Virus record (IMG/VR): IMGVR_UViG_3300005099_000066
Coordinates: 1-64,000 of that record
Length of the DNA: 64,000 bases
Origin: a virus
Strand: one strand, 5' to 3'
Shown here piece after piece: positions 1-64,000 of this stretch. How positions within the stretch are numbered: the first letter of the stretch is position 1; each line of letters starts with the position of its first letter. The notes under the pieces are model-generated. The model did no database searches. It was not told where the DNA came from and worked only from the letters and a program-made list of their open reading frames with translations. A program made the translations under genes and the position numbers.

Positions 1-500
1 TCTCTTGCTTTTTGCCATACATTCGAAAATCTAATTTCAGGGTCATAGGGCAATGGCAATGTAGGTGGAAGTTTAATCCATTTTTCTTCAAGAACATCGT
101 AAATCGCATCATGTGAAATAGGTTTCAAATCAAATCTAAAATAGTAATTTATTGGATGAAGAGTAGTATCATAATTTTCTCCATTCAAATCTCCAACATA
201 TTCTCTCAATAACTGCAAATCAACTTCATCTATTATATTGGAATTCATTACAACAGTAACATCAATATCAGAATCAGGTCTCCACTGGTATGTGCAAATC
301 CCTCCTACCAGATAAACCTTGTCAACAACTGAAGTCATACTCATAGCCAGAATATCATTTATGTAATCTTTTAATCTTTTCAAAATTTCATTTTTTACTT
401 CTTCTTTCAGCACAGGTGGGTCTTTAGACACATCCCAGATTTTTGTCTCAAGTGTATGTCGTGGCACATCAAGAACACTCTGAAATTTTATAATCTTCAT
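1..500 (-). CDS. Nucleotidyltransferase-like protein (3' end missing)
   Basis: The reading frame starts at ATG 500 and runs off the left edge, giving 166 visible residues. A GG..(11)..DSDIDVTVV pattern (VGG near residue 68, DSDID near 80) matches the G-G/S plus DxD signature of the DNA polymerase beta-like nucleotidyltransferase fold. Such enzymes move a nucleotide onto a protein, RNA or small molecule; the target here is unknown. The start overlaps the end of the upstream gene by 4 nt (ATG within AAATGA), so translation is coupled. The fold call rests on the motif alone. Confidence 0.6.
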   Translation of the reverse strand, partial: MKIIKFQSVLDVPRHTLETKIWDVSKDPPVLKEEVKNEILKRLKDYINDILAMSMTSVVDKVYLVGGICTYQWRPDSDIDVTVVMNSNIIDEVDLQLLREYVGDLNGENYDTTLHPINYYFRFDLKPISHDAIYDVLEEKWIKLPPTLPLPYDPEIRFSNVWQKAR

Positions 501-970
501 TTAATTTCCTCCACATACTTTTCTTTTATCATATTCATCCCTTTGAAAATTATGTCCCTTATCTCTGTGCAATTTATTAAAACTTTCGTTATAGACTCAA
601 CTGACCTTTCGTAAAGTGTGCTAATAAATGGAGATATGTAATCAGAACCCTGATGCTTGTAAACATTCATAACAATTCTAATAGCCAAATCAACATCACA
701 AACAACACAGTGAATCAACTCATGTAATACTGAAACAGCCACCTGCTGTAGCATTGCGTTTAAATTCTTATCAGACAGATATGGATTCAAATACAATGTA
801 GCTTCTTTATTTATTGAATCTAAATCTATACTCGCATATGTTTTATCATCTTTTCCTTTCTGAAATTTAAAAATAATTCTCCAATTCTCCAAATTCAAAA
901 CAGAAATAAACTCCTCAATCAGAAATTCTGAAAATTCCTTTAACAATTTTCTCTTTACGCTCTGTTTCAT
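497..970 (-). CDS. HExxH-containing protein, putative zinc metallopeptidase-like
   Basis: A 157-residue protein carrying HELIH near residue 84, the zinc-binding HExxH motif of many metallopeptidases, inside a predicted helix. The fold resembles small SprT-like or phage metallopeptidase-like proteins only in this motif. I chose ATG 970 because it overlaps the TGA of the phosphoesterase gene (ATGA); an ATG at 994 in the same frame would give eight more residues. No signal peptide is seen, so it should act in the cytoplasm. Substrate unknown. Confidence 0.6.
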   Translation of the reverse strand: MKQSVKRKLLKEFSEFLIEEFISVLNLENWRIIFKFQKGKDDKTYASIDLDSINKEATLYLNPYLSDKNLNAMLQQVAVSVLHELIHCVVCDVDLAIRIVMNVYKHQGSDYISPFISTLYERSVESITKVLINCTEIRDIIFKGMNMIKEKYVEEIK

Positions 971-1833
971 AATTCCACTTTTAATTTCATCCAATTTTTG
1001 TTTTTATTATTATATACAAATACATCAACAATAGCTGGTCCCGTGCTCTGTTCATGATAACCTCTTTTTTCTTCATATGAAACTCCAGAATCTTTGTTCG
1101 GAACTCTTCCCAATTTGAAACTACCTGACCTTATAAACACAACATCCTTTTTGTGTATTCTGTCTGATTTGGAGTAGTAATATCTAACTCTTTTTGAACC
1201 AGCAAGAGAATGAACATGACCAGCAACATATATGTCAGCAATAAATGATTCAGCCATTTCCTCAATTCTATTCAATTTCGCTCCTGTTCTCCTTCCATAT
1301 CCCCATCCATGAGAAGCATATATAACAACTGAAGAGACATGTTTGTCGTAAGCTTTTGTTCTAAATTTTAATTTTGCCATAACTTCGAATCCAACATTCG
1401 GTAAATTAAGAGAATCTGAAATCCAATCCATAACAGGCTGTCCAGATTTTTGTTCCATTGTTTCTTCATGATTACCCTTTAACAAGAAAAGTCCTTTATC
1501 TGCTATTGGTTTCAATGTTTTCACTATCTGATTTGTTGTCCATTGTCCAATAAATTTTATATCCTTTAACTGCTGAAACAAATCTTTCTTTTCTTTTAGA
1601 GCCTCATAATCAAGCAATTCCAAATCGAATCTTCTATCAGCTATCCCAATATAATCTCCGTAATCCCCCATACCTATCCAATAGGCATTTGGAGTATTCT
1701 TTATTTCATCTATTGTCTCTTTCAATTTCTTTTTATCACACAAAATAGTTGCTATATGTAAATCACCAATAAAATACAATCGAACTCTTGCAGGAGTTCT
1801 CGGTATGTATATTACTCTGGATATAGCCTTCAT
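967..1833 (-). CDS. Calcineurin-like metallophosphoesterase
   Basis: 288 residues with the full set of two-metal phosphoesterase motifs in order: GDLH (about 23-26), GMGDYGD (about 54-60), GNHEE (about 119-123), ASHG (about 173) and GHVHS (about 205). These coordinate two metals for phosphodiester or phosphomonoester hydrolysis. Phages often carry such enzymes among tail and late genes; the substrate cannot be told from sequence. It lies 15 nt after the duplicated-domain gene and overlaps the next gene by 4 nt. Its ribosome binding site is weak (GAAG). Confidence 0.85.
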   Translation of the reverse strand: MKAISRVIYIPRTPARVRLYFIGDLHIATILCDKKKLKETIDEIKNTPNAYWIGMGDYGDYIGIADRRFDLELLDYEALKEKKDLFQQLKDIKFIGQWTTNQIVKTLKPIADKGLFLLKGNHEETMEQKSGQPVMDWISDSLNLPNVGFEVMAKLKFRTKAYDKHVSSVVIYASHGWGYGRRTGAKLNRIEEMAESFIADIYVAGHVHSLAGSKRVRYYYSKSDRIHKKDVVFIRSGSFKLGRVPNKDSGVSYEEKRGYHEQSTGPAIVDVFVYNNKNKNWMKLKVEL

Positions 1834-1847
1834 ATATCTTCTTCACT

Positions 1848-2804
1848 TTAATCACAATCACACGGTTTAATAACTTTCTTTGGCATTGGCTTTTTGGATT
1901 CAGTCTTCACAATTGTAGATTTTCTGACAGAATATCCTCTCACATTTTCCGTTTTTGTCAAATCAACTGAATCATATTGATACCATTTCATCAACTGTTC
2001 TTTATAAGGCAATTCAAGAATATCAAATCCTTCATATATAAGAGTATAACCTGTCTCGAATGCTTCATCAAAACTCATCCTCAAAGTATGTGTGTCAATT
2101 TCTTCTCCGTTTTCATTTTCAATAGCAATTGGCACAATAGTTTTATATCCAATCACTCCTTCATAATCAGGATTTTCATCCATTAAATCTCTACATTCAG
2201 GGTCAACTTCATTTTTCAAAACATAATCAATCACATCATAAAGGTCATAAGCTTTTACCTTTATTATCTTATAATAATTACCCCCTCTTCTGTGCTTACT
2301 TTCCTCTTCAAAGAAAAACTTCACCAAATACCATTTGGGCTCTCTTTGTGAAAGTTTTCTTGACATTCCTTTCATTTTAACATCTCCTTTCTTTTCCACA
2401 CTTCCTGTCTTTGTCAAATCAGTAAGAGGTCTCCACCATTCTGGAGGTTCAAAATCTTTCTCCATCTCTGTTACCTCAAATCCACCATACATAAAACTAT
2501 AACCTTTCTCAAGTGCTTCATCCATATCCATATCAAACTTTTCTAAATCTACTTTTTCACCATTTTCATCATATATAATAACAGGGTCTTCTGATTCATA
2601 TTCAACAAAGTCCACATCTGAATTCACTTCAACGAAACTGTCTCTATATTCAGGGTCAAAAGTCCCAAGAATATAATCAATCACCTCATCCATATCATAA
2701 GCTTTTATATACTCCCTCGCACTATAAACTTCTTCAGATTCTGTGCCATATTCACTAACACTTGTATAAAAATATCTTACTTGATACCACCTGGCGTCAT
2801 TCAT
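1848..2804 (-). CDS. Hypothetical protein with two tandem copies of one ~140-residue domain
   Basis: 318 acidic residues. The first half (about 5-140) and second half (about 155-290) align by eye: RWYQVRYFY / KWYLVKFFF, KAYDMDEVIDYIL / KAYDLYDVIDYVL, DPEYRD / DPECRD, DENGEKVD / NENGEEID, DEALEKGYSFMYGGFEV / DEAFETGYTLIYEGFDI and LTDLTKTGSV / SVDLTKTENV. This is an internal gene duplication. The C-terminus is Lys-rich and ends CDCD. I do not recognise the domain. The start has a good AAAAGGAGGT ribosome binding site. Confidence 0.75.
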   Translation of the reverse strand: MNDARWYQVRYFYTSVSEYGTESEEVYSAREYIKAYDMDEVIDYILGTFDPEYRDSFVEVNSDVDFVEYESEDPVIIYDENGEKVDLEKFDMDMDEALEKGYSFMYGGFEVTEMEKDFEPPEWWRPLTDLTKTGSVEKKGDVKMKGMSRKLSQREPKWYLVKFFFEEESKHRRGGNYYKIIKVKAYDLYDVIDYVLKNEVDPECRDLMDENPDYEGVIGYKTIVPIAIENENGEEIDTHTLRMSFDEAFETGYTLIYEGFDILELPYKEQLMKWYQYDSVDLTKTENVRGYSVRKSTIVKTESKKPMPKKVIKPCDCD

Positions 2805-2808
2805 AATA

Positions 2809-3456
2809 TTACCTCCTTTTAAAGAGTATCAATGAATATTTTGCATTTGAGAACAAACCCAACATTATGCCTGTTCTGTTATATTCTAATCCACCAAACA
2901 CTCCAATTGCGGGATCGGAGTTTCCAGCAACTCCGTAATACAGATGAAATCTGCTCCAGAAAGATTCAGGCTTTTTATAAAATTCCACCTCTGATTTGTA
3001 GTGTTTATTAAATAAAGGGTCATAAACATCAACTAAAACTCCTTTCTCTGATTTCAAAATATCAATCCGAATCTTCCTCTCCAGCAATTTATACCAAAAT
3101 GTTTGCGTAGCAAAATAGTATCTAATTGAAACAACTGAATCAGAATATTCAGCAAACTCCTCTGTTACAGTGTCTGCCTCAGATGAATTCACAATACTAT
3201 CTAACTCAAACTTTATAGAAATGTATTCATTATATAACCACTTGTATTTTTTCAAAACCTTATACAAACTATCATTCTTTTGCTTTAATATATTTTCAAT
3301 AGAATCAATTTTAACCTCATATGGTCTTATTATTCCCAGTGTATCAACAACTGGATTTGTGTCTGGAGATGGTCTATTTGGAAACAAAACTCTCCCCAGC
3401 ACAAAACCAAAACCTATCAAAACCAACACAAATATAAGTTTATATTTCAAATTCAT
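2809..3456 (-). CDS. Membrane-anchored coiled-coil protein
   Basis: 215 residues: an N-terminal hydrophobic segment (about 5-22) followed by FPNRPSP, a long charged helical stretch (about 45-90) likely to form a coiled coil, then a beta-rich C-terminal half with short aromatic/Gly strands. The layout (anchor, coiled coil, extracytoplasmic domain) resembles spanin-type Rz proteins, but the C-terminal domain is larger than usual, so the role is unproven. The ATG at 3456 follows AGGAG and lies 1 nt past the preceding stop. Confidence 0.6.
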   Translation of the reverse strand: MNLKYKLIFVLVLIGFGFVLGRVLFPNRPSPDTNPVVDTLGIIRPYEVKIDSIENILKQKNDSLYKVLKKYKWLYNEYISIKFELDSIVNSSEADTVTEEFAEYSDSVVSIRYYFATQTFWYKLLERKIRIDILKSEKGVLVDVYDPLFNKHYKSEVEFYKKPESFWSRFHLYYGVAGNSDPAIGVFGGLEYNRTGIMLGLFSNAKYSLILFKRR

Positions 3457-3457
3457 A

Positions 3458-3931
3458 TCAAACTCCTATTCTCACTCTACTTTTCAATCTTGCCCATTGT
3501 TCAGGATATGTATAATATCCCTTTTCCAGTGTTCTATGAATATCCCCTCTTCTATTGAACCAAAATGTCTTGACTTTTCCAGATGGGTAGGAAATAGCCA
3601 AAATTATATCCCATTCTTCATTGTAAGGATATCTCAAAAGCAAATGCTGTAAATCTCCATCCCATGATATACCAACTTCTATAATAGAGTTTGGATTCAC
3701 TTCTACTACCTTATAGAAATATGATGGTGGAACATAAATATCTGTTTTCATATATTCCTTGTCAATTTTTTCCTTCTCAACATGAGCAGAAGGATAAATT
3801 TGTATTCTCTGACCAGACAAATACTCCACCAGCTCTTTTGGTATAAATATATCTCTATGAAACACAATATCAGCTGGCTTGGTTTTGAAACCAAGCTTTT
3901 CAGACATAATTCTCTCTATGACTGAAAACAT
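3458..3931 (-). CDS. Hypothetical protein
   Basis: 157 residues, soluble, rich in aromatic residues; no family recognised. The start is uncertain. ATG 3931 lies 1 nt after the stop of the preceding gene and suggests coupled translation, while ATG 3961 in the same frame would overlap that gene by 29 nt and ATG 3907 follows AGAGAG. It sits in a run of small genes downstream of the virion genes. Confidence 0.6.
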   Translation of the reverse strand: MFSVIERIMSEKLGFKTKPADIVFHRDIFIPKELVEYLSGQRIQIYPSAHVEKEKIDKEYMKTDIYVPPSYFYKVVEVNPNSIIEVGISWDGDLQHLLLRYPYNEEWDIILAISYPSGKVKTFWFNRRGDIHRTLEKGYYTYPEQWARLKSRVRIGV

Positions 3932-3932
3932 T

Positions 3933-4241
3933 TTAAGTGATTGATTCAATATACAAATCATGTGTGAGTGCCCAGACCATTTTATGTTCTATGACGAATT
4001 TCGTCCCTACTCGATAATACGGAACAACTTTCAGTATTCCCTCTTCCCATTCTTTTTCGAATTTGTATTTCACATACTCCAAATCAGGAATTACATCCAT
4101 TGGCTTATTCGAGTGAATAATATCATCAACTGGAACAAATATATACTGGTCTTTATTTCTCAATCTTAATCCAACAATAGTTTTGCTGTCATTTTTCTCA
4201 ACAGCTACACACTCCCATATTTCTCTCGGAGATTCTTCCAT
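3933..4241 (-). CDS. Hypothetical protein
   Basis: 102 residues beginning MEESPREIWECVA. The start at 4241 is fixed by GGGAGGTG seven bases upstream, inside the end of the preceding membrane-protein gene (TAATG overlap). The mid-section (about 20-45) looks like a small beta barrel. No family recognised. Confidence 0.65.
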   Translation of the reverse strand: MEESPREIWECVAVEKNDSKTIVGLRLRNKDQYIFVPVDDIIHSNKPMDVIPDLEYVKYKFEKEWEEGILKVVPYYRVGTKFVIEHKMVWALTHDLYIESIT

Positions 4242-4648
4242 TATAAACACCTCCCTATAAGATAAATAATAACAGGAGTCAAAGCTCCCCAAAAGTCTGC
4301 TCCTGTGTCACTTATTTGATAACCTCTTGCATCAGAGGCTTTCAGCATTCCATCTATTATTATTTCCCAAATTATCCATCCTATAAGAAATGACAAAAGA
4401 GCAGACAAGAAGATATTTACATTCAGAATTATCCAGAATGCTAATGTTCCTATCATAGAAACGGAAAAATGTCTAAATGTATGTGAATCTTCAAAATCAG
4501 ACACAAGAGGAATAATTGTTAATCTATTTCCAAGTATTTTAGGTAGCCAGAATGTAAATACATACCCCGTATATTTGAAAAGAACAAATGACTTTTTTGA
4601 AACCCAAATTCCTACCTTATGAATAAACTCCCAAATAAAATCAATCAT
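4241..4648 (-). CDS. Integral membrane protein, possibly YfiM/DUF2279-like
   Basis: 135 residues with three hydrophobic segments (about 20-40, 65-100 and a C-terminal one). A histidine near FRHFSVS and the GYQISDTGADFWGAL segment loosely match the G-F-S-W-x-D-L-x-A-D-x-x-G pattern of the YfiM/DUF2279 family; this is recalled, not computed. ATG 4648 is preceded by GGAGGAATGAA. A role in the cell envelope or lysis would fit the setting but is not shown. Confidence 0.6.
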   Translation of the reverse strand: MIDFIWEFIHKVGIWVSKKSFVLFKYTGYVFTFWLPKILGNRLTIIPLVSDFEDSHTFRHFSVSMIGTLAFWIILNVNIFLSALLSFLIGWIIWEIIIDGMLKASDARGYQISDTGADFWGALTPVIIYLIGRCL

Positions 4649-4662
4649 TTCATTCCTCCTAT

Positions 4663-5058
4663 TTATGCTCCATTCCACAAATCATCTATTGGATTGTCCC
4701 ATACTTTAATTAAGGGCATATTAAATTTTGACCATCCATCTGTTGTCTCTGGAACAGTGTAATACTTTACTTCTTCAGTCCCTTCAAACATAGCAGAGTC
4801 TATTGTAATGGAATCTCTTTTTAACCAAGGAGGGACGGAATCGTATGTAGTTTCATAATACTTTTGTGGATACGGAATGCTTACTGTTATACTCTTTACC
4901 CAATCAACATTAATTCCTTCTTCTTGTTCTATATCTGAAGGAATAAATTCTTTTCCACATTTATCACAAACTATTCTTGCACATTCCTCATATCTTATAT
5001 TTACTTTCCCACAGTGTGGACATTTATATTCATACCTTTTGCCATATTTATACTTCAT
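4663..5058 (-). CDS. Zinc-ribbon hypothetical protein
   Basis: 131 residues. The N-terminus carries CPHC (about 12-15) and CDKC (about 31-34), a four-cysteine zinc ribbon; the rest has no recognised domain. ATG 5058 is chosen because GAGGAGG lies nine bases upstream. The start overlaps the end of the preceding gene, in which the same ATGAAGATGAAG stretch is read in another frame. Confidence 0.65.
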   Translation of the reverse strand: MKYKYGKRYEYKCPHCGKVNIRYEECARIVCDKCGKEFIPSDIEQEEGINVDWVKSITVSIPYPQKYYETTYDSVPPWLKRDSITIDSAMFEGTEEVKYYTVPETTDGWSKFNMPLIKVWDNPIDDLWNGA

Positions 5059-5320
5059 CTTCATTAACCTCCTCAAAAATATCTCCATAACCAAGTTCTT
5101 CTAAATCTACACCTTCTGGCAATTCAAATAAATTCCACAAAGTAAGTGCTGCTTCTAATCTTTCCAAATCAAATTCTGATTCAAGAAACATCCGAAAATC
5201 TTCAGGATTTTCTCTTATTTCATCCAGCAGTTCACACCATTTCTCCCATAACTCTTCTCCCAAAAGCTTCATTGTAAATTCAATATTATCAACTAAATAT
5301 TGTCCAGTAGCTGTTTTCAT
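5048..5320 (-). CDS. Acidic hypothetical protein
   Basis: 90 residues, strongly acidic (many Glu/Asp), largely helical by composition; no family recognised. AGGAGAAA precedes ATG 5320, and the start overlaps the stop of a 30-residue membrane peptide (AAATGA). Confidence 0.65.
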   Translation of the reverse strand: MKTATGQYLVDNIEFTMKLLGEELWEKWCELLDEIRENPEDFRMFLESEFDLERLEAALTLWNLFELPEGVDLEELGYGDIFEEVNEDEV

Positions 5321-5409
5321 TTTCTCCTACCAGAAACAATTTCATCACAGATAAAGGCAATCAAAAATAGAACTGAAAGAGTAGCAACAAATCTAAAAAT
5401 ACCCATCAT
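5317..5409 (-). CDS. 30-residue single-pass membrane peptide
   Basis: A small frame beginning MMGIFRFVATLS, with one hydrophobic segment (about 4-21) and a basic GRRK end. GAGGAG lies 12-15 nt upstream of the tandem ATGs (5409, 5406). Its stop overlaps the next start, as with its neighbours, which supports it as a real gene. Small hydrophobic peptides like this can be holin- or lysis-related, but nothing proves that here. Confidence 0.45.
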   Translation of the reverse strand: MMGIFRFVATLSVLFLIAFICDEIVSGRRK

Positions 5410-5425
5410 AACAATCAATATCTCC

Positions 5426-5581
5426 TCAAAATACAAATGAAATAAGGTCTTCAACAACTGTAAATTCGGATACATCATTACACATCTCCATTATATCAGA
5501 TTCCAAATTCAACTGTAAATTCAATTCAGATAACAAATTTTCTTCAATTCTTACATACGAAATCAAATCCAAAATTTCCAT
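5426..5581 (-). CDS. 51-residue acidic protein
   Basis: The frame starts at ATG 5581 with AGGTGG seven bases upstream, 1 nt after the stop of the preceding small gene. It encodes an acidic, leucine-rich, probably helical peptide (MEILDLISYVRIEENLLSEL at the start). No homologue recognised; supported by spacing, ribosome binding site and continuous coding across the gap. Confidence 0.5.
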   Translation of the reverse strand: MEILDLISYVRIEENLLSELNLQLNLESDIMEMCNDVSEFTVVEDLISFVF

Positions 5582-5582
5582 T

Positions 5583-5729
5583 TTAATCCACCTTTGACTT
5601 CAGGTTAAATACTAAAGCAATATATGACACTAAATCAATTATTTCACCTATAAATACTCCTATAAATCCGTAGCCCCTCGTAACAATAGTTTGATTAAAG
5701 CCAAATCCTCTTGTTATTATATTGTTCAT
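5583..5729 (-). CDS. 48-residue virion-associated-like small protein
   Basis: ATG 5729 overlaps the TGA of the structural gene before it (ATGA). The peptide begins MNNIITRGFGFNQTIVTRGY: two copies of an I-(V)T-R-G-(F/Y)-G repeat followed by a hydrophobic helix. I recall similar small repeat peptides next to virion genes in other phages; function unknown. Confidence 0.6.
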   Translation of the reverse strand: MNNIITRGFGFNQTIVTRGYGFIGVFIGEIIDLVSYIALVFNLKSKVD

Positions 5730-6457
5730 ACTCTCTTCCTCTCGAATACATTTCTCATAGTAGGTTCTCCATTTTCATCATACAAGTCAAATCTCATTAT
5801 TTCTGTCACATTGTCTTCATCATAGAAAATCATCTGATTATTTTCTATCTTCCATCTGCCTCCTTCAACAGATTTAAGAAATTCCAGAATCTGTCTCAAA
5901 TCATCTACCAATTCTACTTTTTCTCCATCAAGTGTAGCCTTTATATCCGAACCAACAAACTCCATCTGGTCTGTTTTGGATTTAACAGAGCTTACAGCTT
6001 CACCACTACTACCTACTTCTGCATGTTCAGCAATAGGCTCATCCCAAACTTTGTCTGCTATTTGTTCCATTTCAGTCTCCGTTATAGGAGCTTTTGTTTC
6101 TACTATCGTTGTGGCAACAGCTCCTAATAGTTTTATTGTATCATCTCCACCTGTAGGCTTAATAGGTGTATTATCATCTGGTCCTCCTCCAACAACATTA
6201 CCATCTGATATAATACCAACTCCTACTCCTGCCCAGAACTGGATTTGCCAGGGGGAGTAGAGGCGTATTGTAATGCCTGACACTACTCCCCCTCCCAAAT
6301 CTGCTTTTCCAAAAGCATCTGCAATTTTATCATATGCTATTCCAGTCCAAGAAGATTCAGCTGTTCTAATTTCATTTATCAATTCCTGACATGTTACATG
6401 TGTTTGTGGAGAAGTAATTTTAATAATTTTATTTGCCCAATCAAATTCTATTGCCAT
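5726..6457 (-). CDS. Putative virion structural protein
   Basis: 243 residues. The N-terminal region (about 1-75: ITSPQTHVTCQELINEIRTA, then ADAFGKADLGGG) matches a domain I recall from many phage structural proteins. A Gly/Pro-rich middle is followed by a segment ITETEMEQIADKVWDEP typical of fibre or baseplate-associated proteins. It follows the 782-residue structural protein. No clear ribosome binding site is seen before ATG 6457, so translation may be coupled to the upstream gene, which ends 15 nt earlier. Confidence 0.65.
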   Translation of the reverse strand: MAIEFDWANKIIKITSPQTHVTCQELINEIRTAESSWTGIAYDKIADAFGKADLGGGVVSGITIRLYSPWQIQFWAGVGVGIISDGNVVGGGPDDNTPIKPTGGDDTIKLLGAVATTIVETKAPITETEMEQIADKVWDEPIAEHAEVGSSGEAVSSVKSKTDQMEFVGSDIKATLDGEKVELVDDLRQILEFLKSVEGGRWKIENNQMIFYDEDNVTEIMRFDLYDENGEPTMRNVFERKRV

Positions 6458-6472
6458 AAAATATGTTCAATT

Positions 6473-8821
6473 TTATGCAACAATATTATCAGCAGTTCTA
6501 ATAGCAGACACAGTCAGTCCAACTGATGTAACAGTAGATTCCACTTCGAAAGGAATTATTCCATATTTCCTCACTCTAACAAGAACAGGTATATCTGAAG
6601 AGTAAACTAATGTATTATCAACATAGTCAGTTGTAGCTTCAGTATCTATAATAGGAACATAAACATATTGACCTTCAGAATAATCAGAAGTTAGAGCTGA
6701 AGATAATACAAAATACCCATCAGCAAATGAAGAATAGGAGTATCTATCATCTGTTCCATCAGAAAGGACTACTCTTACAACTCCAGAAGCTGGCTCATCA
6801 GAAGCTATTGTGCCACTAATATACAGACAGGTATTTCCAGTTATGTTATACCAATTCCATGCTTGAGCAGCAAGAGGAGAAGTTGTAATAGAAGGACTGC
6901 TAAATCCTGTAACAACACATCTGACCCAATAAGCATTGTCTCCATTTACATCTGTTTTTGCCCAATCACCAGGAACAGTAAATGTCACATTATTTGTGCC
7001 TGAATTCTGGAATCCATTTGTTCCATCATTAACACCAGAAAGAGCAGTCCATGAAGAACCATTATAATACTGCCACTCTAAAGTTATGCCTGAATAAACT
7101 CCTGCTGTAGAAACATTTATTTTAATTGTGTCAAATTTATATTTGCTATGTCCTATATAAATAGCATCTCCAACTGTAGTTGTCTGCATAGGAGGAAGAG
7201 CCACATCATCCACTGTAGAATTGTTTATATCTGAAGTCTCATCAGTATATGTATCAGTATCTGCATTGTATGAATATGAATAACCAACAGAACCAAAATC
7301 AAGAGTATATCTCTGTTTATCAATAGAACCACCAGCAGCAGTCAATCTGAAAACAGCAACTCTATCACCAGCAACAACTGAAGTGACTTTTACAGATACC
7401 ACATTTGGAGGAACTTGAGTTGTTCCTGTAGAATCAATGAGCTGGAAATTCTTTGCATCAGCTGAATCATAATTTTCAATCCATACACCCTGAGCACCAA
7501 AGTATGTTCCACCAGCATATGTTCCAAGAGGACTCTGTTTTACAGGAGTATACGAACTTTGAGCAGAAATATATCTTTCACCTTCTACTTGTGTTAAAGA
7601 ACTTCCATCATTTTGATAGAATATAAATGTAGAGCCTCTTTTTGTAATATACTTAAAATACTCATAAACTTCAGACAGTGGTCTTCCAGCACAATTAATA
7701 TGAATATCATATGGCCGAGGACCATTACCATTATTCAAATCTTCATTAAATGTAGTTGTAGAAACATCCAGAGTAGAAGAAAGGGTAGCTGTAGCACCTG
7801 AATCCCCACCAGTTATTGTTTCACCAGATTGGAATAATCCAGTAGCATTACCAACTACAAGAGTTCCATCTTCACTATCATTTAAAACTACTGCTGTATG
7901 TCCTGAAGTGCCACCTGTAATAGTTTCCCATTTTTGGAAGGGACCACCAGAAGCACCAGTATATGACAAAGTTCCATTTACTTGAACAATCTGAATATCA
8001 TTATAACCTGAAACTGTGGTTTCATCTGTCTGGTTATTCAAATCATTCTGAGTAGCAAGAGGTACAGCATTACGACCACCTGAACTTAAATCAATTCCAA
8101 AATGGTCATAGGTTTTTGTATACTGTCTTGCAAAAACTGTTACATATCCAGATGCTATTAATGTTCCAGCTTCTTTAACAAGCAATAGAATATCTATATG
8201 TCCAGTAGACCACCATTCACTAATGTGATTTGTTCCCTGAATTATATAAATGAGTGTATCAGATTCAATTGAACCCAGTGTATATACATTAACCCACAAA
8301 TTTTCACCTGTTTTTGTGCCACCTGCTACTAATGTTCCTGCTCCAGTTCCACCAGATATAGTAATACTTTCTCCACCTGTATAATCATCAGAAGTAGAAG
8401 ACATCCTTACCCACCATTTTCTATTAGTATTATCATAGTCCAAAAGAATTCCAGTTGTCCCTGAACTTCCTCCTGTTACAGTTTTGCCTATATCAGTAGC
8501 CACACAATCTGTATAACCAGAAGATTCGAATTCAAGAATTCTTATTCCATCATCATATGTATCAGCATCCCAGCCTGAAGTCTTAATAGCACCTCCTTTC
8601 AGATATTCAAAAGAACTGTATGGTATAAACCATCCATTAACTAATGTATATTCTGTAGGAGTCTGAGCTGTCATAGGATTGGGGTCATCCATATTTACTA
8701 ATTCATCAAAAGTATCCATGAGCCATGAATAAAGCTCATTTGCTGTATATACAGTTGTTCCTGATGTATGCTCTATTTTCTTCAAATTATAGTAAATAGT
8801 CCAATCATCAGATATAGCCAT
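6473..8821 (-). CDS. Large beta-rich structural protein (fibre or adhesin-like)
   Basis: 782 residues, Gly/Ser/Thr-rich, with several copies of a GESITGG.SGATA-like motif (for example TGGSSGTTG, ISGGTGAGTL, ITGGTSGHTA, ITGGDSGATA), the kind of repeat found in phage tail and surface proteins. The last ~45 residues (VRVRKYG, then TSVGLTVSAI) resemble the C-terminus of the next upstream structural protein (8843-10414), so the two share a module. Probably a tail or baseplate component that contacts the host surface. GGAGGT precedes ATG 8821. Confidence 0.7.
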   Translation of the reverse strand: MAISDDWTIYYNLKKIEHTSGTTVYTANELYSWLMDTFDELVNMDDPNPMTAQTPTEYTLVNGWFIPYSSFEYLKGGAIKTSGWDADTYDDGIRILEFESSGYTDCVATDIGKTVTGGSSGTTGILLDYDNTNRKWWVRMSSTSDDYTGGESITISGGTGAGTLVAGGTKTGENLWVNVYTLGSIESDTLIYIIQGTNHISEWWSTGHIDILLLVKEAGTLIASGYVTVFARQYTKTYDHFGIDLSSGGRNAVPLATQNDLNNQTDETTVSGYNDIQIVQVNGTLSYTGASGGPFQKWETITGGTSGHTAVVLNDSEDGTLVVGNATGLFQSGETITGGDSGATATLSSTLDVSTTTFNEDLNNGNGPRPYDIHINCAGRPLSEVYEYFKYITKRGSTFIFYQNDGSSLTQVEGERYISAQSSYTPVKQSPLGTYAGGTYFGAQGVWIENYDSADAKNFQLIDSTGTTQVPPNVVSVKVTSVVAGDRVAVFRLTAAGGSIDKQRYTLDFGSVGYSYSYNADTDTYTDETSDINNSTVDDVALPPMQTTTVGDAIYIGHSKYKFDTIKINVSTAGVYSGITLEWQYYNGSSWTALSGVNDGTNGFQNSGTNNVTFTVPGDWAKTDVNGDNAYWVRCVVTGFSSPSITTSPLAAQAWNWYNITGNTCLYISGTIASDEPASGVVRVVLSDGTDDRYSYSSFADGYFVLSSALTSDYSEGQYVYVPIIDTEATTDYVDNTLVYSSDIPVLVRVRKYGIIPFEVESTVTSVGLTVSAIRTADNIVA

Positions 8822-8842
8822 GTCTATTTACCTCCACTTTTG

Positions 8843-10414
8843 TTAAATATTTGTATCTTGTGTCAAAACTACAGTTGTTGTGAATCCAATGGATGTCAAC
8901 ACACCGTATGTTCTGACTGGAATATATCTTGTGTTTCCAGGTGATGATTTCCTCACCCTTATCAAAAGATTTTTATCACCAACATAATTGTATGTTGTTT
9001 CTGCTTTTCCATTTTCATCAGTTGTTGTATTAAGTATAACTTCACTATCATCCATATTATAAACAAATACAGAAGCTCCACTAATTGGATTTGTATCAGA
9101 ATCTTTTACATATACAGTAACATAAACTGAATTAATAATATTTGTTGTGCCTCCTCCTGTATTTGTATATGTAGATGGATTTGAACCATTTACAGCATAA
9201 ATATTGATTGTCCCAGATGTAGCATTTTCAATATCGTATGTGTTTCCATTGAATTGTAAATTATCAAATGTGTAATCACCAGTATTATCCAGATAAACAG
9301 CAACTGGATTTGAAATAAAATTACTATCTGCTACATTATGATTTGTTGGAATCCATAAAGCATCTGTATCAGCATTAATAAATGAACAGTATTTCATAGG
9401 ACATTGATATGCATAAACCATTCCACCAGATGTAAAACTTGTATTTAAGACTTCAACATTTGTAGTTTTATTGGGCAGATAAACAGAACCCATATTAAGA
9501 AATGTAGAACCATATATTCCAAGCTGGTCTATATCAGAACTGTATGTATAAGCATCAAAAACAAAATTAGCATTTCCAACACCAGATAAAAGAACTCCAT
9601 TTATGCCTACTGTTCCAGCCTTTTCTCCAAGAATAACAGTAGTAGAAGTAGAAGAATTTCCTCTTATTTCTATTTCATAAGCTCCAGATTCAAATCCTTT
9701 ATCAAGAAAGATTATTGTAACATTTTTGTCTTCAAAATATGTATCATATGTCCCTCCCTCATCACCTATTAGTAATTTGCCCTGTATATAAAAAATTCCA
9801 GGTTTATCTTCAACAATTATTCCCCAGGCATTTGATGTGCTTGCATCCTCATTTGCTATTTGTGAAAATGTAGCAGGGTCAGAAGATGTTCCACCCACAA
9901 CTTTTAATCCTGTTCCGTAATGGCAAACATCCCAAAATACATTTGGAACACTTCCAATTGCTTTTGATAGAACTTTAAATCCAACTCCAATTTCAGTTAT
10001 AGCAGACCAATTTGGTTCCGAACTTCCTGCCAGCTGTTCATAATTAGCAGGAGGATTCGAAGTAGACATAGCAAAACATGACCAAGCTCCATATCTCAAA
10101 CCATAGTCATCAGAACCTCCTACATAATAGGCTCTCCTATTAGTTCCATCTCCAACAACAATTCTGAATCCACCATTTGCTTTAGTATCAACATTACCCC
10201 AAACCATCATCCACGAATAAATATGAGTATTGCTTAAATTAGTTGAAGAAATAGTTTTGTAAAAGTGTCCAGATGTAGCTGACACCTGGTCACCAATACA
10301 ATACGAGCCTTCTCTTTGAAATCCAGAATATGTATCTCCTTTATTCAGAGTCCATCCTGTGGTAGATTCTGCGTCATATATTTTTGTTAATTGTGGTATA
10401 ATTGTTAAAGCCAT
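8843..10414 (-). CDS. Structural protein with beta-helix-like body and Ig-like C-terminus
   Basis: 523 residues. The middle (about 200-410) shows short, irregular strand-turn repeats rich in Asn, Gly and Val, typical of right-handed parallel beta-helix fibres or tailspikes. Residues about 430-490 (VTVYVKDSDTNPISGASVFV, then TTDENGKAETTY) match a Big/CarboxypepD-reg-like Ig domain. The last ~45 residues share a module with the 782-residue neighbour. Likely a tail fibre or receptor-binding component. The ribosome binding site is weak. Confidence 0.7.
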   Translation of the reverse strand: MALTIIPQLTKIYDAESTTGWTLNKGDTYSGFQREGSYCIGDQVSATSGHFYKTISSTNLSNTHIYSWMMVWGNVDTKANGGFRIVVGDGTNRRAYYVGGSDDYGLRYGAWSCFAMSTSNPPANYEQLAGSSEPNWSAITEIGVGFKVLSKAIGSVPNVFWDVCHYGTGLKVVGGTSSDPATFSQIANEDASTSNAWGIIVEDKPGIFYIQGKLLIGDEGGTYDTYFEDKNVTIIFLDKGFESGAYEIEIRGNSSTSTTVILGEKAGTVGINGVLLSGVGNANFVFDAYTYSSDIDQLGIYGSTFLNMGSVYLPNKTTNVEVLNTSFTSGGMVYAYQCPMKYCSFINADTDALWIPTNHNVADSNFISNPVAVYLDNTGDYTFDNLQFNGNTYDIENATSGTINIYAVNGSNPSTYTNTGGGTTNIINSVYVTVYVKDSDTNPISGASVFVYNMDDSEVILNTTTDENGKAETTYNYVGDKNLLIRVRKSSPGNTRYIPVRTYGVLTSIGFTTTVVLTQDTNI

Positions 10415-10418
10415 ATTC

Positions 10419-10865
10419 TTATGCTAAACTTTTTCTGTATCTGTCATCTAAAATTATTCCTGCTACACTGTGCTGCCATAGTGCAACATCAACAGGTGTT
10501 TTTACAAATAAAGTCAAATCTTTGTCTGTTATATACCTTGTGTTGTCTCCAAATGAAGTCCCAAATATATAAAGAGCATTGTCTGGATGGACAAATTCTG
10601 ACAATTCTACAGCTTTAATATTGTTGGATTCAAAAAGTGATTGTGTCTCAACAAAAACAAGTGTAAAATTGTTTTTCAAATCAGAATCCAAAAATTCTTC
10701 CATAGAATCATATCCAGCAAGTTCTATATCCTGATTTCCATATTTCAGATGAGGAATCATAATTACATGTGAAAGATTGTAAGCACGAGCAAGAGCCACC
10801 CAAACTTGCATTTCAGCATAAGGAGCAAACCATCCTTCTTCCCATCTAAATAAAAGTCCATTCAT
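10419..10865 (-). CDS. Hypothetical protein, faintly SPOUT-methyltransferase-like
   Basis: 148 residues. Alternating hydrophobic strands and the stretch ALYIFGTSFGDN, followed by LTLFVKTP and a helix beginning VALWQHSVAGI, are reminiscent of the knotted SAM-binding end of SpoU/TrmD proteins (hydrophobic strand-G-x-(E)-G, then IP, then a helix). The similarity is weak and the usual Asn and Glu positions are not clear. It lies among virion genes, so it could equally be structural. It overlaps the preceding gene by 4 nt. Confidence 0.5.
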   Translation of the reverse strand: MNGLLFRWEEGWFAPYAEMQVWVALARAYNLSHVIMIPHLKYGNQDIELAGYDSMEEFLDSDLKNNFTLVFVETQSLFESNNIKAVELSEFVHPDNALYIFGTSFGDNTRYITDKDLTLFVKTPVDVALWQHSVAGIILDDRYRKSLA

Positions 10866-11080
10866 TTTTCCCTCAACTTTATGTTTGGATTTAATTTCTT
10901 AAACTTTTTCAAAGGATACCATTCTACCCATTTTCTGCCCGTTCTTCCAACTATATGTGCCTCAACAAATTTAACAGGTATATCCTCATCATTTACGGCA
11001 TCCTTTACTTTGTGTGTTATTATCTTTAGCTTTTCAGCTGTTCTTTCTTTTCCATTTATATCAATAAATTTTTTCATCAT
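10862..11080 (-). CDS. Small basic hypothetical protein
   Basis: 72 residues, Lys-rich, with the central stretch VEAHIVGRTGRKWVEWYPL, a pattern I recall from small proteins in the structural region of other phages. Tandem ATGs at 11080/11077 follow GGGCAGGGAA. It is coupled to the next gene by ATGA. Function unknown. Confidence 0.6.
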   Translation of the reverse strand: MMKKFIDINGKERTAEKLKIITHKVKDAVNDEDIPVKFVEAHIVGRTGRKWVEWYPLKKFKKLNPNIKLREK

Positions 11081-11096
11081 CTATTCCCTGCCCTCC

Positions 11097-11405
11097 CTAT
11101 GTTTGTAAAACATCAGGATAATAGACTTTCAAAATTACAGCTGTTCCGTATCCTGACCAACCAGTATTTAAAACTATATATGGTTGCAAAATCCACTGAC
11201 CTTCTACATCTATATCTCCCTGCTTTGTCACATAGTATACATGTGAATCATCTTCAATAGTAGCAGTCCACTGTCCTACTTCTCCATTAGGCTTTCTGTA
11301 TTTAATCTTTACACTGGAAATGTCAGATTGAGTCACAGTAATACCCTCAAATTTTAATTCAAACCTTATTTTCGTTCCAACATCACCAACAAATACTTTA
11401 CCCAT
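11097..11405 (-). CDS. Small Ig-like virion protein
   Basis: 102 residues, mostly beta-strand by composition. The pattern (VGDVGTKIRFELKF, then VKIKYRKPNGEVGQW, then GQWILQPYI) resembles the BppU N-terminal-like domain found in phage baseplate and fibre-attachment proteins. It sits in the structural run, 2 nt after the gene before it. Confidence 0.6.
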   Translation of the reverse strand: MGKVFVGDVGTKIRFELKFEGITVTQSDISSVKIKYRKPNGEVGQWTATIEDDSHVYYVTKQGDIDVEGQWILQPYIVLNTGWSGYGTAVILKVYYPDVLQT

Positions 11406-11407
11406 AA

Positions 11408-11797
11408 TTATCTTCCAGCCTTTTCTACTTTAGCAATATAAATATCAAATGAAAATTCTGGAGTTGTTCCTGCAACAGTCCATTCTATTTTTATAGATTC
11501 ATAATCTGTTTCAAGTCTCTCAATTTCAGAACCACCTGTATTATCGAATGTGTATGATTTCTTTGTATTAGCAAAAGAAGCATCAGATGAAACTCTTGCA
11601 TACAAAGAAAAGTCTATACTTTCATCACTGTCGCCACCTTCATTTGTTGTGTTAATTTGTATTACAATATTATCACAATTGCTTATTATTAAGGCATCAG
11701 TTTCTCCATCTTCTGTCATAGATGTTTCTGACCACTTCCAAACTTCTCTGAATTTAGAGCCAGACAGTTTTTTCTTTTCCATCATACTCCATGCCAT
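11408..11797 (-). CDS. Beta-rich virion-like protein
   Basis: 129 residues beginning MAWSMMEKKKLSGSKF, beta-rich with alternating polar and hydrophobic residues (IVIQINTT, DFSLYARV, SIKIEWTV), consistent with a small jelly-roll or Ig-type virion protein. No family recognised. GGGAGGTTTA lies just upstream of ATG 11797. Confidence 0.6.
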   Translation of the reverse strand: MAWSMMEKKKLSGSKFREVWKWSETSMTEDGETDALIISNCDNIVIQINTTNEGGDSDESIDFSLYARVSSDASFANTKKSYTFDNTGGSEIERLETDYESIKIEWTVAGTTPEFSFDIYIAKVEKAGR

Positions 11798-11799
11798 AA

Positions 11800-12195
11800 T
11801 TAAACCTCCCTTTCTGCTAATTCATATGAGTAATCTGTTATTGTTTCTTTCATATTCTTCAAAGCCTCAAGCTTTGAATTAAACTGTCCATATATTCTTT
11901 GACTTGGATAGTGCTTTACTATCCAGTTGTGTCCATCAAATTCCACAACAAAGCACTCTTCAATTCCACCAAACTCATCTTCTCTACAGTAGCCTATTCT
12001 TTCTTCACCATATCTGGTTTCTCCAGGCAGAAGACTTTTATGTTTTCTTCTCCAGCTTCTTTCTATTTCATTAACTCTTTTCAAAAATGTCTGTCTGTAT
12101 TTTTCTTCAACTGGAGCAAATATTCTTCCAATACTAATTATTTGTTCAGCTAAATCTATTAGTTTCTTTGATAACTTTAGCAGGCTCTTATCCAC
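11800..12195 (-). CDS. Hypothetical protein
   Basis: 131 residues if it starts at GTG 12195, which overlaps the previous stop (CAGTGGATAA). A TTG at 12231 in the same frame would add 12 basic residues but has no ribosome binding site, so the start is open. The N-terminal half is helical; the middle holds a WRRKHKSLLPGETRYG stretch and a beta-rich end. No family recognised. Confidence 0.55.
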   Translation of the reverse strand: MDKSLLKLSKKLIDLAEQIISIGRIFAPVEEKYRQTFLKRVNEIERSWRRKHKSLLPGETRYGEERIGYCREDEFGGIEECFVVEFDGHNWIVKHYPSQRIYGQFNSKLEALKNMKETITDYSYELAEREV

Positions 12196-12571
12196 TGGCT
12201 TTCTTTTTGTCCTTCTTTGATTTTCTTTCAAACTTTTTACTAATATAATCTTTTACAGCTGGAAATTTCTCAGATAATGAATCAAGTGTAAACATAATAG
12301 TATACATAGCCAGACCATTTGAATTTGCTACTAAATCAACCAATTTTTTGACTTCATCTTCATCCAGGTTTTCATCATCTTTTTGTATCTTTCTTGTTGC
12401 TGTAACACATATGGATAGTTCTGCCATATTTGTGGGTCTGTAGTCATTCAGAACAGCCAAGAAAACATCCCTTAATGTAACAGGTATTTCTTCTGGCTGT
12501 CCATCTTTCATGACTTGCAAAAACACTGGCACACCTTTTAGATTTTTTATTTGCTTATCGTAGAAACTCAT
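12188..12571 (-). CDS. Hypothetical protein, possible tail-assembly role
   Basis: 127 residues, helical, with a strongly basic C-terminus (KFERKSKKDKKKASG). The composition and position, overlapped by a further frame and next to virion genes, recall small tail-assembly or chaperone proteins, but no motif confirms this. GGGAGG precedes ATG 12571. Confidence 0.6.
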   Translation of the reverse strand: MSFYDKQIKNLKGVPVFLQVMKDGQPEEIPVTLRDVFLAVLNDYRPTNMAELSICVTATRKIQKDDENLDEDEVKKLVDLVANSNGLAMYTIMFTLDSLSEKFPAVKDYISKKFERKSKKDKKKASG

Positions 12572-12599
12572 AATTTCTACCTCCCAATTTTGTTTACAA

Positions 12600-12932
12600 T
12601 TATCCCAATACTTCTCTTGAATTTATAACAACTTTTCCTATATGGGCACTCCATTCAAAAAATTCTGAAGAAGGTCTCCAATCAAATTCAACATATGGTC
12701 CGAGTATTTCCAACTCTTCTTTAACAAGATACTTCAATTCTTCATCAGAAATATCTTCATTAGCATCTACTTCCAGAGAAAATTTTACAGGGATTTCAAT
12801 CTCAAAATTGTCTCTAACCTGAAATTTTCTTGTTCCTTTAAACTCATGATGTCCAATATAGGCATAAACATTTCCTTCAGCTCTGAAAATTGCTTCAACT
12901 ATAACATTTACATATCCATCCACAAGCAGCAT
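12600..12932 (-). CDS. Hypothetical protein
   Basis: 110 residues, acidic, alternating strands and one Glu-rich helix (ISDEELKYLVKEELEIL). No family recognised. GGGAGGTT lies upstream of ATG 12932, 16 nt after the preceding fibre-like gene. Confidence 0.6.
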   Translation of the reverse strand: MLLVDGYVNVIVEAIFRAEGNVYAYIGHHEFKGTRKFQVRDNFEIEIPVKFSLEVDANEDISDEELKYLVKEELEILGPYVEFDWRPSSEFFEWSAHIGKVVINSREVLG

Positions 12933-12947
12933 AATCTTAACCTCCCT

Positions 12948-14333
12948 TTATGCTTCTGTCCATGATTTTATCGTATATCTTTGAACACCTACACCAGGAA
13001 CATAAACTGCTACTTTTACATAAATAGCAGAACCACTATCATAAACATACCAAATAGCCTCACCTGAAGCAGGTGTAGGTTCCGAAGTCTGAATAGATTC
13101 CAAAAAATACTTTCCTGTTAAATAATGCGTTGTTTTTCCACCAACAGCAGAACTGCTTACTACTTTTGTTCCACCTCTGTATATATCACCTGTTACAACA
13201 TTTATACCTGAAGTTCCTATTCTTATTAAATCTCCCCATGTTACATTATTTCCAGCAGTCGGAGTGTCATCAGTTCCATAACTAATCCTAAATAAATACC
13301 AGTTTTCACCCGAATATGGGTCAATAGCAATTTTTACAGCTGTTTCATCACTTACCAAATATGTTCCAGGATTTCCATAAGAAGCATTCCATTTTAAAAC
13401 AAATCTTCCAGTTCCATCTTGAGCTGTTAAAATAGCACTTGAAGTAACACCCCTTAATTCAACACCTTTTAATAAATTACTATCCCTACCAGAAACTGAT
13501 AAAGAATCCGTTAAGACAATTTTTTCAGAACTGCGTATATCACCATCCACATCCAGTGTATATGAAATAAGAGTATCACTCCCTACATTTATTCCAACTC
13601 TATTATTATCTACATCTACTATAAGTGCAGTATCATTTATAGCAAAAGAACCCTGATGTGATACACTTTCAGCTACAGTAAAATCATTAGAACCATGTAT
13701 ATACATTCCAGCTTCACTCACATGTATCCCATCCCAGTAATATGTAGATGTCCCCAGAGAATAAGTTTCAGCCATGTCAGGTCTTATATCTGCTTTTGCT
13801 ATTAACTCCACATCTGTATAAACCTTGGAATTTGCTCTGTCTATTGTTATGAAATTTGAATTAGAATCATAATCCCTTATATAGAATTTGTCATCTGTAG
13901 AATAGTAAAACAATTTGATTCCCGCATCTGTGCTCTTTTTAGTATAACAAAAGGCTATTCCATTATAACCAGCACCTTTTATTTTGATTGCTCCATCAGT
14001 ATAATCCCCAGTTGCTGTTATACTTATTACAGGTAAAGTGCCTGACATACTTATAAAACCTGATAAATAAATATTAGCAAATTTATGTGTAGAATCACCT
14101 ATTGTAAGAGATGTGTTTTGAGGAATTATACTTCTGTAAATATCAATCTCAGATGAAGAAAGAACAGCAATATTACTTCCAGAGATATTCAGCTCTATAT
14201 TTCCACCTATAACATTATTTACAATAAATTTGTTAGCAGTATATTCAGTGTATAATTTGGCTATAAGAGAATTATCTTCATCAAAGAAGTGTAGTTCTTT
14301 TCCATCTGTAAGTAGAAGAGGTTTTTGAGCCAT
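12948..14333 (-). CDS. Tail-fibre-like structural protein A
   Basis: 461 residues, Ser/Thr/Gly-rich. The N-terminus MAQKPLLLTDGKELHFFDED is nearly the same as that of the neighbouring 491-residue protein (MAQKNLLLTDGKHLDIYNDS), so both probably share an attachment domain. The body has repeating fibre-type segments (GTSTYYWDGIHVSEAG; LTVDG-like DIRSSEKIVL) as in phage tail fibres and appendages. Its C-terminus (GEAIWYVYDSGSAIYVKVAV, then GVQRYTIKSW) differs from that of the paralogue. AAAGGAG lies 12 nt upstream of ATG 14333. Confidence 0.75.
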   Translation of the reverse strand: MAQKPLLLTDGKELHFFDEDNSLIAKLYTEYTANKFIVNNVIGGNIELNISGSNIAVLSSSEIDIYRSIIPQNTSLTIGDSTHKFANIYLSGFISMSGTLPVISITATGDYTDGAIKIKGAGYNGIAFCYTKKSTDAGIKLFYYSTDDKFYIRDYDSNSNFITIDRANSKVYTDVELIAKADIRPDMAETYSLGTSTYYWDGIHVSEAGMYIHGSNDFTVAESVSHQGSFAINDTALIVDVDNNRVGINVGSDTLISYTLDVDGDIRSSEKIVLTDSLSVSGRDSNLLKGVELRGVTSSAILTAQDGTGRFVLKWNASYGNPGTYLVSDETAVKIAIDPYSGENWYLFRISYGTDDTPTAGNNVTWGDLIRIGTSGINVVTGDIYRGGTKVVSSSAVGGKTTHYLTGKYFLESIQTSEPTPASGEAIWYVYDSGSAIYVKVAVYVPGVGVQRYTIKSWTEA

Positions 14334-14350
14334 ACTTTACTCAATCTCCT

Positions 14351-15826
14351 TTAGTTCTGGCTAAACTTAACAACTGTTATTCTTGCTCCACTTGGTAAGT
14401 CATAATTGAATGATATATATGGAGAACCCTGTTCTTGATAATCTTCAGTTGAACCAGGAGTTTGAAATACACCATTAACAAATACTAATATTCTACCAGA
14501 CTCATAAGAGCCAATGTCTATATTTGTGCCAGCTGTTGTGTCACTTGACAAATCAACATATGATGTAGAAACTGTATTTGATAAAAATTGTCCAGATTTA
14601 ATATACAGCTGATTACTTCCATTTTCTCCTATTGTTGTATCATCTATTTTAACAGCAACACCATTAGCACTAACATTAATAACCTTTGCTAAATTTGTTC
14701 CACCAGTAGTATCTGCTACAACAGAAAGAGCAGTTCCTCCACCTCCTGTTAATCCATTCCCAGCTACAGAAGTTGCCAAATGAGATTCTGTTATTCCACC
14801 AGATTTGACTTGAATTGTTCCAGAGGAATTTTCAATTGAAGAATCATCCACATTAACTTCTGCATAAATAGCAGGTGTATTATCATTATATGTAAACAGG
14901 ACTGAATGCCCTGAATTTGTTAGAATATTTCCAACTGCGTCCTGTGCTTTTTCGTCTGTGTAATATAAATGTGTGCTACCTTCTGCTAAATCATCAGTCG
15001 TAAATCCACTTAAAGATTTTAAGTATAAGTAATGGTTTGTAGTATCAACATCAATATTTGTTCCATCAACTTTATCAGATAAATAACCTGCAGTAGGGTC
15101 AGATGAATCCGCTTTCACATACTGGTCTGTTCCAGCTATTTGCTGAAATTCTAAACCAGTTTCCCCTGCATTTACAATAATAGCATATCCTCCATAGCCT
15201 GTGTATGAAGAAGGAGTATCATTTAAATTCAAAAATGATTTGGCATTCCAATATGTATCAAAATTTCCAGCATGTATAATCTCCCTTGCTGTTCCACCAG
15301 AATCCGTAAGAACCCATTTATCATTAGTCTCATCCCAGTATAACTGCATATCAGTTGAGTCTCCTCTCTCAACAATAATACCAGAATCCTCGGAGGGAGT
15401 GCCTGTAAATCCACTATTCAGATGAATCCATCTGTCCTCAACATGCAATTCTGTTACTGTTTCCTTATTTATTGAGCCTCCAATTGTAAAATCACCTGAT
15501 ACATATAAATTGCCTGTAATTGAAGCTCCACCTGAACTTACTGTTAATGCTCCATTGAAAGTAGCAGCACCTGCCTGTATATTTACCCAGGAAGAGTCTG
15601 TATCATCTCTTATATATAAAACTCCAGATGAATTTTTAAGCAAAATAGCAGAATTTATTTCAACTGAAGAAACGAGTATTTTAGTAGAAGAAGCATCAAA
15701 TGTTGTTGTTGTTTCTAATACTACAGTTCCAGAAGAGCCTCCGTAGAGGCTTCCAACAAGAGTATTAGAATCATTATAAATATCCAGATGTTTTCCATCT
15801 GTTAAGAGCAGATTTTTCTGAGCCAT
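14351..15826 (-). CDS. Tail-fibre-like structural protein B
   Basis: 491 residues with the same N-terminal module as protein A. The body contains VSGDFTIGGSINKETVTEL and LNLNDTPSSYTGYGGYAIIV, which are typical fibre segments. The C-terminal ~60 residues (ILVFVNGVFQTP, then YISFNYDLPSGARITVVKF) match the C-terminus of the next protein (15843-16460). The fibres therefore look assembled from exchangeable head and tip modules. GGAGG lies upstream of ATG 15826. Confidence 0.78.
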   Translation of the reverse strand: MAQKNLLLTDGKHLDIYNDSNTLVGSLYGGSSGTVVLETTTTFDASSTKILVSSVEINSAILLKNSSGVLYIRDDTDSSWVNIQAGAATFNGALTVSSGGASITGNLYVSGDFTIGGSINKETVTELHVEDRWIHLNSGFTGTPSEDSGIIVERGDSTDMQLYWDETNDKWVLTDSGGTAREIIHAGNFDTYWNAKSFLNLNDTPSSYTGYGGYAIIVNAGETGLEFQQIAGTDQYVKADSSDPTAGYLSDKVDGTNIDVDTTNHYLYLKSLSGFTTDDLAEGSTHLYYTDEKAQDAVGNILTNSGHSVLFTYNDNTPAIYAEVNVDDSSIENSSGTIQVKSGGITESHLATSVAGNGLTGGGGTALSVVADTTGGTNLAKVINVSANGVAVKIDDTTIGENGSNQLYIKSGQFLSNTVSTSYVDLSSDTTAGTNIDIGSYESGRILVFVNGVFQTPGSTEDYQEQGSPYISFNYDLPSGARITVVKFSQN

Positions 15827-15842
15827 AAATCAGTGCCTCCTT

Positions 15843-16460
15843 TTATGTGAATATTACAAAATCAATTATTGCTCCAGAAGGTAAATCATATGTGAATGAA
15901 ATAGATGTTGAAGAATCTTCAGTATATTCTTCATTTTTTGTTTGTAAAACTCCATTTACATAAACCATCAAATTATTCTCTCCAACTGAATATGACCTTC
16001 CATTTGGTATTGTAATAGATGTTCCAGCTGTAATATCTGATGGTGCTGTATAAGTTTCTCTGTATATTGTAAGTGATACAGAAGTTCCACCATTTCCTCC
16101 TTCTCCAAGACAAAAGACATCATTTAAAGCTGTATTTATTTTTTCCCATGATTTATCCAGGAGTGGTTTAACAACAGCTTCAATAATAGATTTGAGTAAG
16201 ACTTCACGCAGTGATTTAAGTATAGAAACAAATGGTTCCTGCTTAAGATTGATTTGTTGAATAATTGATAGAATCTGTTGTTCTGTATTTGAATCCAGTT
16301 CATGTTCAGATATATACTTCTGTAAATAGGATTTGAGATTTTCTGGATAGTATTCATCAAATAAATCAGGGTATTGAGAAATAATGTAATCATAAATATT
16401 GTCGACAATGCTGGAAATGTCAAGTCGTATTGGGCAATTGTATGTGTTTTCATTTAACAC
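15843..16460 (-). CDS. Structural protein with helical N-terminus and fibre-tip module
   Basis: 205 residues from a GTG start (16460) preceded by GAAGG. Residues about 1-115 are helical; a Gly-rich hinge (GEGGNGGTS) leads to a beta C-terminal domain (NLMVYVNGVLQ, then SISFTYDLPSGAIIDFVIF). That domain is the VYVNGV module common in phage fibre proteins and is shared with fibre protein B. It may serve as an adaptor or a short fibre. Confidence 0.65.
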   Translation of the reverse strand: MLNENTYNCPIRLDISSIVDNIYDYIISQYPDLFDEYYPENLKSYLQKYISEHELDSNTEQQILSIIQQINLKQEPFVSILKSLREVLLKSIIEAVVKPLLDKSWEKINTALNDVFCLGEGGNGGTSVSLTIYRETYTAPSDITAGTSITIPNGRSYSVGENNLMVYVNGVLQTKNEEYTEDSSTSISFTYDLPSGAIIDFVIFT

Positions 16461-16472
16461 ATCCTACCTTCC

Positions 16473-17825
16473 CTATTTGGTTTTATCAAACACAGTCAGA
16501 AATCTTGGAGAGGACATATAGCCAAACGAATGTAGAGTAATAGCATCTGAGTAGATTCTGTAGCCTATATCAGTTCTAAAATAACCATCGGGTATATGTA
16601 TATGATTTAACAGATTTTTATATGCCTGTAAAATAGCAGGCTCAAGTTTTGGATGTTTTCCTACAGACACAATAGCTCTTCCATGTGAAGGAACAATTCT
16701 GTAAACTCCATCTTCATCTTTGTAAATTCCAGCTGGAATATGTTTGTTAATAAAATCTGGCTTGTCAAGATAAACAGGACTGTTAGCAGATTCTTCTAAA
16801 ACACAAGCAAATGGATAACCTTTAGCATTGTAAGCAACTCCAACTAACCAATCTGAATCAATATCTACTTTTTTCATTAAGCCTTTTGGAATATCATGAA
16901 ATATCTTTCCGAGGGGAGTTCTTATAGCTGGCAACATTATTAAAATATGTGGATAACCAAATCTTGCTGTATATTCAAGAAAATAAGGTTTGCCATCTTC
17001 ATATGATACAATCGCATTTATGTCTATATAATTTACACCATAGTATTTTGAATACCATCTTTCTCTTCCCTTATCACCAAACATTAATTGAAATAATTTG
17101 TCTGAATCATCATATCCATTATTGTTGAATATTACTGTTCCCATCTCACCTGTCATTGGTCCTATTTCTCCTGGGAACAATCTTTTGTGCTCAAAATTCA
17201 TATTCCATGGGAATACATATCCATTTGGAGAAACAAATAAGCCAATAGCTACTTCAACACCTTCTATATATTCTGTAATTACAAGTTCTGTTGAATCATC
17301 TACACCTTTCTCAATTAAACCTTTCAAGTGGTCTATGGCATCATCTTTTCCAAATGCAACATATGTTTTAATAGAAGAATCTCCTACTTTGTTGACTTTA
17401 ATTACAGGTCTGGAGAATTCTCCTGATTTTATATCACTAATTGCCTCTTTTATAGAAGAGTAAATTTTTGATTTGGGAAAATAATCATACAGATTTTTGT
17501 CTTTAGCAAACATTCTTTCATTTTCCAGCCTTTCACCTATTGAACTTGTTCCCCAGACTGTTTTTCCTTCTTTTCTCAGTTTATCAACTGTTTGTCCCCA
17601 TCCCATATCAGGAAATACAATAACATCAACTTTGTCTATATATGGTTCCCAGTTGTCTATTCTTTTTACACCAAAGTCTTCCAAAATCCCTTTTCCATAC
17701 AATAAGTCTGCCTGTTCAGGATGTGCTCTTTGCCAAACTGTGTAGTAGTAAACCTCTTCACCTTCATTTGCAAGTCTAATAGCAATTGCTTCAGATAAAC
17801 CTGTGTCAACTATAAGATATTTCAT
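16473..17825 (-). CDS. PurD-like ATP-grasp ligase 1
   Basis: 450 residues. The N-terminal Rossmann-like part (MKYLIVDTG, then AIRLANEGEEVYYYT) and the following ATP-grasp region (PVIKVNKVGDSS; ITEYIEGVEVAIGLFVS; DINAIV, then FLEYTARFGYPH) follow the order of phosphoribosylamine-glycine ligase (PurD). ATP-grasp enzymes form amide-type bonds by way of an acyl phosphate. AGGAGG seven bases upstream fixes ATG 17825. A second, divergent copy lies 358 nt upstream. The substrate is unknown: a nucleotide, base, sugar or protein target are all possible. It is oddly placed inside the late structural operon. Confidence 0.8.
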   Translation of the reverse strand: MKYLIVDTGLSEAIAIRLANEGEEVYYYTVWQRAHPEQADLLYGKGILEDFGVKRIDNWEPYIDKVDVIVFPDMGWGQTVDKLRKEGKTVWGTSSIGERLENERMFAKDKNLYDYFPKSKIYSSIKEAISDIKSGEFSRPVIKVNKVGDSSIKTYVAFGKDDAIDHLKGLIEKGVDDSTELVITEYIEGVEVAIGLFVSPNGYVFPWNMNFEHKRLFPGEIGPMTGEMGTVIFNNNGYDDSDKLFQLMFGDKGRERWYSKYYGVNYIDINAIVSYEDGKPYFLEYTARFGYPHILIMLPAIRTPLGKIFHDIPKGLMKKVDIDSDWLVGVAYNAKGYPFACVLEESANSPVYLDKPDFINKHIPAGIYKDEDGVYRIVPSHGRAIVSVGKHPKLEPAILQAYKNLLNHIHIPDGYFRTDIGYRIYSDAITLHSFGYMSSPRFLTVFDKTK

Positions 17826-17827
17826 TA

Positions 17828-18172
17828 TTAGTCCTCCTGGAATTCTACATTTATATAGTTGAGCCAATCTGTAGGGAATGTTTTCATAAGATAATCCTGT
17901 ATTGTTTGTCTTATAAATTCACTTATTTTTCTCCTTCTTATGTAAATGTCTATATAGGAATCTTCATTCATTTTGTCAACACGAGGTTCTACAACTATAC
18001 ATGATTCACTTCCAACTTGTTCCTCTGCAAATGTTACAAAATCCTTCAGAAGTGCAATAAATACATCTTTGTCAACATTTATGCTATTTACAAAGTTTTC
18101 GAAGTCATCTTTATTACTCACAATTACAGTTGTTTTATCTGTCAAAAATGAAACAAATGTTCCGTAATCCAT
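17828..18172 (-). CDS. Hypothetical protein between the two ATP-grasp genes
   Basis: 114 residues, alternating strands and helices, with the stretch SYIDIYIRRRKISEFIRQ. No family recognised. GGAGGTGG precedes ATG 18172. It is packed between the two ATP-grasp genes (gaps of 2 and 10 nt), so it probably belongs to the same functional module. Confidence 0.6.
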   Translation of the reverse strand: MDYGTFVSFLTDKTTVIVSNKDDFENFVNSINVDKDVFIALLKDFVTFAEEQVGSESCIVVEPRVDKMNEDSYIDIYIRRRKISEFIRQTIQDYLMKTFPTDWLNYINVEFQED

Positions 18173-18182
18173 GTTCCACCTC

Positions 18183-19424
18183 CTAATACAAAATTCCTTC
18201 AGTTTGAGAAATCCATTGTTTTATTGTGCTAATTAAATCCTTATCATAAAACTTACCCTCAAAGTCTATCCAGTTGTTTGCTATGTCCAGAATTTTCTTC
18301 CAGGCATTGTCAACTGTTTTGTCATTTACCATGATTAAGCCAACTAAATCATCTCCTGGAATGAAATAATAATTATTCTTTACTTTAGCAACTCTTCTAA
18401 ATTCCCATTCTCTTAAACACTCCATATCTGGATTATCAAACATCTTTCCAGTTATTTTTAACCATTCGTCAGTATTTTTAGTAGCCAAATACAAACCAAC
18501 AAGCCAATTACCATTTACATTCCAGGGCACAGATTTTGCCTTTCCTGTTGCAATATGATATAGAAAGTCTGTATAATTTTTCAGGTATTTAGTCCAGAAT
18601 AAAGACAATGACTGAGCAAATCTGGAAGTAATATCAGTAACATATAGATTTTTATTTTTATCCATAAATCCTTCCAGAGAAAAGGGACCAGTGTAATTTG
18701 ATGCTTCCTTTTGACTAAATATCTTTTCTAATATTCCATTCCACAAAGATTTTTCAACTATCTTTAAAATATAGCCTGTTCCAGTAGCAAGTCCTACAGT
18801 GTATGGTTTTAGAATTTTGCCTTTGGATACCCAGACATCACATCCCACTTCAATCATATTTCTCATGTTTCTTTGTATTATTATAGGAGAAGTCTCGGAG
18901 AAGGGACCAATTGCACTTCTTAATTCTTCCAGCTTTGTTTTAGTATTACTATCATCTTTGGCATACCATGTGTCAATATTACCTCTAAAAATAGAATCAA
19001 CTTTTACCCAACAATCGTAATTGTATTGTTTAATTAAAACATAGGCTTCATCTACACCTTTAGCAATTTTGTATTCAGGAACTTTAACACCTATCTTATC
19101 AAGAAATTTGTAGCCTCTTGATTTGGAAATTTCATACTGTTCTAATTCTGCTCCAGACACGACATAATTTTTCTCAGATTTTAAGTAATTCACAAAATGC
19201 CCCATTCCAACATCAACAAATACAAGCAAATCGTAATTGTCTAACTCTCCAAAATCATATATTCTTCTGAATGAATCAAAACCCATACCTATTGCATATT
19301 CTTCCAGTCTTGGAAAGCCTTTTGAAATAGGAGTAAATAAATACACATCATGCCCATCAAAAGCCATTCTTGTGGCTTGTCCAAGTCCTGCAAATCCCTC
19401 TGTATCAACTACTAATATTTTCAT
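18183..19424 (-). CDS. PurD-like ATP-grasp ligase 2
   Basis: 413 residues, a diverged paralogue of the first ligase: MKILVVDTEGFAGLGQATRM, then GHDVYLFTP, and a matching VFVDVGMGHFVNYL segment (compare VFPDMGWGQTVDKL in ligase 1). The ATP-grasp body (CWVKVDSIFRGN; IIIQRNMRNMIEVGCDVWVS; YVTDITSRFAQ) is recognisable but the final metal- and ATP-binding Asp/Glu/Asn set is less clear, so it may have a different substrate. ATG 19424 overlaps the stop of the deoxyribosyltransferase-like gene (ATGA). Confidence 0.72.
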   Translation of the reverse strand: MKILVVDTEGFAGLGQATRMAFDGHDVYLFTPISKGFPRLEEYAIGMGFDSFRRIYDFGELDNYDLLVFVDVGMGHFVNYLKSEKNYVVSGAELEQYEISKSRGYKFLDKIGVKVPEYKIAKGVDEAYVLIKQYNYDCWVKVDSIFRGNIDTWYAKDDSNTKTKLEELRSAIGPFSETSPIIIQRNMRNMIEVGCDVWVSKGKILKPYTVGLATGTGYILKIVEKSLWNGILEKIFSQKEASNYTGPFSLEGFMDKNKNLYVTDITSRFAQSLSLFWTKYLKNYTDFLYHIATGKAKSVPWNVNGNWLVGLYLATKNTDEWLKITGKMFDNPDMECLREWEFRRVAKVKNNYYFIPGDDLVGLIMVNDKTVDNAWKKILDIANNWIDFEGKFYDKDLISTIKQWISQTEGILY

Positions 19425-20344
19425 TCTATTAAATCTATTGCGTTATTATAGTAGAACTCTATAAGATTATCAATTTCATCTATAACAGCATCAAAGAATT
19501 TTCTTTCTTCTTCAAATAATTTGATATTATATCTGGAAGCAACTATATCCACATTTCCCTTTCTCCAAAATCCGTCAGGACAATAAACTAAAACATTTTT
19601 ATCTCTGAATAAACCAAGTTCAAGAAGTGTTATAGGGGATTTTGTTCCAGGCACAAAGTAATAAATATTTATATCAGTTAATTCCTGACTCATCAATTCC
19701 CATTCAACTTGTTCTCTAAAATATGGATTATTTATGCTTTGTTCCCACGAAGAATCCCAGTCATCTCTGCGAGGATTTACTATGAAGACAATATATGATA
19801 ATTCGTTGTCTTTTGCATAATTTTTCAAGTAGGAATATATATGGTTTGTTAACCTTTTTTGCCAATTTTCAGCTGTTCCCATCTCAATAGAACCACCCAG
19901 AAATATTGAAACTGGAAATTCTCCTATATCAAGAAAGTAATTATACAAAGGTTTCCATTCAGTAGGAGCTTTTATTTCATACAACAGAATCTTTGTTGTT
20001 TCATTAACCAATTTTATTTCATTATCATTCAATTCAGAATCTTCTTCGAAATTTTTTAACAGAGTATCAAGAAAAAGCTGTTTTTCTGTTTTGGATAGAG
20101 ATTTGAGATATTTTGTTTTGAATTTATTAAATGTGTTTTTATTCATAAGAATTTTTTCAATAGCAATATCTTTGAAAATCAGAGTGTCCTTTAAATAATC
20201 TGGAAGAAACAGTTTTTCTGCTGCTTCATTTGATTTTTCCAAAAAAGCCATAAGAAGATTGTAAATTTCTTTTTCAGAAGAAGGTGTTTCAGGGAAAGTA
20301 ATTTTGAAAATCGAAGGCTGTTCTGTTGGCTTAAATTCCCACAT
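19421..20344 (-). CDS. Protein with C-terminal nucleoside 2-deoxyribosyltransferase-like domain
   Basis: 307 residues. The N-terminal ~140 are helical and unrecognised. The C-terminal part reads SIFLGGSIEMGTAENWQKRL, NPRRDDWDSSW, YFREQVEWEL, then SPITLLELGLF, followed by GFWRKGNVDIV. This matches the nucleoside 2-deoxyribosyltransferase-like family (Nuc_deoxyrib_tr_2), whose relatives exchange or hydrolyse the base of deoxynucleosides or deoxynucleotides. The helical N-terminal extension is unusual. Coupled to ATP-grasp 2 by ATGA. It may act on a free nucleotide or base as part of a modification or salvage route; that is inference. Confidence 0.75.
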   Translation of the reverse strand: MWEFKPTEQPSIFKITFPETPSSEKEIYNLLMAFLEKSNEAAEKLFLPDYLKDTLIFKDIAIEKILMNKNTFNKFKTKYLKSLSKTEKQLFLDTLLKNFEEDSELNDNEIKLVNETTKILLYEIKAPTEWKPLYNYFLDIGEFPVSIFLGGSIEMGTAENWQKRLTNHIYSYLKNYAKDNELSYIVFIVNPRRDDWDSSWEQSINNPYFREQVEWELMSQELTDINIYYFVPGTKSPITLLELGLFRDKNVLVYCPDGFWRKGNVDIVASRYNIKLFEEERKFFDAVIDEIDNLIEFYYNNAIDLIE

Positions 20345-20354
20345 AATAGTCTCC

Positions 20355-20726
20355 TTACAGTTTTACAAAGTTGTAAAAATCTTCAATTTTATTCAAAACA
20401 AATTTCCTTATCTTTCTTTGTCTCATAAGTTTTACTCTTTCTTCAGGAAAATTCCAGGAATACTCTAATTCAGCCAATTCGTAATATCTCTCAGCTTCTT
20501 CAGCAATCACATATTTTAATTCTTCCAAAAAGCTTTCTGTATCACCTTTCACATCTGCCTTTACTATAAATGCTTCTTCAGTTAAATCATAATCATATTC
20601 AGCAATTTCGAAATCATACTCATCGGAATATTCCATAAATTCCTCGAATAACAACTCAAGTGAACCCAAAAGCCATTTCCAGAATGGTCTATCAAGATTC
20701 GAAACAGGAATTTTTACCTCAATCAT
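20355..20726 (-). CDS. Acidic hypothetical protein
   Basis: 123 residues, very acidic and aromatic (EFMEYSDEYDFEIAEYDYD), helical at the C-terminus with a basic tail. No family recognised. ATG 20726 overlaps the preceding TGA (ATGA). Confidence 0.6.
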   Translation of the reverse strand: MIEVKIPVSNLDRPFWKWLLGSLELLFEEFMEYSDEYDFEIAEYDYDLTEEAFIVKADVKGDTESFLEELKYVIAEEAERYYELAELEYSWNFPEERVKLMRQRKIRKFVLNKIEDFYNFVKL

Positions 20727-21055
20727 GATACCTTTGGTGGATTTACTATTTTGCTTTGGTCTGGAATTTCGAGTCCAGTTGTTCTTCTTATATACTCTGC
20801 CACAGATTGTTTATTTGGTCTAAACCAGCCAATTACTCCTTTCAAGTAAAGCAATTCATTTTCCTCTATTGGTAAGTTTATTAGTAATAACAGTATCAAA
20901 CCTTTATCACTGCCAGGAGGCATGTGAGCTTGAACTAACATAGGCTTTTCTACTATTACTGTCCCATCAACTTGCGTGCCTTTGTAGTAACCCATTACCC
21001 ATCCAGCATGTGTTATAAATACTACTAATTCATTTATATCAGGCATTGTTTGCAT
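20723..21055 (-). CDS. Small beta-barrel-like hypothetical protein
   Basis: 110 residues. ELVVFITHAGWVMGYYKGTQ, then GTVIVEKPMLVQA, looks like the first strands of a small SH3/Sm-like barrel, followed by a hydrophobic strand and a short helix (VAEYIRRTTGLEI). Located directly after the terminase gene, with AAGGAGGT upstream. Not recognisable as a terminase small subunit. Confidence 0.6.
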   Translation of the reverse strand: MQTMPDINELVVFITHAGWVMGYYKGTQVDGTVIVEKPMLVQAHMPPGSDKGLILLLLINLPIEENELLYLKGVIGWFRPNKQSVAEYIRRTTGLEIPDQSKIVNPPKVS

Positions 21056-21065
21056 AATAACCTCC

Positions 21066-22925
21066 TTATTTGTCTAATTCTCTTATTCGAGAAGGAATAT
21101 TCACTCCTTCTCTTCCTCCTCCAATAATTTTTGTCCCTCCAAGGGGATTTGATGGGGGAACTAACTGTCTGAGGGGAGATTCCACTCTCGCAGTTGAAAC
21201 TGTTGAAGCCTTTCCAACTGCGAGTTTTCTTGCTTCTGCTTCAGATAAAGTTATTGAATCAGTTTTAGAGTCTATATGAAACAGTTTATTAAACCAAAAG
21301 ACCAAACCAACTATTGAATCAGCAATATCCTGATATCCCGTTATTACTCTGGGCTTTGAAGAGCCTGATGGAGGCTGGAGGTTTTTAAATTGTGAAATTG
21401 CCAAATATGATTCTTCCTGGTTTGGAAATATTATTGCTGGAGGATTAGAATAAAACAGATTTTTTGCACTGATATAATCTTGCTGATTTACAGGTTTATC
21501 ATCCCATTCTTTAGCAAGATGTTTAAAAGCAGCAGTGTTCCATTTGTCTGACTTTATTTTTGTAATATTCAAATACTTTGCAAGTCTACCTATTACATCA
21601 TAATAATTCCATAAATCTACTGATACATTCTTTTGTTTATCTGTTTGCCAGACTAAAATTGCATCAACTATTAAGAGTGGAGTTCCTCTTTGTATTAAGC
21701 CATGTCCTATTGCAACTGCTGCCATACAGTCAACTTCTCCTGGGTCTATACCCATAAAGTATTCGTATGGCTCTGGTTTTCTTGTAAATCTTAAGGTATC
21801 AGGTTTGTAAACAAATTTGTTTCCATTAGCAGTTTTTATAATTTCACTTTCGGCAATTACAAGAGGCAATCTGTTTTTATCAACAAAAACATCCTCATCC
21901 AAAACTTGTAAAACAGGCATCCATCTTTCTACAGAATATCCTACTGGAAGGGCAAGATATTTAGCTACAGCTGAATTAAAATCTCTGTCAAATTGAGTTT
22001 TGAAATCCATGGGGACATCAACTTCTAAATCAAATTCTTTCACATAAATTCTAAAAGTTTCTTTGCTAAAGAATTTCTTTGGTTTGACTTGCCATGTAAA
22101 ATAGTGAGAAGTATAGGCATTATCATATTTTCCATTTTTGACTTCTTCATGTAAAATATATGTAAAATCATTCTTTTTATCGAGTCTGGGGAATGATGTT
22201 ACAAGTCCCAGGTATGGAAGCTCTCTTGTTGAAGTTGTAGCTGTATTAAAAATCTTTTCAGCATTATGGATTCCAGATTGTGAAACATGTCCAGAAGCTT
22301 CATCCATAACAAAAGCAATAAGAGTCAAACCTTCCCATGATTCATTTTTGGAGGGAACTGATATGAATTCTACATTTATTGAACTGAATTTTATTGTATT
22401 TCCAGCTATATGAATTTTTGGCAATGACCTATCACATATATGTGAATTAACTATTTTTCCATGTTCCTCAATAGGATATTTGTTGAAAAATTTTGAATTC
22501 TTTATTCTGGCCTTTACTCTGTCAAACATTTTCTGGGACTGATTCTGGTTAGTTGCGACAGTTATAATTGATATAGCATCTGCTTTTGATACTCCAAAGA
22601 AATCATGAGGGTTTGGTTCAAGAAAGTGTAGAAGATAAATAACATAAGTAATTATGTTAGCAGAAACAAGTCCCTTTCCACTTCCCTTTCCCCAAAGAAG
22701 AACAGATAAATTTGGTCTTGTTTCAGGTGTAAAAAATAAGACAGGATCCCCTTTCACTCCACCTTCTCCAATAATAGCAAGAGATTCTCTGGTTTGGACT
22801 TCAGATAATTTTACCTCATTTAAATCATTATACAAAAATTCAAGAAATGGAAGAACATTGTGTGTTGGCTTTTTGACTTCAGATTTATTCTCACTTATTA
22901 GTATTTTTCTCCAATCAGAACTCAT
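21066..22925 (-). CDS. terL: Terminase large subunit
   Basis: 619 residues, close to the usual length. The N-terminal ATPase has a Walker A-like LLWGKGSGKG (about 76-85; Gly replaces the usual Thr/Ser after the Lys) and a Walker B LIAFVMDEAS (about 205-215). The C-terminal RNase H-like nuclease shows FMGIDPGEVDCMAAVAIG (about 394-411) and a late acidic DIADSIVGL segment. It would package DNA into the prohead and cut concatemers. AAGGAG lies seven bases before ATG 22925, within the end of a small Lys-rich gene. No small subunit was recognised nearby. The C-terminal ~60 residues are Gly/Pro/Arg-rich and probably disordered. Confidence 0.9.
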   Translation of the reverse strand: MSSDWRKILISENKSEVKKPTHNVLPFLEFLYNDLNEVKLSEVQTRESLAIIGEGGVKGDPVLFFTPETRPNLSVLLWGKGSGKGLVSANIITYVIYLLHFLEPNPHDFFGVSKADAISIITVATNQNQSQKMFDRVKARIKNSKFFNKYPIEEHGKIVNSHICDRSLPKIHIAGNTIKFSSINVEFISVPSKNESWEGLTLIAFVMDEASGHVSQSGIHNAEKIFNTATTSTRELPYLGLVTSFPRLDKKNDFTYILHEEVKNGKYDNAYTSHYFTWQVKPKKFFSKETFRIYVKEFDLEVDVPMDFKTQFDRDFNSAVAKYLALPVGYSVERWMPVLQVLDEDVFVDKNRLPLVIAESEIIKTANGNKFVYKPDTLRFTRKPEPYEYFMGIDPGEVDCMAAVAIGHGLIQRGTPLLIVDAILVWQTDKQKNVSVDLWNYYDVIGRLAKYLNITKIKSDKWNTAAFKHLAKEWDDKPVNQQDYISAKNLFYSNPPAIIFPNQEESYLAISQFKNLQPPSGSSKPRVITGYQDIADSIVGLVFWFNKLFHIDSKTDSITLSEAEARKLAVGKASTVSTARVESPLRQLVPPSNPLGGTKIIGGGREGVNIPSRIRELDK

Positions 22926-23076
22926 TCAAAATCTCCTTTTTCAGCTTATCCTTTTCTCTCTTTCTGTTGTATTGCTTCTTTTTGTTTGGTATGATTTTTG
23001 TTGGTGGAGGAACTTTCTTTCTTATTGATTTGATAATTTCCAAACCAGAAATTTTACTTTTCCTTTTCATTTTCAT
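22915..23076 (-). CDS. Small Lys-rich protein
   Basis: 53 residues from ATG 23076, with Lys and Arg making up about 40 percent, and no recognisable domain. It begins inside the out-of-frame end of the primase and ends 11 nt inside the terminase gene, so it fills the gap between them and would couple their translation. The ribosome binding site is weak and the composition is AT-driven, so it is only probable. It could be a DNA-binding peptide. Confidence 0.4.
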   Translation of the reverse strand: MKMKRKSKISGLEIIKSIRKKVPPPTKIIPNKKKQYNRKREKDKLKKEILNEF

Positions 23077-23312
23077 TAAAAGGTGAATAAAATACAAAAC
23101 CTTTGGTGGGGTGAAATTTAATCAATTCCAAACCAGAATAGTATGGAAATATATATTCAAGTATTTTGCCATGTAAATCAGCAGGGTCTTTATCTTCAGG
23201 TAGCAAAGCAACAAAGACATCATTTATAAATGACTGAAGTTTCCTGCATAATTCAAAAGCCTCTTTTTGAGCATCCCCATCTAAAGCAACAACAACAGTT
23301 TCAGGAGAGTAA
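23054..23312 (-). other. +1-frame continuation of the primase (TOPRIM DxD and C-terminus)
   Basis: This frame opens just after a TAG (stop ending near 23313) and has no ATG, GTG or TTG start at its beginning, but encodes SPETVVVALDGDAQKEAFEL and then LLPEDKDPADL, ending at TAA 23056-23054. DGD supplies the TOPRIM metal-binding aspartates missing from the upstream frame. The two frames overlap for only five codons (AAC TGT TAC TCT CC/TGA), the window in which a +1 shift must happen. Directly upstream is a 7-bp hairpin (23311-23317 with 23323-23329). Confidence 0.8.
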
Positions 23313-23978
23313 CAGTTCTAACAACTGTTTGTGTGTAATTGTTTTTGATAATAGAGCAACTGACGGACAATTGTATTCTTTGTATACTGATAAAGCATCC
23401 ATAATTCCTTCAGTAATAAAAAGAGGTTTTCCCAATCCAAGTGAAGTAATGGAAAATTTGAAGAGAGGTTTTTTCACTCCAGATGGATTCAGAAAGTCAT
23501 GTTTACCTACTTTTCTTAAAACATAATAATCCATATCACCTGCCCATGTATAGGATTTAAACATAAGCCATATATCAGAATTTGTTTTGTTAACAACTAT
23601 GCTGTAAAATTCCCTTGGGATTTTTGTTTTTAAATCTTCAATAGATATTCCAAGTCTCATAGCTAAATACATTTCAGAAATCAATTGTGCTTGTCCTGCT
23701 ACTTTCTGATAACCATTTGGAAAACTTAACTTGACTTCTTCAACTTCTTCTACTTTTTCGAAATCAACTATTTTTGAAGAAACAGACATAATTGTCTGAA
23801 CATAGTGTTTGGGCAAAATGGACAAACTTCCTGATTTACCACATCTGAAACAATGAAAGACTCCTTTTCGAGGATTCACATACAGATGATATTTTGAGTC
23901 AGGAGGCTTTCCTATTTCAACACAGAAGGGACAATTGAATCTTATTTCTCCTGACGAAGTCAATTTAAAATTAACCAA
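23301..23978 (-). CDS. dnaG: DNA primase, N-terminal zinc finger and first part of TOPRIM (interrupted)
   Basis: 225 residues from a TTG start (GAGGAGG eight bases upstream). CPFC (16-19) and CFRC (43-46) form a CHC2-type zinc finger that binds template DNA. LFITEGIMDALSV (E190) is the first TOPRIM motif. The frame then stops at TGA 23303-23301, before the essential DxD motif. That motif, VVVALDGDA, and the typical LPEDKDPADL follow at once in the +1 frame to 23054. Joined, the product would be about 307 residues. Either translation shifts +1 at TCC-TGA or the gene is broken by an indel (real or a sequencing error). It is the first gene of the leftward operon, apart from the other replication genes. 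Confidence 0.85.
   Translation of the reverse strand: MVNFKLTSSGEIRFNCPFCVEIGKPPDSKYHLYVNPRKGVFHCFRCGKSGSLSILPKHYVQTIMSVSSKIVDFEKVEEVEEVKLSFPNGYQKVAGQAQLISEMYLAMRLGISIEDLKTKIPREFYSIVVNKTNSDIWLMFKSYTWAGDMDYYVLRKVGKHDFLNPSGVKKPLFKFSITSLGLGKPLFITEGIMDALSVYKEYNCPSVALLSKTITHKQLLELLLS
23311..23329 (-). promoter_or_regulatory. Hairpin beside the primase +1 frameshift site
   Basis: AACAGTT and AACTGTT are perfect inverted repeats of 7 bp separated by a 5-nt loop. In the mRNA the stem ends 5 nt before the TCC-TGA where the 0 frame stops. The position suggests a possible recoding stimulator, but upstream stems are less usual than downstream ones, and the sequence alone does not prove a role. Confidence 0.4.
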
Positions 23979-24069
23979 AGTTCAAACCTCCTCTGTTTTA
24001 TTAGATAGTAATTACAGCCTATTTTTTGTTTTGGCATCAGTTGAAGATAGAATTGAAAATTCGCTCCGC

Positions 24070-24110
24070 GAATATATAATATAATATCTCTGATATTATA
24101 TTATATATTC
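24070..24110. repeat. Perfect 19-bp inverted repeat (3-nt spacer)
   Basis: GAATATATAATATAATATC at 24070-24088 and its exact reverse complement at 24092-24110 flank TCT. All but the end pairs are A/T. The repeat could melt easily (origin), bind a dimeric protein, or form a hairpin in RNA read from either strand. Confidence 0.9.
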
Positions 24111-24145
24111 CGTAAAGTAATAATATATAATATTATTACTTTGCG
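24111..24145. repeat. Second inverted repeat, 13 perfect pairs extended to 16
   Basis: AAAGTAATAATAT (24114-24126) and ATATTATTACTTT (24130-24142) pair perfectly around ATA. Three outer positions (CGT/GCG) extend the stem with one G-T pair. It directly abuts the first repeat. Confidence 0.88.
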
Positions 24146-24167
24146 AAATTATTATATTATATAATTT
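24146..24167. repeat. Third, imperfect AT inverted repeat
   Basis: AAATTAT and ATAATTT (7 bp each) flank eight A/T bases immediately after the second repeat. In such AT-rich DNA this one alone would mean little; it matters only as the third in a row. Confidence 0.5.
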
Positions 24168-24234
24168 ACATATTATAAAAACTTTATATAGGACAGCTCA
24201 GCAAATCTTTTTCTATTTTTCAGTTTGCTTTCAA

Positions 24235-24267
24235 TTTTTGATAAAATCGAATCTAATATAATAGAGA
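24235..24267 (+). promoter_or_regulatory. 33-bp promoter-like element, copy 1
   Basis: TTTTTGATAAAATCG followed by AATCTAATATAATAGAGA, with TATAAT at 24257-24262, heads the whole rightward arm. The same 33 bases recur at 27080, 33532 and 60906, always upstream of a gene on the plus strand. The -10 box is canonical; TTGATA is only 13 bp upstream, so it is not a standard -35 box, and the conserved middle part may be read by a phage-specific or modified RNA polymerase. Confidence 0.75.
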
Positions 24268-24289
24268 TGGAAATAAAAAAGGAGGTAAA

Positions 24290-24301
24290 ATGAGACAATG
24301 A
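24290..24301 (+). CDS. Possible 3-codon minicistron (M-R-Q)
   Basis: The AAGGAGGT after promoter copy 1 is 4 nt from ATG 24290, which opens ATG-AGA-CAA-TGA; the TGA overlaps the ATG of the first real gene (24298). Ribosomes may start here and reinitiate. It may also be chance. Confidence 0.25.
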   Translation: MRQ

Positions 24302-24699
24302 AAAATATTTTTATTGTCCATAGGTGTTTGATGTGTGGTGAATGTTGCAAAAAATCCAGAGTTCATATGACGGAAGAAGAATTCAAAAAAGTTCCAAAGA
24401 GATTTCATTTTCTTTTTCACAAAGTATATGTGAAAAGTAAGGATGTTATTTTGTATAAAGTAAAAGTTCGGGATATGGAAACGGGAGAGTTAATTGCTTG
24501 GAATTCATTTTTAGAGGTTATGGATGATAAATATGTTTGTGGGGCTTTGATGAATGATGGAAAATGTTTTCTTCATCCTTACAAGCCTCAGATTTGTAAA
24601 GATATTTGGTGCAAGAAATCTGAAATAAGCATTTTTAAGTTTGTTTTAGAAAAGTTGAGGAGGGTTAAAAGATGGATAAAAAGAAAAAAGATTGGGTAA
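24298..24699 (+). CDS. YkgJ-type Cys-rich metal-binding protein
   Basis: 133 residues. CLMCGECC (10-17) and, downstream, CGALMNDGKCFLHPYKPQIC plus a further WC match the CxxCxxCC...C..C..RP..C layout of the YkgJ/FliB-like zinc/iron-chelating family. Members are thought to bind Fe-S or Zn; the role in phages is unknown. First gene of the rightward arm, 31 nt after the promoter element. The next gene overlaps its 3' end. Confidence 0.75.
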   Translation: MKNIFIVHRCLMCGECCKKSRVHMTEEEFKKVPKRFHFLFHKVYVKSKDVILYKVKVRDMETGELIAWNSFLEVMDDKYVCGALMNDGKCFLHPYKPQICKDIWCKKSEISIFKFVLEKLRRVKRWIKRKKIG

Positions 24700-24893
24700 G
24701 TGTGTGGGTAGATGCAATTGGGGAAATGGGAGAAATCTCTTCTTCAGGTAATTACTCGTGTTATGTTGTTTCTCTTAATCTCGGACATTTCAGAAGTATG
24801 GTGGAAAAATCTGATATATCTGCAAGAAATAAGAAAAAGATTTTGGATTTGTTGGATGAAATAGAAATTATTTTAGAAGGGGAATTGAAATAA
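24672..24893 (+). CDS. Hypothetical protein
   Basis: 73 residues with a helical, acidic C-terminus (NKKKILDLLDEIEIILEGEL). ATG 24672 follows GAGGAGGGTT and overlaps the preceding gene by 28 nt. No family recognised. Confidence 0.65.
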   Translation: MDKKKKDWVSVWVDAIGEMGEISSSGNYSCYVVSLNLGHFRSMVEKSDISARNKKKILDLLDEIEIILEGELK

Positions 24894-24913
24894 GTGATGA
24901 AAGGAGGTGTAAA

Positions 24914-25114
24914 ATGAAAAAGAAAGAATTTGTCCAGCACGGGTGTAAAATCCGTGTTGAACGCACATCGCAAGGGGCTTTAAAGTATTTCTATTTCTGT
25001 GCAAAATGCGGGCGTTCGATTAAAGAAGCAAAATTTTTGAGTGAAAAGGGGTATTATGAGAGAATAACTACATATAAATGCCCATGTGGAAATATATACC
25101 GAATATATTCATAA
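24914..25114 (+). CDS. Two-CxxC zinc-ribbon protein
   Basis: 66 residues with CAKC and CPC pairs plus an early Cys (HGC), a probable zinc ribbon. AAAGGAGGTG lies upstream of ATG 24914. Third of four neighbouring Cys-rich or small genes at the start of the early operon; target unknown. Confidence 0.65.
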   Translation: MKKKEFVQHGCKIRVERTSQGALKYFYFCAKCGRSIKEAKFLSEKGYYERITTYKCPCGNIYRIYS

Positions 25115-25155
25115 TTTCATTTCTTTTGCAAATAATAAAAAGGAGGTGTAAATAT

Positions 25156-25599
25156 ATGAATCCTTTGAAAAAATGGTATGTTGAGTTTGCTGTAAAAAGG
25201 ATGAAGATATTGAAGAAGTATAATCTCAAGACAGCATACGATGTAGCAAATTTTTTCATTAAGAGCAATCTAATGGAGAAAGAACCTGATTTTTGCCCTC
25301 TATTTAAGTCAGGTAAAAAATGCCATGATATTCCTGATGATGAATTGAATTGTTTCTTTTGTGCTTGTCCATACTATGATTTTGATAAATGGGATGAGGA
25401 TAAGAAGGAATTTGGAGGATGTTTAGTTCATTCTAAAATTGGATTCAGAAACGAGTATGGTTATTGGGACTGTTCGGAATGTGTTGCTGTTCATAGGAAA
25501 GTTTTTGTTAAAACAATTCTTGAAACTAATTCAGAATTTCTAAAACAATTGATAAAGGAAGCTGAAGAGTTTAAAAGAAAGAAATCTGAGAAAAATTGA
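25156..25599 (+). CDS. Cys-rich small domain protein (PF04071-like)
   Basis: 147 residues. After a helical start, the cysteine pattern CPLFKSGKKCHDIP, DELNCFFCACPYYDF, FGGCLVHS, then WDCSECVAVHR closely follows the PF04071 cysteine-rich small domain (PCH...NC.FC.CPLY...CGG...CS.C..PH). The family is presumed to bind metal; function unknown. AAAGGAGGTG before ATG 25156 sets the start (an in-frame ATG at 25078 lies inside the previous gene). The C-terminus is a charged helix. Confidence 0.72.
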   Translation: MNPLKKWYVEFAVKRMKILKKYNLKTAYDVANFFIKSNLMEKEPDFCPLFKSGKKCHDIPDDELNCFFCACPYYDFDKWDEDKKEFGGCLVHSKIGFRNEYGYWDCSECVAVHRKVFVKTILETNSEFLKQLIKEAEEFKRKKSEKN

Positions 25600-25624
25600 T
25601 TTACTGGAAATGGAGTGTTGATTT

Positions 25625-26266
25625 ATGCCAAGTGAAGGTAATATTAGAATTTTGTTTGTTGGAGATTTACACATTGTTGACCATCAGGATATGTTTAATT
25701 GGATTGATGTGTTTGAAGAATTGTATAGTAGGGCAAAATTTGATTTTATGATTTTGCTTGGGGATATGGAATTTCCAGAAGTTCCTTCATTTTCGTTTCC
25801 CTGGGGATACATATACGGTAATCATGATAATTTGGGTATTCTTTACAGTAGCAATGGTGTAAATTTACATAGAAATGTATATGAAGTTAATGGAGTAAAA
25901 ATAGCAGGGCTTGGTGGGAATTTTCAGATGAAGGCATGGAACGAGATAAATAATATTGAAGAATGGATAAAGAAGTATGGTGGAACGGGCAGAAGGGAAC
26001 ATGCTCTTTTTAGAGATGATGTCGAGTTTCTTTTATGTTTTAAATATGATATTCTTGTTTCTCATGATGCCCCGTCGAACTTTTTGAATTATGAAAATCA
26101 AAATCCAGCTATGGACAGACTTTTGAAAGAAAATCCTCCGAAACTATTTGTTGTTCATGGTCATTTCCATATTCCGCTTTATTATCAGAAATTTGGTGTT
26201 GATATTTATTCAGTGGGAATAAGGCAATATTTTATAAAGGAGGTAAAGAAATGGACTGGAGCATAG
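25625..26266 (+). CDS. Calcineurin-like metallophosphoesterase (small)
   Basis: 213 residues with GDLH (13-16), LLGDME (about 44-49), GNHDN (about 65-69), VSHDAP (about 144) and HGHFH (about 178-182), the complete two-metal phosphoesterase set. It differs from the copies at 967 and 49644 and is probably a nucleotide or nucleic-acid phosphatase. The ribosome binding site is poor (TGGAGTG). It overlaps the next gene by 16 nt. Confidence 0.85.
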   Translation: MPSEGNIRILFVGDLHIVDHQDMFNWIDVFEELYSRAKFDFMILLGDMEFPEVPSFSFPWGYIYGNHDNLGILYSSNGVNLHRNVYEVNGVKIAGLGGNFQMKAWNEINNIEEWIKKYGGTGRREHALFRDDVEFLLCFKYDILVSHDAPSNFLNYENQNPAMDRLLKENPPKLFVVHGHFHIPLYYQKFGVDIYSVGIRQYFIKEVKKWTGA

Positions 26267-26541
26267 ATGCGTTTTTCTTTGCTCAATTTGATTTTAGTGA
26301 GTGCATTTACTTGTTTGATGTTAGCAAGTTAGATGATAGAGTGTTAGAAGAACTGGAGAAATATTTGAGTAAAAAGAATAATGAAGAAGTTTATCTTGAT
26401 GATTCAAGTTGGCTGGCTTTGATACCAAAGAGTTGGGAAACACCTGTTTTTATGGAAGAAGGCACAGCATTTGGTTGTTGTAGTGTTAGAAGATATGAGT
26501 ATAATGACAAATTTGATATTGTAATTGGTTTTCATTCTTAA
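26251..26541 (+). CDS. Hypothetical protein
   Basis: 96 residues, aromatic-rich, mixed strands and helix; no family recognised. AAAGGAGGT before ATG 26251 lies inside the end of the phosphoesterase gene. Confidence 0.65.
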   Translation: MDWSIDAFFFAQFDFSECIYLFDVSKLDDRVLEELEKYLSKKNNEEVYLDDSSWLALIPKSWETPVFMEEGTAFGCCSVRRYEYNDKFDIVIGFHS

Positions 26542-26557
26542 AGGAGGTGTATTTAAA

Positions 26558-26983
26558 ATGATTATGGTCAAAGCAGAAATTAAAGATGATAGGGCAAGTT
26601 GGATAGAAGAATTTGAAGTGGAATCAATAGAAACAGCTGAACAGGAAATTAAGAAAATAATTGCAAATTTTAATGCTACTTTGCGTTCTTATGAACGTCC
26701 CCGTGAATTTGTTCGTTTGATAGTGGAATATGATAGTAGCCTTCTTAAAGAGTATTGTAAAAAGGTTTTGCGAATGTTTGCTCGTGAAGTTAATAATGCA
26801 TATGGAAATATGAAAGTAAAAGAAAATTATAGCAGATGGAGAAAAGTCATTAACAATTTTCTTTCTTTAAAAAGACCAAACAGGTGTTCTTATCAAAAAT
26901 TACTTGATGTGATATGGGAATTTCCGTCGGAGTTCAGGGATGAGAGAGCCATAGAATATATTGAAGGAAAAGCAAAGAGCTGA
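26558..26983 (+). CDS. Hypothetical protein
   Basis: 141 residues. Residues 1-65 look like an alpha/beta domain (VKAEIKDDRASW, then TAEQEIKKIIANF); the rest is helical and basic. AAAGGAGGTG fixes ATG 26558. No family recognised. It is the last gene before promoter copy 2. Confidence 0.65.
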   Translation: MIMVKAEIKDDRASWIEEFEVESIETAEQEIKKIIANFNATLRSYERPREFVRLIVEYDSSLLKEYCKKVLRMFAREVNNAYGNMKVKENYSRWRKVINNFLSLKRPNRCSYQKLLDVIWEFPSEFRDERAIEYIEGKAKS

Positions 26984-27079
26984 AAAGATTGAAATTGTCA
27001 AGAATTGAGATAATGCAAAAAATTAAATATGAATATGGTAAGAATAGAAATTATTCGATAATGTGTGGAAATTTTCCAA

Positions 27080-27112
27080 TTTTTGATAAAATCGAATCTA
27101 ATATAATAGAGA
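27080..27112 (+). promoter_or_regulatory. 33-bp promoter-like element, copy 2
   Basis: Identical to copy 1 over 33 bases (TATAAT at 27102-27107). Here the identity with copy 4 extends further both ways, from GTGTGGAAATTTTCCA upstream to the ribosome binding site downstream. It starts a new block within a 151-bp gap (26984-27134). Confidence 0.75.
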
Positions 27113-27134
27113 TGGAAATAAAAAGGAGGTAAAG

Positions 27135-27548
27135 ATGAAAGTAAAATTCGAAAAATATAAAACAAATGTAAGCTTGAACTACAACAAAAACACAATAGAA
27201 ATAGAAGAATACTATGCTCTAAAAGTAAATGATGGATTAGCTTATTATTCGAGTGAAAGGGCGTTTTCATTGCTGCCTGGAATTTTGTCGCTTTTTGAAA
27301 GCTATATAGATGAAGCTGGTGTGCCTGGATTTTCGAGTGTGTCGAGGAAGGATGATAGTATTGTTATAAAGTGTTCTCTTCTGGTTAATGAAAGGGTTAT
27401 GGCTGATTTTTCATACAATAGCAATGATATTGATGATTTTGTGAAATTCAAAATAGCTATAAAGGATGTTATAAAGAAATGTGAGGAGGATATCAGAACT
27501 GCTTTGACAATTGAAAAACTTATGAGAAAAAGGGAGAAGAAAGAATGA
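27135..27548 (+). CDS. Hypothetical protein
   Basis: 137 residues, alpha/beta, with a Lys/Glu-rich C-terminal helix. No family recognised. It follows promoter copy 2 with AAAAGGAGGT seven bases before ATG 27135, and overlaps the next gene by ATGA. Confidence 0.65.
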   Translation: MKVKFEKYKTNVSLNYNKNTIEIEEYYALKVNDGLAYYSSERAFSLLPGILSLFESYIDEAGVPGFSSVSRKDDSIVIKCSLLVNERVMADFSYNSNDIDDFVKFKIAIKDVIKKCEEDIRTALTIEKLMRKREKKE

Positions 27549-27715
27549 AAAAGACTTTCATTCCTTTTCTTCTTGCTTCAGCATGGTCTGAAATATATGA
27601 AAGATTACATAAAAATAAAAGATTTTCTTTTCGTTCTGAAAATTATTTGAATTATGTTCGTTCGATAAAGCCAAAGAGGGGAAGAAAACATAAGAAGTCA
27701 AAAAGGAGGAAATAA
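27545..27715 (+). CDS. Small very basic protein
   Basis: 56 residues from ATG 27545 (ATGA overlap), ending in a strongly basic tail (KPKRGRKHKKSKRRK). The tail codons also hold the AAAAAGGAGG ribosome binding site of the next gene, so part of the basic run may be forced by that signal. A nucleic-acid binding role is possible. Confidence 0.5.
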   Translation: MKKTFIPFLLASAWSEIYERLHKNKRFSFRSENYLNYVRSIKPKRGRKHKKSKRRK

Positions 27716-27717
27716 AA

Positions 27718-28215
27718 GTGGTAGAAGAAATTGGGAAAGTTATGTCTATAATTTCCTCTTTGAGAGAGAACCACAAAAATAAGCCTATTGGTGATTTTTT
27801 GATTTGGTGGAGGGACTCCGATGAAAGGAAAACTTTGAGAGAGTTTTTTCAGAAGATTGCCAATGCTGTTCTTTCGTATTACCATATAAGACATTTGCCT
27901 GTTTATATGAGCAAAAAATACAAAATCAAAACACTTGGTCTTACACACATTTCTGACTATTATGCCAAACCAAAATCCATAGTTTTGTTTCCATTCATTT
28001 CTGATGTGTATATAGATTATTCTGACAAAAGTTGTTTGGTTGGAAATATGTTGACTATTAGAGGTTTTTCTTCTTTGATGAAGACTTTGATTCATGAGTT
28101 GGCTCATGTTGTTGAAGTAAAGAAAAGTGGAAATTCGTCTCACAATGTTTTCTTTCATAAAAGGGAAAAAGAAATTGAAGAATTTGTTAAGAAGGAGTTA
28201 AAAGTTCATTTTTAG
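27718..28215 (+). CDS. SprT-like HExxH protein
   Basis: 165 residues from GTG 27718 (GGAGG eight bases upstream). The C-terminal part has LIHELAHVVEVKK, then HNVFFHKREKEI: HExxH followed by a third His about 20 residues on, the zinc-ligand layout of SprT-like and related minigluzincins. Probable zinc protease or zinc-binding protein; target unknown. Confidence 0.7.
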   Translation: MVEEIGKVMSIISSLRENHKNKPIGDFLIWWRDSDERKTLREFFQKIANAVLSYYHIRHLPVYMSKKYKIKTLGLTHISDYYAKPKSIVLFPFISDVYIDYSDKSCLVGNMLTIRGFSSLMKTLIHELAHVVEVKKSGNSSHNVFFHKREKEIEEFVKKELKVHF

Positions 28216-28226
28216 GAGGTAGAACA

Positions 28227-28454
28227 ATGATTGAACAATATAGGTATGTTGTTGAATCTGGTTCGACTCAGTATAGTTATGGTGAATACAGACTTGCTAT
28301 TATGAAGTTGTTGAATTGTTGGATGAGAAGGAAAGAAGCTAAATTGTGGAAGCTGGATTATAATGGAAAGAAAGTAGAAAGGCTTGGTGCTGTCTGGAAA
28401 GAACAGGGCAGATGGCATTATTATTATGAGGAAGAACCATTGGAGGAGGATTGA
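28227..28454 (+). CDS. Hypothetical protein
   Basis: 75 residues, Trp- and Tyr-rich with an acidic end (YYYEEEPLEED). AGGAGGTAG lies upstream of ATG 28227. No family recognised; the next start lies 1 nt past its stop. Confidence 0.6.
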   Translation: MIEQYRYVVESGSTQYSYGEYRLAIMKLLNCWMRRKEAKLWKLDYNGKKVERLGAVWKEQGRWHYYYEEEPLEED

Positions 28455-28455
28455 A

Positions 28456-28680
28456 ATGAAAGTAAAAATAGTAAGAAAATGTAATAATTGTGAGGGAAAA
28501 GGAACGGTTTATCATAAAACTGAGGGAGGAATCTCTTATGGTTTGATTTGTCCAATATGTAGTGGAAAAGGCTATGTTGTAGAAGAATATGATGATGTTT
28601 ACAAAATCACAGTCGCAGATACAGAAAACATCTTTGATGTAATAAAAAAGGCAATAGAGGAGAAGGAAGAGAATGATTAA
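28456..28680 (+). CDS. DnaJ-type zinc-finger protein
   Basis: 74 residues. CNNCEGKGTV and CPICSGKGYV are two CxxCxGxG motifs, the same unit as in the DnaJ zinc-finger domain, here standing alone. GGAGGAGG upstream supports ATG 28456 over the in-frame ATG 28384. It may bind an unfolded protein or a nucleic acid; unknown. Confidence 0.7.
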   Translation: MKVKIVRKCNNCEGKGTVYHKTEGGISYGLICPICSGKGYVVEEYDDVYKITVADTENIFDVIKKAIEEKEEND

Positions 28681-28831
28681 ATGGATAGTTTCATTTTTCG
28701 TTGGGCTTTTTATTTATTGTGGAATTTATCATATTGTTGCTTGGTTATTTGACAAAAATCAGAAAATTGCCAAGGCTGTTATTTCAGTTGCGGTGGCAAT
28801 ATTGTTTATAGCTTTGATTGTGAATTTATAA
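28673..28831 (+). CDS. Small two-pass membrane protein
   Basis: 52 residues starting MIKWIVSFFVGLFIYCG, with hydrophobic segments at about 4-24 and 34-51 separated by a short KNQK loop. It overlaps the previous gene by 8 nt and has GAGGAGAAGGAAGAG upstream. No homologue recognised. Confidence 0.55.
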   Translation: MIKWIVSFFVGLFIYCGIYHIVAWLFDKNQKIAKAVISVAVAILFIALIVNL

Positions 28832-28843
28832 GGAGGTGTAAAG

Positions 28844-29062
28844 GTGAAAATTGTAACAATAAAACAGGAGGAAAATGAAAAGTTTTCTCTAAAGAAAACA
28901 GTTGAAATTGAAGTTGAAATTGCTGTTATAAGAGAGAAAAATGATAAACTGAAAATTGTATATTCTTTATTTGATAAATATGTAGAGTTAATTTTCTCAC
29001 CTGAAGAGGTGGAGAAGATTTTAGTTCCAAAATTTGTATTTAAAGGAGGTAGCAAAAAATGA
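28844..29062 (+). CDS. Hypothetical protein
   Basis: 72 residues from a GTG start, with AAGGAGGTG upstream. Beta-rich and charged (VEIEVEIAVIREKND), C-terminal FSPEEVEKIL. The same FSPEEV phrase ends the next protein. The stop overlaps the next ATG. Confidence 0.55.
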   Translation: MKIVTIKQEENEKFSLKKTVEIEVEIAVIREKNDKLKIVYSLFDKYVELIFSPEEVEKILVPKFVFKGGSKK

Positions 29063-29412
29063 TTGGATTGTATTTTATACTGCTTCTTATAATTTTGTCT
29101 GTTGTAATTTGTTTGTATTCATACTTGGTTGAGAAAGACTCATGGTCTTTTAGATTGTTTATAGCTGTGGCAATTGCTCTTCTCAGTATGCTTTTGTCTT
29201 TTTTATATCATGACAAAGTATATTGCATTTTGCTGAAAGAACAACTCCAAAAGAGGTATATTAAATCAGCTACTACTGAATTCAGAGATGGATATGTTGC
29301 TTACAAATTGAATATAATAGGTTTGGATATTAAATTGTATGTTTTGCCAGAGGACACTTTGAAAATTAAACAATTGAATGAAATATTTTCTCCAGAGGAG
29401 GTGAATAAATGA
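29059..29412 (+). CDS. Membrane protein with cytoplasmic tail
   Basis: 117 residues. Two hydrophobic segments (about 2-22 and 30-48) precede a soluble, charged tail. No family recognised. Linked by ATGA overlaps to the genes on both sides. Confidence 0.6.
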   Translation: MIGLYFILLLIILSVVICLYSYLVEKDSWSFRLFIAVAIALLSMLLSFLYHDKVYCILLKEQLQKRYIKSATTEFRDGYVAYKLNIIGLDIKLYVLPEDTLKIKQLNEIFSPEEVNK

Positions 29413-29684
29413 CAATAAAGAAAGCTGTAATACAACTTTTGAAATCCTATCCTCAGAAATATGATAGGACTTTAGGCAGATATTATATTGAGGTTAGTTT
29501 GAAAAAACTAACAAGTGATGTTGAATCTCTTTGTAAGAGGTGGGCCACGGATGGAACGGTGTCAAGAACATTGAGAGAATTGAGGCAAAAGAATGTGATT
29601 TATTACAGAGTTGCTGGAAAGGGAGTCTATCATGTTTATCTTATTGATGAATGGGATGTTTGGCTAAAATTGATGTGTAAGTAG
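29409..29684 (+). CDS. Winged-helix-like DNA-binding protein
   Basis: 91 residues. A recognition-helix-like segment (ATDGTVSRTLRELRQ) followed by a beta wing (VIYYRVAGKGVYHVYLI) gives the outline of a winged helix-turn-helix. It is a likely transcription or replication regulator in the early operon. ATGA overlap with the membrane protein gene. Confidence 0.6.
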   Translation: MTIKKAVIQLLKSYPQKYDRTLGRYYIEVSLKKLTSDVESLCKRWATDGTVSRTLRELRQKNVIYYRVAGKGVYHVYLIDEWDVWLKLMCK

Positions 29685-29705
29685 TTCTAAAAAGGAGGTG
29701 TAATT

Positions 29706-29963
29706 ATGGGTAGAAGAAAAATTCCTTACAGAAAGGAAGTAAAGGAAAAGGCAAGGAAATTTCTAAAAAATCGTAGAATAAAACCTCTTCGTTGGGGAGA
29801 AAATGGTTATGATGATATTGAAGTGTTTGTTGAATTACCAAATGGAGAAAAAAGATGGATTTATGTTGACCTTGGAAGGAATAGATTAAATATTGATACA
29901 TATCCACAGTATGCTTGGTTGAAAGATTATATTAAGAAAGATGATAGATATGAAGAAAGTTGA
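29706..29963 (+). CDS. Basic hypothetical protein
   Basis: 85 residues with a very basic first third (MGRRKIPYRKEVKEKARKFL) and a beta-rich end (DIEVFVELPNGEKRWIYVDL). Possibly binds nucleic acid. AAAGGAGGTG lies upstream of ATG 29706. Confidence 0.6.
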   Translation: MGRRKIPYRKEVKEKARKFLKNRRIKPLRWGENGYDDIEVFVELPNGEKRWIYVDLGRNRLNIDTYPQYAWLKDYIKKDDRYEES

Positions 29964-30008
29964 AAAATTTATGAATAGAAAATGTAAATCTGATTGGAGG
30001 TATACAAA

Positions 30009-30335
30009 ATGAATTGGCAATTTCTTTATAATCTATTTAAAAGAAGTGAATACAATCCTATAAGCATAGAAAAAATTACAGGGGAAGATAAAACTATATG
30101 TGTTGCTATGTTGAAAAGGGACATTCTTACTGCTGAGAAACATCACAAATTGTTTGTTCTTTTCTCTAAATCTTATTATGATGCTTTAGTTGAATTGTCT
30201 GATAAGGAAATAGAACGAGCTTACAGAACTTATCTTGATTACTTGTTGAAACTCAATGAATTGAAGAAGATAGCAAACAAACCTTATAAGGAATACTATA
30301 AGATAGTAATGGGAAAGGAGTATGTTGAAGAATAG
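30009..30335 (+). CDS. Hypothetical helical protein
   Basis: 108 residues, mainly helical, no family recognised. TTGGAGGT nine bases upstream supports ATG 30009 rather than the in-frame TTG 29994, which is part of that binding site. Confidence 0.6.
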   Translation: MNWQFLYNLFKRSEYNPISIEKITGEDKTICVAMLKRDILTAEKHHKLFVLFSKSYYDALVELSDKEIERAYRTYLDYLLKLNELKKIANKPYKEYYKIVMGKEYVEE

Positions 30336-30346
30336 GAGGCATTATT

Positions 30347-30757
30347 ATGGCACGTAAATATAAACCTGTTGTTGATTTTGAATTTTTGAAAGAGGATGAT
30401 AAGTTTGTTTATTTTCGTTTGATTTTTCCGAAGAGTCCAAAAACTTATCTGCAAGTTGGAGATTATTTGAAATCTCTAATAAAGATGTATTTTTCTGTAG
30501 CTGAAAAGATATTGGGTGTTGAAGAGATATTTGAATGGTTATCTGAAAATAAAAAATCAGTTAATGCTATTGCTTTTTATTGGAATGAAAAGACCAGAGA
30601 TGAGTTTCTCAATCAAATTCCCAAAAAATGGCAAAGGCATTATCAATTTTTCATATTTGGATTCTTTCCAGAAATTGACAATGAGTTAGAAGATTTTGTT
30701 TTGAAAGTCAACAAAAGTGAATTGATAAAGGAGAGAAAAGAAAATGAAAGTTGCTGA
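30347..30757 (+). CDS. Hypothetical protein
   Basis: 136 residues, alpha/beta with a charged C-terminus. No family recognised. AGGAGGCA lies upstream of ATG 30347; the 3' end overlaps a small membrane-protein gene. Confidence 0.6.
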   Translation: MARKYKPVVDFEFLKEDDKFVYFRLIFPKSPKTYLQVGDYLKSLIKMYFSVAEKILGVEEIFEWLSENKKSVNAIAFYWNEKTRDEFLNQIPKKWQRHYQFFIFGFFPEIDNELEDFVLKVNKSELIKERKENESC

Positions 30758-30899
30758 TGTTGTTGTAAAAATATTAGCATCTGTTGCGATAGTTTTTGTC
30801 TATCTTTGGCTTTGTTCAAAGATAGGAAAATTTTTGTCCATGAGTGATAATTATCCTTATCCCCCTTCTGATGACAAGGAGGAAGATGATGAATTATGA
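30744..30899 (+). CDS. 51-residue single-pass membrane protein
   Basis: The frame from ATG 30744 (AAGGAGAGAAAAGAAA upstream) has one hydrophobic segment (about 7-26) and a soluble acidic tail (YPYPPSDDKEEDDEL). It overlaps both neighbours by about 11-14 nt, as is common in this operon. Function unknown. Confidence 0.5.
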   Translation: MKVADVVVKILASVAIVFVYLWLCSKIGKFLSMSDNYPYPPSDDKEEDDEL

Positions 30900-31251
30900 T
30901 AAGATTATTGAATATACAATTTATACTTTGCCTTTGAAGAGAGTAAACAAGTTTATGGGAATTCATTTTACAACAAAAGAAGCAGCAGAAAAATGGTTAA
31001 AAGAATCAGTATTACAGGATGACCCAGGTTTTGTTACAACACTTTACAAATTGTATTTGATGGCAAAGCAGGAAAGAGCTAAAGAAGAAAAGAAAATTAA
31101 ATCAATATCTGAATTTGAAGAAATTTATTTGCCTCAAGTTAAAAAAGAGAAAGAAATGAGAATGAAAGAAAAGAATGGTGAGATAGGTAGAATATGGGTA
31201 AAAGAAGTGATGAGAATTGTTAAAAACATAATATGTCAAGAGGAGGAATAA
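30889..31251 (+). CDS. Hypothetical protein
   Basis: 120 residues, Lys/Glu-rich and largely helical after residue 40. ATG 30889 is six bases after AAGGAGG; ATG 30886 is the close alternative. No family recognised. Confidence 0.6.
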   Translation: MNYDKIIEYTIYTLPLKRVNKFMGIHFTTKEAAEKWLKESVLQDDPGFVTTLYKLYLMAKQERAKEEKKIKSISEFEEIYLPQVKKEKEMRMKEKNGEIGRIWVKEVMRIVKNIICQEEE

Positions 31252-31252
31252 A

Positions 31253-31516
31253 ATGGAAGAACTCATTAAAGAGTATGGTATAAAAGAAAAAAGAAAAGCT
31301 TTAAACTTATACTGGAAATTAGAGTGGTTAAGGCAGTTGTTGAGTAAGTATTTAGCTTATCAGTGTTATTGTAATGAAGGACAGTCGTATTGGTTGCGTA
31401 TTGTATGGAATTTTATTTGTGGATATTCGTTAATTGATAGTTTTTATTATGACCCACAGACACCCAGTTGGCTCAAGAAAGCTTTAATGAAATTAAAAAC
31501 AATTGTTTATGTATAG
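31253..31516 (+). CDS. Hypothetical protein
   Basis: 87 residues, Trp/Tyr-rich (LNLYWKLEWLRQL), helical; no family recognised. GAGGAGG precedes ATG 31253, 1 nt past the stop of the upstream gene. Confidence 0.6.
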   Translation: MEELIKEYGIKEKRKALNLYWKLEWLRQLLSKYLAYQCYCNEGQSYWLRIVWNFICGYSLIDSFYYDPQTPSWLKKALMKLKTIVYV

Positions 31517-31525
31517 GAGACAAGT

Positions 31526-31687
31526 ATGCATTGTATGATTACTAATCATTTACCTTTGAGATTATGGAGTATGTTAGACAGCATAAAAACTTTGAAGAAA
31601 GCTCCAAAGTATGATGGCCACACTTCAAAAGATGTTGTCAATTGCTTGGAAGAGTGGATAAGAAAGCATTTGAAGGGGCAATCATGA
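31526..31687 (+). CDS. Small protein, related to the N-terminus of the 32178 gene
   Basis: 53 residues from ATG 31526 (TAGGAGAC upstream). Its start MHCMITNH mirrors MDCIITNL of the longer gene at 32178, and each is followed by a YopX-like domain, here as a separate gene. This suggests a duplicated block with the two parts separate in one copy and joined in the other. Confidence 0.5.
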   Translation: MHCMITNHLPLRLWSMLDSIKTLKKAPKYDGHTSKDVVNCLEEWIRKHLKGQS

Positions 31688-32094
31688 GAGAAAGAAAATT
31701 TAAGGGTAAAGCTGTTAATGATTATCCTCATTTGAAAATAAAAAGAGGAGATTGGGTGTTTGGTTATTTGGCGGATGAAGATGTAATAAGTGTTAAGACT
31801 TACATGGATGATTACGGTGATTTAAATTGCGTTCTCGTGCAGGTAGACCCTGAAACTGTGTGTCAGTATACCGAGTTAAATGATAAGAAAAAGCAAGAAA
31901 TTTATGAAGGGGACTTGGTAAAGCATTCAGATTATCCAAAAAATATTTATGTTGTTGTATGGGAGTATGCGGGTTTTATGTTAAAGTTAATTGGTTCAGA
32001 TGATTATTTGCTTTGTGCTGATTGGGAATCAGAACTTGAAGTTGTGGGTAATATTCATGATAATGTTGAAATGTTAGGGATGCAAAATGTTTAG
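31684..32094 (+). CDS. YopX-like protein 1
   Basis: 136 residues. The start RERKFKGKAV, the WVFGYL strand, CQYTELNDKKKQEIYEGDLV and EVVGNIHDNVEML follow the YopX family order, a phage/prophage protein family of unknown function. ATG 31684 overlaps the preceding TGA; the longer frame from 31642 is out of context. Confidence 0.75.
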   Translation: MRERKFKGKAVNDYPHLKIKRGDWVFGYLADEDVISVKTYMDDYGDLNCVLVQVDPETVCQYTELNDKKKQEIYEGDLVKHSDYPKNIYVVVWEYAGFMLKLIGSDDYLLCADWESELEVVGNIHDNVEMLGMQNV

Positions 32095-32177
32095 AATTTT
32101 GTTACAATTTACAGACTTTTACCCAGTTCAAGAGAGAGCAGTGGAATTAAGAACAATTCTTTGTATAGAAGGTGAGT

Positions 32178-32957
32178 ATGGATTGTATAATTACTAATCT
32201 CATTATGTATTATAAGAATGGTATTGGAAATACTATGGTAGCAGGACATATAATAGGAGAAATGATTTGCACTGCCATAAAAGATATAATTCCTGATATT
32301 GACTACTCCCTTGGTTGGGCAGAAGCTGGTATAGATACTATTTGTTTCTGGAGTAACAGTCATCAAGTATTTACTTCTAATTATGAGAATAAGGTAAGAT
32401 TTGAAGAACTCATTATAGAAGTTTTCCCAGAACTCGAATACAATATAGATACTCCATTTGGCATTTACTTGGATAAGGATGAAGCTGAACAAATCAAAAA
32501 CAAACTTTGTGAACTTAAAAATATGGGTAAGGATGAAAGTGGAACTGATTTTGTGGATTTAAATGGAGAAACAGAAACAACAATAATGGGAAGAATAAGT
32601 TTTAGAGCACTGGCTCCTGTATTGAAAGGAAAAGACAAGGGTAAGCTAAAATGGTTTTACAATATTCTAACGGATGGAAGTGCGGTTTATATATACGCAC
32701 CAAATATGGGAATTCAGCCTTTAAAGGATGTAAAAGCTCTTTGTCGTTCTGTTAATTATTGGGATAAAAATGATGTTGAAATTTATGAAGGGGACATTCT
32801 CAAAACTAATATTGATTATATGCCAACTTATGTAGTCAAAAGTGTGGAACAGTTTTGGGTGGATAGAGGACTTTGCGAAGATTTTGAATTTGCGGAGTTA
32901 GAAGTAATTGGTAATATTTTTGAATCTGAATTGAACAAACAAGAGGAGGAATCATGA
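32178..32957 (+). CDS. Two-part protein with C-terminal YopX-like domain
   Basis: 259 residues. The N-terminal ~120 (MDCIITNLI, then a helical/beta domain ending near NMGKDE) are unrecognised. The C-terminal ~120 (ISFRALAP, WFYNILTDG, CRSVNYWDKNDVEIYEGDIL, ELEVIGNIFES) match YopX-like protein 1. AGAAGGTG is five bases before ATG 32178; a GTG at 32172 is also possible. Confidence 0.68.
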   Translation: MDCIITNLIMYYKNGIGNTMVAGHIIGEMICTAIKDIIPDIDYSLGWAEAGIDTICFWSNSHQVFTSNYENKVRFEELIIEVFPELEYNIDTPFGIYLDKDEAEQIKNKLCELKNMGKDESGTDFVDLNGETETTIMGRISFRALAPVLKGKDKGKLKWFYNILTDGSAVYIYAPNMGIQPLKDVKALCRSVNYWDKNDVEIYEGDILKTNIDYMPTYVVKSVEQFWVDRGLCEDFEFAELEVIGNIFESELNKQEEES

Positions 32958-33520
32958 TGTCAATGAGAAAAATTATTTTTGCTTATGTAATGGAAATTTT
33001 GTTGTTTGTCTCTGCGTTTGGAATTTATAAACATATCAATGAGTATAAAATTTTAAAATCCAGAGTCCAGGTTCTTCAGATGTATTATGAAAAGTCACAG
33101 AGCAGACAGAGGACTATTCGTGAAATATCTAATAGCATAGAGAAATTCAATTCCAATTTGACCAATCCAGAGTTGCTTTCATATTCAGTTGCTGTTTATT
33201 ATATTTCGAAACAGTTGAATCTTGATTATAGAATTATTGTTTCTCTTGGGGGTGTTGAATCAAGATGGAATCCAACTGCGAAGTCATCTTATGGAGCAAT
33301 AGGTGTTATGCAAGTTGCTCATCATGTTTGGAGGAAGTATTTTGGTTTTAGAAAGATTGAATTATACAATCCAATCAGAAACATTTATTTTGGCAGTATG
33401 ATTTTCAAATATTATCTTGATGAGTCAAATGGAAATATAAGAGATGCTTTGAGAAAGTATTCTGGAGGAACTCAGAGGGAAGTTTATTATGAAATTGTTT
33501 TATCTTCTTGTGAGAATTGA
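32954..33520 (+). CDS. Membrane-anchored lytic transglycosylase (SLT domain)
   Basis: 188 residues: an N-terminal hydrophobic segment (about 6-24), a helical spacer, then an SLT/lysozyme-like domain with VESRWNPTA (catalytic Glu 102), YGAIGVMQV and NPIRNIYFGSMIFKYYL. It would cleave the glycan strands of peptidoglycan from the membrane surface, for lysis or infection. The 4-nt overlap with the YopX gene shows it sits in the early operon rather than in a lysis cassette. The last gene before promoter copy 3. Confidence 0.82.
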   Translation: MMSMRKIIFAYVMEILLFVSAFGIYKHINEYKILKSRVQVLQMYYEKSQSRQRTIREISNSIEKFNSNLTNPELLSYSVAVYYISKQLNLDYRIIVSLGGVESRWNPTAKSSYGAIGVMQVAHHVWRKYFGFRKIELYNPIRNIYFGSMIFKYYLDESNGNIRDALRKYSGGTQREVYYEIVLSSCEN

Positions 33521-33531
33521 TGGAATTGTGA

Positions 33532-33564
33532 TTTTTGATAAAATCGAATCTAATATAATAGAGA
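33532..33564 (+). promoter_or_regulatory. 33-bp promoter-like element, copy 3
   Basis: The same 33 bases as copies 1, 2 and 4 (TATAAT at 33554-33559), starting 11 nt after the transglycosylase stop. The sequence after it (AGAAAAGC) differs from the other copies, which share a TGGAAATAAAAA leader. Confidence 0.75.
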
Positions 33565-33595
33565 AGAAAAGCAAAGTTAATAAGGAGGTGTTATT

Positions 33596-34162
33596 GTGAT
33601 AATAAAAACAAAAGGTAAAGTTGGATTTAATCATAATGGTGAAACATTGTTAGAGGCTTTGAAAATAACTGACGAGGAAGTTGAAAAGTTTGATGAATAT
33701 CTGGAGAAATTTTTGAATGAGCAATCTACAGAAGAAATTCCTCCGAATGTGTTGTTGCTTATACTGTATATTGTTGGGCATATTTTTATATTTCCTGACC
33801 TTCTTGTTTCCGAAAACACTGTTTCTTTTATGAGATGGATATTGTCTGTTTTTTACGAATCTAATGAAGTAGAAGTAAATGTCCCTGATGTTATTGAGTT
33901 GGAAGAAGCTGATTTGGATTTTGTTATTGTTAAGCCAGATATTCTTAATTATATATCTGAGATGGAAAAGATTTTTTGGGGAAATTTGAGAACCAGTGAG
34001 AGAATTGCTGTTGCTTATGAAAATTTTGGATATGAAGGAGTTTGTTTTCTATCTTTTGTTGTAGCTGGTATCAGAATGTATGGTGCTTCTTGTGCTGTAT
34101 TTTCGAATAGTGTAATTGAAGACTTTTTGGAGAACTTTTCAGATAAAGACAAACCTGCTTGA
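33596..34162 (+). CDS. Hypothetical protein
   Basis: 188 residues from GTG 33596, eight bases after AAGGAGGTG. Helical, with two moderately hydrophobic stretches (about 50-68 and 140-165), acidic overall. No family recognised. Confidence 0.6.
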   Translation: MIIKTKGKVGFNHNGETLLEALKITDEEVEKFDEYLEKFLNEQSTEEIPPNVLLLILYIVGHIFIFPDLLVSENTVSFMRWILSVFYESNEVEVNVPDVIELEEADLDFVIVKPDILNYISEMEKIFWGNLRTSERIAVAYENFGYEGVCFLSFVVAGIRMYGASCAVFSNSVIEDFLENFSDKDKPA

Positions 34163-34174
34163 GGAGGCGTTGTT

Positions 34175-34438
34175 ATGATGCCAAAATACAAAGAATGGAT
34201 TTTGGGGATTATATTGAAATTTTTTCCGAAGTATTTTAAAAAATTATCAGAGAGAACATACAAAACTGAGATTGGACTTACGGGTCATGTTAGTGACATT
34301 GATAAAATGGTGGCAAAAGAGAAAGGTCTTAAGCCTCTTAATGTGTTTGAAAGATGGTTATTGAAAGAATTTATTGCTTATGAGAAAAAGAGATTACAGC
34401 GAAATTTCAAAACAATTTTGGAAGAGTATGGAATATGA
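34175..34438 (+). CDS. Basic hypothetical protein
   Basis: 87 residues, Lys/Arg-rich, helical (NVFERWLLKEFIAYEKKRLQ). GAGGAGGCG before tandem ATGs 34175/34178; coupled to the DUF2284 gene by ATGA. No family recognised. Confidence 0.6.
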   Translation: MMPKYKEWILGIILKFFPKYFKKLSERTYKTEIGLTGHVSDIDKMVAKEKGLKPLNVFERWLLKEFIAYEKKRLQRNFKTILEEYGI

Positions 34439-35250
34439 TAAAAACAAAATCGTATACTATGTTGCCAATTGCTGATGTGAAAATGAAACATTTGAAAGAT
34501 TTTAAGTATTACAACACAATTACTTGGTTGAGGGATGGATTTAAAGATTTATACCCAGAAGAATTTGCCATAGTGAAAACAACTTGGGGTAGATTTAACC
34601 TTGGTATGAAAATTGTAAATAGTTCTGATGTTCCAGTTGATAAAGAGAAAACATTAAAAGGATGTTCTACTTGTCCTGTATTTATTCAAAAGAAAAATTG
34701 GTCTTGTCCTCCTTTGTTTAATTCAACATTTCAAAAACAATTAATAAAAGGAGGTAATCCTGAAAAAATAACAGTGGTTTGGATGAGAACTTATTTGCCT
34801 CCAAGACTTGTGTTCTATTTGAATAATAGTAGATTTATTAAATATCTAAATTCAGGTGTTTCTAATGTTGAAGAGAATTATTTTGATAAGTGGTTACATT
34901 TCGTAAGAAAGAAAACAGAATATTATACTCTTGGTGCTGGTTCTTGTAGAGTCTGCAAACCTGCTTGTGCTGCGAAATATGGATTGCCCTGTAAAAATCC
35001 GAAGTATAGACAGCCTTCTTTAGAATCTGTTGGGGTTCTTGTTAATGAATTGATGGAGAATATAATTGGATACCCTATGTATTGGGAAAGGAGAATTTGT
35101 AAAGTTGAATTGAAGTATGAAATACCTTTATGGTATTGGTTTGTTGGAGTCATTTTTTCAAATGAATTGGATAAACAATTTTTGTTTGATGTTTTTGTTG
35201 AATCATCTAAATGTAAAGAAAAGGGATGGATATGTTTGAAAAGATTTTGA
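34435..35250 (+). CDS. DUF2284-like metal-binding protein
   Basis: 271 residues with the cysteine layout of DUF2284: GCSTCP (about 80-85), then WSCPPLF (about 90-96), GSCRVCKPACAAKYGLPC (about 170-187) and YRQPSLESVGVLV (the R-x-P-S-x-E-x-x-G signature). The family is predicted to bind Fe-S or zinc, function unknown. Directly followed within 1.5 kb by the PIG-L and glycosyltransferase genes, so it may serve that pathway. ATGA start. Confidence 0.75.
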   Translation: MIKTKSYTMLPIADVKMKHLKDFKYYNTITWLRDGFKDLYPEEFAIVKTTWGRFNLGMKIVNSSDVPVDKEKTLKGCSTCPVFIQKKNWSCPPLFNSTFQKQLIKGGNPEKITVVWMRTYLPPRLVFYLNNSRFIKYLNSGVSNVEENYFDKWLHFVRKKTEYYTLGAGSCRVCKPACAAKYGLPCKNPKYRQPSLESVGVLVNELMENIIGYPMYWERRICKVELKYEIPLWYWFVGVIFSNELDKQFLFDVFVESSKCKEKGWICLKRF

Positions 35251-35282
35251 TGGAAATAGAATCTAATAAAAAGGAGGTTATA

Positions 35283-35549
35283 ATGATTTTAAAATTTTCG
35301 AGAGAAGAAATTCTTGAAATAGTTAGCAATTTGGATAAAATAGAATTTTGTTTGAAGCAATTGAAAAATACTGGAATTGATGATATAAAATTGTATTTGT
35401 CCCCACCAGGTAGTGATGATGTATTTTTGTATTCTCCAGATGATGTAAATTCAATGCTTGGATTTCTTGGTTCAATTGAATATCATGCTAAAAAAGCAAA
35501 ATTAGTAATTTTGGATAAAATAAAAACGACAAAAAGTAAGGAGGTGTAA
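35283..35549 (+). CDS. Hypothetical protein
   Basis: 88 residues, helical ends and a beta middle (DDIKLYLSPPGSDDVFLYS). AAAAGGAGGT fixes ATG 35283; an in-frame ATG 35226 lies inside the previous gene. A degenerate copy of the promoter motif (GAATCTAAT at 35259) lies just upstream. Confidence 0.6.
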   Translation: MILKFSREEILEIVSNLDKIEFCLKQLKNTGIDDIKLYLSPPGSDDVFLYSPDDVNSMLGFLGSIEYHAKKAKLVILDKIKTTKSKEV

Positions 35550-35552
35550 ACC

Positions 35553-36083
35553 ATGGCTATATCATGCTTTGGAATTTTGTATGATGAAAAAGACCCAAAC
35601 TGCCAAATTTGCTCTCTCAGAACTCTCTGTAGAAATGTTATGGAGGGTTCAATAGAATGGACAACTGCTTTAAAATTCATTGAGGCAGCAAATGTAACAG
35701 AAGAACAAAAAGCTGAGAAAAACGAACTAATCAGGCACATAAGAGCTGAAATCAAGAAAAGAAGCTCTGCTGAACAACAGAAAAAGTCAGTCGAAAAACC
35801 GAAAACAAAACTTGTTAAGAAACCGAAAACTAAATCTGAGTCTGAATCTTTGCCTTTAACTGAGAATGAGGAAAAAATTATTTCAGAAATATCTGAATTT
35901 GCTGGCGTTCCTATTAGAATAAAGAAATACATTCCCAGACCAAATCAAGTTATGATTCTTGTGTCTTGGCCGAAGTTCAAAGTGTATATAAACAGAGATG
36001 GAACTATTACTCTGCTGAAGCCAAATATGAAGACAATAGCAAGAAATATTTCTCCAAAAGATATACAAAATCATCTTTCGTAG
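35553..36083 (+). CDS. Protein with four-Cys N-terminus and basic linker
   Basis: 176 residues. CFGILYDEKDPNCQICSLRTLC gives a four-cysteine metal site (residues 5, 17, 20, 26). It is followed by a helical segment, a Lys-rich linker with KPKTKLVKKPKTKSES repeats (about 92-110) and a C-terminal alpha/beta domain. A nucleic-acid binding role is plausible. AAGGAGGTG lies upstream of ATG 35553. Confidence 0.62.
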   Translation: MAISCFGILYDEKDPNCQICSLRTLCRNVMEGSIEWTTALKFIEAANVTEEQKAEKNELIRHIRAEIKKRSSAEQQKKSVEKPKTKLVKKPKTKSESESLPLTENEEKIISEISEFAGVPIRIKKYIPRPNQVMILVSWPKFKVYINRDGTITLLKPNMKTIARNISPKDIQNHLS

Positions 36084-36089
36084 AAGAAA

Positions 36090-36749
36090 ATGAGACTGAT
36101 AATATCTCCACATTGGGATGATTTCTTTCTTTCAGTTCCTTTGGATTTGATTGTAGATTCTACTGTTGTTATTGTTGCTGGTTACAAAATAAAGTTTGCT
36201 AAAGATGTCCTCTCTGAATTATTTGTTAAATATAATGTAAATTTCGAATATTTAAATTTGGTTCAGCCAAGAAGGAGATGGATGAAAAATGAAGGTTCTA
36301 CATGGTGGTTTGTTGATGATTTGGCTTTTGAAATTGCAAAGAAGATAAAGAAATTGAATTTGGAAAAGTTCAATGAAATCTACATTCCTGCTGGTTATAT
36401 ACATCCTTATCATTTGTTGGTTGCTAATGTTTGTGTTCATATTATGGATATAAAGAACAGAATTATCTATGCTGATAGACCATATTATGATTTGTTAAAA
36501 AACAACATACAATATAATACACAGAAAGGTTTGAAATGGATGTATGAGAAATGGATTTCTAATTGGAGTCAGAATATTATGCCGTATTTTCCTTGGGGTG
36601 GAGGACCAGTTGTTGTTAATTTAGATAATTGGAGAAGAGAAGGAAAGTTGGTTCCTTTTGATATTGCTTATGATATAGTAAGATTTGTTGAAGGAAAATC
36701 CTTTGTTTTAAGAAAGCCTGATGATGAGTGGGGCTATGTTTGGAAATAG
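36090..36749 (+). CDS. PIG-L/LmbE-like deacetylase
   Basis: 219 residues. ISPHWDDFFLS (H8, D10, D11) corresponds to the HPDDE motif and YIHPYHLLVANV (about 109-120) to the second His motif of the PIG-L family of zinc-dependent N-deacetylases, which remove acetyl groups from N-acetylglucosamine-type sugars. Trp replaces the usual Pro in the first motif. With the glycosyltransferase gene about 370 nt on, it suggests building of an amino-sugar decoration on DNA, virion or envelope. Confidence 0.75.
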   Translation: MRLIISPHWDDFFLSVPLDLIVDSTVVIVAGYKIKFAKDVLSELFVKYNVNFEYLNLVQPRRRWMKNEGSTWWFVDDLAFEIAKKIKKLNLEKFNEIYIPAGYIHPYHLLVANVCVHIMDIKNRIIYADRPYYDLLKNNIQYNTQKGLKWMYEKWISNWSQNIMPYFPWGGGPVVVNLDNWRREGKLVPFDIAYDIVRFVEGKSFVLRKPDDEWGYVWK

Positions 36750-37119
36750 AAATTCTTTTTCTATTTGTATTCAAACTCCGTATACGCTGGAATTTGAGCT
36801 ATCATATGTTTCTTTGTCTTTGAAAAATCTGATAAAAGACACTATGTTAACTATTGAAAAGATTGAGACTATGATTCAGTATGGAAAGCCAAATTCTCAA
36901 TTATTTAATGCTCTTTTACAGCAAAGAAAATTCTTGAAAGAATTGGCTGATTCTGCTGATATGAGAAAGACAGAGATTCTTGGGATTCTGAATAAGGCTA
37001 TGACAAAAGTTGCTTATGAATTTTCTGGTTATGATGATGAGAAGAAAAAACTGATATATGAAACATTTAATAAATTAGAAGAACAAGTAATGCAGATATT
37101 GGAAAAGGAGTTGAAATGA
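36736..37119 (+). CDS. Hypothetical helical protein
   Basis: 127 residues, helical in the C-terminal two thirds (MTKVAYEFSGYDDEKKKLIY). The start is uncertain: ATG 36736 follows GTGGGG, but 36721 and 36724 are in frame too, all overlapping the deacetylase gene end. Lies between the PIG-L and glycosyltransferase genes, overlapping the latter by 4 nt. Confidence 0.55.
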   Translation: MFGNRNSFSICIQTPYTLEFELSYVSLSLKNLIKDTMLTIEKIETMIQYGKPNSQLFNALLQQRKFLKELADSADMRKTEILGILNKAMTKVAYEFSGYDDEKKKLIYETFNKLEEQVMQILEKELK

Positions 37120-38465
37120 AATATATTGATTATGTTAATTTATGGAGATATTATTTGCTTGAGTATGAAGCTTTTGAAGATTACTTGAGTTCGAAAAAGC
37201 TCCCTCATATGATTATTGTTTATAAGTATGTTGACCAAGCTGGAGGATTGCCTATTGCTGCTTATACAAGAAAGAAAATATGGGAATATGCAGGAGGAAC
37301 TGCTGAACTGGTGGTCATATATGATAGAAAATCTGTTGTTGATATTCCTTCTGGATGGATAAGAAGAAGTAGAGGTTTGTTACCTCCTGCTGATGTAAAA
37401 TTATCAAAGCTCAATTACAAGAGGGGGCTTAATAAACTTATGTCTGAACATGGTGAAGGAATTGTTTATTGGATGGCAGGATTACAGGCATTTAGATTGG
37501 AACCTGAAGTTCTTGAATTCTTTAAAAATCAGAAATCTAAATTTCCTAAATGGTTGTTTTTAGTTGAACATGGGGATATAGGATTGGTTAGAATGAAAGA
37601 AGAAGAATGGGAAGCTTTTATTGAATCTTTTGATTTTGTATCATTTGCTTCTCCTTGTAAATACTACCACTGTAGGAATAGATATAAATTTAAACCGAAG
37701 AATAAAAAATATTTTTCTTTGTTCCTTGTCCCTCTGAAATTTGAGTCTGAATTCGTTCCTTTTTCAGAAAGAAAGATTTTGAATACTTGGCTTTCTGGTA
37801 TATTTGCTTGGAGACATCCTTTTGATTGGTATAATTTTGTTGATGAAAAATACACTTCTTACTTGAAAATTATGAGTCATCAAAGAAGGTCATTTTCAAG
37901 AAATTTTAAACCTCTTGGAGTTAAATATTACGATGAAGCAAAAAGAAGATTTCCTGAATGGTTTGGCAATAGAAAAAATGCTGGGGCTACTTATACTACT
38001 CCTGACAAATTTTCATATGCTGAGTGGAGAAGTATATTGTGGAAAGCTTCTTCTGATGGAACTCCTGGGACTTGGTTAGATGATACAACTCCATTGGAAG
38101 CTATTTGTTCTGGAACTCTTGTTGTTTCAAATTATAGGTTTGCTTCTAATCCTCTTTGGAAGTTTGATGGTGAAAATAATGTTTTGTTTGAAATGGATTC
38201 TGTAACAGCTTTTGAAGCATTTTTGGATGATTTGTTAACAAATCCAAAGCCTTATGAAGATTGGGCAAGATATGTCTGGGGAAGATATTCTTATCAAATT
38301 GTTAGAGGAACACTTACTGCTTATCTTATTTTCACCCTGTATGAAGCTTGGAAATCTAATAAGTTAGATGAATACAAGTTATTTCTTGAGGATGATGAAG
38401 TTTTTCCTCTTTTTGAAAAAGATATAGAAGCTTCTTTAAAAATTATGAGGGGAGGTGAGATATAA
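37116..38465 (+). CDS. Glycosyltransferase (GT-B-like)
   Basis: 449 residues. The C-terminal part has TTPLEAICSGTLVVSNY (about 326-342), then ENNVLFEMDSVTAFEAFLDD, the donor-binding E-x-x-x-x-G and following loop of GT4-type glycosyltransferases. The N-terminal half has Rossmann-like strands. It would transfer an activated sugar; the acceptor (modified DNA base, virion protein or host envelope) is not known. Coupled by ATGA to the helical protein; GGAAAAGGAG is upstream. Confidence 0.7.
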   Translation: MKYIDYVNLWRYYLLEYEAFEDYLSSKKLPHMIIVYKYVDQAGGLPIAAYTRKKIWEYAGGTAELVVIYDRKSVVDIPSGWIRRSRGLLPPADVKLSKLNYKRGLNKLMSEHGEGIVYWMAGLQAFRLEPEVLEFFKNQKSKFPKWLFLVEHGDIGLVRMKEEEWEAFIESFDFVSFASPCKYYHCRNRYKFKPKNKKYFSLFLVPLKFESEFVPFSERKILNTWLSGIFAWRHPFDWYNFVDEKYTSYLKIMSHQRRSFSRNFKPLGVKYYDEAKRRFPEWFGNRKNAGATYTTPDKFSYAEWRSILWKASSDGTPGTWLDDTTPLEAICSGTLVVSNYRFASNPLWKFDGENNVLFEMDSVTAFEAFLDDLLTNPKPYEDWARYVWGRYSYQIVRGTLTAYLIFTLYEAWKSNKLDEYKLFLEDDEVFPLFEKDIEASLKIMRGGEI

Positions 38466-38466
38466 C

Positions 38467-38988
38467 ATGATAAAGGAGAAACTTCGCTTTGTAAGATGTA
38501 AAGTTTGTGGTTTTCCATATGAACTTCACTGGGAGGAGTGTGAAGGAGAAAGAAATGTCTTTGCCATAAAAACGAACTCTTTTGTTAAATCAGGAAATGA
38601 AAAAAAGTATAGTTTGAATTCGAGATGCCCCATTTGTGGAGCAAAATTTTCTAAGAATTTGGAAGAATGTAGTGATATGGATTATTTTACTTATTATTCG
38701 ATTTGGAATTCTGGTGAAAAATGGATAAAGATTATTGATGATGTTCGTAATTTCAATACTGTATTCGCAAAACATGACAAAAATATTTTTGTGAAGTTTC
38801 ATAAGGGCAAAAACAATGTTGATTTGTCTAATGAGGATTTGGTAATAAATATGGCCAAAGTTGATTTTGTTGAAATGAAAATAAAAGAGGTTTGTTTTCA
38901 TTTCAGCAATGGTTCTTTGTTAACTTTAATTTTAAAATTACCTCAGAAGGAGGAGAATGATGAACAGGGCACAAAAGAGATTGTGTGA
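38467..38988 (+). CDS. Zinc-ribbon hypothetical protein
   Basis: 173 residues. CKVC (about 11-14) and CPIC (about 55-58) make a split zinc ribbon in the first third; the rest is alpha/beta. GGGAGGTG supports ATG 38467, directly after the glycosyltransferase stop. Confidence 0.6.
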   Translation: MIKEKLRFVRCKVCGFPYELHWEECEGERNVFAIKTNSFVKSGNEKKYSLNSRCPICGAKFSKNLEECSDMDYFTYYSIWNSGEKWIKIIDDVRNFNTVFAKHDKNIFVKFHKGKNNVDLSNEDLVINMAKVDFVEMKIKEVCFHFSNGSLLTLILKLPQKEENDEQGTKEIV

Positions 38989-39172
38989 AGAAATATGGAG
39001 GGTGTTGCCTTTCCCTCCGACAGATGTAAAAACATTTGATGAGTATAAGAAGTTTCTATTTAAAACATATGCCATACAACTTGATGACTTTCCTGTATGG
39101 ATAATTTCATATATAGAGAAACATTTTGAAGGCCAGGCTGACGAATCTGAAGAACTTATGTATGGTCCTTAA
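38957..39172 (+). CDS. Small hypothetical protein
   Basis: 71 residues, acidic C-terminus, no family recognised. AAGGAGGAGA before tandem ATGs (38957, 38960); overlaps the previous gene by 32 nt. Confidence 0.6.
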   Translation: MMNRAQKRLCEEIWRVLPFPPTDVKTFDEYKKFLFKTYAIQLDDFPVWIISYIEKHFEGQADESEELMYGP

Positions 39173-39186
39173 AAAGGGGGTGAAAA

Positions 39187-39732
39187 ATGAATATACAAAA
39201 AGTAAAACAGGAGTTGGAAAAAGCTGAAAAAATTGTTGAGAATGTTGCTGAAGAAATAAGAAAAAACATGGAATCTTCTGATACTCCGAATTTGTCTGAA
39301 GAAGATATGGAAAAAGAATTCCTTTTTATGCAGGCTATGCGTTTGTTGAATAAGATTGGAGCTATGAAAGATTTTTCCTGGAGACGCATCGAAATTTTAG
39401 AGGACACTCCTATTATATTTAAGATACGAACTTCTTGTGCTTGTGGTCTTCCAGAGGATTCTTTGACTGTTGAATATTACAGAAAGCATGGTGAAGTATA
39501 TTTGTATTTATATAATTATTGGTATGACCATCTTGGTTTAGACCCAGCTACTCCTGCTATAATTTGGAATTTGAAGCGTTTTTGGAATAGATTAAAGATG
39601 TTGTGGAAAATTTTTGTTACGGGAAAATTAGAACTATATGGAGAATTTATATTCGAAGATTTTAATCATCTGAGAGATTTTATTGAAGCATTGAAGACAA
39701 TTAATGCAGAATGGAAGCAGAAATCTGAATAA
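39187..39732 (+). CDS. Hypothetical protein
   Basis: 181 residues. The first 60 are a likely coiled coil (KQELEKAEKIVENVAEEIRK); the C-terminal two thirds have a beta/alpha pattern. AAAAAGGGGGTG before ATG 39187. No family recognised. Confidence 0.6.
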   Translation: MNIQKVKQELEKAEKIVENVAEEIRKNMESSDTPNLSEEDMEKEFLFMQAMRLLNKIGAMKDFSWRRIEILEDTPIIFKIRTSCACGLPEDSLTVEYYRKHGEVYLYLYNYWYDHLGLDPATPAIIWNLKRFWNRLKMLWKIFVTGKLELYGEFIFEDFNHLRDFIEALKTINAEWKQKSE

Positions 39733-39788
39733 TGGCTGGTTTAATCTCTAAAATAAAGAGGAACAAAAATTGATAAAGGAGGTTTGAT

Positions 39789-40394
39789 ATGAAGAAGACA
39801 ATATATGATGAAACACTGCAAGCAATAGGAGAAAAAGTAATAGAGAAGTTTCATCCACAACTTATGACTTCAGAAATTATGTTTTTATTTGCCGATGATT
39901 TGGGAGGATATGGTGGAAGATTTGTATTAGGTAGAGTCAGAAGAGCGAATCCAGTTGAAAAGATGTTATATAAGAAAATTTCTGGGGTTCAAAAACCTCT
40001 TGAATTTGTTGTTTTGTTGGATTTTCCATCCTCTGTATATGCTTCTGAAGATTTTGTTGAAATAAAGAGCAAGGTTTTGTTGAGAACAATAGACCATGAA
40101 CTTTGCCATATAAGAGTTCAAAAGTCAGAAGAAGGTGAGGAAAAGAAAAAGTTGGTAGGCCATGATTTTGAAGATTTTAAAGATGTTATTGAAAGATGGG
40201 GAATATTAGAATTTGTTCAGAACAATTTGGGAGATGAACTCGTTGAAAGATTGGGAGATTTAATTACTACTTTAAATTCTAAATTGAATGTAATAATAAA
40301 TGATTTATATGGTTCTTCTGAGGAATTTCTTGAAAGATGTTCCAAAAAATTTAGAACAGCTTCTGATATCCAGATTCAATTTCTAATAAAATGA
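39789..40394 (+). CDS. Putative phage metallopeptidase
   Basis: 201 residues. LRTIDHELCHIRVQ (HELCH near 99-103) and GHDFEDFKDVIERWG fit the phage metallopeptidase family (HExxH plus a downstream H-D-x-E-E/D motif). Third HExxH protein in this window. Function unknown. AAAGGAGGTT lies upstream of ATG 39789. Confidence 0.72.
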   Translation: MKKTIYDETLQAIGEKVIEKFHPQLMTSEIMFLFADDLGGYGGRFVLGRVRRANPVEKMLYKKISGVQKPLEFVVLLDFPSSVYASEDFVEIKSKVLLRTIDHELCHIRVQKSEEGEEKKKLVGHDFEDFKDVIERWGILEFVQNNLGDELVERLGDLITTLNSKLNVIINDLYGSSEEFLERCSKKFRTASDIQIQFLIK

Positions 40395-40407
40395 AAGGAG
40401 GAGATTT

Positions 40408-42888
40408 ATGTATTCAGAAGGATTTGTAGAATTTAGAGATGCTGTTGCAAGAGAAAAGTATTTTCTTGAAGGAGAAGAAAGCTGGGATGATGTAATAAAA
40501 AGAGTATCAAATGAGATTGGAAATTTTCTCGAAAACAAGTTAAAGCATGAAAACAAGGGAAATTTATATAGGGAGATGTATGGCGACAAATCCCCTTCAG
40601 AAATCTTCTATAACATGATGTCCCAGAATATATTTATTCCAGGAGGCAGAATTCTATATGGAGCGGGCAATCCCAATAAAGTGACATTAACAAATTGTTA
40701 TGTCTTACCTTCTCCAGATGATTCTATTGAAGGTATAATGAAGCTTGCTACTGAAATGGCTTTGACTTATAGGGCAGGCGGTGGAGTTGGATTTGATATT
40801 TCATCCTTAAGACCAGAAGGCTCTCCTGTGAGAAACGCAGCACGAACATCCACAGGAGCCTGGAGTTTTATGGAGTTGTATTCTTTAATAACAGGTATAA
40901 TAGGACAAGCAGGTAGAAGAGGTGCTTTGTTAATAGCTATGGATATATCACATCCAGATGTTCTGAAATTTGTATCTGCTAAATCAATAATTTCTCCCAA
41001 TAATAAAAAGTTTCTACAGCAGGCTTCCTATTTTGGTTGGACTCCAGAACAATTGGAGGCAGCAGAAAAGATACTTACTATGTCACAAATAAGGTTTGCT
41101 AATCTATCTGTGAAACTTACTGATGAATTTATGAAAGCAGTGAAAGCAGGAGAGGAGTGGGCTTTCAGATGGAAAGGGAAAGTTATGAAAACAATGCCAG
41201 CCAGAGATGTGTTTAAGTATATTGCTGAATTTGCCTGGAAAACTGCTGAACCAGGGATTTTATTTGTAGATACTGCTAAAAGATATTCAACAACTGAATA
41301 TTTTTCTCCTATTGTTAATACAAATCCTTGTGGAGAACAGTGGCTTGGAGCTTATGGGAATTGTAATCTGGGGGCAATAAATGTTGGAAGTCCAGTCTTC
41401 TTTAGAGATGGATTTTTTGATTATGTTAATTTTGGTTACTACATAAAAGTAGCAATTTTGTTTATGAATGCTGTAATCTGGTATAATCTTGATAGACATC
41501 CTCTCCCTGAGCAAAAGAAAACTGCTGAAAGGGAAAGAAGAATTGGGCTTGGAATAATGGGATTGGCTGATGCTTATATAAGAAAAGGAGTTGAGTATGG
41601 AGAAGGGAGTTTTACTTCCAAGCTTGCTGAAGTTCTTGCTTATTATGCTTATTCAGCGAGTATACAACTTTCAAAAATATTTGGTTCATTTCCTGATTAC
41701 GACCCAGATAAACATTTTGAACAAGAGTATTATAAAAGACTTATTGAAGAATATCCAGAATTTGAGAATTTATTTAAAGAAGCAAAAGAAGTGGGATTGG
41801 CGAACTCTGCTCTTCTAACAATAGCTCCTACGGGAACTACTTCAATAATGGCAGGTGCTTCATCAGGTATAGAGCCTGTATTTGGATGGAAAGTCCAAAG
41901 ATGGTTTGAAACAGCAGGCAAAATGTTTGAATTTTACCATCCAGTATATTATGAGTATATAAACAATAACTCTGATGAAAAGCTACCTGAGTATTTTCAA
42001 ACTTATGCTGATGTTGATTATAGAACAAGATTGGATACTCAAGCAATTTTACAGAAATTTATTGACAATTCTATTTCTTCGACTGTGAATTTGCCTGAAT
42101 CTGTTAGTGTTGAAGATATAGAAAATCTGTATATGGAGGCATGGGAAAAGGGATTGAAAGGCATAACAGTTTACAGAGAGAATAGCAGATTTGCCGTAAT
42201 CAAAAAGAAAGATGAAAAGTCAGAGGAAAAACAAGAAAAGAAAGAGAAAAGAGAAGAACTCAAGATATTTATACCTGCTCCAAAAAAGGCAGGGCTTGAA
42301 GGAAAAAGATATAGATTCAAATATAAAGACACAGGAATATACATAATGGTATTTGGAGAAAACAATGTTCCCAGGGAAGTATTTCTGGGTAGTAAAAATT
42401 TGAAGTGTTGGGATTTTGCTATTGCTTTGAATACAACTCTGTCAGAAATTCTCAGAAGTCTGCCTGAGGATTTGGCAATAACATTTGCTAAAAGAATGGT
42501 GAAAAAGTATAAATCATTATCTACGGGAGATTCTGCTTTTATATTTGGAGAGAAGCTTGGCTCAGTTGTGGGATTGTGGGGTTTGGCTTTGGATTGGTAT
42601 ATGAATGGAATTGACCCAAATGAACTTGAGGAAGAAATAAAGAGAAGCCTTCTAACAGTGAACATCCCAAATAAGCCAAAGCCTTCTCTAAAAACTTACA
42701 ACAGCAGTTTTGTTGTTTTATATGAGGGATTGGATTTGAAAAATGGAGCAGAACTTCCAAATGACGCAGTTATTTCGAGATGTCCTTCTTGTGGTGCTAA
42801 ACATATAACAAAGGGAAGACCATATTCGTTTGATTGTGAACATCCCTGTATGGTTTGTGGTTATTCAGAAAAATGTCCAGGAGATTGA
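40408..42888 (+). CDS. nrdJ: Class II (adenosylcobalamin-dependent) ribonucleotide reductase
   Basis: 826 residues. Key residues of the ten-stranded barrel are visible: NCYVLP (Cys 97) and NCNLGAIN (Cys 319), the redox pair; NPCGEQ (Asn 306, Cys 308 as thiyl radical site, Glu 310); and TIAPTGTTSIMAG. The absence of an NrdB partner, the one-chain layout and the C-terminal TSCPD-like part with a terminal zinc ribbon (CPSCGAKH, then CEHPCMVCGYSEKC) indicate the B12-dependent NrdJ. It makes dNTPs for phage replication, with or without oxygen, provided the host has B12. AAGGAGGAG lies upstream of ATG 40408. Confidence 0.92.
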   Translation: MYSEGFVEFRDAVAREKYFLEGEESWDDVIKRVSNEIGNFLENKLKHENKGNLYREMYGDKSPSEIFYNMMSQNIFIPGGRILYGAGNPNKVTLTNCYVLPSPDDSIEGIMKLATEMALTYRAGGGVGFDISSLRPEGSPVRNAARTSTGAWSFMELYSLITGIIGQAGRRGALLIAMDISHPDVLKFVSAKSIISPNNKKFLQQASYFGWTPEQLEAAEKILTMSQIRFANLSVKLTDEFMKAVKAGEEWAFRWKGKVMKTMPARDVFKYIAEFAWKTAEPGILFVDTAKRYSTTEYFSPIVNTNPCGEQWLGAYGNCNLGAINVGSPVFFRDGFFDYVNFGYYIKVAILFMNAVIWYNLDRHPLPEQKKTAERERRIGLGIMGLADAYIRKGVEYGEGSFTSKLAEVLAYYAYSASIQLSKIFGSFPDYDPDKHFEQEYYKRLIEEYPEFENLFKEAKEVGLANSALLTIAPTGTTSIMAGASSGIEPVFGWKVQRWFETAGKMFEFYHPVYYEYINNNSDEKLPEYFQTYADVDYRTRLDTQAILQKFIDNSISSTVNLPESVSVEDIENLYMEAWEKGLKGITVYRENSRFAVIKKKDEKSEEKQEKKEKREELKIFIPAPKKAGLEGKRYRFKYKDTGIYIMVFGENNVPREVFLGSKNLKCWDFAIALNTTLSEILRSLPEDLAITFAKRMVKKYKSLSTGDSAFIFGEKLGSVVGLWGLALDWYMNGIDPNELEEEIKRSLLTVNIPNKPKPSLKTYNSSFVVLYEGLDLKNGAELPNDAVISRCPSCGAKHITKGRPYSFDCEHPCMVCGYSEKCPGD

Positions 42889-42908
42889 TGTCATCAAGGA
42901 ATTAGACT

Positions 42909-43112
42909 ATGCCTACTTATATTTACAAATGTAAAAAGTGTAGTTATATATTTGAAAAGGAATTTAAAGTAGGTGAAGTCAGAAAGAATTTACATTCTTC
43001 TGAGTTGCAAAAGTGTCCAAAATGTGGAGGAGAAGTTTATAGAATTTATACTTCTCCCTCACTCAGATTTGTAGGTTCTGGATTTTATGTAAATGATTAC
43101 AAGGGAAAATGA
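42909..43112 (+). CDS. FmdB-type zinc-ribbon protein
   Basis: 67 residues: MPTYIYKCKKCSYIFE, then CPKCGGEVYRIYTSPSLRF, the CxxC...CPxCG pattern of the FmdB/Zinc_ribbon_8 family. Found as a single-domain regulator-like protein in many bacteria; role in phage unknown. Confidence 0.8.
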   Translation: MPTYIYKCKKCSYIFEKEFKVGEVRKNLHSSELQKCPKCGGEVYRIYTSPSLRFVGSGFYVNDYKGK

Positions 43113-43152
43113 GTTGGAAATTGAATCTAATGAAATAGGGGAGGTGAAAAGA

Positions 43153-43539
43153 ATGAATAAAAAATTGAAAGAATTTTTTGAAAGTCTGCCAAAAATAGAA
43201 GTGCTGAAAATGACTTCCCTTTCAGAATTCGAAGAGCCATTTTCATTGATGTTTGAGTTGTATATGGCAAAGAATAAAGGTTATGGAGCTTCCTGGAGAA
43301 AGAGAGGAATTCCAAGTTCTTTTGAGAATATAAGCAGAAAATATGACAGACTTCTTGTTCAAGTAGAAAAATCTAATTTTCATCCAGAAAATCTTTCAAA
43401 TGAAGAAAAACTTGATTTCTTTGATACGGCAATTGACCTTGCTGTGTATTCATATCTTTTTCTTTGGTTTGTATATGATTTGTTTGGAGAAGAAATAGTA
43501 AAGGAGTGGAGAAAGAAAGTAGGATTGGAAAATGGATAA
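43153..43539 (+). CDS. Nmad1/DUF1599-like nucleotide-modification-associated protein
   Basis: 128 residues: NKGYGASWRKRGIPSSFENI, a K..RLL turn, then KLDFFDTAIDLAVYSYLF. This matches DUF1599 (nucleotide modification associated domain 1), described by Iyer and co-workers in phages with modified bases, though its biochemical activity is not known. GGGGAGGTG sets ATG 43153 (43093 in the same frame is inside the previous gene). It sits directly before the DNA polymerase and overlaps it by 8 nt. Confidence 0.75.
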   Translation: MNKKLKEFFESLPKIEVLKMTSLSEFEEPFSLMFELYMAKNKGYGASWRKRGIPSSFENISRKYDRLLVQVEKSNFHPENLSNEEKLDFFDTAIDLAVYSYLFLWFVYDLFGEEIVKEWRKKVGLENG

Positions 43540-45910
43540 AACTCTGAGAGAAGAATGTAAAAATTGTATATTCTTCAATAATGCGTATGTTCCTCCAGAA
43601 TATCCTTTTGGTGATGAAAAAATTGATGTTTTGTTTATAGGAGAAGCTCCTGGGGTAGAAGAGGAAAGACTTGGAAAGCCATTTGTGGGAAGGTCAGGCC
43701 AATTATTTAGAGATGCTCTTGCTGAATTTATAAAGGAATTTCCTCATCTGAAATTTGGAATAACAAATGTTGTGAAATGCCATCCTCCCAATAATATGAC
43801 TCCCAAATCAGCTGAAATAAAATTGTGTAAGCCTTTGCTTCTTGATGAGATAGAGAAGTATGACCCAGATTTTATAATACCTTTAGGAAACACAGCTCTT
43901 CAAGCAATAGTTGGAAGGGCAGGTATTCAGAAAAATTTAAATCAAGTTATAACTAAAGTTGTTGCTGGAAGGGAGAGAACAATAATACCAACTTTTCATC
44001 CTGCTGCTATTTTAAGAAATCCTCATCTATTACAAGATTTTGTGAGAACATTTGGTATATTAGAAAAGATAATGAAAGGACAGGTTCTTGAGTTGGAGGA
44101 TTTCATAGTTGTAGATGATTTTAGGAAGATTGAAAATATGTTGAATGATTTATCAAATTCTAAAGCATTTGCTTTTGACCTTGAGACTTCTTCTTTGAAT
44201 CCTTTTTCTGAGAATGCCAAAATTCTTTGCTTGTCTTTGTCAAATGGGAAAAATACTTATGTTATCCCTGCTAAAGATTATGAGATGTCTAATCTGATTG
44301 ACTTGTTAAAAATTGTTTTTTCCCTTCCAGCTAAAAAGATTGCTCACAATGCGAAATTTGATGTGAAATGGTTAAAAGTTTTTGGTGTGGAAGTTAAGAA
44401 TCTGGCTTTTGATACTATGATAGCCCACTATTTGATTAATGAAAATTTGCCTCACTCTCTGGCTTTTATTCTATCTGAAATGGGATTTGTTGACCACAAA
44501 GGAGATTTTTCAAGAGCTGTTGGAGGGGAAACTGCTACTTGGAAGGTGTTATCTGATGAAGAAAAGCTTAATGAATACTGGGATGTTCTTCTTGAGTATA
44601 ATGCGAAAGATGCTTGGTCAACTTATTTAATCTATGAGAAATTAAAAGATAAACTCGAATCAAGTCAGGTTTGGTTAATGGAAAATTTTTATATTCCTTT
44701 GATATACACATTTTCAGAAATAGAAATTTATGGGATGAAAGTTGATTTGAATAGAATCCAGTATTTATCCCAGAAGTATAAGAATGAAATGAAGAAAATT
44801 ATATCTGAAATGGAAAATTTATCGTCCGTCAAATTTTGGAAGACTCTACATCCTGATGAAAAATTTAATCCATCTTCGACAAAGCAAGTTGCTGAAATTA
44901 TTTTTGATATAGAGAAATTAGAAGTTATTGCTATGACTCCGAAAGGAGCACCATCGACAAAGAGTGAATTTCTTGAATTTCTTGCCTCGAAATCGAAATT
45001 TGTTAAATTGTTGTTAGAATATAGGAAAATTATGAAAAACGAAACTGCTTTTATAAAAGGCATTCAAAAACATATAAAAATAGATGGATGTGTTCATCCC
45101 TCTTATAATCTTATTGGAACAGTGACGGGCAGAATATCTTGTAGAGAGCCAAACATACAACAGATACCAAAAGATTCAGAAATAAGAACAATATTTGTTC
45201 CAAAACTTGATTGGTTTATAGAAGCTGACTTTTCACAAATAGAGTTAAGAGTTGCTGCTTCTTTGTCTGGGGACCCATATATGATTGATGCTTATAAAAA
45301 AGGTGAAGACTTACATACAAAAACTGCTTCTTCCATATTTGGGAAGAGACCAGAAGAGGTTTCAGAAGAAGAACGATTTGTGGCAAAAACTATTAATTTT
45401 GGTATTTTGTATGGAATGGGAGCAAAGAGTTTACAGGCAAGAGTTTCCAGAGAAGGAATAAATATACCTTTGAAAAAGGCAGAAGAATATATCAGAAAGT
45501 TCTTTATAGCCTATCCTGTTTTGAAAGCTTGGGTAGATGAGCAAAAATCAAAAGTTCTTGGTTCCAGAATGGTAGTGTCTCCTTTTGGAAGAATTAGAAG
45601 ATTAATGGGAACTTCTGATGATGATTTGAGACAGGGTGTAAATGCTCCTGTTCAGGGAACTGCTTCTGATTTAACTTTGTTTTCTGTGATGTTTCTTCAC
45701 AATGAATTTAAAAGGAGAGGTTTGAAATCCCATATAGTAGGTTCAGTTCATGATTCAATATTATTTGATGTGGCTGATGAAGAATTACACTGTGTTGTGA
45801 CTCTAATAAAACAGATAATGGAAGGACTTGATTTTGATTTTATAAAAGTTCCTTTGAAAGTAGATGTTGCAATAGGAAAGGCATGGGGAGAAATTTTAAT
45901 GGAGGTATAA
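43532..45910 (+). CDS. Uracil-DNA glycosylase / DNA polymerase I fusion
   Basis: 792 residues, three units. (1) Residues 1-190, a family 4-like uracil-DNA glycosylase: Fe-S cysteines C9, C12, C83, C99, the motif GEAPG (38-41) with KPFVGRSGQL, and FHPAAILRNP (His 156). (2) A DEDDy 3'-5' exonuclease: FDLETSS (D216, E218), HNAKFD, YNAKDAW. (3) A family A polymerase: motif A EADFSQIELRVAA (D566), motif B AKTINFGILYG (Phe at the ddNTP-gate position) and motif C VGSVHDSILFD. It should copy the phage genome, and the front domain may remove or sense uracil. Phage SPO1 polymerase, from memory, has a similar N-terminal domain. The all-motif-intact glycosylase part is unusual. Confidence 0.92.
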   Translation: MDKTLREECKNCIFFNNAYVPPEYPFGDEKIDVLFIGEAPGVEEERLGKPFVGRSGQLFRDALAEFIKEFPHLKFGITNVVKCHPPNNMTPKSAEIKLCKPLLLDEIEKYDPDFIIPLGNTALQAIVGRAGIQKNLNQVITKVVAGRERTIIPTFHPAAILRNPHLLQDFVRTFGILEKIMKGQVLELEDFIVVDDFRKIENMLNDLSNSKAFAFDLETSSLNPFSENAKILCLSLSNGKNTYVIPAKDYEMSNLIDLLKIVFSLPAKKIAHNAKFDVKWLKVFGVEVKNLAFDTMIAHYLINENLPHSLAFILSEMGFVDHKGDFSRAVGGETATWKVLSDEEKLNEYWDVLLEYNAKDAWSTYLIYEKLKDKLESSQVWLMENFYIPLIYTFSEIEIYGMKVDLNRIQYLSQKYKNEMKKIISEMENLSSVKFWKTLHPDEKFNPSSTKQVAEIIFDIEKLEVIAMTPKGAPSTKSEFLEFLASKSKFVKLLLEYRKIMKNETAFIKGIQKHIKIDGCVHPSYNLIGTVTGRISCREPNIQQIPKDSEIRTIFVPKLDWFIEADFSQIELRVAASLSGDPYMIDAYKKGEDLHTKTASSIFGKRPEEVSEEERFVAKTINFGILYGMGAKSLQARVSREGINIPLKKAEEYIRKFFIAYPVLKAWVDEQKSKVLGSRMVVSPFGRIRRLMGTSDDDLRQGVNAPVQGTASDLTLFSVMFLHNEFKRRGLKSHIVGSVHDSILFDVADEELHCVVTLIKQIMEGLDFDFIKVPLKVDVAIGKAWGEILMEV

Positions 45911-45911
45911 A

Positions 45912-46247
45912 ATGATAGATATGTTTGATTATAATTCTAATCTCGAAAAGACTGTTTTTCAAATTATTTCCGAAAGTTGGGATTTGGATGATGAGGAATT
46001 AACTGAAAGAGTAAGATTCTTTTTGTTGGAATATATAACAAAATGGTTTTTTGATAATTATAATGATTTAGTTAAAGTTAAGGGAAATGATATATATTTC
46101 TCCAAAAAGTTTGTGCTAAATTATTTATATTTAGCAATACCAGATAAATTAGAATCAGAATGGTATGAGCTTTATGTAGGGACAAAAAGGAAGAATGGTG
46201 AAGAAATGAGATTTATTTATTTTAAACCAACAAAAGAGGAGGTGTAA
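45912..46247 (+). CDS. Hypothetical protein between polymerase and SSB
   Basis: 111 residues, acidic and aromatic, no family recognised. ATGGAGGTATAAA upstream; only 1 nt from the polymerase stop and 2 nt from the SSB start, so it is part of the replication block. Confidence 0.6.
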   Translation: MIDMFDYNSNLEKTVFQIISESWDLDDEELTERVRFFLLEYITKWFFDNYNDLVKVKGNDIYFSKKFVLNYLYLAIPDKLESEWYELYVGTKRKNGEEMRFIYFKPTKEEV

Positions 46248-46249
46248 AG

Positions 46250-47302
46250 ATGTTAAACATAGATAAACTGAAGAAGGACCTCGAAAAACTGTCTACTCCA
46301 GAAGGACCAAGCATAAGATGGATGTATCCTCCTGAAGGAGTCACCAGAGTGAGAATACTTCCTGCTCTTTTTGGCAGTGATGTATTCTATGAAATAGTAG
46401 CAAGACACAGAGTTCCTGATTCTGAATCCCCCAGAGGAATTAAATCATACATCTGTAAAAAGCTGACATTTGGACAGGAGTGTCCTATCTGTTCTGCTTA
46501 TGAAATTCTACAGAAAAGCAAGTCCGCATACAACATAGATGATAAATTGATAAAGAGTCTAAAGCCATACTTTAGAATCTATGTAAATGCTATCATAAAG
46601 GGATGGAAAAGGGCACTACAAGACCCAACATTCATTTACCCAGACACATTTCCCCCTGAACAGCCTGTTCTTCTTGTTATCCCTCAAACAGTTCATACCC
46701 AAATTTTAAATTTGATTCTTGGAGAGTATGGAGATATAACTGACCCACAGAATGGAAGGGATATTGACATTGTTAGAACAACAGTAGGAAATAGAACAGA
46801 ATATTCAGTTCAGCCAGTTCCCAATCCATCTCCTATTGAAAATGCTTCTGAGATATTCCAGAAAGCTTATGATTTAAAATCTGTCGTTGCTGAGATGGAT
46901 GAAGATTACGAATCCTTACAGGAAAGATTTCTCCAGGGTATACTTGGGGCTTCTACTACAAATATTTTGGCAGGAGTCATAAGTAATATTCTTTCTGGGT
47001 ATGCTCCACAGCCTTTGACTTCTCCGACTCCTTCTGCTCCGCCAACTCCAACTCCTACTGTTCAACCAACTCCTCCTTCACCTACCCCTACTGCAAAACC
47101 GACTGTTCCTCCGACTCCTACACAAGCTCCAACAGTTCCTCCGACTCCAACAACTCCTTCAAGTATACCTATTCCAGAACCTCAAACTCCTCCTTCTCCA
47201 ACTCCTACTCAAGAAACTTCAAAATCAACTCCGACATCCCCAGAGAATCTCAGACAAAAGTTGGAAGAGTTAAAGAAGAAATTCTCAAAAGGAAGTTCAT
47301 AA
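46250..47302 (+). CDS. gp32-like single-stranded DNA-binding protein with Pro/Thr-rich linker
   Basis: 350 residues. The core (about 20-185) has IRWMYPPEGVTRVRILP, then a metal-binding Cys cluster YICKKLTFGQECPICSAYE, as in T4 gp32-type SSBs with a zinc site, plus PYFRIYVNAI strands. Residues about 258-333 are a PTP/TPPTPT-type repeat linker, followed by a charged helix (LRQKLEELKKKF). The linker replaces the usual short acidic tail. It should coat ssDNA in replication and recombination; the linker would give long reach to partner proteins. AGGAGGTG lies upstream of ATG 46250. Confidence 0.78.
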   Translation: MLNIDKLKKDLEKLSTPEGPSIRWMYPPEGVTRVRILPALFGSDVFYEIVARHRVPDSESPRGIKSYICKKLTFGQECPICSAYEILQKSKSAYNIDDKLIKSLKPYFRIYVNAIIKGWKRALQDPTFIYPDTFPPEQPVLLVIPQTVHTQILNLILGEYGDITDPQNGRDIDIVRTTVGNRTEYSVQPVPNPSPIENASEIFQKAYDLKSVVAEMDEDYESLQERFLQGILGASTTNILAGVISNILSGYAPQPLTSPTPSAPPTPTPTVQPTPPSPTPTAKPTVPPTPTQAPTVPPTPTTPSSIPIPEPQTPPSPTPTQETSKSTPTSPENLRQKLEELKKKFSKGSS

Positions 47303-47303
47303 A

Positions 47304-47678
47304 ATGGTTTTGAACATAGAGAAAGTTGGAACTACAATAAAAGCTGATATGAATGGAATTGTTTTACACTTTGACCCAGAGACTTTGCTTCAGCCACCAA
47401 CGCAATTGATAGCTCTTAAGTATCAGTGGGGTTTGGTTAAGTCTGAAATAGAGAGAATAAAAAGATACCTCGATTTTGAAGTGAAGAAAACCAAAGCAGA
47501 AACAATAAAATCTTTGATGAGTTCAGGTATGTCAAAGACTGCTGCCTCTGAAGAAGTTGTCCTTGATTCAGCGTATCAGAACAAAGTTCAGCAACTTCAA
47601 ATATATGAATATTGGTCAGATTTGGTTTATCAAGTTTTATCAGCACTTGATGGAGCAATCAATGCAAGGGGAGAATAG
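47304..47678 (+). CDS. UvsY-like recombination mediator (predicted)
   Basis: 124 residues, helical. The end YWSDLVYQVLSALDGAINARG closely follows T4 UvsY's YW..LL.....ALDAIKSRG, and the front has a matching W...K.EI.RI...L pattern (YQWGLVKSEIERIKRYLDF). UvsY loads UvsX on gp32-coated DNA; here it lies between the SSB and RecA-like genes, exactly the partners it would need. The call rests on alignment by eye from memory. Confidence 0.6.
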   Translation: MVLNIEKVGTTIKADMNGIVLHFDPETLLQPPTQLIALKYQWGLVKSEIERIKRYLDFEVKKTKAETIKSLMSSGMSKTAASEEVVLDSAYQNKVQQLQIYEYWSDLVYQVLSALDGAINARGE

Positions 47679-47691
47679 GAGAGCCTATAAA

Positions 47692-48672
47692 ATGGACATA
47701 AAAATGGACGAAGTAGCCAAAAAGTTGAGTAAGGAAGCTGGGGTGGAGATTGTTCCTCCACCCCAAGTTCCTCACGAGAGGATACCTACGGGAATAGCAC
47801 CTCTTGATTGGTTAATAGAAGGAATTCCTTTATCTGCTGTCACAACTTTCTTTGGTCCTGAATCTTCTGGTAAAACTACGATTGCTGCTTATGTTGCTGC
47901 TAAATTTCAGCAAATGGGAGGTATAGTCTCTTGGATTGATACTGAATACTCTTTTTCTACTGAATATTTTCAGAGAATTGGTGTGAATACGAAAAATCTT
48001 TTATATACAGTTGGTGTTACAGTTGAACAAGCATTTAAGGTAATGGAAACAGTCATTGGATTTTCTCTTGAAAATGACCAGCCATGTCTTGTTGTGTGGG
48101 ATTCAATTGCTGCTACTCCATCAGAGGAAGAAGAAAGCAGAGCTTTTGATGAAAATACAGTTGCTGCTGCTGCGAGAGCACTTTCAAAAGGATTTAGAAA
48201 GTTGTCTGTAAAACTTGCGAGGCAACCAAAAGTTGCTTTTTTGATGATAACACAAGTAAGGGAGGATATTGGTGGTTCCATTTATGGAACTGGATATGAT
48301 ATGTATGGAGGCAGAGCATTAAAGCATTATCATATGCTTGCTCTGGAGTTTAGAAGAGTTGGGTATATCAGAGAAGAGATACCAGGAGTGAAAGCCCAAA
48401 TATTGGTTGCTAAATCAAAGCTTCCGAATGCTCCTATGCTGAAAGGTGTTTCCCTTTATATCAATTATGGTTATGGAGTTGATGAAGGGAAGTCTTTAGT
48501 TGATATAGCAAAGGATTTGGGATACATAAGAGTTCAGGGTGGATGGTGGAAATTTTCTAAAGGTGATTCCAAAGCTTATAGAAGAAATGAAATAGCATTG
48601 GAGTTGTTAAAAAATGAACACAAAAAAGCTTTGGAGTTGCTATGGAGAGAGAAAAACAAACCATCCATATAG
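47692..48672 (+). CDS. RecA/UvsX-like strand-exchange recombinase
   Basis: 326 residues. Walker A GPESSGKT (K61, T62), a Walker B strand PCLVVWDSIAATP, then ARALSKGFRKL and MITQVREDIGGSIYGTGYD (the L2-like loop), GGRALKHYHMLALEF. Typical of phage and bacterial RecA-fold recombinases. GGAGAG supports ATG 47692; an in-frame start at 47557 lies within the UvsY-like gene. It would catalyse homologous pairing for recombination-dependent replication and repair. Confidence 0.88.
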   Translation: MDIKMDEVAKKLSKEAGVEIVPPPQVPHERIPTGIAPLDWLIEGIPLSAVTTFFGPESSGKTTIAAYVAAKFQQMGGIVSWIDTEYSFSTEYFQRIGVNTKNLLYTVGVTVEQAFKVMETVIGFSLENDQPCLVVWDSIAATPSEEEESRAFDENTVAAAARALSKGFRKLSVKLARQPKVAFLMITQVREDIGGSIYGTGYDMYGGRALKHYHMLALEFRRVGYIREEIPGVKAQILVAKSKLPNAPMLKGVSLYINYGYGVDEGKSLVDIAKDLGYIRVQGGWWKFSKGDSKAYRRNEIALELLKNEHKKALELLWREKNKPSI

Positions 48673-49151
48673 ATGGGGAGTGGGCTGTTGCCGTTGTAAA
48701 GCCCCATAGTCATCCTTTAATTGAGTATCGATATTCAAATTATTTGCTGAAAAAAGGATTTCCAGAGATTTCTTTTTCATATATAAAACATAACAACAGA
48801 ATATATCCGAGTTATTATCTGTTTGTTAGAATACAGAATCCGTTGAATTTTGATTTTGAACTATGGAGAAATCTTGAGCCAAATCTTTTCTTTTGGTTGC
48901 CTTACGGAGCAGAAAGACCATATATGATAGCAGAAAAAGATGTTTCTACATACTTTTCGAATCTTGAAAATTATTTGAACAAAATTTTCAAAAACAAATA
49001 CGAATCTGGAGATAGAGTATGGATTCCTCAGCTTGAAAAGGAAGGTTTTGTAGTTGAAGTTAGACATAAAGTTCTTCTGGTCGCAACTGAACTGATGAGG
49101 AGAACTATTTATATTACTGTTCCAAAATCAGATGTTGTAATGATGAGGTAA
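48642..49151 (+). CDS. NusG-like transcription elongation factor (NGN + KOW)
   Basis: 169 residues. WAVAVVKPHSHPLIEYRYSN, then a core strand YPSYYLFVRI and GAERPYMIAEKDVSTYF, then a KOW-like end YESGDRVWIPQ, GFVVEVRHKVLLVATE, ITVPKSDVV. This follows NusG's order WYVVQ...(PGYVLV)...G..PxPIxxxEV...GDxVxVxxGPF. The canonical G-P-F of KOW is missing, which suggests a diverged antitermination or processivity factor rather than a host-type NusG. Overlaps the recombinase gene by 31 nt; its ATG has GGAG nine nt upstream. Confidence 0.62.
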   Translation: MEREKQTIHIDGEWAVAVVKPHSHPLIEYRYSNYLLKKGFPEISFSYIKHNNRIYPSYYLFVRIQNPLNFDFELWRNLEPNLFFWLPYGAERPYMIAEKDVSTYFSNLENYLNKIFKNKYESGDRVWIPQLEKEGFVVEVRHKVLLVATELMRRTIYITVPKSDVVMMR

Positions 49152-49152
49152 T

Positions 49153-49632
49153 ATGATTAGAAAGCCTTACAGAATTGATATACTTACTGGAATGTTCCAA
49201 GAAGTTGAGCATATACCTGATAATATTTTGTTGTTTTCCATTTATGGTGTTCTTCTTGATAGATATAAAAAATCCAGAGTGATTGAATTTGATAAGCAAT
49301 TTATAGAGCACAGAATGATATTAAGACTTTTATGGAAAAGGCTTTCATCTGAGATAATTGATTTGTTTTATGGAAGAAGATTAAAAATTGCAATGATTTT
49401 TCTTCAATCCCCTGAGTATCCAAAACCAGTTATAGCTTCTATTTTGGGAATGAAATTAAAACGATTATATTATGAAAAATTTGTTGTTTATAACAGATTG
49501 AAGCAAAGGTTTATTTATGAGTTTGATGTTTTGAAGTTTTTGGAATTGTGTAATAAATTGTGGGGTTCTAAATTGCTTATATATTCATATAAGTCTTTGG
49601 AAAAATTATCTGGAATTAAATCTGATAAATAG
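49153..49632 (+). CDS. Hypothetical protein, possible HTH segment
   Basis: 159 residues, helical and basic. KPVIASILGMKLKRLYYEKF could be a helix-turn-helix resembling sigma region 4, which would suit its place next to the NusG-like gene; this is a guess from one segment. One nt after the preceding stop. Confidence 0.5.
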   Translation: MIRKPYRIDILTGMFQEVEHIPDNILLFSIYGVLLDRYKKSRVIEFDKQFIEHRMILRLLWKRLSSEIIDLFYGRRLKIAMIFLQSPEYPKPVIASILGMKLKRLYYEKFVVYNRLKQRFIYEFDVLKFLELCNKLWGSKLLIYSYKSLEKLSGIKSDK

Positions 49633-49643
49633 GAGGAATAAAG

Positions 49644-50579
49644 ATGAACATTTTGATAATTGGTGATACACATTTTCATAACTGGAAATACAAAAAACTT
49701 GTTGATTATCAGTATGAATTTATGAATAAAATTATTCCTGATGTATTGAAAAACAATTCTGTTGATAGTATTGTTCTTCTTGGGGATTTATTTGAATCAA
49801 GAAGACTTGTTGATAAAAGACTCGTTGTTGCTGTATTCGAATGGTTAGAAACTCTTGGCCAGAATTATCCCTTCTTTTTTGTTTTGGGAAATCATGACTT
49901 TTATGATTTAACATATTCTCCATTTGAAAAGGCTTTTAAAAAGGTAAAAGTTATTTCAAAACCTGAAATAATTTCAGTAAAAGGTGTTAAGTTGGGATTT
50001 TTGCCTTGGAATTACTGGAAAGATGAAGATATGAAATCCGTATCTGAAGCAGAGGTTATCTTTTGCCATTTGGAAATAAAAGGTCACAAATACTCTCCAG
50101 TATATTCGTATGCTTCTCCAGAAGGTTTGACTTTTATTCCAAAAGACAAAATCATATTTAATGGTCATTATCACATTCCCTCTGATGAAGGAAGCTTGAT
50201 ATTCGTTGGTTCTATTTTACAGAAGAATTTATCTGATTTGGGTTCTAAAAAATCTGTTATTTTGTTTAATTCTGATTCAAAATCTTATGAAAGAATATCT
50301 CTTCCCCATCCTGAATTCAAATTGGCTTTGTCGAGAGTTGAATTTGAGGAAATGAGAACAAAATCAGATAAAAGCAACATAATTCCTGTTTTTCAGCCAG
50401 CAAAACTTTCTAATTCAAGTTCTACTGATATGTCCACTGAACAGTTGAATGTATTTGAACTTGTTGTTGGGGCAGTAAAAAAATTGTCGAAGCAGTTTAA
50501 TATAAAAGCTGACTTTGGATTGAAACTTGTAAAAGAATATTATGAAAAGGAGATGTCTCATGAAGCTGATAAAAGTTAA
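49644..50579 (+). CDS. sbcD: SbcD/Mre11-like nuclease subunit (T4 gp47-like)
   Basis: 311 residues. GDTHFHN (8-14), LLGDLFE (about 49-55), LGNHDF (about 86-91), FCHLEI (about 139) and FNGHYHIP (about 174-181) are the Mre11 metal-binding motifs. It pairs with the Rad50-like protein encoded next, with 20-nt overlap. The pair would trim double-strand ends for recombination-dependent replication. AGGAGGAA upstream of ATG 49644. Confidence 0.9.
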   Translation: MNILIIGDTHFHNWKYKKLVDYQYEFMNKIIPDVLKNNSVDSIVLLGDLFESRRLVDKRLVVAVFEWLETLGQNYPFFFVLGNHDFYDLTYSPFEKAFKKVKVISKPEIISVKGVKLGFLPWNYWKDEDMKSVSEAEVIFCHLEIKGHKYSPVYSYASPEGLTFIPKDKIIFNGHYHIPSDEGSLIFVGSILQKNLSDLGSKKSVILFNSDSKSYERISLPHPEFKLALSRVEFEEMRTKSDKSNIIPVFQPAKLSNSSSTDMSTEQLNVFELVVGAVKKLSKQFNIKADFGLKLVKEYYEKEMSHEADKS

Positions 50580-52125
50580 AGTGAATAGATTTATGTCATT
50601 GCAAAATATTGAATTTGATTTTCCTGCTGGAGTGATTCTTGTTGAAGGCTACAATGAGGAAACAGGAGGAAGCAATGGAGCAGGTAAGTCTTCTTTGTTT
50701 GAAGCAGTATTTTATGCTCTGTATGGAAAAACTCTGAGAGGTTCTACAGATAACAAAGCCAATGTCGAACTTGAATTTATGGATAATGAAGGTAATGTCT
50801 GGTTTATTCACAGAACAAAGATGAAACTCTCTTTGTTCAAGAATGGAAAGGCAATAACTGATTTAAAAACAAATTTACAGAAAAGGATTGAACAAATTAT
50901 TGGAGTTTCTTGGAGAACTTTTCAAACAATAATATATTTTACACCTTACACAATAACAAAATGGTTTGTTGAGTTTTCTGATACAGACAGAAAAAATATG
51001 TTTTCTGAGATTTTGAATCTCCAATGGTTAGATGCTTTGCTTAATAATGTAAAGAATAAAAGGAAAGAGCTTGAATCTCAATTTCTACAAAAACAAAATG
51101 AGTTCAATACTTCAAGGGCAATAATTTCTGAATTGGAAGAGGCTCTTAAACCTGCTGAAGGAATAAAATTAGCCATAAACAAAAAAATAGAAGCTTTGAA
51201 GGAAATGGGATTTGATTTTAACCAATCTTCTCTCCAGGCATTTAAGGAATCTATTGAAGAAGTAATAAATAAAATGTCGCAAGAACTTTCCCAATTAGAG
51301 TTTAAAAGAAGGGAATTAAGTGGGAAAATAAATGAAAATATGTCCCAGATAAGTAGAATAAAAGTGCTTACTGTTTGTCCTACCTGTAAACAGAAAGTTT
51401 CTGATGAGCACAAATCAAAAATTGAAATGGATTTGAAAATGTCTAATGATAACATGAATAAGGAGTTGATGAATTTATCTGCCAAAATAACAGAACTTCA
51501 ATCAGAAGTGACAAGATGGACAGGTATTTTGAATATATTCAAAGAAATCGAAATTCTGCAAGCTCAATTAAATAATTTTTCAGGCCAATACAAGAGGCTC
51601 GAAAAGTATAAGAATTTGTTACCAAAACAATTCAAAGAATTAGAGAAACTTGAAAAAGAAGTTGAAGAAATGAAAATTTGGGAAAAAATATTTTCTCCAA
51701 CTGGAGTAAAATCAATTGTTCTTGAAAATATAATAAATTTCGTTTCTCAGTATATGAAGGTTTATTCATATATAATGGGATTGGAAGTTGAGACTGTTAT
51801 TGATAACAAAGGAAAAATAAATTACTCTGTTGACTATAAGTCATTATCTTCTGGAGAAAGAAGAAGAGTTGAAGTTGCTCTTCTTTTTGCTCTCAGACAG
51901 GTTATTCCTGTTCCATTTGATTTGCTGGTTATTGATGAAATATTTGACCATCTTGATTATGTTGGGCTTGAATCTGTTAGTCCAATAATAGAAGAATTTT
52001 CTATGGCGAATAATTTGCCCGTATTTGTTGTCTCGCACAGACCAGATTTGCCTATTCCTTATACTGAAAAGTGGAGAATAGTGAAAACGAAGGGGGGGAT
52101 ATCAAATGTCCTTGAAAGACAGTAA
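50560..52125 (+). CDS. sbcC: SbcC/Rad50-like ATPase subunit (T4 gp46-like)
   Basis: 521 residues. Walker A GSNGAGKSS (K43, S44) follows FDFPAGVILVEG; the coiled-coil arm carries the zinc hook VCPTCKQK (C273, C276); LSSGERRRVEVALLFALRQV is the ABC signature and LLVIDEIFDHLD the Walker B. Short like T4 gp46, not the ~1000-residue bacterial SbcC. AAGGAG eight bases upstream supports ATG 50560. Confidence 0.9.
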   Translation: MKLIKVKVNRFMSLQNIEFDFPAGVILVEGYNEETGGSNGAGKSSLFEAVFYALYGKTLRGSTDNKANVELEFMDNEGNVWFIHRTKMKLSLFKNGKAITDLKTNLQKRIEQIIGVSWRTFQTIIYFTPYTITKWFVEFSDTDRKNMFSEILNLQWLDALLNNVKNKRKELESQFLQKQNEFNTSRAIISELEEALKPAEGIKLAINKKIEALKEMGFDFNQSSLQAFKESIEEVINKMSQELSQLEFKRRELSGKINENMSQISRIKVLTVCPTCKQKVSDEHKSKIEMDLKMSNDNMNKELMNLSAKITELQSEVTRWTGILNIFKEIEILQAQLNNFSGQYKRLEKYKNLLPKQFKELEKLEKEVEEMKIWEKIFSPTGVKSIVLENIINFVSQYMKVYSYIMGLEVETVIDNKGKINYSVDYKSLSSGERRRVEVALLFALRQVIPVPFDLLVIDEIFDHLDYVGLESVSPIIEEFSMANNLPVFVVSHRPDLPIPYTEKWRIVKTKGGISNVLERQ

Positions 52126-52654
52126 CAATAAATTTGTGAAAATTATAGGAATTGACCCTTCTATTGTGTCATTAGGCTTTTCGGTAATACAGGGACATTC
52201 TAAATGTAATGATTTTGTTTATACTGCTGGTGGAGTGTTTGAAGTGCCTTCTGATTTGGATTTGGCTTCCAGATATAGAAGAATACGATATTTTATTGAG
52301 ACTTTGTGCGAAATATATAATCCTGATATGTTTGTGATAGAGGATGTTGATTTTAGACCATTCATAAAGAGACAGGTTCAATCCTATTTGTTTGGCTCAT
52401 TTGCTGTGATTTTATCTGCTATTCCATCTTATATAGGTTATTATGCTATTAGAAAACAAAAGGTGAATACCATTCTTGGCCTGATTGAGAAAGGGAAGAA
52501 AAAATCTTCAAAGCAGATAAAGCAATCTGTGATAAAAAGGTATGAAAAATACTTGAGAGGCATAAAAGACAAAAACAAAGAACATGTGGCAGATTCGATA
52601 GCAGTTGTTGAAGCTTTCTTGAGGGAAAGCGATGTTGGAAGTTTGCAAGTATAA
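52106..52654 (+). CDS. RuvC-like Holliday junction resolvase
   Basis: 182 residues. IIGIDPSIVSLGFSV (first Asp), MFVIEDVDF (Glu) and HVADSIAVVEAF (last His-x-x-Asp) make the RNase H-fold active site of RuvC-type resolvases. It would cut branched recombination intermediates before packaging. Overlaps the Rad50-like gene by 20 nt and the helicase gene by 23 nt. Confidence 0.85.
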   Translation: MSLKDSNNKFVKIIGIDPSIVSLGFSVIQGHSKCNDFVYTAGGVFEVPSDLDLASRYRRIRYFIETLCEIYNPDMFVIEDVDFRPFIKRQVQSYLFGSFAVILSAIPSYIGYYAIRKQKVNTILGLIEKGKKKSSKQIKQSVIKRYEKYLRGIKDKNKEHVADSIAVVEAFLRESDVGSLQV

Positions 52655-54344
52655 AAGTGGGTTCTTAATCAAAAACATAACCTCTGAACAGCTCCGAAAG
52701 TATTATTCTACATTTGGTAGAAAAGCAAAAATTATTTCTGTTGATGGAGTTTATTCACTTTATTTGTCGAGATTAAATATTTATCACTTGAGATTTTTTA
52801 CTGAACTTGATAGCTTTTTGTCTTTATCTCCAGAGGTTCAATCTGAAATAGAAATAAGTCAAGAAGAGGTTTTGAGGGATGCTATTGCTCAATATACTCC
52901 TGAAGAAATCTTTCCTGATGTTGATTTCAAAAGATATGTGGATTTAGATTTATATGATTTTCAGAAAAGAGCAATAAGAAGAGCTTTCAATCAGTTTTCG
53001 TATGGACTATTTTTTGAAATGAGATGTGGAAAAACCATTACATCACTTGTTTTGTCTGCTCTCTGGTTTGAAAAGGGTATTATTGATTCAATTGTAGTTG
53101 TATCTCCTTTATCTGCTGTTGAGGGATGGCAGAGAGAAATAGAAAGAATGAAAGTCCCAAAAATGAAATATTTCTTTGCTCCCGATTATAAGAGTATGTT
53201 AAAATTAAAAAAGGCTATTTCCAATTGTTGTTCTGTTGGGATTCTGCCTATTATTCATTTTCATTATGAATTTTGGAGAACGAAAAGATGGGAAGAATTT
53301 TTGAATGAAGTTTTGGGTTCTGTTGGGAAATTTGTTTTAATTCTTGATGAGAGTCACAAAGTTAAAAATCCTCAATCAAAAGTTCATAAAATACTTTATG
53401 CCTTATCAAGATATGCCAAAAGAACATTACTTCTAACTGGAACTCCAATAGGAAATACAATAGAGGATTTGTGGGCACAATCGAAGTTTTTGAATCTACA
53501 GCACAAACTCGGAGAAACTTTAACAAAATTCAGAGCCAAATTTATGTATTCGATTCCAGGAATGTATGGATGGTTTGAAAGGAAAGGAGCAAGACAGCAG
53601 GTTCTTTATCTTATTTCCAATTCGGTTATGTCTGTTTCACAAAAGGATGTATTTAAAACTCAGAAAGTATTTATGGAGACTCTGCATTATGATTTGAATT
53701 CTGAACAAAGAAGAGTGTATGATGGAATAGTTGATAGAATACAATTTGATTTGAAGGATGGAAAAATAACAATCAACAATGCTTTGACAAGGTCATTAAA
53801 ACTTTTACAAGTTTGCTCTGGATTTGTTATAAATGACAATGGAGTAATAGAAGATTTTACTTCAGAAAAAGACAAATTGTTATTAGACATATTGGATACA
53901 TATTCTGATGCTCCAATTGTAATTTGGACAATTTTTGATTATGAAGCAGACAAACTTTTGAAACTAATAAACAAAAAATTGAAGAGAAAAGCAATTGTTG
54001 TTGATGGAAGAACTCCAAAGGATAAAAGAACAAATTTGATTAGTTTGTTCAAAGAGGGTTCTTATAATGTGTTGATTTCGAAACCGCAAGTTTTATCTTT
54101 GGGAACGGATTTGTCGAGTTCAAGAATTGCTATATTTTATTCCAGAAGTTATTCACACATAGATAGAGAACAGGCTTTATCCAGATTGTTAAATCCAGAA
54201 GTTAAATCAGCAATTGCTATTATTGATTTAGTTGGTAGAAACACAGTTGAAGAAAGGGTTTTGGAAATTCTGAATAAAAAGAAAGAAATATCTGAAGAAG
54301 TAAAAAGTTATACAAGCTTTATCAAATTGATAAAAAGGAGCTGA
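52632..54344 (+). CDS. SNF2-type DNA helicase/translocase
   Basis: 570 residues. After ~110 unrecognised residues, motif I FEMRCGKTITSL, Ia VVSPLSAVEGW, II LILDESHKVKN (DESH box), III LLTGTPIGNT and, in lobe 2, APIVIWTIFDYE, SLGTDLSSSRIAIFY and EQALSRLLNP follow the SNF2 family order. Probably the functional analogue of T4 UvsW, remodelling branched DNA. Frames overlap with the RuvC-like gene. Confidence 0.87.
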   Translation: MLEVCKYKSGFLIKNITSEQLRKYYSTFGRKAKIISVDGVYSLYLSRLNIYHLRFFTELDSFLSLSPEVQSEIEISQEEVLRDAIAQYTPEEIFPDVDFKRYVDLDLYDFQKRAIRRAFNQFSYGLFFEMRCGKTITSLVLSALWFEKGIIDSIVVVSPLSAVEGWQREIERMKVPKMKYFFAPDYKSMLKLKKAISNCCSVGILPIIHFHYEFWRTKRWEEFLNEVLGSVGKFVLILDESHKVKNPQSKVHKILYALSRYAKRTLLLTGTPIGNTIEDLWAQSKFLNLQHKLGETLTKFRAKFMYSIPGMYGWFERKGARQQVLYLISNSVMSVSQKDVFKTQKVFMETLHYDLNSEQRRVYDGIVDRIQFDLKDGKITINNALTRSLKLLQVCSGFVINDNGVIEDFTSEKDKLLLDILDTYSDAPIVIWTIFDYEADKLLKLINKKLKRKAIVVDGRTPKDKRTNLISLFKEGSYNVLISKPQVLSLGTDLSSSRIAIFYSRSYSHIDREQALSRLLNPEVKSAIAIIDLVGRNTVEERVLEILNKKKEISEEVKSYTSFIKLIKRS

Positions 54345-54346
54345 AA

Positions 54347-54988
54347 ATGACTCTAATAGATAAAGGAAGATTAAAAATGAAAGTTTCTGAAGTTGTGTCT
54401 GTTTGGAGGAAAGTTATTACTATGAAGAAAATAAAAACTTCGGTGAGAGGAAAAAGAGCGGAGCAAATAATAGAAAAATTGCTTAACAAACATCCAGCAG
54501 ATGAAATCGTGTCTGTATTTGCTTCTTTACCTTCAAATTCCAGATTTGAATTATGGTGGTTGTTAAATGATAAGGCTTATGAAAGATACTTAAAGTCTTC
54601 TGAAGCAAAACAAAGGAAAGGCTCTTCAGAAGGAATAGAGCCATCTTTTAGAAATGATTTAGAATATGTATTCAATTACTTTATAAGAATGAACATACCC
54701 AAAATAAGACAGAGAAAGATGACATATCAAGAACTTTTGATGAGTTTGCCTTCTTTCGAACCACAGGTTCAAAGTTGGTTATTAGTTGACCCTGTTTATA
54801 GAGAACTTTCGAAATTGAGAATAATTCAGCCAAAAGAAACAAAACATCTGAAGGCTTTATATAGAAAAAAGTCAATAAGACAAAAACTTGAAACAGAATT
54901 TCAAAATTTTGTAGAACATCATCCTGATTTGAGAGAAATAATAAGTGAAGAATTGGAAGTGCTTGAGGAATTTAAACAGGAGGTGTGA
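54347..54988 (+). CDS. Hypothetical protein, possible helicase loader
   Basis: 213 residues, almost wholly helical and basic in the first third. No family recognised. Its place directly before the DnaB helicase is where a loader would be expected in some phages, but no sequence motif supports it. AAAAGGAG before ATG 54347. Confidence 0.6.
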   Translation: MTLIDKGRLKMKVSEVVSVWRKVITMKKIKTSVRGKRAEQIIEKLLNKHPADEIVSVFASLPSNSRFELWWLLNDKAYERYLKSSEAKQRKGSSEGIEPSFRNDLEYVFNYFIRMNIPKIRQRKMTYQELLMSLPSFEPQVQSWLLVDPVYRELSKLRIIQPKETKHLKALYRKKSIRQKLETEFQNFVEHHPDLREIISEELEVLEEFKQEV

Positions 54989-54992
54989 ATAG

Positions 54993-56228
54993 TTGAAAGC
55001 AAACATTGAAAAATATATTTTGAATACTATGTTAATTTCTCCTTCACATTGTATTGATTTAATAGATTTGGGAGTGGACAAATATGTTGAACATCCTATA
55101 ATAAAACCAATTGTTTCTTTCATATCCTCCTATTATAGACAACACAAAAAGATTCCTCCTGCTGATTTGATAGTAGAAAATTTCCCACAACAAAAATACT
55201 TTCTTTCTGAGATTGTTAACCTTGAGCCTGCTCCTGATTGGGCTGTTTCTGAAGTAGAAAAATTTGTAAAAACGGTAAAGGTTCAGAAATTAACTGAATT
55301 TATTCTAACTAATTCAAGCAATCCGAAAATAACTCCTGAAGAGTTGTGGGAAAAGGGAAGAGAAATTTTGAGATTAAGAACTCCTTCAAGACTTGGAGTT
55401 GATTATTTTTCTGAAATTCCAAGACCATATTATGAAAAATTTCATCCAGAAAGTTTGGAGAACATTATTCCTACTGGACTTGTAAAGCTTGATGAATTGA
55501 TGTATGGAGGAATGAGGAAAGGATGGTTTGGATTTGTTATGGGTGGAACTGGAATGGGAAAATCTGCTCTGTTAATAAATTTTACGGCAAATGCTTTGTT
55601 GTTCAATAAAAAGGTTTTATACATTTCTTTGGAAATGTCTGTTGATGAAGTTATGCTGAGAATTGATGCTAAACTGACAGGCAAAACAATGGAAGAATTA
55701 TCTAATCCAAGTATGGATAATTATTTGAGGCAATTTCTTTCTATGGTAAAACAGAAATATACAGAAGCAAATTTGAGATTGATTTACTTTCCTTCGAAGA
55801 GTATAACTGTGAACAAAATTCCTTCAATCATAGAATCTTTTCAGATGATAAATTTCAAACCAGATTTGCTTGTTATTGACTTTGCTGATTACTTTGCTCC
55901 CCTTTCTAAAAGAAATTCGGCATGGGAAGAGGTAGTTGATACATTTCAGGTTCTGCCAGGATTTGCTAAAGAATATGATATGGCAATCTGGACTGCTACT
56001 GAAATAGGAAAAGCAAAAATGTATAACGAACAGGCAACAATAGATACTATGTATGGTGGTTCAGGAAAATCTTTTGGTGCTGATATTATTTTGGGAATAT
56101 CTGCTACTAAAGAGGAAGCAAGGCTTGGTGGTTTAAGATTAACTGTGTCGAAATTTAGACATGGAAGAAGTTTAATTGACATTCCTGTGTTTTTTGATAG
56201 AGCAAGAATGTTAATAAAAACCTTATAA
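54993..56228 (+). CDS. dnaB: DnaB-like replicative helicase
   Basis: 411 residues from TTG 54993, nine bases after AGGAGGTG. A helical N-domain (about 1-120) is followed by a RecA-fold ATPase: Walker A GGTGMGKSAL (K190), EMSVDEVMLR, Walker B LLVIDFADYF, WTATEIGK and TVSKFRHGRS (arginine-finger region). It unwinds the fork; the primase partner is encoded in the other arm. Confidence 0.87.
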   Translation: MKANIEKYILNTMLISPSHCIDLIDLGVDKYVEHPIIKPIVSFISSYYRQHKKIPPADLIVENFPQQKYFLSEIVNLEPAPDWAVSEVEKFVKTVKVQKLTEFILTNSSNPKITPEELWEKGREILRLRTPSRLGVDYFSEIPRPYYEKFHPESLENIIPTGLVKLDELMYGGMRKGWFGFVMGGTGMGKSALLINFTANALLFNKKVLYISLEMSVDEVMLRIDAKLTGKTMEELSNPSMDNYLRQFLSMVKQKYTEANLRLIYFPSKSITVNKIPSIIESFQMINFKPDLLVIDFADYFAPLSKRNSAWEEVVDTFQVLPGFAKEYDMAIWTATEIGKAKMYNEQATIDTMYGGSGKSFGADIILGISATKEEARLGGLRLTVSKFRHGRSLIDIPVFFDRARMLIKTL

Positions 56229-56240
56229 GGAGGTGTATAT

Positions 56241-56555
56241 ATGGGAGCTCATGGAAATTATGGAAGAAATAACGGTCAAATAAAGGTAGCTTATTTAAAT
56301 TGGGTTAGAAAGTATGTTGTTTCTTTGTCTGATGAAAAGATTGTCGAAGACTTGAAGATTTTGGAGAATCTTCCGAAAGGCTATTATGATTGGGAAATTA
56401 TTGCATGTCCACATTTCTCTCCAGAAGAATTTGAGTATATATCGAAATTTTATGTTGATTATTTGGGTCACGAGTTGAGATTCGCAATAAGAAAGAGAAC
56501 ATTTTACGATGGGGAGTATGTTTGGGAAAATTCAGAGGAGGGAAGTGTAATATGA
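56241..56555 (+). CDS. Hypothetical protein
   Basis: 104 residues starting MGAHGNYGRNNGQIKVAYLN, with an aromatic-rich middle. AAGGAGGTG lies upstream of ATG 56241. No family recognised. Confidence 0.6.
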   Translation: MGAHGNYGRNNGQIKVAYLNWVRKYVVSLSDEKIVEDLKILENLPKGYYDWEIIACPHFSPEEFEYISKFYVDYLGHELRFAIRKRTFYDGEYVWENSEEGSVI

Positions 56556-56908
56556 TTATTTTTGCTGTGTCTGTGTTTATTGCTTGTGTTGCTTTGTTTG
56601 TATTTTATTTGTTGAATATAAATAAATTTTTAAAAAGGAGGAGTGATGAAATGAATGAAAAAGCAAAAAATAAAAGCCTGGTAGATAAATTGTTAGAATT
56701 GGGATTTGAAATAATAATCCGCAAATCACATGAGAAAAAATTCGAAAGAGTTGCTGTTGAAATAATGCTATCAAAGAAAATAAAGTATCAGTCTCAGGAT
56801 GTCGGATATATAGAAATAAAGTCATTTGGAATGGCAAATGATTTTGAGACAGCTTTAAGAATTGCTGTTAAGAGGCTTGAGCCTCTTATAAAAGTAGAGG
56901 AGGTATAG
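56552..56908 (+). CDS. Membrane-anchored protein with possible internal start
   Basis: 118 residues from ATG 56552: one hydrophobic segment (about 2-24), then a soluble domain. A second strong binding site (AAAAAGGAGG at 56633-56642) lies inside the gene before in-frame ATG 56651, so a shorter soluble form of about 85 residues may also be made, or the real gene starts there. Function unknown. Confidence 0.55.
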   Translation: MIIFAVSVFIACVALFVFYLLNINKFLKRRSDEMNEKAKNKSLVDKLLELGFEIIIRKSHEKKFERVAVEIMLSKKIKYQSQDVGYIEIKSFGMANDFETALRIAVKRLEPLIKVEEV

Positions 56909-56911
56909 AAA

Positions 56912-57136
56912 ATGTTTGTAAAAATGTATGAAAAAAATGAAAAGCCACGTAATATATTTACAGCATATCAGCTTGAGGAAGTAAAGGTGATAAAAGTAGG
57001 AGAAGAAAATTCTGAAACAAAAATCAAGTTATGGATAAAAGCTTCGTTTCCAGAAAAGGATGTTATTGAAATAGTATTAAATGAGGATGAAATGGTAAAA
57101 ATTGCTAATTTATTGAATGAAAATGATAGGAGGTGA
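56912..57136 (+). CDS. Hypothetical protein
   Basis: 74 residues, beta-rich with a final helix (LNEDEMVKIANLLNEN). GAGGAGGTATAG upstream of ATG 56912; coupled to the next gene. No family recognised. Confidence 0.6.
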   Translation: MFVKMYEKNEKPRNIFTAYQLEEVKVIKVGEENSETKIKLWIKASFPEKDVIEIVLNEDEMVKIANLLNENDRR

Positions 57137-57141
57137 TAAAG

Positions 57142-57639
57142 ATGAGGGAATTAACAGCATATCATATAACTATAAGAAAGGACAAAGTATCATGGCCAAA
57201 TGATAGTTTCAGGTCTGCTGAACATCAATTTTATAAATGTAATGATGGTAAAATAATAGTAGTTGCGAGTGACCCTTTCCTTATTCTTGAAAGATTAAAA
57301 ATGGGAGATGTTGTCGAAAAAATAGAAGTTTTGGGAACTGGATATGTTTTCCAAAAGAGACCATCACTTTCAGAATTTGTTGATTTTGTGAGTTGTTACA
57401 AGGAAACTTTAGAAGAACTAAACAAAGCTATATCAGACAAATTTGGAGAAATGAAAACTGAAATCGAGTTTGATAAAAAAGTTATGTTTATTACTATTTA
57501 CTCAACTCTCACTCCAGCTGAAACGTGGAACAGATTAGATAGAATATGCAAACAATTTGACTTTGCTGAATTGCCCATAGTCATAAGAATTGAACATGTT
57601 GATAGTGATAAAGAACCAAAAAAGGTGGTAACATTATGA
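57142..57639 (+). CDS. Hypothetical protein
   Basis: 165 residues; mixed alpha/beta, two possible ferredoxin-like halves. ATG 57142 follows AGGAGGTGATAAAG (GTG 57133 is in the binding site). Coupled to the dUTPase-like gene by ATGA. Confidence 0.6.
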   Translation: MRELTAYHITIRKDKVSWPNDSFRSAEHQFYKCNDGKIIVVASDPFLILERLKMGDVVEKIEVLGTGYVFQKRPSLSEFVDFVSCYKETLEELNKAISDKFGEMKTEIEFDKKVMFITIYSTLTPAETWNRLDRICKQFDFAELPIVIRIEHVDSDKEPKKVVTL

Positions 57640-58160
57640 AAAGTGAAACTGCTTTCTATTTGATGCAAATATTTATGGACAAATATAATGAAGTATTGCC
57701 AGGGGGAATCGAGGTTAAAAGAACTGACGAATTCCATCAATTTTTTGATTCGATGGAGTGGATTTATGAATTTCTTGAGAGAAAGAATATACCGAAAGAT
57801 AAGTTCGAATTGGTATGGGAAGCACAAAGAAGATTAAGAGAATTCTACAAAAGGGCAAGACCAGAGTGGTTTGAAGAATCTAATCTCCAGAGGGCAATAA
57901 CAAAAACAATTGCTATGCTTGTTGAGTCAGCTGAAACTTTGAATGAACTTCCCTGGAAACCTTGGAAATCGAAGGAGTTTAACAGGAAGAAAATTCTTGA
58001 GGAGTTTGTTGATGTCTTTCATTTCTGGATGGATGCTCTACAGGAAATGGGCTTTACGCTTGATGAAGTTGTTGACTGTTATATTAAGAAATGCAGAAAG
58101 AACATAGTTAGACAATACAAACATGAAGGATATAAATCAAAAACTTTGGAGGAAAAATAA
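57636..58160 (+). CDS. Dimeric all-alpha dUTPase-like NTP pyrophosphatase
   Basis: 174 residues, all helical. LVESAETLNELPWKPWK and EEFVDVFHFWMDALQEMGFT hold the E-x-x-E and E-x-x-D metal-binding motifs of the dimeric dUTPase/MazG superfamily (dUTPase_2-like), then a typical DCYIKKCRKNIVRQ end. It likely hydrolyses dUTP (or a modified dNTP), preventing its insertion by the polymerase, and feeds dUMP to the thymidylate-synthase-like enzyme encoded about 320 nt downstream. Confidence 0.8.
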   Translation: MKSETAFYLMQIFMDKYNEVLPGGIEVKRTDEFHQFFDSMEWIYEFLERKNIPKDKFELVWEAQRRLREFYKRARPEWFEESNLQRAITKTIAMLVESAETLNELPWKPWKSKEFNRKKILEEFVDVFHFWMDALQEMGFTLDEVVDCYIKKCRKNIVRQYKHEGYKSKTLEEK

Positions 58161-58459
58161 TGTATCCGACAATCAATCTTGTTGTCTTTGATAAGCTTGT
58201 TCTGAATCCTGTTTATCTCATTTATGAAACAAAGTTGGCTGTTTTGCTTGAAATAAATGGAAAGAAAGAGTGGATTCCCAAATCACTTTTGTATTTGGTA
58301 AAGGATAATGATAATAATCGAGTGTATGGCTGGATTCCTGATTGGAAATTTAAACAAGCCTGGGGTTCTATTGAGAAATTTAACACAAAAGACTTTATGA
58401 TGAGTGACATTCCAAAAGAGGTAAAACAAAAATTCAGACAAATGATAGCTGGAGAATGA
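58160..58459 (+). CDS. Hypothetical protein
   Basis: 99 residues, beta-rich (VYLIYETKLAVLLEINGKK), between the dUTPase-like and thymidylate-synthase-like genes. One-nt overlap with the first. No family recognised. Confidence 0.6.
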   Translation: MYPTINLVVFDKLVLNPVYLIYETKLAVLLEINGKKEWIPKSLLYLVKDNDNNRVYGWIPDWKFKQAWGSIEKFNTKDFMMSDIPKEVKQKFRQMIAGE

Positions 58460-58483
58460 ATCTAATATATAGGGGAAAGTGAA

Positions 58484-59503
58484 ATGACTATTGTTATCAA
58501 ATCAAATAATTTCTTCGAGGCAATAAATGAGGTATTCTTTCTCATAAAGGATAAAGGAAAAGTCAGAAAAACAAGAAACACAGAATCTGTCTATATACCT
58601 GATTTAGTTGTTATTGATGTAAAAGACCCAACTAAATTTACTTCATATCCCCATCCTTCCAGGAAGGTTTTTCCTCCTGCTCAATTTTATGAAGTTGCTT
58701 GGGTATTATCTGGAAGAAATGATGTGTTGGGATTGGAATTGGTTTTGAAAAGGGCAAGACAATTTTCTGATAACTTTCATCAATGGAGAGGAGGGTATGG
58801 TCCCCGAATACATTGGAATAGAAATATATTTAAGATAATAGAATTGTTAAACAAAGACCCAGAAACAAGAAGAGCAATCCTTCCTATATTTTTTCCAGAG
58901 GATGTCGAAGCAACTCATTGGTCTTTGGATATTCCTTGTTCGATTATGATTCACTTCCTTCCCATAGATGATAGGCTTGATGCAAGATTTTTTATCAGAA
59001 GCAATGATGCCTTCTGGGGCTTTACTCATATAAATTTCGTTCTGATAAGAACAATCCAGAGAATAGTTGCTTATTTCTCAAACAAAAAGGTAGGACATTT
59101 ACAATACATTGCTTCAGATTTGCATGTTTACAAAAGGCATATGAACAGACTTGAAAAAATATTGAAAAGTGTTGTCTTTCCTACTTTAGTTAAATCATAC
59201 CCCTGGGATGTCTTTGAGGATAATGAATTTGATAGTCCAGAAAGTTTCTTTAAGATTTTACAAAGAGATTTGGCTGTGCTTGATTATGTTTTGATGGATA
59301 AGTCAATAAAGAAAACAAAAAGCAAATTTTTACTTGATTCAAAACCTGCTGATTACTTATTGAATTCCCCTCTCAGAAGATGGTGGCTTCCCATTTTGGC
59401 TTGGAAGAAAGGTAATTTGGAAATTATGAAAGAATATATTGATAATGTTGAAGAAACTGATGTATATGAGGCTTTGGAACTATGGATGAGAAAAGAACAA
59501 TAA
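58484..59503 (+). CDS. Thymidylate-synthase-like dNMP C5-methyl/hydroxymethyltransferase
   Basis: 339 residues. FYEVAWVLSG, RRAILPIFFPED, SLDIPCSIMIHFLPID (nucleophile Cys 152) and RSNDAFWGFTHINF correspond to the ThyA core, and DLHVYKRH to the H-x-Y motif. In ThyA the Asn that selects dUMP (Asp in dCMP hydroxymethylases) sits 8 residues after the conserved Asp; here that position is Ile with Asn one later, so base preference is unclear. The RSND form is typical of phage members, and the end after residue 260 diverges. It could make dTMP or a hydroxymethyl pyrimidine. Confidence 0.78.
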   Translation: MTIVIKSNNFFEAINEVFFLIKDKGKVRKTRNTESVYIPDLVVIDVKDPTKFTSYPHPSRKVFPPAQFYEVAWVLSGRNDVLGLELVLKRARQFSDNFHQWRGGYGPRIHWNRNIFKIIELLNKDPETRRAILPIFFPEDVEATHWSLDIPCSIMIHFLPIDDRLDARFFIRSNDAFWGFTHINFVLIRTIQRIVAYFSNKKVGHLQYIASDLHVYKRHMNRLEKILKSVVFPTLVKSYPWDVFEDNEFDSPESFFKILQRDLAVLDYVLMDKSIKKTKSKFLLDSKPADYLLNSPLRRWWLPILAWKKGNLEIMKEYIDNVEETDVYEALELWMRKEQ

Positions 59504-59754
59504 ATACAATAGGTATAATAGTAGAGACAGAAGACCAGAGAAGGGTCTTGGTTAATTATATAAAGAATGTTGCAAAAATCAAAGCTGATTTGAATTTGCT
59601 AAAAGTAAAACCTTTGCCAGTTGTTATTTTCTTTGAGAACTTGGAAAACTGTCCTGTATCATATGCAAGTTTGGAATTCGTAAAATTTCATTTAAGATTT
59701 TACAAAGATACAATATTTTTCAAACCTGTAGATTTGTTTAAATGGAGGATTTAG
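59482..59754 (+). CDS. Hypothetical protein
   Basis: 90 residues, alpha/beta (GIIVETEDQRRVLVNYI). The start overlaps the previous gene by 22 nt; no clear binding site beyond GAGGCTTTGG. No family recognised. Confidence 0.55.
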   Translation: MDEKRTINTIGIIVETEDQRRVLVNYIKNVAKIKADLNLLKVKPLPVVIFFENLENCPVSYASLEFVKFHLRFYKDTIFFKPVDLFKWRI

Positions 59755-59757
59755 AAC

Positions 59758-59859
59758 ATGAAATTAAAAAGTATTTTGTATAATGTGTTGTCTCTTATTT
59801 TGTTAATAATTCTTTTACCAATAGCAATGATATATGTATCTTCAAACAAATGGAGGTAG
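59758..59859 (+). CDS. 33-residue membrane peptide
   Basis: Frame from ATG 59758, 11 nt after GGAGG, encoding one hydrophobic helix (LYNVLSLILLIILLPIAMIY) and a short polar end. Its last codons form the GGAGGT binding site of the peptidase gene. Possibly a small holin-like or anchoring peptide; unproven. Confidence 0.45.
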   Translation: MKLKSILYNVLSLILLIILLPIAMIYVSSNKWR

Positions 59860-59865
59860 CAAATT

Positions 59866-60420
59866 ATGAAGACATTTGAGGATTATATGAAATCATTTTT
59901 GGAAGGTGAGGTTCTTTTGAAGGAAGGACTTGTGTCGGAGCATATTTACATAAGAGAATATGCTTGTAGACACTGTGATAAATTTCCTCCTCTTGAGGAT
60001 GTTCCTGAAGATTTATCTGAACAATGGTTTTTTGCCATTAGAAAAGTGTTTGACGCATTTGAAGATTTAAGGGAATTTGTTGGAAGACCAATATTTATCT
60101 CTTCAGGATATAGGTGTAAAGAATATCAAAAGATTTTGACAGCAAGAGGTTATAAAACTGCTGAAGTAAGTCCCCACAATTTTGGCGTTGCTCTTGACAT
60201 TATTGTTGGAGATGAAAGAGATAATCAGGTAGCTGTTTCCTTTTTAGAACTATATCATTCCGATTTGAGAATAGGCTTTCAATTGTATAATCATAAATTC
60301 ATCCACATAGACACAGCATATTTGTTGCCTATCAAAAAGCTTCAAGAATTAAAGATACTTCCTACTCTTGTTAGAGGAGTTTCTTTGCAAAAATATTGGA
60401 CAGAAGGAAAGAGATGGTAG
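59866..60420 (+). CDS. M15-family zinc peptidase (peptidoglycan hydrolase)
   Basis: 184 residues. YIREYACRHCDK, then PIFISSGYRCKEY, SPHNFGVALDIIV and FIHIDTAY match Peptidase_M15_3-type D,D- or L,D-peptidases, which cut peptidoglycan cross-links (His/Asp/His zinc ligands). No signal peptide. It may act as endolysin with help from a holin. AATGGAGGTAG lies upstream. Confidence 0.85.
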   Translation: MKTFEDYMKSFLEGEVLLKEGLVSEHIYIREYACRHCDKFPPLEDVPEDLSEQWFFAIRKVFDAFEDLREFVGRPIFISSGYRCKEYQKILTARGYKTAEVSPHNFGVALDIIVGDERDNQVAVSFLELYHSDLRIGFQLYNHKFIHIDTAYLLPIKKLQELKILPTLVRGVSLQKYWTEGKRW

Positions 60421-60429
60421 GAGGCTGAT

Positions 60430-60789
60430 ATGTTTTTGTATTTAATACAAAGAATAATAATTTGTTTAATTGTGTTAATTATTGCCTATATAGCATTTGT
60501 TATATATTCTGTAAAAACAGACAGACTTTCTCCTGTTATTCATTTGGGATTGTTTTTTGTTATTATCTTTTTGCTTGCAGGAATATTTGTTTCTATTCAA
60601 AGGGCAGTTGAATCGAGAATTCCTTATATTTCATTCGAAAGAAAACCAACTTATGTTTATTACAAATTAAAATGTCCATACTTTGTTTCAATGGATATTT
60701 ATGTTCCGAAAAGACTCTCAGATAAATTTGAGAAAGATTATAATGTTTCTAAAACTGGAGAAGTTAAGTTAAAGTGTATAATTAAATGA
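60430..60789 (+). CDS. Membrane protein (two segments) with extracytoplasmic or cytoplasmic domain
   Basis: 119 residues: hydrophobic segments at about 4-27 and 36-55, then ~60 soluble residues (YYKLKCPYFVSMDIYVPKRL). It follows the M15 gene by 9 nt (TAGGAGG overlaps the stop), so a lysis-related role such as holin is possible. Confidence 0.6.
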   Translation: MFLYLIQRIIICLIVLIIAYIAFVIYSVKTDRLSPVIHLGLFFVIIFLLAGIFVSIQRAVESRIPYISFERKPTYVYYKLKCPYFVSMDIYVPKRLSDKFEKDYNVSKTGEVKLKCIIK

Positions 60790-60905
60790 TTATATTCAAC
60801 TGGAATCAGCTGGCTAATTTCAAATTTCTTTTTACTTTCGATAGATTTTGTGTTTTTAATTTCAAGCTTCGTTATCAGCATGTTTGATGTGTGGAAATTT
60901 TCCAA

Positions 60906-60938
60906 TTTTTGATAAAATCGAATCTAATATAATAGAGA
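60906..60938 (+). promoter_or_regulatory. 33-bp promoter-like element, copy 4
   Basis: Same 33 bases as the other copies (TATAAT at 60928-60933) and identical to copy 2 also in the ~16 bp upstream (GTGTGGAAATTTTCCA) and the leader down to GGAGGTAAA. Located in a 176-bp gene-free stretch (60790-60965) in which I see no other signal. Confidence 0.75.
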
Positions 60939-60965
60939 TGGAAATAAAAAGGAGGTAAAACAAGA

Positions 60966-61292
60966 ATGAATGGAGAATGTAAACTGATAAAAGTAGTAAT
61001 AGAAAAGATGTTTAGAGGTAATACCGTGGTGGCAACATATACAAATGTAGATTATAGAGAAAACAAAGTTCTTATTCCCAAGAAAACTGAATATAAATTT
61101 GATGAACTTGGATTTAAAGAATCTGAAAATTCGATGCTCTTGTTCGACAAAAAAGATGAAAGTCACTACTTTACGATTTTAAATGATTCAGTAGAAACTC
61201 TGTCCTATAAATATCACCCAGATAATAAGAAAGTTGTTCTGAAAATTTACTTTAAAAATGGGGATTTTCTTCAGCTGGAGAGAACTTTATGA
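60966..61292 (+). CDS. Hypothetical protein
   Basis: 108 residues, beta-rich, basic. First gene after promoter copy 4, with AAAAGGAGGT ten bases upstream. Overlaps the next gene by ATGA. No family recognised. Confidence 0.6.
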   Translation: MNGECKLIKVVIEKMFRGNTVVATYTNVDYRENKVLIPKKTEYKFDELGFKESENSMLLFDKKDESHYFTILNDSVETLSYKYHPDNKKVVLKIYFKNGDFLQLERTL

Positions 61293-61711
61293 AATTTTAT
61301 GAACTTGAAGAAGGGAAAATTTATCTATCTCAAAGAGGATACAGAGTGGCAAGAATAGGTGAATTTTTGTATGTGTTGTGCACTGGAAATTTTATTGTAG
61401 AACAACATGACAAAGATGGATTTAATGAGTATCCTTTTCCAACTTACTTTCCGAAATCAAGTTTGTTGTATGAAGAATTCATAAAGGGACCACCTGCTGT
61501 TCAAGAACAGATAAAGAATGGTAGAGCAAAGAAAGAGATTGTTTATAAATCTCAGAGAGGAGTCAGAAATTTTGTTAAAAGAAAATTCGAAGCTTTCAGA
61601 AAGAAGATGATAAAAGAAAAGGCTTTACTTTACGGTTCTAAAAGATTAAATAATGAGAGAAAGAGAATTGAAGAAGAATCCAAAAGAAAGGTGAAAAGAA
61701 AAAGAAGATGA
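61289..61711 (+). CDS. Hypothetical protein with basic C-terminal helix
   Basis: 140 residues. The first ~75 are alpha/beta; the last 60 are a highly basic helix (RKKMIKEKALLYGSKRLNNE), suggesting nucleic-acid binding. No family recognised. Confidence 0.6.
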   Translation: MKFYELEEGKIYLSQRGYRVARIGEFLYVLCTGNFIVEQHDKDGFNEYPFPTYFPKSSLLYEEFIKGPPAVQEQIKNGRAKKEIVYKSQRGVRNFVKRKFEAFRKKMIKEKALLYGSKRLNNERKRIEEESKRKVKRKRR

Positions 61712-61741
61712 AGACAATTACAGGATTGCGGAGGTGTAATA

Positions 61742-61978
61742 GTGAAACTTGTTAACAAGTCAGTTCCTTTGATTGTTGAAGATTTTTCTACTTTGGAGTT
61801 GGAATTAGTGGATATAGGTTATTCTCCAAAATTGAACAAAATCTTTGTAAAGGTAAATTTCAAAAATAATGCTGGAAAAGTAGGTCAGTTTGAAGTGGAA
61901 TATAGTTCTTTGCATAGTGAAATAAAAAAGATTAATGAAAAGTATTATTTAAGAGTCAGGGAGGTGAAAATAAAATGA
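61742..61978 (+). CDS. Small beta-rich protein
   Basis: 78 residues from GTG 61742 (GGAGGTG 6-12 nt upstream). The alternating pattern (LNKIFVKVNFKNNAGK) suggests a small beta sheet. ATGA overlap with the next gene. No family recognised. Confidence 0.55.
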   Translation: MKLVNKSVPLIVEDFSTLELELVDIGYSPKLNKIFVKVNFKNNAGKVGQFEVEYSSLHSEIKKINEKYYLRVREVKIK

Positions 61979-62424
61979 TATTATTTATTTTCATTTCAAT
62001 TGTTGTTGTTTTTATTCTTGTTGGCTTGATTGTAGCAATAATTGCTGATAAAAGTCTTGTGGAATTTCTGCTTCTTATAGCAATAATAGTTTGTGTTGGA
62101 GGTATTGTAGGAAAGAGAGCAGTTGAAGCAATAAACATATATAAGGAGTTGGTGGCATTAAAACAACAAATTGTGGCTTTAGAACATAATGTTGATAGGA
62201 TACGCACTGCTATTTATCAGGAAAACAATAATTCTGCCTTTGATTCCAAAAATTTCAAACAATCTACTAATTTATCAAATTATTTGAGAAAAGTTGCTGA
62301 ATTAAAAGGAGAATATAACTACAAATTGAGAAAAGCTTATTTTCATCGTCATTACTGGCTTTATTATTGGTTTTGGGATGGATTTCTCATTCCAAGTGCA
62401 ATTGATACAATGCAATATTACTAA
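61975..62424 (+). CDS. Membrane protein with coiled coil
   Basis: 149 residues: two hydrophobic segments (about 1-21 and 29-45), then a helical stretch (ELVALKQQIVALEHNVDRIR) likely to be a coiled coil, and a Tyr/Trp/His-rich tail. No family recognised. AGGGAGGTG upstream. Confidence 0.6.
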   Translation: MILFIFISIVVVFILVGLIVAIIADKSLVEFLLLIAIIVCVGGIVGKRAVEAINIYKELVALKQQIVALEHNVDRIRTAIYQENNNSAFDSKNFKQSTNLSNYLRKVAELKGEYNYKLRKAYFHRHYWLYYWFWDGFLIPSAIDTMQYY

Positions 62425-62439
62425 ATCAAGGAGGAAAAT

Positions 62440-62745
62440 ATGAAAGAAGAGCTAAAAGATAAATTGTGGAATACTATTATAAAGCATTTAGTATTTATTC
62501 GACAAACCACAACAATTAACAAAGAAGCATTGGTATCACAGCCACAGAATGCATTTGAAAATTTGAATTCCATACTACATGAAGAAATTGTGAGAGATTT
62601 GGTTGAAGGAGCGAAAAAACATATAATTGTTACTTCAGAAACAGACCCAGAAACATTGAGCATAATGCTTACTGGAAAATTGGTAGTTGTAAAAAATCCA
62701 GAAGAATTTTTGGAAAAAATAAGACAAATTCTTGATGAAATGTAG
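62440..62745 (+). CDS. Hypothetical protein
   Basis: 101 residues, mixed helices and strands (KKHIIVTSETDPETLSIML). No family recognised. AAGGAGGAA lies upstream of ATG 62440. The 78 bases after it hold only a doubtful 16-codon frame (62755). Confidence 0.6.
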   Translation: MKEELKDKLWNTIIKHLVFIRQTTTINKEALVSQPQNAFENLNSILHEEIVRDLVEGAKKHIIVTSETDPETLSIMLTGKLVVVKNPEEFLEKIRQILDEM

Positions 62746-62823
62746 GAGCAAAATATGTATTTTTCAAAATACTTATGGGAAATTGCAGGAATTAAATTGG
62801 TATAAACTAATGGGAAGGAAATC

Positions 62824-62997
62824 ATGATTGCAAAAATTATACTTGTTGTGTTATTTTCTCTGGTTACTTTCATAAGTTTCTTTACTTATTTAATAGATTT
62901 GATTCCCAAAAATCTTGATGACAGGAATGTAGGAGCAGTGATTTGGATTTCTTTTATAATAACAGTTGTGCTATGTAAAATTCTACTTTTTAAATAG
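62824..62997 (+). CDS. 57-residue two-pass membrane protein
   Basis: Frame from ATG 62824 (GGGAAGGAAA upstream). Hydrophobic segments at about 2-23 and 39-55, joined by a short polar loop (LIPKNLDDRNVG). Compatible with a small holin, but no family is recognised. Confidence 0.5.
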   Translation: MIAKIILVVLFSLVTFISFFTYLIDLIPKNLDDRNVGAVIWISFIITVVLCKILLFK

Positions 62998-63009
62998 AAG
63001 GAGAAAACT

Positions 63010-63450
63010 ATGGGAATGGAAAATTATGTTGTGTCATTAGAATTAGCAAAGGAATTGAAAGAGGTGGGGTTTCCGCAGAATGATGGAGAATGGTATTGGA
63101 TACAAGTAAGGCTTGGCTATAAATGGGAATGGAAGTTATACTTACTTGCGAATTCCCCTTATGCCATTGACAATGATAAAATCAGAGCTCCCCTTGTTGA
63201 AGAAATTACTAAAGAATTACCTGACCATATTGCGATTGAAAGGGATGGAGAAAGGAAAAAGTATTGGTTAAACATTGAAGTCTATAAAGAAGGTTGCCGT
63301 GCTGGATATAGAACTGACCCTGCTACGCTTGGTGAAATGCCAGAATGGTTGTATGTAAGTGATGTATATCCCAAGCTCTCAGATGCTCTTGCTCAATTAT
63401 GGCTCTGGGCTTACGAACGTGGGTATTTGGAGGAGAGAGATGAAGATTAA
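63010..63450 (+). CDS. Hypothetical phage protein
   Basis: 146 residues. AKELKEVGFPQNDGEWYWIQ, then SDALAQLWLWAYERGYL, is a pattern I recall from small phage proteins of unknown function (K-E-L-K-x-x-G-F-P ... L-x-D-A-L-A-x-L-W-L-W). AAGGAGAAAA upstream; overlaps the next gene. Confidence 0.65.
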   Translation: MGMENYVVSLELAKELKEVGFPQNDGEWYWIQVRLGYKWEWKLYLLANSPYAIDNDKIRAPLVEEITKELPDHIAIERDGERKKYWLNIEVYKEGCRAGYRTDPATLGEMPEWLYVSDVYPKLSDALAQLWLWAYERGYLEERDED

Positions 63451-63698
63451 AATTGAAACAAAAGAGACACCTATCCAGGAATTTGTAAAAATGTTATATA
63501 AATATGGTGAGATATGGGCAGAAGTCCCCTGGAACATACCACAGCCACGAATTGCCCTGTACTGCTATTCTGCGGTTTGGTGTTGATGAAAAAGGATTTT
63601 ACTTTTATAGTGATAGCAAAGGTAAGGTCTATTTGGATATTTATAAAATTCCTTCTGTGCATTTAGTAACAATTACGGAGGAGACAAATGAAGATTAA
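63440..63698 (+). pseudogene. Hypothetical gene interrupted by a +1 frameshift
   Basis: Frame A starts at ATG 63440 (GAGGAGAGAG upstream) and runs MKIKIETKETPIQEFVKMLY to IALYCYSAVWC, stop at 63586. Without any new start, frame B (+1) then reads RFGVDEKGFYFYSDSKGKVY to a stop at 63698. Both halves look like normal protein with the local codon style, so they are probably one gene of about 85 residues, split by an indel near 63570-63583 (real mutation or sequencing error) or by recoding. Confidence 0.5.
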
Positions 63699-64000
63699 TG
63701 TAAACAACATTGTTAGATTGAGCTATATAAAAAGATTTTCTATGTTAAGAGTAAACTATCCACAGACAGTTGCTGACCACTCATACAGAGTAGCTATGCT
63801 GGTTCTCATAATTGCGGATAGACTAAATCTGTCTGAAAAGAAAACATATGAGCTTGTTATACAGGCTTTGCTTCATGATATAGAGGAGAGTGTTCTTGGT
63901 GATGTCCAGTATTACATAAAGCATATTCCAGAAGTCGAAAAGGCTTTAGATGAATACAAGAGAAAATTTGCTTCTCAGATTCCTATACTAAATGATGAAG
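63688..64000 (+). CDS. HD-domain phosphohydrolase, YfbR-like (3' end missing)
   Basis: 104 visible residues from ATG 63688 (GGAGGAG upstream), running off the right edge. QTVADHSYRVAMLVLIIADR, then QALLHDIEESVLGDV, are the His and HD motifs of the HD superfamily, closest to YfbR-type 5'-deoxynucleotidases, which dephosphorylate dNMPs. It fits the nucleotide-metabolism theme of this arm. The start overlaps the end of the frameshifted gene by 11 nt. Confidence 0.78.
   Translation, partial: MKINVNNIVRLSYIKRFSMLRVNYPQTVADHSYRVAMLVLIIADRLNLSEKKTYELVIQALLHDIEESVLGDVQYYIKHIPEVEKALDEYKRKFASQIPILNDE

Follow-up and report, generated by a model that had tools for sequence, protein, structure and literature searches.

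Why would a virus place two proteins resembling the purine enzyme PurD (glycinamide ribonucleotide, GAR, synthetase), together with a nucleoside 2-deoxyribosyltransferase-like protein, among its late genes? The window, that is, the whole stretch of DNA analysed here, comprises 64,000 nt (positions 1-64,000) of the 76,948-base virus record IMGVR_UViG_3300005099_000066, a record that may be incomplete and has a G+C content of about 32%. Within it, four packed minus-strand genes, p4, p3, p2 and p1, lie between the terminase gene and the fibre genes:

21066..22925, minus strand: terminase large subunit (TerL), upstream in the same operon; annotated phage terminases matched by tblastn with E as low as 7e-15
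19421..20344, minus strand: p4, 307 aa; ~140 N-terminal aa that match no Pfam family convincingly, then a PF15891 (nucleoside 2-deoxyribosyltransferase-like) domain at the C-terminus
18183..19424, minus strand: p3, 413 aa; diverged ATP-grasp protein of PurD fold, active-site residues partly lost
17828..18172, minus strand: p2, 114 aa; orphan protein
16473..17825, minus strand: p1, 450 aa; ATP-grasp ligase of a PurD-paralogue family, active-site residues kept
14351..16460, minus strand: two genes for fibre or virion structural proteins, immediately downstream of p1; weak PHROG tail-fibre and virion matches

An earlier note, made from the sequence alone, had described a module at 16473-20344 packed with an ATGA overlap, and both the coordinates and the packing hold. 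The stop of p4 and the start of p3 share four bases (ATGA), and the ATG of p1 lies two bases past the end of p2. This ATG, at 17825, is preceded by an AGGAGG ribosome site, which a TTG further upstream, at 17867, lacks. Good ribosome sites precede p4 and p2, that of p2 being strong; p3, which lacks one, depends on the ATGA overlap. No terminator-like sites are found on the minus strand from 23783 to 15801. The description of the module as terminase-linked stands insofar as TerL is upstream in the same operon; it lies three genes from p4, and the two genes in between (20355-21055) are orphans. Single-protein searches of the viral collection return no close viral relatives of p1, p3, p2 or TerL, and p2 has no Pfam match and only marginal PHROG matches. 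Elsewhere in the window, a small CxxCxxCC protein (24298-24699, putatively zinc- or iron-chelating) opens the plus-strand region, and positions 34435-35250 hold a phage-encoded DUF2284, a predicted metal-binding protein.

What kind of enzyme is p1? It matches the GARS_A and GARS_C models of Pfam (E of 2.7e-12 for PF01071), and its structural model (pLDDT 84.7) has the full-length PurD fold, aligning to PurD chains with Z scores up to 32.9 and an rmsd of 3.1 over 391 residues. The ATP-grasp residues K143, K153, E191, E212, K214, E227, E284, T286 and R288 are kept. Against TIGR00877 (purD), however, it scores 108.7 bits, below the curated cut-off of 288, and the PurD-specific motifs DHK, TGGMG and EFNxRFGDPE are absent, p1 reading EHK, TGEMG and EYTARFGYP. 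Aligned with nine PurD-type sequences from the same genomes, one of which (245 bits) is itself under the cut-off, the paralogues show fixed differences: D to E212, TGG to TGE227, N to T286 and GDPE to G(Y/W)P. The asparagine replaced by T286 is presumably a Mg site in PurD. All invariants of the paralogue family, E212, E227, D268, N270, E284, T286 and R288, are present in p1, which deviates at other near-invariant family sites, Q184, C271 and P282. Judged from its sequence, p1 is not a GAR synthetase but a member of a sharply defined family of PurD paralogues. Taking the chemistry class from the ATP-grasp fold, we infer that p1 would be an ATP-dependent carboxylate-amine ligase.

The family is large. 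A profile built from p1 and its phage relatives finds it on at least 289 viral contigs, and a second profile at no fewer than 539 confirmed loci in bacterial and archaeal genomes; the taxa of 80 of these at least 539 loci include Nitrososphaera, DPANN archaea, Patescibacteria, Acidobacteria, Proteobacteria, Planctomycetes and others. Among 18 genomes tested, mostly metagenome-assembled and possibly incomplete, eight carry a true PurD above the cut-off with the paralogue elsewhere in the same genome, and nine have no PurD-level match, six of these nine having no SAICAR synthetase either. Given that the family coexists with true PurD, or is found where PurD and SAICAR synthetase are missing, it is very unlikely to be a purine enzyme. 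The cellular members have no conserved neighbours, those sampled being unrelated. Two planctomycete members (L163 5912-8275 and L197 6380-8275) have open frames 631-787 aa long; the additional N-terminal portion of the longer cellular versions has no Pfam match, and in the planctomycete members it may be just an open upstream frame. Among open-licence papers we found none on this family.

In phages the upstream neighbour is on the same strand at 102 of 105 loci and mostly encodes a large late protein, the median gap being -3 bases; at 66 of 108 loci the downstream neighbour falls in one fibre-like cluster, obtained by single linkage in the presence of repetitive fibre sequence. Throughout the main phage clade the gene occurs as a singleton that closes the late operon, behind genes for large late proteins, and a fibre gene often follows it. 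The named phage ct2os315 shows the same arrangement, its copy coming last among the late genes and being preceded by those for large hypothetical late proteins. What recurs in other phages is a late p1-family gene next to virion and fibre genes, and the complete p4-p3-p2-p1 module is found only in the present record. The tree groups the phage members into a single clade with support 1.0, and p1 and p3 lie outside it, with a placement support of 0.42-0.68 that is open to long-branch effects. p1 is nearer to cellular members, the closest being from a Nitrososphaera assembly at 35% identity. Because p1 and p3 fall outside the phage clade and p1 is closer to cellular members, a second, independent recruitment of the family into a phage late operon is likely.

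The earlier note's reading of the genes themselves, a pair of diverged PurD-like ligases packed into a late operon with a small protein and one resembling deoxyribosyltransferases, is borne out for the partners of p1 as well. p3 matches p1 in sequence with an E value of 2.3e-8, making the two paralogues; its Pfam match is marginal (0.071), and its model (pLDDT 74) again has the full-length PurD fold, with Z up to 28.8 against PurD chains and an rmsd of 3.7 over 374 residues. It retains K141, E192, K203, T266 and R268, and D264 stands where p1 has E284. Relative to the family, K153 has become I150, E212 is K201, E227 is gapped, D268 is S249 and N270 is E251, so that of the invariant set T266 and R268 alone are kept. 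Loss of the ATP-grasp residues from both ligases, which the earlier note had named as a point against its own proposal, is not what we find: p1 keeps them, and it is p3 that lacks several and may be inactive or changed. No close relatives of p3 are found in named phages. p4 matches PF15891 with an E value of 4.2e-26 and 91.8 bits, above the gathering cut-off of 30, and phrog_30579 with 2e-37; it is 35-49% identical to other phage PF15891 proteins and keeps all 26 columns that are invariant among eight of them, including the glutamate of SPIxLLE, which we take to be the catalytic residue of the deoxyribosyltransferase family. The solved structure closest to p4 is labelled an uncharacterized protein.

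A question follows, what would such a set of enzymes do late in infection? The explanation that we favour, tentatively and at less than even odds, is that p1 is a late-made ligase, distinct from GAR synthetase, acting on a virion or late protein, with p3 as its diverged partner and p4 as an accompanying PF15891 enzyme. Most likely p1 would couple an amino acid or a comparable small acid to an amine of a virion protein or of one that acts late, the target being a guess. p3, as a diverged tandem copy, is probably a partner of altered specificity or a regulatory one. p4 may process a nucleoside or NAD-type metabolite tied to the same step, its link to the ligases likewise being guessed. Modification of a late virion or fibre protein, the other half of the earlier proposal, would fit the recurrent late position beside virion and fibre genes. 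Against it, the family has no conserved cellular neighbour pointing to protein modification, and the late-operon position can be hitch-hiking. The wider proposition, that a large family of PurD-derived ligases entered phage late operons on two or more occasions, there to attach a small molecule to virion proteins, and that a catalytic and a diverged copy are here paired with a deoxyribosyltransferase-like enzyme, we hold to be rather doubtful.

Could the module serve small-molecule chemistry instead, the PF15891 protein and the ligases making or removing a nucleotide-type metabolite, for instance in NAD metabolism or as a counter-defence? PF15891 genes lie near NAPRTase/NAMPT-type and PRPP-synthetase-type genes on two viral contigs (L004 4876-8606 and L005 1-2789), and near a PRPP synthetase gene on a third (L006 7959-11804); these neighbours hint at nucleotide or NAD chemistry. 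Yet the present record has no match to the NAPRTase family, 18 other phage records that carry the p1 family yield no PF15891 match, and a late position is unusual for counter-defence. We consider this pathway rather unlikely.

The earlier note had also suggested a base-decorating pathway. In a more specific form of the idea, 5-hydroxymethyl-dU would be synthesised by the phage and then decorated by the late enzymes ahead of packaging. The protein encoded at 58484-59503 is thymidylate-synthase-like and has its nearest counterparts in phages of the thymidine-hypermodifying type (Montesquieu, Pam3, ViI), with which it has a WGxxxxN motif in common; Montesquieu and Pam3 carry aGPT-Pplase genes. 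Its best PDB match is CMP 5-hydroxymethylase, and it is possibly a dUMP hydroxymethylase. Positions 43532-45910 encode a family A DNA polymerase with an N-terminal domain of the uracil-DNA-glycosylase (UDG) superfamily, which aligns over nearly its full length to SPO1-type phage polymerases. Given that the thymidylate-synthase-like protein and the UDG-domain polymerase resemble those of hypermodification- and SPO1-type phages, 5hmU in the DNA of this phage is possible. HMUDK_hel, the 5hmU kinase-helicase, however, has no match in the 76,948-base record, and the same model matches both control phages, Montesquieu and Pam3. The ADDT and Mom-type modification models have no match in the record either, but as they matched no control genome these two negatives carry no weight; per-protein scans of the record reveal no HMUDK_hel or ADDT family. 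Among the 18 other phage records, which may be incomplete and carry p1-type genes only and not the whole module, none has a thymidylate-synthase-like or HMUDK_hel protein, as none has PF15891. Given this gene content, base modification does not seem to be a requirement of the p1 family, which weakens the base-decorating idea; we regard that idea as unlikely.

Equally improbable in our estimate is a late modification of the cell surface or cell wall, such as a superinfection block or an aid to lysis. A role in modifying the cell wall has been proposed for the amidoligase and amidotransferase genes that phiEco32-type phages carry (see the discussion in PMC10580990). Cluster 2, a lysozyme-like gene by inspection of its sequence, occurs at 50 p1-family loci, in most of them a few genes downstream. 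The phiEco32-type enzymes, however, belong to other families, and no cell-wall precursor enzymes are seen nearby. That p1 is a metabolic helper boosting purine synthesis as a GAR synthetase, as its PurD fold and GARS_A and GARS_C domains would have it, is highly improbable in view of the sub-threshold score, the altered diagnostic residues and the occurrence of the family alongside true PurD or in genomes that lack both PurD and SAICAR synthetase.

An ATP-grasp enzyme labelled as a purine enzyme in domain searches, a label that residues and distribution contradict, is present in hundreds of phages and prokaryotes. With its gene recurring next to virion genes, a chemical modification of phage particles can be tested for directly.

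Set beside known systems, the module shares parts with several. From the thymidine hypermodification systems of the ViI, Pam3 and Montesquieu type it differs in that the kinase-helicase and pyrophosphorylase families are not found here and that the p1 ligase family is present in phage records without any of their genes; the likeness is the related hydroxymethylase-like thymidylate synthase elsewhere in this genome. The R2K-clade ATP-grasp peptide ligases of phages are, like p1, phage ATP-grasp enzymes for which protein modification is proposed (PMC4431377, PMC7824862), whereas here the architecture is of the PurD type and the position is in the late operon. With PurD (TIGR00877), p1 has in common the full-length fold and the ATP-grasp core residues, but its diagnostic substrate-side residues are changed, its score is far under the cut-off, and its family coexists with true PurD or sits in genomes without the pathway. 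The C-terminal domain of p4 is that of PF15891 (Nuc_deoxyri_tr2), down to the invariant residues and the SPIxLLE glutamate; p4 departs from that family in its extra N-terminal region of ~140 aa and in the company it keeps, its neighbours being ATP-grasp proteins rather than NAD or nucleotide genes.

Follow-up and report, generated by a model that had tools for sequence, protein, structure and literature searches.

How does a virus make its primase when the gene for it, at positions 23054-23978, is divided between two reading frames at a UGA stop codon? The break may reflect programmed +1 frameshifting, loss of the gene in the virus population, or a one-off insertion or deletion in an otherwise ordinary gene. 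The stretch of DNA analysed here (the window) comprises bases 1-64000 of a virus record of 76,948 bases.

Layout of the split gene

The features at the break are the following:
23301-23978, minus strand: 0-frame part of the primase, with the CPFC...CFRC zinc finger and the first TOPRIM motif ITEGIMDA, ending in CTC-TCC-TGA
23054-23317, minus strand: +1-frame part of the primase, with the catalytic DGD and the DPADL motif, ending in TAA at 23056-23054
23304-23317, minus strand: overlap of 14 nt that is open in both frames and within which the frame change must fall

The 0-frame part is an open reading frame of 225 amino acids, which begins with TTG at 23978, has a Shine-Dalgarno-like GAGGAGG ahead of its start, and stops at the TGA at 23303-23301 in the context CUC-UCC-UGA-A. 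The +1 frame is bounded at its 5' side by TAG at 23320-23318 and is free of stops from 23317 to the TAA; its sequence, PETVVVALDGDA...LPEDKDPADL, includes VVVALDGDA. No ATG, GTG or TTG occurs in the +1 frame before 23206, that is, none ahead of the catalytic D.D motif, which rules out a start codon of its own for the C-terminal half. Codon scores pass from frame 0 to frame +1 within 23317-23304. A frame break of this form, with the 0 frame ending at UCC-UGA and the DGD and C-terminal motifs continuing in the +1 frame, had been described in the first-pass annotation and is borne out here. A +1 step at the UGA (TGAA taken as one step) gives exactly the 307 residues proposed there for the joined product, with the junction LLELLLS-ETVVVALDGDAQK. 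The split of the primase between two frames is genuine in the assembled sequence and far above chance.

By codon usage, scanned over the full 76,948 bases, the primase is the only gene with a clear interruption, and no clearly coding segment other than 23317-23057 is without a start and at the same time overlaps the end of a second coding frame. Elsewhere in the contig the genes are tidy, with starts near the beginning of open stretches. A generally poor assembly is rejected as an explanation, because the scan shows no further clearly interrupted gene.

Protein identity, relatives and genome context

The N-terminal half matches the DNA primase family phrog_47 with an E value of 4.5e-18. Relatives were gathered by three scans of IMG/VR, a DNA-motif scan and tblastn against phage records, and their profile matches the N-terminal half at positions 17-239 (134 bits, E = 4e-40) and the C-terminal half at positions 245-289 (25 bits, E = 6e-7 to 3e-9). 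No other six-frame segment of the contig matches the profile significantly; in that comparison the two halves have E = 4e-40 and 6e-7. When joined, they score 167-172 bits and align back to back, and the junction in the profile lies in one continuous TOPRIM domain. The earlier claim that both frames encode one primase is therefore supported by a profile that spans the two halves as a single protein.

The zinc ribbon residues C16, C19, C43 and C46 are invariant in 12 aligned sequences, and the Pfam model Zn_ribbon_DnaG gives 19.5 bits, under its cut-off of 24.9. After joining of the frames, E190 and D233/D235 are conserved, residues that sit in different frames in the contig. The aligned family matches the solved DnaG structure 2au3 over positions 10-279 (E = 1e-37), and T7 primases are also matched. 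The structure predicted for the joined protein (pLDDT 69), for which annotated phage records were left out of the underlying alignment, finds T7 and DnaG primases at modest confidence; the prediction confirms the fold class but does not discriminate among explanations of the break. Judged from its sequence, the gene probably encodes an ordinary stand-alone DnaG-type phage primase with zinc ribbon and TOPRIM. The phrog_47 stand-alone primases of Maribacter phages Colly_1/Molly_1 and Pseudomonas phage QdP_Psa3 have, as here, a zinc ribbon of the form CPFC..CxRC, the TOPRIM motifs EG..., D.D and DP, a length of about 300-330 amino acids and no helicase domain. Their genes are single open frames, whereas here the frame changes after TOPRIM motif 1 and before the D.D motif.

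All 30 distinct phage relatives that cover both halves carry the zinc finger and TOPRIM in one uninterrupted frame, so that the shift site and frame change are found in none of them, although all are distant (about 20-31% identity, the best being about 31% to the joined window protein). The first-pass annotation had leaned towards recoding, a preference against which these uninterrupted, if distant, relatives speak. No closer relative (above about 31% identity) was found in IMG/VR with the primase N-terminal half, the terminase or the DNA polymerase, and the primase N-terminal half gave nothing above about 31% identity when GTDB genomes, phage records and plasmids were searched, in collections from which near-identical records may have been missing. 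Neither IMG/VR nor GTDB contained a match to gapped DNA patterns across the shift site.

The 76.9 kb contig yielded no second primase or TOPRIM gene. Also encoded in it are a DnaB-like helicase, PolA (a family A polymerase), SSB, a UvsX-like recombinase, SbcCD and a RuvC-like resolvase, as well as ribonucleotide reductase and thymidylate synthase. Downstream of the primase lies one further feature:
21066-22925, minus strand: terminase large subunit-like gene (by tblastn, 84% of the query aligns to Streptomyces phage terminases at about 25% identity, E = 7e-15)

The primase at 23301-23978 opens a leftward operon beside this terminase, and the DnaB-like helicase (54993-56225) and the other replication genes lie about 31 kb away; in phage QdP_Psa3, unlike here, the primase adjoins the helicase. 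Between the leftward primase and terminase genes and the rightward genes, a cluster of near-perfect AT-rich inverted repeats is found at 24070-24168, with 19-nt perfect arms around a 3-nt loop and 20-nt arms that are 90% complementary. It is also observed that two genes on the minus strand, at 16473-17867 and 18183-19424, encode neighbouring proteins with similar beginnings and adjoin repetitive, apparently structural genes, which is an unusual location. The product of 16473-17867 matches the ATP-grasp and C domains of PurD (GARS), and that of 18183-19424 has no Pfam match.

Sequence of the shift site

To the resemblance between the site and known shift sites, a simulation of indels gives a measure of chance, with 40,000 one-base gains and 40,000 two-base losses placed in the contig's own genes. 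The resulting stop context is UCC-UGA in 2.5% of these and one of UCC-, CCC-, CUU-, UUU- or GCG-UGA in about 6.5%, and an overlap of six codons or fewer results in 15%. The match to UCC-UGA is thus compatible with chance, as the first-pass annotation had allowed when it remarked that it may be coincidence. The short overlap, cited there as expected for recoding or for an indel, falls within the range of random indels.

It had also been remarked that the site has no homopolymer. This is correct, but a short repeat, the CTCTC tract at 23309-23305, does lie inside the overlap. Homopolymers are the usual source of indel errors, and their absence at the site counts against an indel. Slippage in CTCTC would shift the frame by two, which is only suggestive.

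Neither of the known bacterial and phage shift contexts before a slow stop (CUU-U, CCC-U) is present at the site, and no Shine-Dalgarno-like or purine-rich stimulator is found in the 30 nt upstream. Folding of the downstream region is unremarkable compared with shuffled sequences (z = +0.06 and +1.19 for pseudoknot-free folds). Just upstream of the stop is the hairpin to which the first-pass annotation had drawn attention:
23311-23329, minus strand: 7-bp hairpin AACAGTT-gttag-AACTGTT

The hairpin is present as described, but it is no more stable than shuffled sequence: its energy is -6.7 kcal/mol (z = -0.95), and 30 of 200 shuffles fold equally well or better. Stems of this kind occur at 0.66% of the contig's positions.

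Explanations of the frame break

In programmed +1 frameshifting, a fraction of ribosomes would shift at UCC-UGA and yield the full-length primase, in a dose set by the speed of termination, on the model of release factor 2 and the structural genes of Listeria phages. We regard this as unlikely, even though the frame change has the right sign, the +1 half is preserved in what is the sole primase found in the contig, and the rare codons UCC and CUC (6.1 and 4.0 per thousand in the contig) stand directly before the UGA. UCC-UGA is the principal +1 shift site of animal antizymes, identical in all six nucleotides to the site here, and CCC-UGA is the +1 site in Listeria phages PSA, A118 and A500 (2016 review, PMC5009743); the genuine antizyme site also counts against reading the break as an indel. 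The antizyme system, however, is eukaryotic and polyamine-sensing, with stimulators and a site that are phylogenetically conserved, none of which is shown for the primase site. In tsh of the three Listeria phages, as in this likewise low-GC phage, the change to +1 falls at the codon next to the UGA, but there the site is CCC-UGA in a structural protein with two useful products and laboratory evidence, to which UCC-UGA in the primase has nothing comparable. The autoregulatory shift of release factor 2 has in common with the primase a +1 step at an in-frame UGA; its site is CUU-UGA-C, in which C nearly always follows UGA (PMC5009743), whereas the primase site lacks CUU-U and an internal Shine-Dalgarno and has A after the UGA. 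A tRNA reading UCC would be expected to re-pair poorly on CCU. No bacterial or phage case of UCC-UGA shifting was found in the review (PMC5009743) or in a literature search, whose only full match concerned human cells. Together with the lack of a Shine-Dalgarno-like stimulator or downstream structure and the absence of the break from all 30 relatives (distant, at most about 31% identity), these points argue against recoding. Since the relatives are distant, they weigh less against a recoding that arose recently in this lineage alone. It is likewise quite improbable that the catalytic half is reached only through a +1 shift at this antizyme-like UCC-UGA and that the dose of primase senses release-factor activity.

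A genuine pseudogene in the virus population, with the phage relying on the host DnaG or on a primase outside the contig, is very improbable. Such a loss is favoured by the possible incompleteness of the contig and by the existence of phages that rely on a host primase. On the other hand, any loss would have to be very recent, since decay has gone no further in the +1 half and neither the zinc finger nor any catalytic residue has been lost; the phage moreover retains its own DnaB-like helicase.

The break is thus very probably a one-off indel in an ordinary DnaG-type phage primase, an error being likelier than a mutation. One base gained or two bases lost within 23317-23304 would have broken the gene, more likely as an assembly or sequencing error than as a true mutation of the sampled virus, and the intact gene would run in a single frame through both halves, like every relative found. 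What is observed is the frame change, the homology of both halves to one family, the uninterrupted frame of the relatives and the lack of other clear breaks in the contig; that an indel and not recoding is the cause is inferred. Because the other genes in the contig look intact, a single event is indicated, and either a rare assembly error or a strain mutation would fit one isolated break in about 77 kb. The +1 half has kept its coding score, its freedom from stops and its catalytic residues, and therefore the break is either recent or not real. An error is favoured over a mutation because this appears to be the only primase of a contig whose replication set is otherwise full. A simple length change fits the scores of junction models that differ by one residue, which are much the same (167-172 bits); as a test of one base gained against two lost, junction length gives similar scores (167-169 bits).

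A break that falls on a known shift hexamer is only weakly indicative of recoding, given that about 1 in 15 random indels in this genome would reach one of five known +1 contexts. If recoding were true, a replication enzyme would be under frameshift control, and UCC-UGA shifting would be extended to phage.

Follow-up and report, generated by a model that had tools for sequence, protein, structure and literature searches.

The polymerase gene and its neighbours

The window analysed here, 64,000 nucleotides of the IMG/VR virus record IMGVR_UViG_3300005099_000066, carries on its plus strand a single frame (43532-45910) that begins with ATG, contains no internal stop codon and encodes a protein of 792 residues in which a uracil-DNA glycosylase (UDG) domain precedes a 3'-5' exonuclease and a family A DNA polymerase. 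The UDG domain (43532-44086, residues 1-185, with limits in the protein at residues ~8-185) was recognized from its match to PF03167 over residues 25-166 (E-value 1.3e-29, 103.5 bits against a Pfam cut-off of 24.3), from family 4 structures related to it in sequence and fold, and from its cysteines. It is followed on the same strand by the exonuclease (44108-44659, residues 193-376; PF01612, 2.9e-24, 86.3 bits) and the polymerase (44780-45892, residues 417-787; PF00476, 3.3e-96, 323 bits), both scoring over their Pfam cut-offs. In an alignment of 44 sequences, residues D216/E218, D277 and Y356/D360 of the exonuclease and D566, K619 and D741 of the polymerase occupy invariant columns. By these scores and catalytic residues, the protein qualifies as a family A DNA polymerase with 3'-5' exonuclease; in a fold search with the AlphaFold2 model of the whole fusion (pLDDT 91.5, pTM 0.88), the polymerase part matched the Klenow fragment 1kfs with Z 41.4 over 568 residues. 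The profile of the phage DNA polymerase family PHROG 17 (phrog_17) spans residues 27-787 continuously (2.5e-159), so the UDG belongs to a recognized phage polymerase family, and the single chain is a phage UDG-PolA fusion of the PHROG 17 type. Chance or artefact as the origin of the fusion is ruled out by the single open frame and by matches far above the Pfam cut-offs, and the three-part fusion is confirmed. The initial annotation of a complete family-4-like glycosylase in front of an intact exonuclease and polymerase was borne out by Pfam and structures as well as by the cysteines and pocket residues described below.

The polymerase belongs to a gene run that includes, upstream, an adenosylcobalamin-dependent (class II) ribonucleotide reductase (40408-42888, plus strand; TIGR02504, 5.8e-137, above cut-off), at the C-terminal end of which a cysteine-rich, zinc-ribbon-like stretch can be seen by eye. 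Another upstream gene on this strand (43093-43539) shares its last 8 nt with the start of the polymerase gene, and its product weakly resembles 'nucleotide modification associated domain 1' (Nmad1) proteins of Maribacter phages (2e-3, tblastn) and matches a protein of Maribacter phage Colly_1 (1.1e-8, phmmer). Also on the plus strand are genes for a gp32-like single-strand DNA binding protein (46250-47302; PF08804, 2.6e-11) with a long proline/threonine-rich tail, a RecA-like recombinase (47557-48672; PF00154, 8.5e-40) and a DnaB-like helicase (54993-56228; PF03796, 7.2e-15); the surroundings of the polymerase hold SbcD/C-like proteins, RuvC and an SNF2-type helicase as well. The GC skew, negative up to ~24000, flips sharply to positive there, coinciding with a change of coding strand. 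An (E+K)/(Q+H) ratio of 4.27 and a charge bias of 0.068 are only suggestive of a thermophilic host.

As initially annotated, the same phage has dUTPase-like and thymidylate-synthase (TS)-like genes, which encode a dUTPase_2-like protein (57636-58160, plus strand; PF08761, 5.1e-15) and a divergent TS-like protein (58484-59503, plus strand; PF00303, 1.2e-16). The latter is closer to pyrimidine hydroxymethylases than it is to ThyA: it shares 29-31% identity with SPO1-type hydroxymethylases (8e-18 to 9e-20, against 4e-11 for canonical ThyA), CMP 5-hydroxymethylase is the solved structure nearest to it, it is also near the Montesquieu / Sa157lw-type enzymes, and its best phage records include annotations as 'pyrimidine hydroxymethylase' and 'deoxyuridylate hydroxymethyltransferase'. 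It keeps the cysteine and, close to the PFN position of ThyA, an asparagine. Canonical ThyA was rejected as its identity, with scores below cut-off in all NCBIfam TS models and no ThyA tryptophan segment IWDEW, in place of which it reads ..ARQF and the SPO1 type ..MGQF. The kinship of this enzyme with hydroxymethylases had been missed by the initial annotation. The phage may carry modified pyrimidines. A single protein of Glutamicibacter phage Montesquieu (L196:8905-10545), annotated as TS/pyrimidine hydroxymethylase, matches both the Nmad1-like protein (5.2e-5) and the TS-like protein (1.6e-34), and this double match hints at a functional link between the two. The phage's own record gave no family match to ThyX or dCMP deaminase, and its 76,948 bases, which may be incomplete, contained no match to the AP endonuclease families PF01261 and PF03372.

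The uracil-DNA glycosylase domain

The sequence of the UDG part alone matches family 4 UDGs of solved structure (4zbx at 3.8e-26, as well as 1l9g, 1vk2 and 1ui0). Since polymerases filled the fold searches with the whole-protein model, the UDG was modelled separately (AlphaFold2, pLDDT 88.3), and this model matched 1ui1 (Z 23.3), 1vk2 (23.2), 1ui0 (23.0) and 4zbx (22.8), the Thermus, Thermotoga and Sulfolobus family 4 enzymes together ranging from 22.7 to 23.3. The UdgX structure 6l6s ties with family 4 in this search (Z 23.4) and TDG/MUG score clearly lower (~14). The predicted fold is thus that of the UDG superfamily and comes closest to family 4. UdgX, whose hallmark is a KRRIH loop with a covalent histidine, was rejected as an identity, because this loop is absent from the translation of the fusion and the UdgX model scores the domain lower than the family 4 models do.

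All four Fe-S cysteines are present on the plus strand, C9 (43556-43558), C12 (43565-43567), C83 (43778-43780) and C99 (43826-43828), and we infer that they bind a cluster. Motif 1 reads GEAPG (residues 37-41, 43640-43654), with E38 corresponding to E41 of Thermus UDGa; the stretch from N79 (Thermus N80), which lies in an ITNVVKC segment, to N88 (Thermus N89) is encoded by 43766-43795; and motif 2 reads FHPAA (residues 155-159, 43994-44008), with H156 corresponding to Thermus H155. In the published work on Thermus UDGa (PMC5387724), the key positions are E41, G42, E47, F54, N80, N89 and H155, the second of which holds Gly or Ala; the losses caused by mutation lie between ~6-fold for N89A and more than a thousand-fold for H155S (in k2), and E47 is compared with Y66 of E. 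coli UNG. At these seven positions the fusion has E38, A39, E44, F51, N79, N88 and H156. Its pocket residues, including E44 (Thermus E47), are those of a narrow-specificity uracil enzyme.

The profile search upheld the assignment to UDGs made by the initial annotation as far as PF03167 is concerned, but the isolated domain did not reach the curated cut-offs of the NCBIfam family 4 models TIGR00758 and NF040953, scoring 119.2 against 125.3 bits (family 4 cut-off) and 126.4 against 250 (Arch_udg). Because of these scores, the domain seems best termed 'family-4-like'.

Fused glycosylase domains among viruses

The initial annotation had called the joining of a glycosylase to a polymerase striking. 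The architecture is, however, common in phages: tblastn of the UDG part matched 82 phage records, with SPO1 and its relatives, several environmental phages, Thermus phage phiLo and a virus attributed to Methanomicrobiales among them, and a UDG-part match was found in or beside the polymerase at 71 of 80 IMG/VR loci, these being the best 80 of a longer list ranked in a profile scan by similarity to the fusion protein. A published case exists in phage PaBG (PMC7412058). A megablast of 36001-58500 against phage records gave no match, and a scan of viral contigs with the single protein found no relative. When cellular genome contigs were searched with the same profile and the best 80 loci kept, no match to a cellular polymerase began before query residue 158 (80/80), and none of these 80 spanned most of the UDG part.

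The survey sample consisted of the best 80 IMG/VR loci and 19 chosen phage records, and the fractions given here are valid for this sample; 99 rows were aligned and 91 scored. Rows were left out as duplicates (L050, L092, L098), as cut at a contig end (L066, L099), as having no UDG part (L070, L079) or as ambiguous (L009), and L019, a UDG that stands free of any polymerase, was kept out of the alignment. For L020, L052, L055, L060 and L090, where phmmer detected no UDG part, the score of degenerate comes from the alignment only, and L006 was set intact by hand, its segment ending before an HP motif that its sequence contains.

The four cysteines are kept in 81 of the 91 scored viral sequences. 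Together with E38, N79 and H156 they are kept in 45/91, and with E44, F51 and N88 as well in 29/91, the fusion of the window belonging to both groups. One or more of the catalytic residues E38, N79 and H156 is lost in 36 of the 81 four-cysteine sequences, often by E to K or H to S or A, so keeping the domain does not require catalysis. In the SPO1 types both the cysteines and N79 are gone. Across 92 rows (L009 included), conservation amounts to 0.88-0.91 in the cysteine columns and 0.49-0.70 in the catalytic ones. By direct comparison, 19 domains of the intact class share only 29-40% identity with that of the window. On an exonuclease-polymerase tree of the 'quick' type, in which 32/93 forks are weak and two long branches are joined, there are at least 13 changes of the intact state, and the window's fusion forms a long separate branch, with the nearest row at 38% identity. 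These patterns suggest two states of the fused domain, a functional enzyme and, in many lineages, a scaffold that has been kept; the window's copy is of the first class.

Many of the UDG-polymerase phages (L002-L101) encode a divergent TS no more than ~4 kb upstream of the polymerase, and most of these TS proteins have an aspartate in place of the ThyA PFN asparagine. An aspartate at this position would fit a cytosine-type hydroxymethylase. Judged on 80 whole records and the flanks of all loci, many of the records being fragments, and with the ordinary ThyA of StAshley not counted as divergent, a divergent TS accompanies 14/45 intact and 37/46 degenerate UDG sequences (raw Fisher p 2.4e-6). 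A link between divergent TS and loss of UDG catalysis was nevertheless rejected, independent pairs on the polymerase tree giving a median p of 1. At L008:1727-4361 and L016:3917-6859 the UDG-polymerase gene comes in two pieces and is possibly intron-split, as is SPO1 gp31; at L059:1887-4333 the UDG and the polymerase occupy two overlapping frames, which points to a split gene or else a frameshift in sequencing.

Possible roles and known relatives

We consider it rather probable that the domain is a polymerase-tethered, family-4-like Fe-S UDG that removes plain uracil at or near the polymerase, as a second defence behind the dUTPase. Placed where bacterial Pol I carries its 5' nuclease, it would flip out and excise plain uracil, derived from dUTP incorporation or cytosine deamination, from DNA at or near the polymerase, thymine and 5-substituted pyrimidines being spared by the intact pocket. 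Presumably active, and acting during replication with the dUTPase behind it, the tethered UDG would clear uracil where and when it enters DNA. Each excision would leave an abasic site for repair, and as no phage AP endonuclease of the two families was found, this repair would have to fall to the host. The identity of the domain by sequence and fold, the seven Thermus UDGa positions, the intact core shared by 45/91 sequences and the dUTPase_2-like protein of the same phage all support such an eraser; the 36/81 sequences without catalytic residues, the missing AP endonuclease match and the scores under the family 4 cut-offs count against it. The initial annotation had left the choice between a guard against uracil and a sensor of a modified pyrimidine, of which plain uracil removal is the likelier and sensing, considering the narrow-specificity pocket with E44, the less likely.

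The strongest rival, which we regard as doubtful, is a mainly non-catalytic role in which the UDG would bind DNA beside the polymerase, serving processivity or fork positioning, with any excision as a leftover. Homologues that keep their cysteines and have lost catalytic residues (36/81) argue for it, as does the better conservation of the cysteine columns. A precedent is the UDG of vaccinia virus, which acts in this way together with A20. That viral UDG is reported to have a role in replication that is independent of catalysis (PMC1936997). On the other hand, the window's copy and 44 other sequences have retained the catalytic core despite deep divergence, which a structural role alone does not explain.

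It is unlikely that the phage DNA holds a 5-hydroxymethyl pyrimidine and that the fused UDG removes uracil escaping modification, enforcing base identity. Consistent with this are the TS-like protein, nearest to SPO1-type hydroxymethylases (9e-20 vs 4e-11 for ThyA), to CMP 5-hydroxymethylase among structures and to phage records annotated as hydroxymethylases, the Nmad1-like gene overlapping the polymerase start, and the Montesquieu protein matching both. However, the window's phage gave no match to the genes for glucosyltransferase and pyrophosphorylase that Colly_1 and Montesquieu carry, the UDG domain is degenerate in SPO1-type phages and in Colly_1, and the divergent TS sides with the degenerate class (37/46 vs 14/45) with no signal left after kinship. 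A composite, in which an active eraser in a 5-hydroxymethyl-pyrimidine phage uses its glycosylase to proofread base identity, the domain having decayed elsewhere, repeatedly, to an Fe-S DNA-binding module, also strikes us as improbable. Finally, a sensor of uracil or modified bases that would pause the polymerase without cutting, for which the read-ahead pocket of archaeal family B polymerases is an analogue and the shared chain an argument, is very improbable, since the domain has the full catalytic set of a narrow-specificity uracil-cutting enzyme and a pure binder would have no need of H156.

If active, the polymerase-tethered eraser would be a natural polymerase able to erase uracil, useful for asking whether a replicase can include uracil repair. 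The occurrence of intact and dead fused domains, both with Fe-S cysteines, makes it testable whether the domain is retained for uracil cutting or for DNA holding, and this division, on which no paper was found in the open-licence literature, is the part that specialists might use.

Among known systems, the family 4 UDGs (Thermus UDGa 1ui0, Thermotoga TM0511 1vk2 and Sulfolobus 4zbx) share fold (Z ~23), cysteines and pocket with the window's domain, but they are free enzymes, whereas this one is joined to a polymerase and lies just under the NCBIfam family 4 cut-off. In the polymerase of Thermus phage phiLo (PDB 9qhs, 2026, entitled 'phiLo family-A DNA polymerase with modified template') a UDG precedes a family A polymerase, as here; its match to the window's UDG domain has Z 16.2 over 161 residues, and the cysteines and the equivalents of E38, N79 and H156 are kept, although the protein has 1175 residues, a serine at the N88 equivalent and a very distant polymerase. 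Bacillus phage SPO1 gp31 has the identical three-part order and is homologous throughout, and its relatedness at the front domain, already noted in the initial annotation, was confirmed by tblastn (30.8% identity, 7e-13). Its four cysteines and N79 equivalent are gone, however, and for this reason it is a poor model for the activity of the window's domain. SPO1 is a hydroxymethyluracil phage, and its record annotates a dUMP hydroxymethylase.

Among named phage records, the best full-length match (32.8% identity over 98%) is the DNA polymerase of Manatee Spring phage MW202455.1, which has the full pocket and cysteines, as in the window's fusion, but comes from a circular genome of 44 kb in which ThyX, thymidylate kinase and a 'pyrimidine hmase synthase' are annotated. 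In the replication region of Colly_1 nine open frames match window genes, with polymerase, Nmad1-like, TS-like, RecA, SbcC/D-like, DnaB-like and primase genes among the matches; the front of its polymerase, in contrast, has neither the cysteines nor the catalytic motifs, and Colly_1 possesses a beta-glucosyltransferase. DNA polymerase I (gp205) of Pseudomonas phage PaBG and the Lupandier group consists of an N-terminal UDG, a 3'-5' exonuclease and a polymerase, the domain order of the window's fusion, but these are jumbo phages and the likeness is one of architecture (PMC7412058, the sole publication on such a fusion found in the open-licence literature). The UDG-polymerase architecture is already known, from PHROG 17, SPO1, phiLo and PaBG, and the window's fusion is a new, deep-branching and well-preserved example of it, not a new kind of enzyme.
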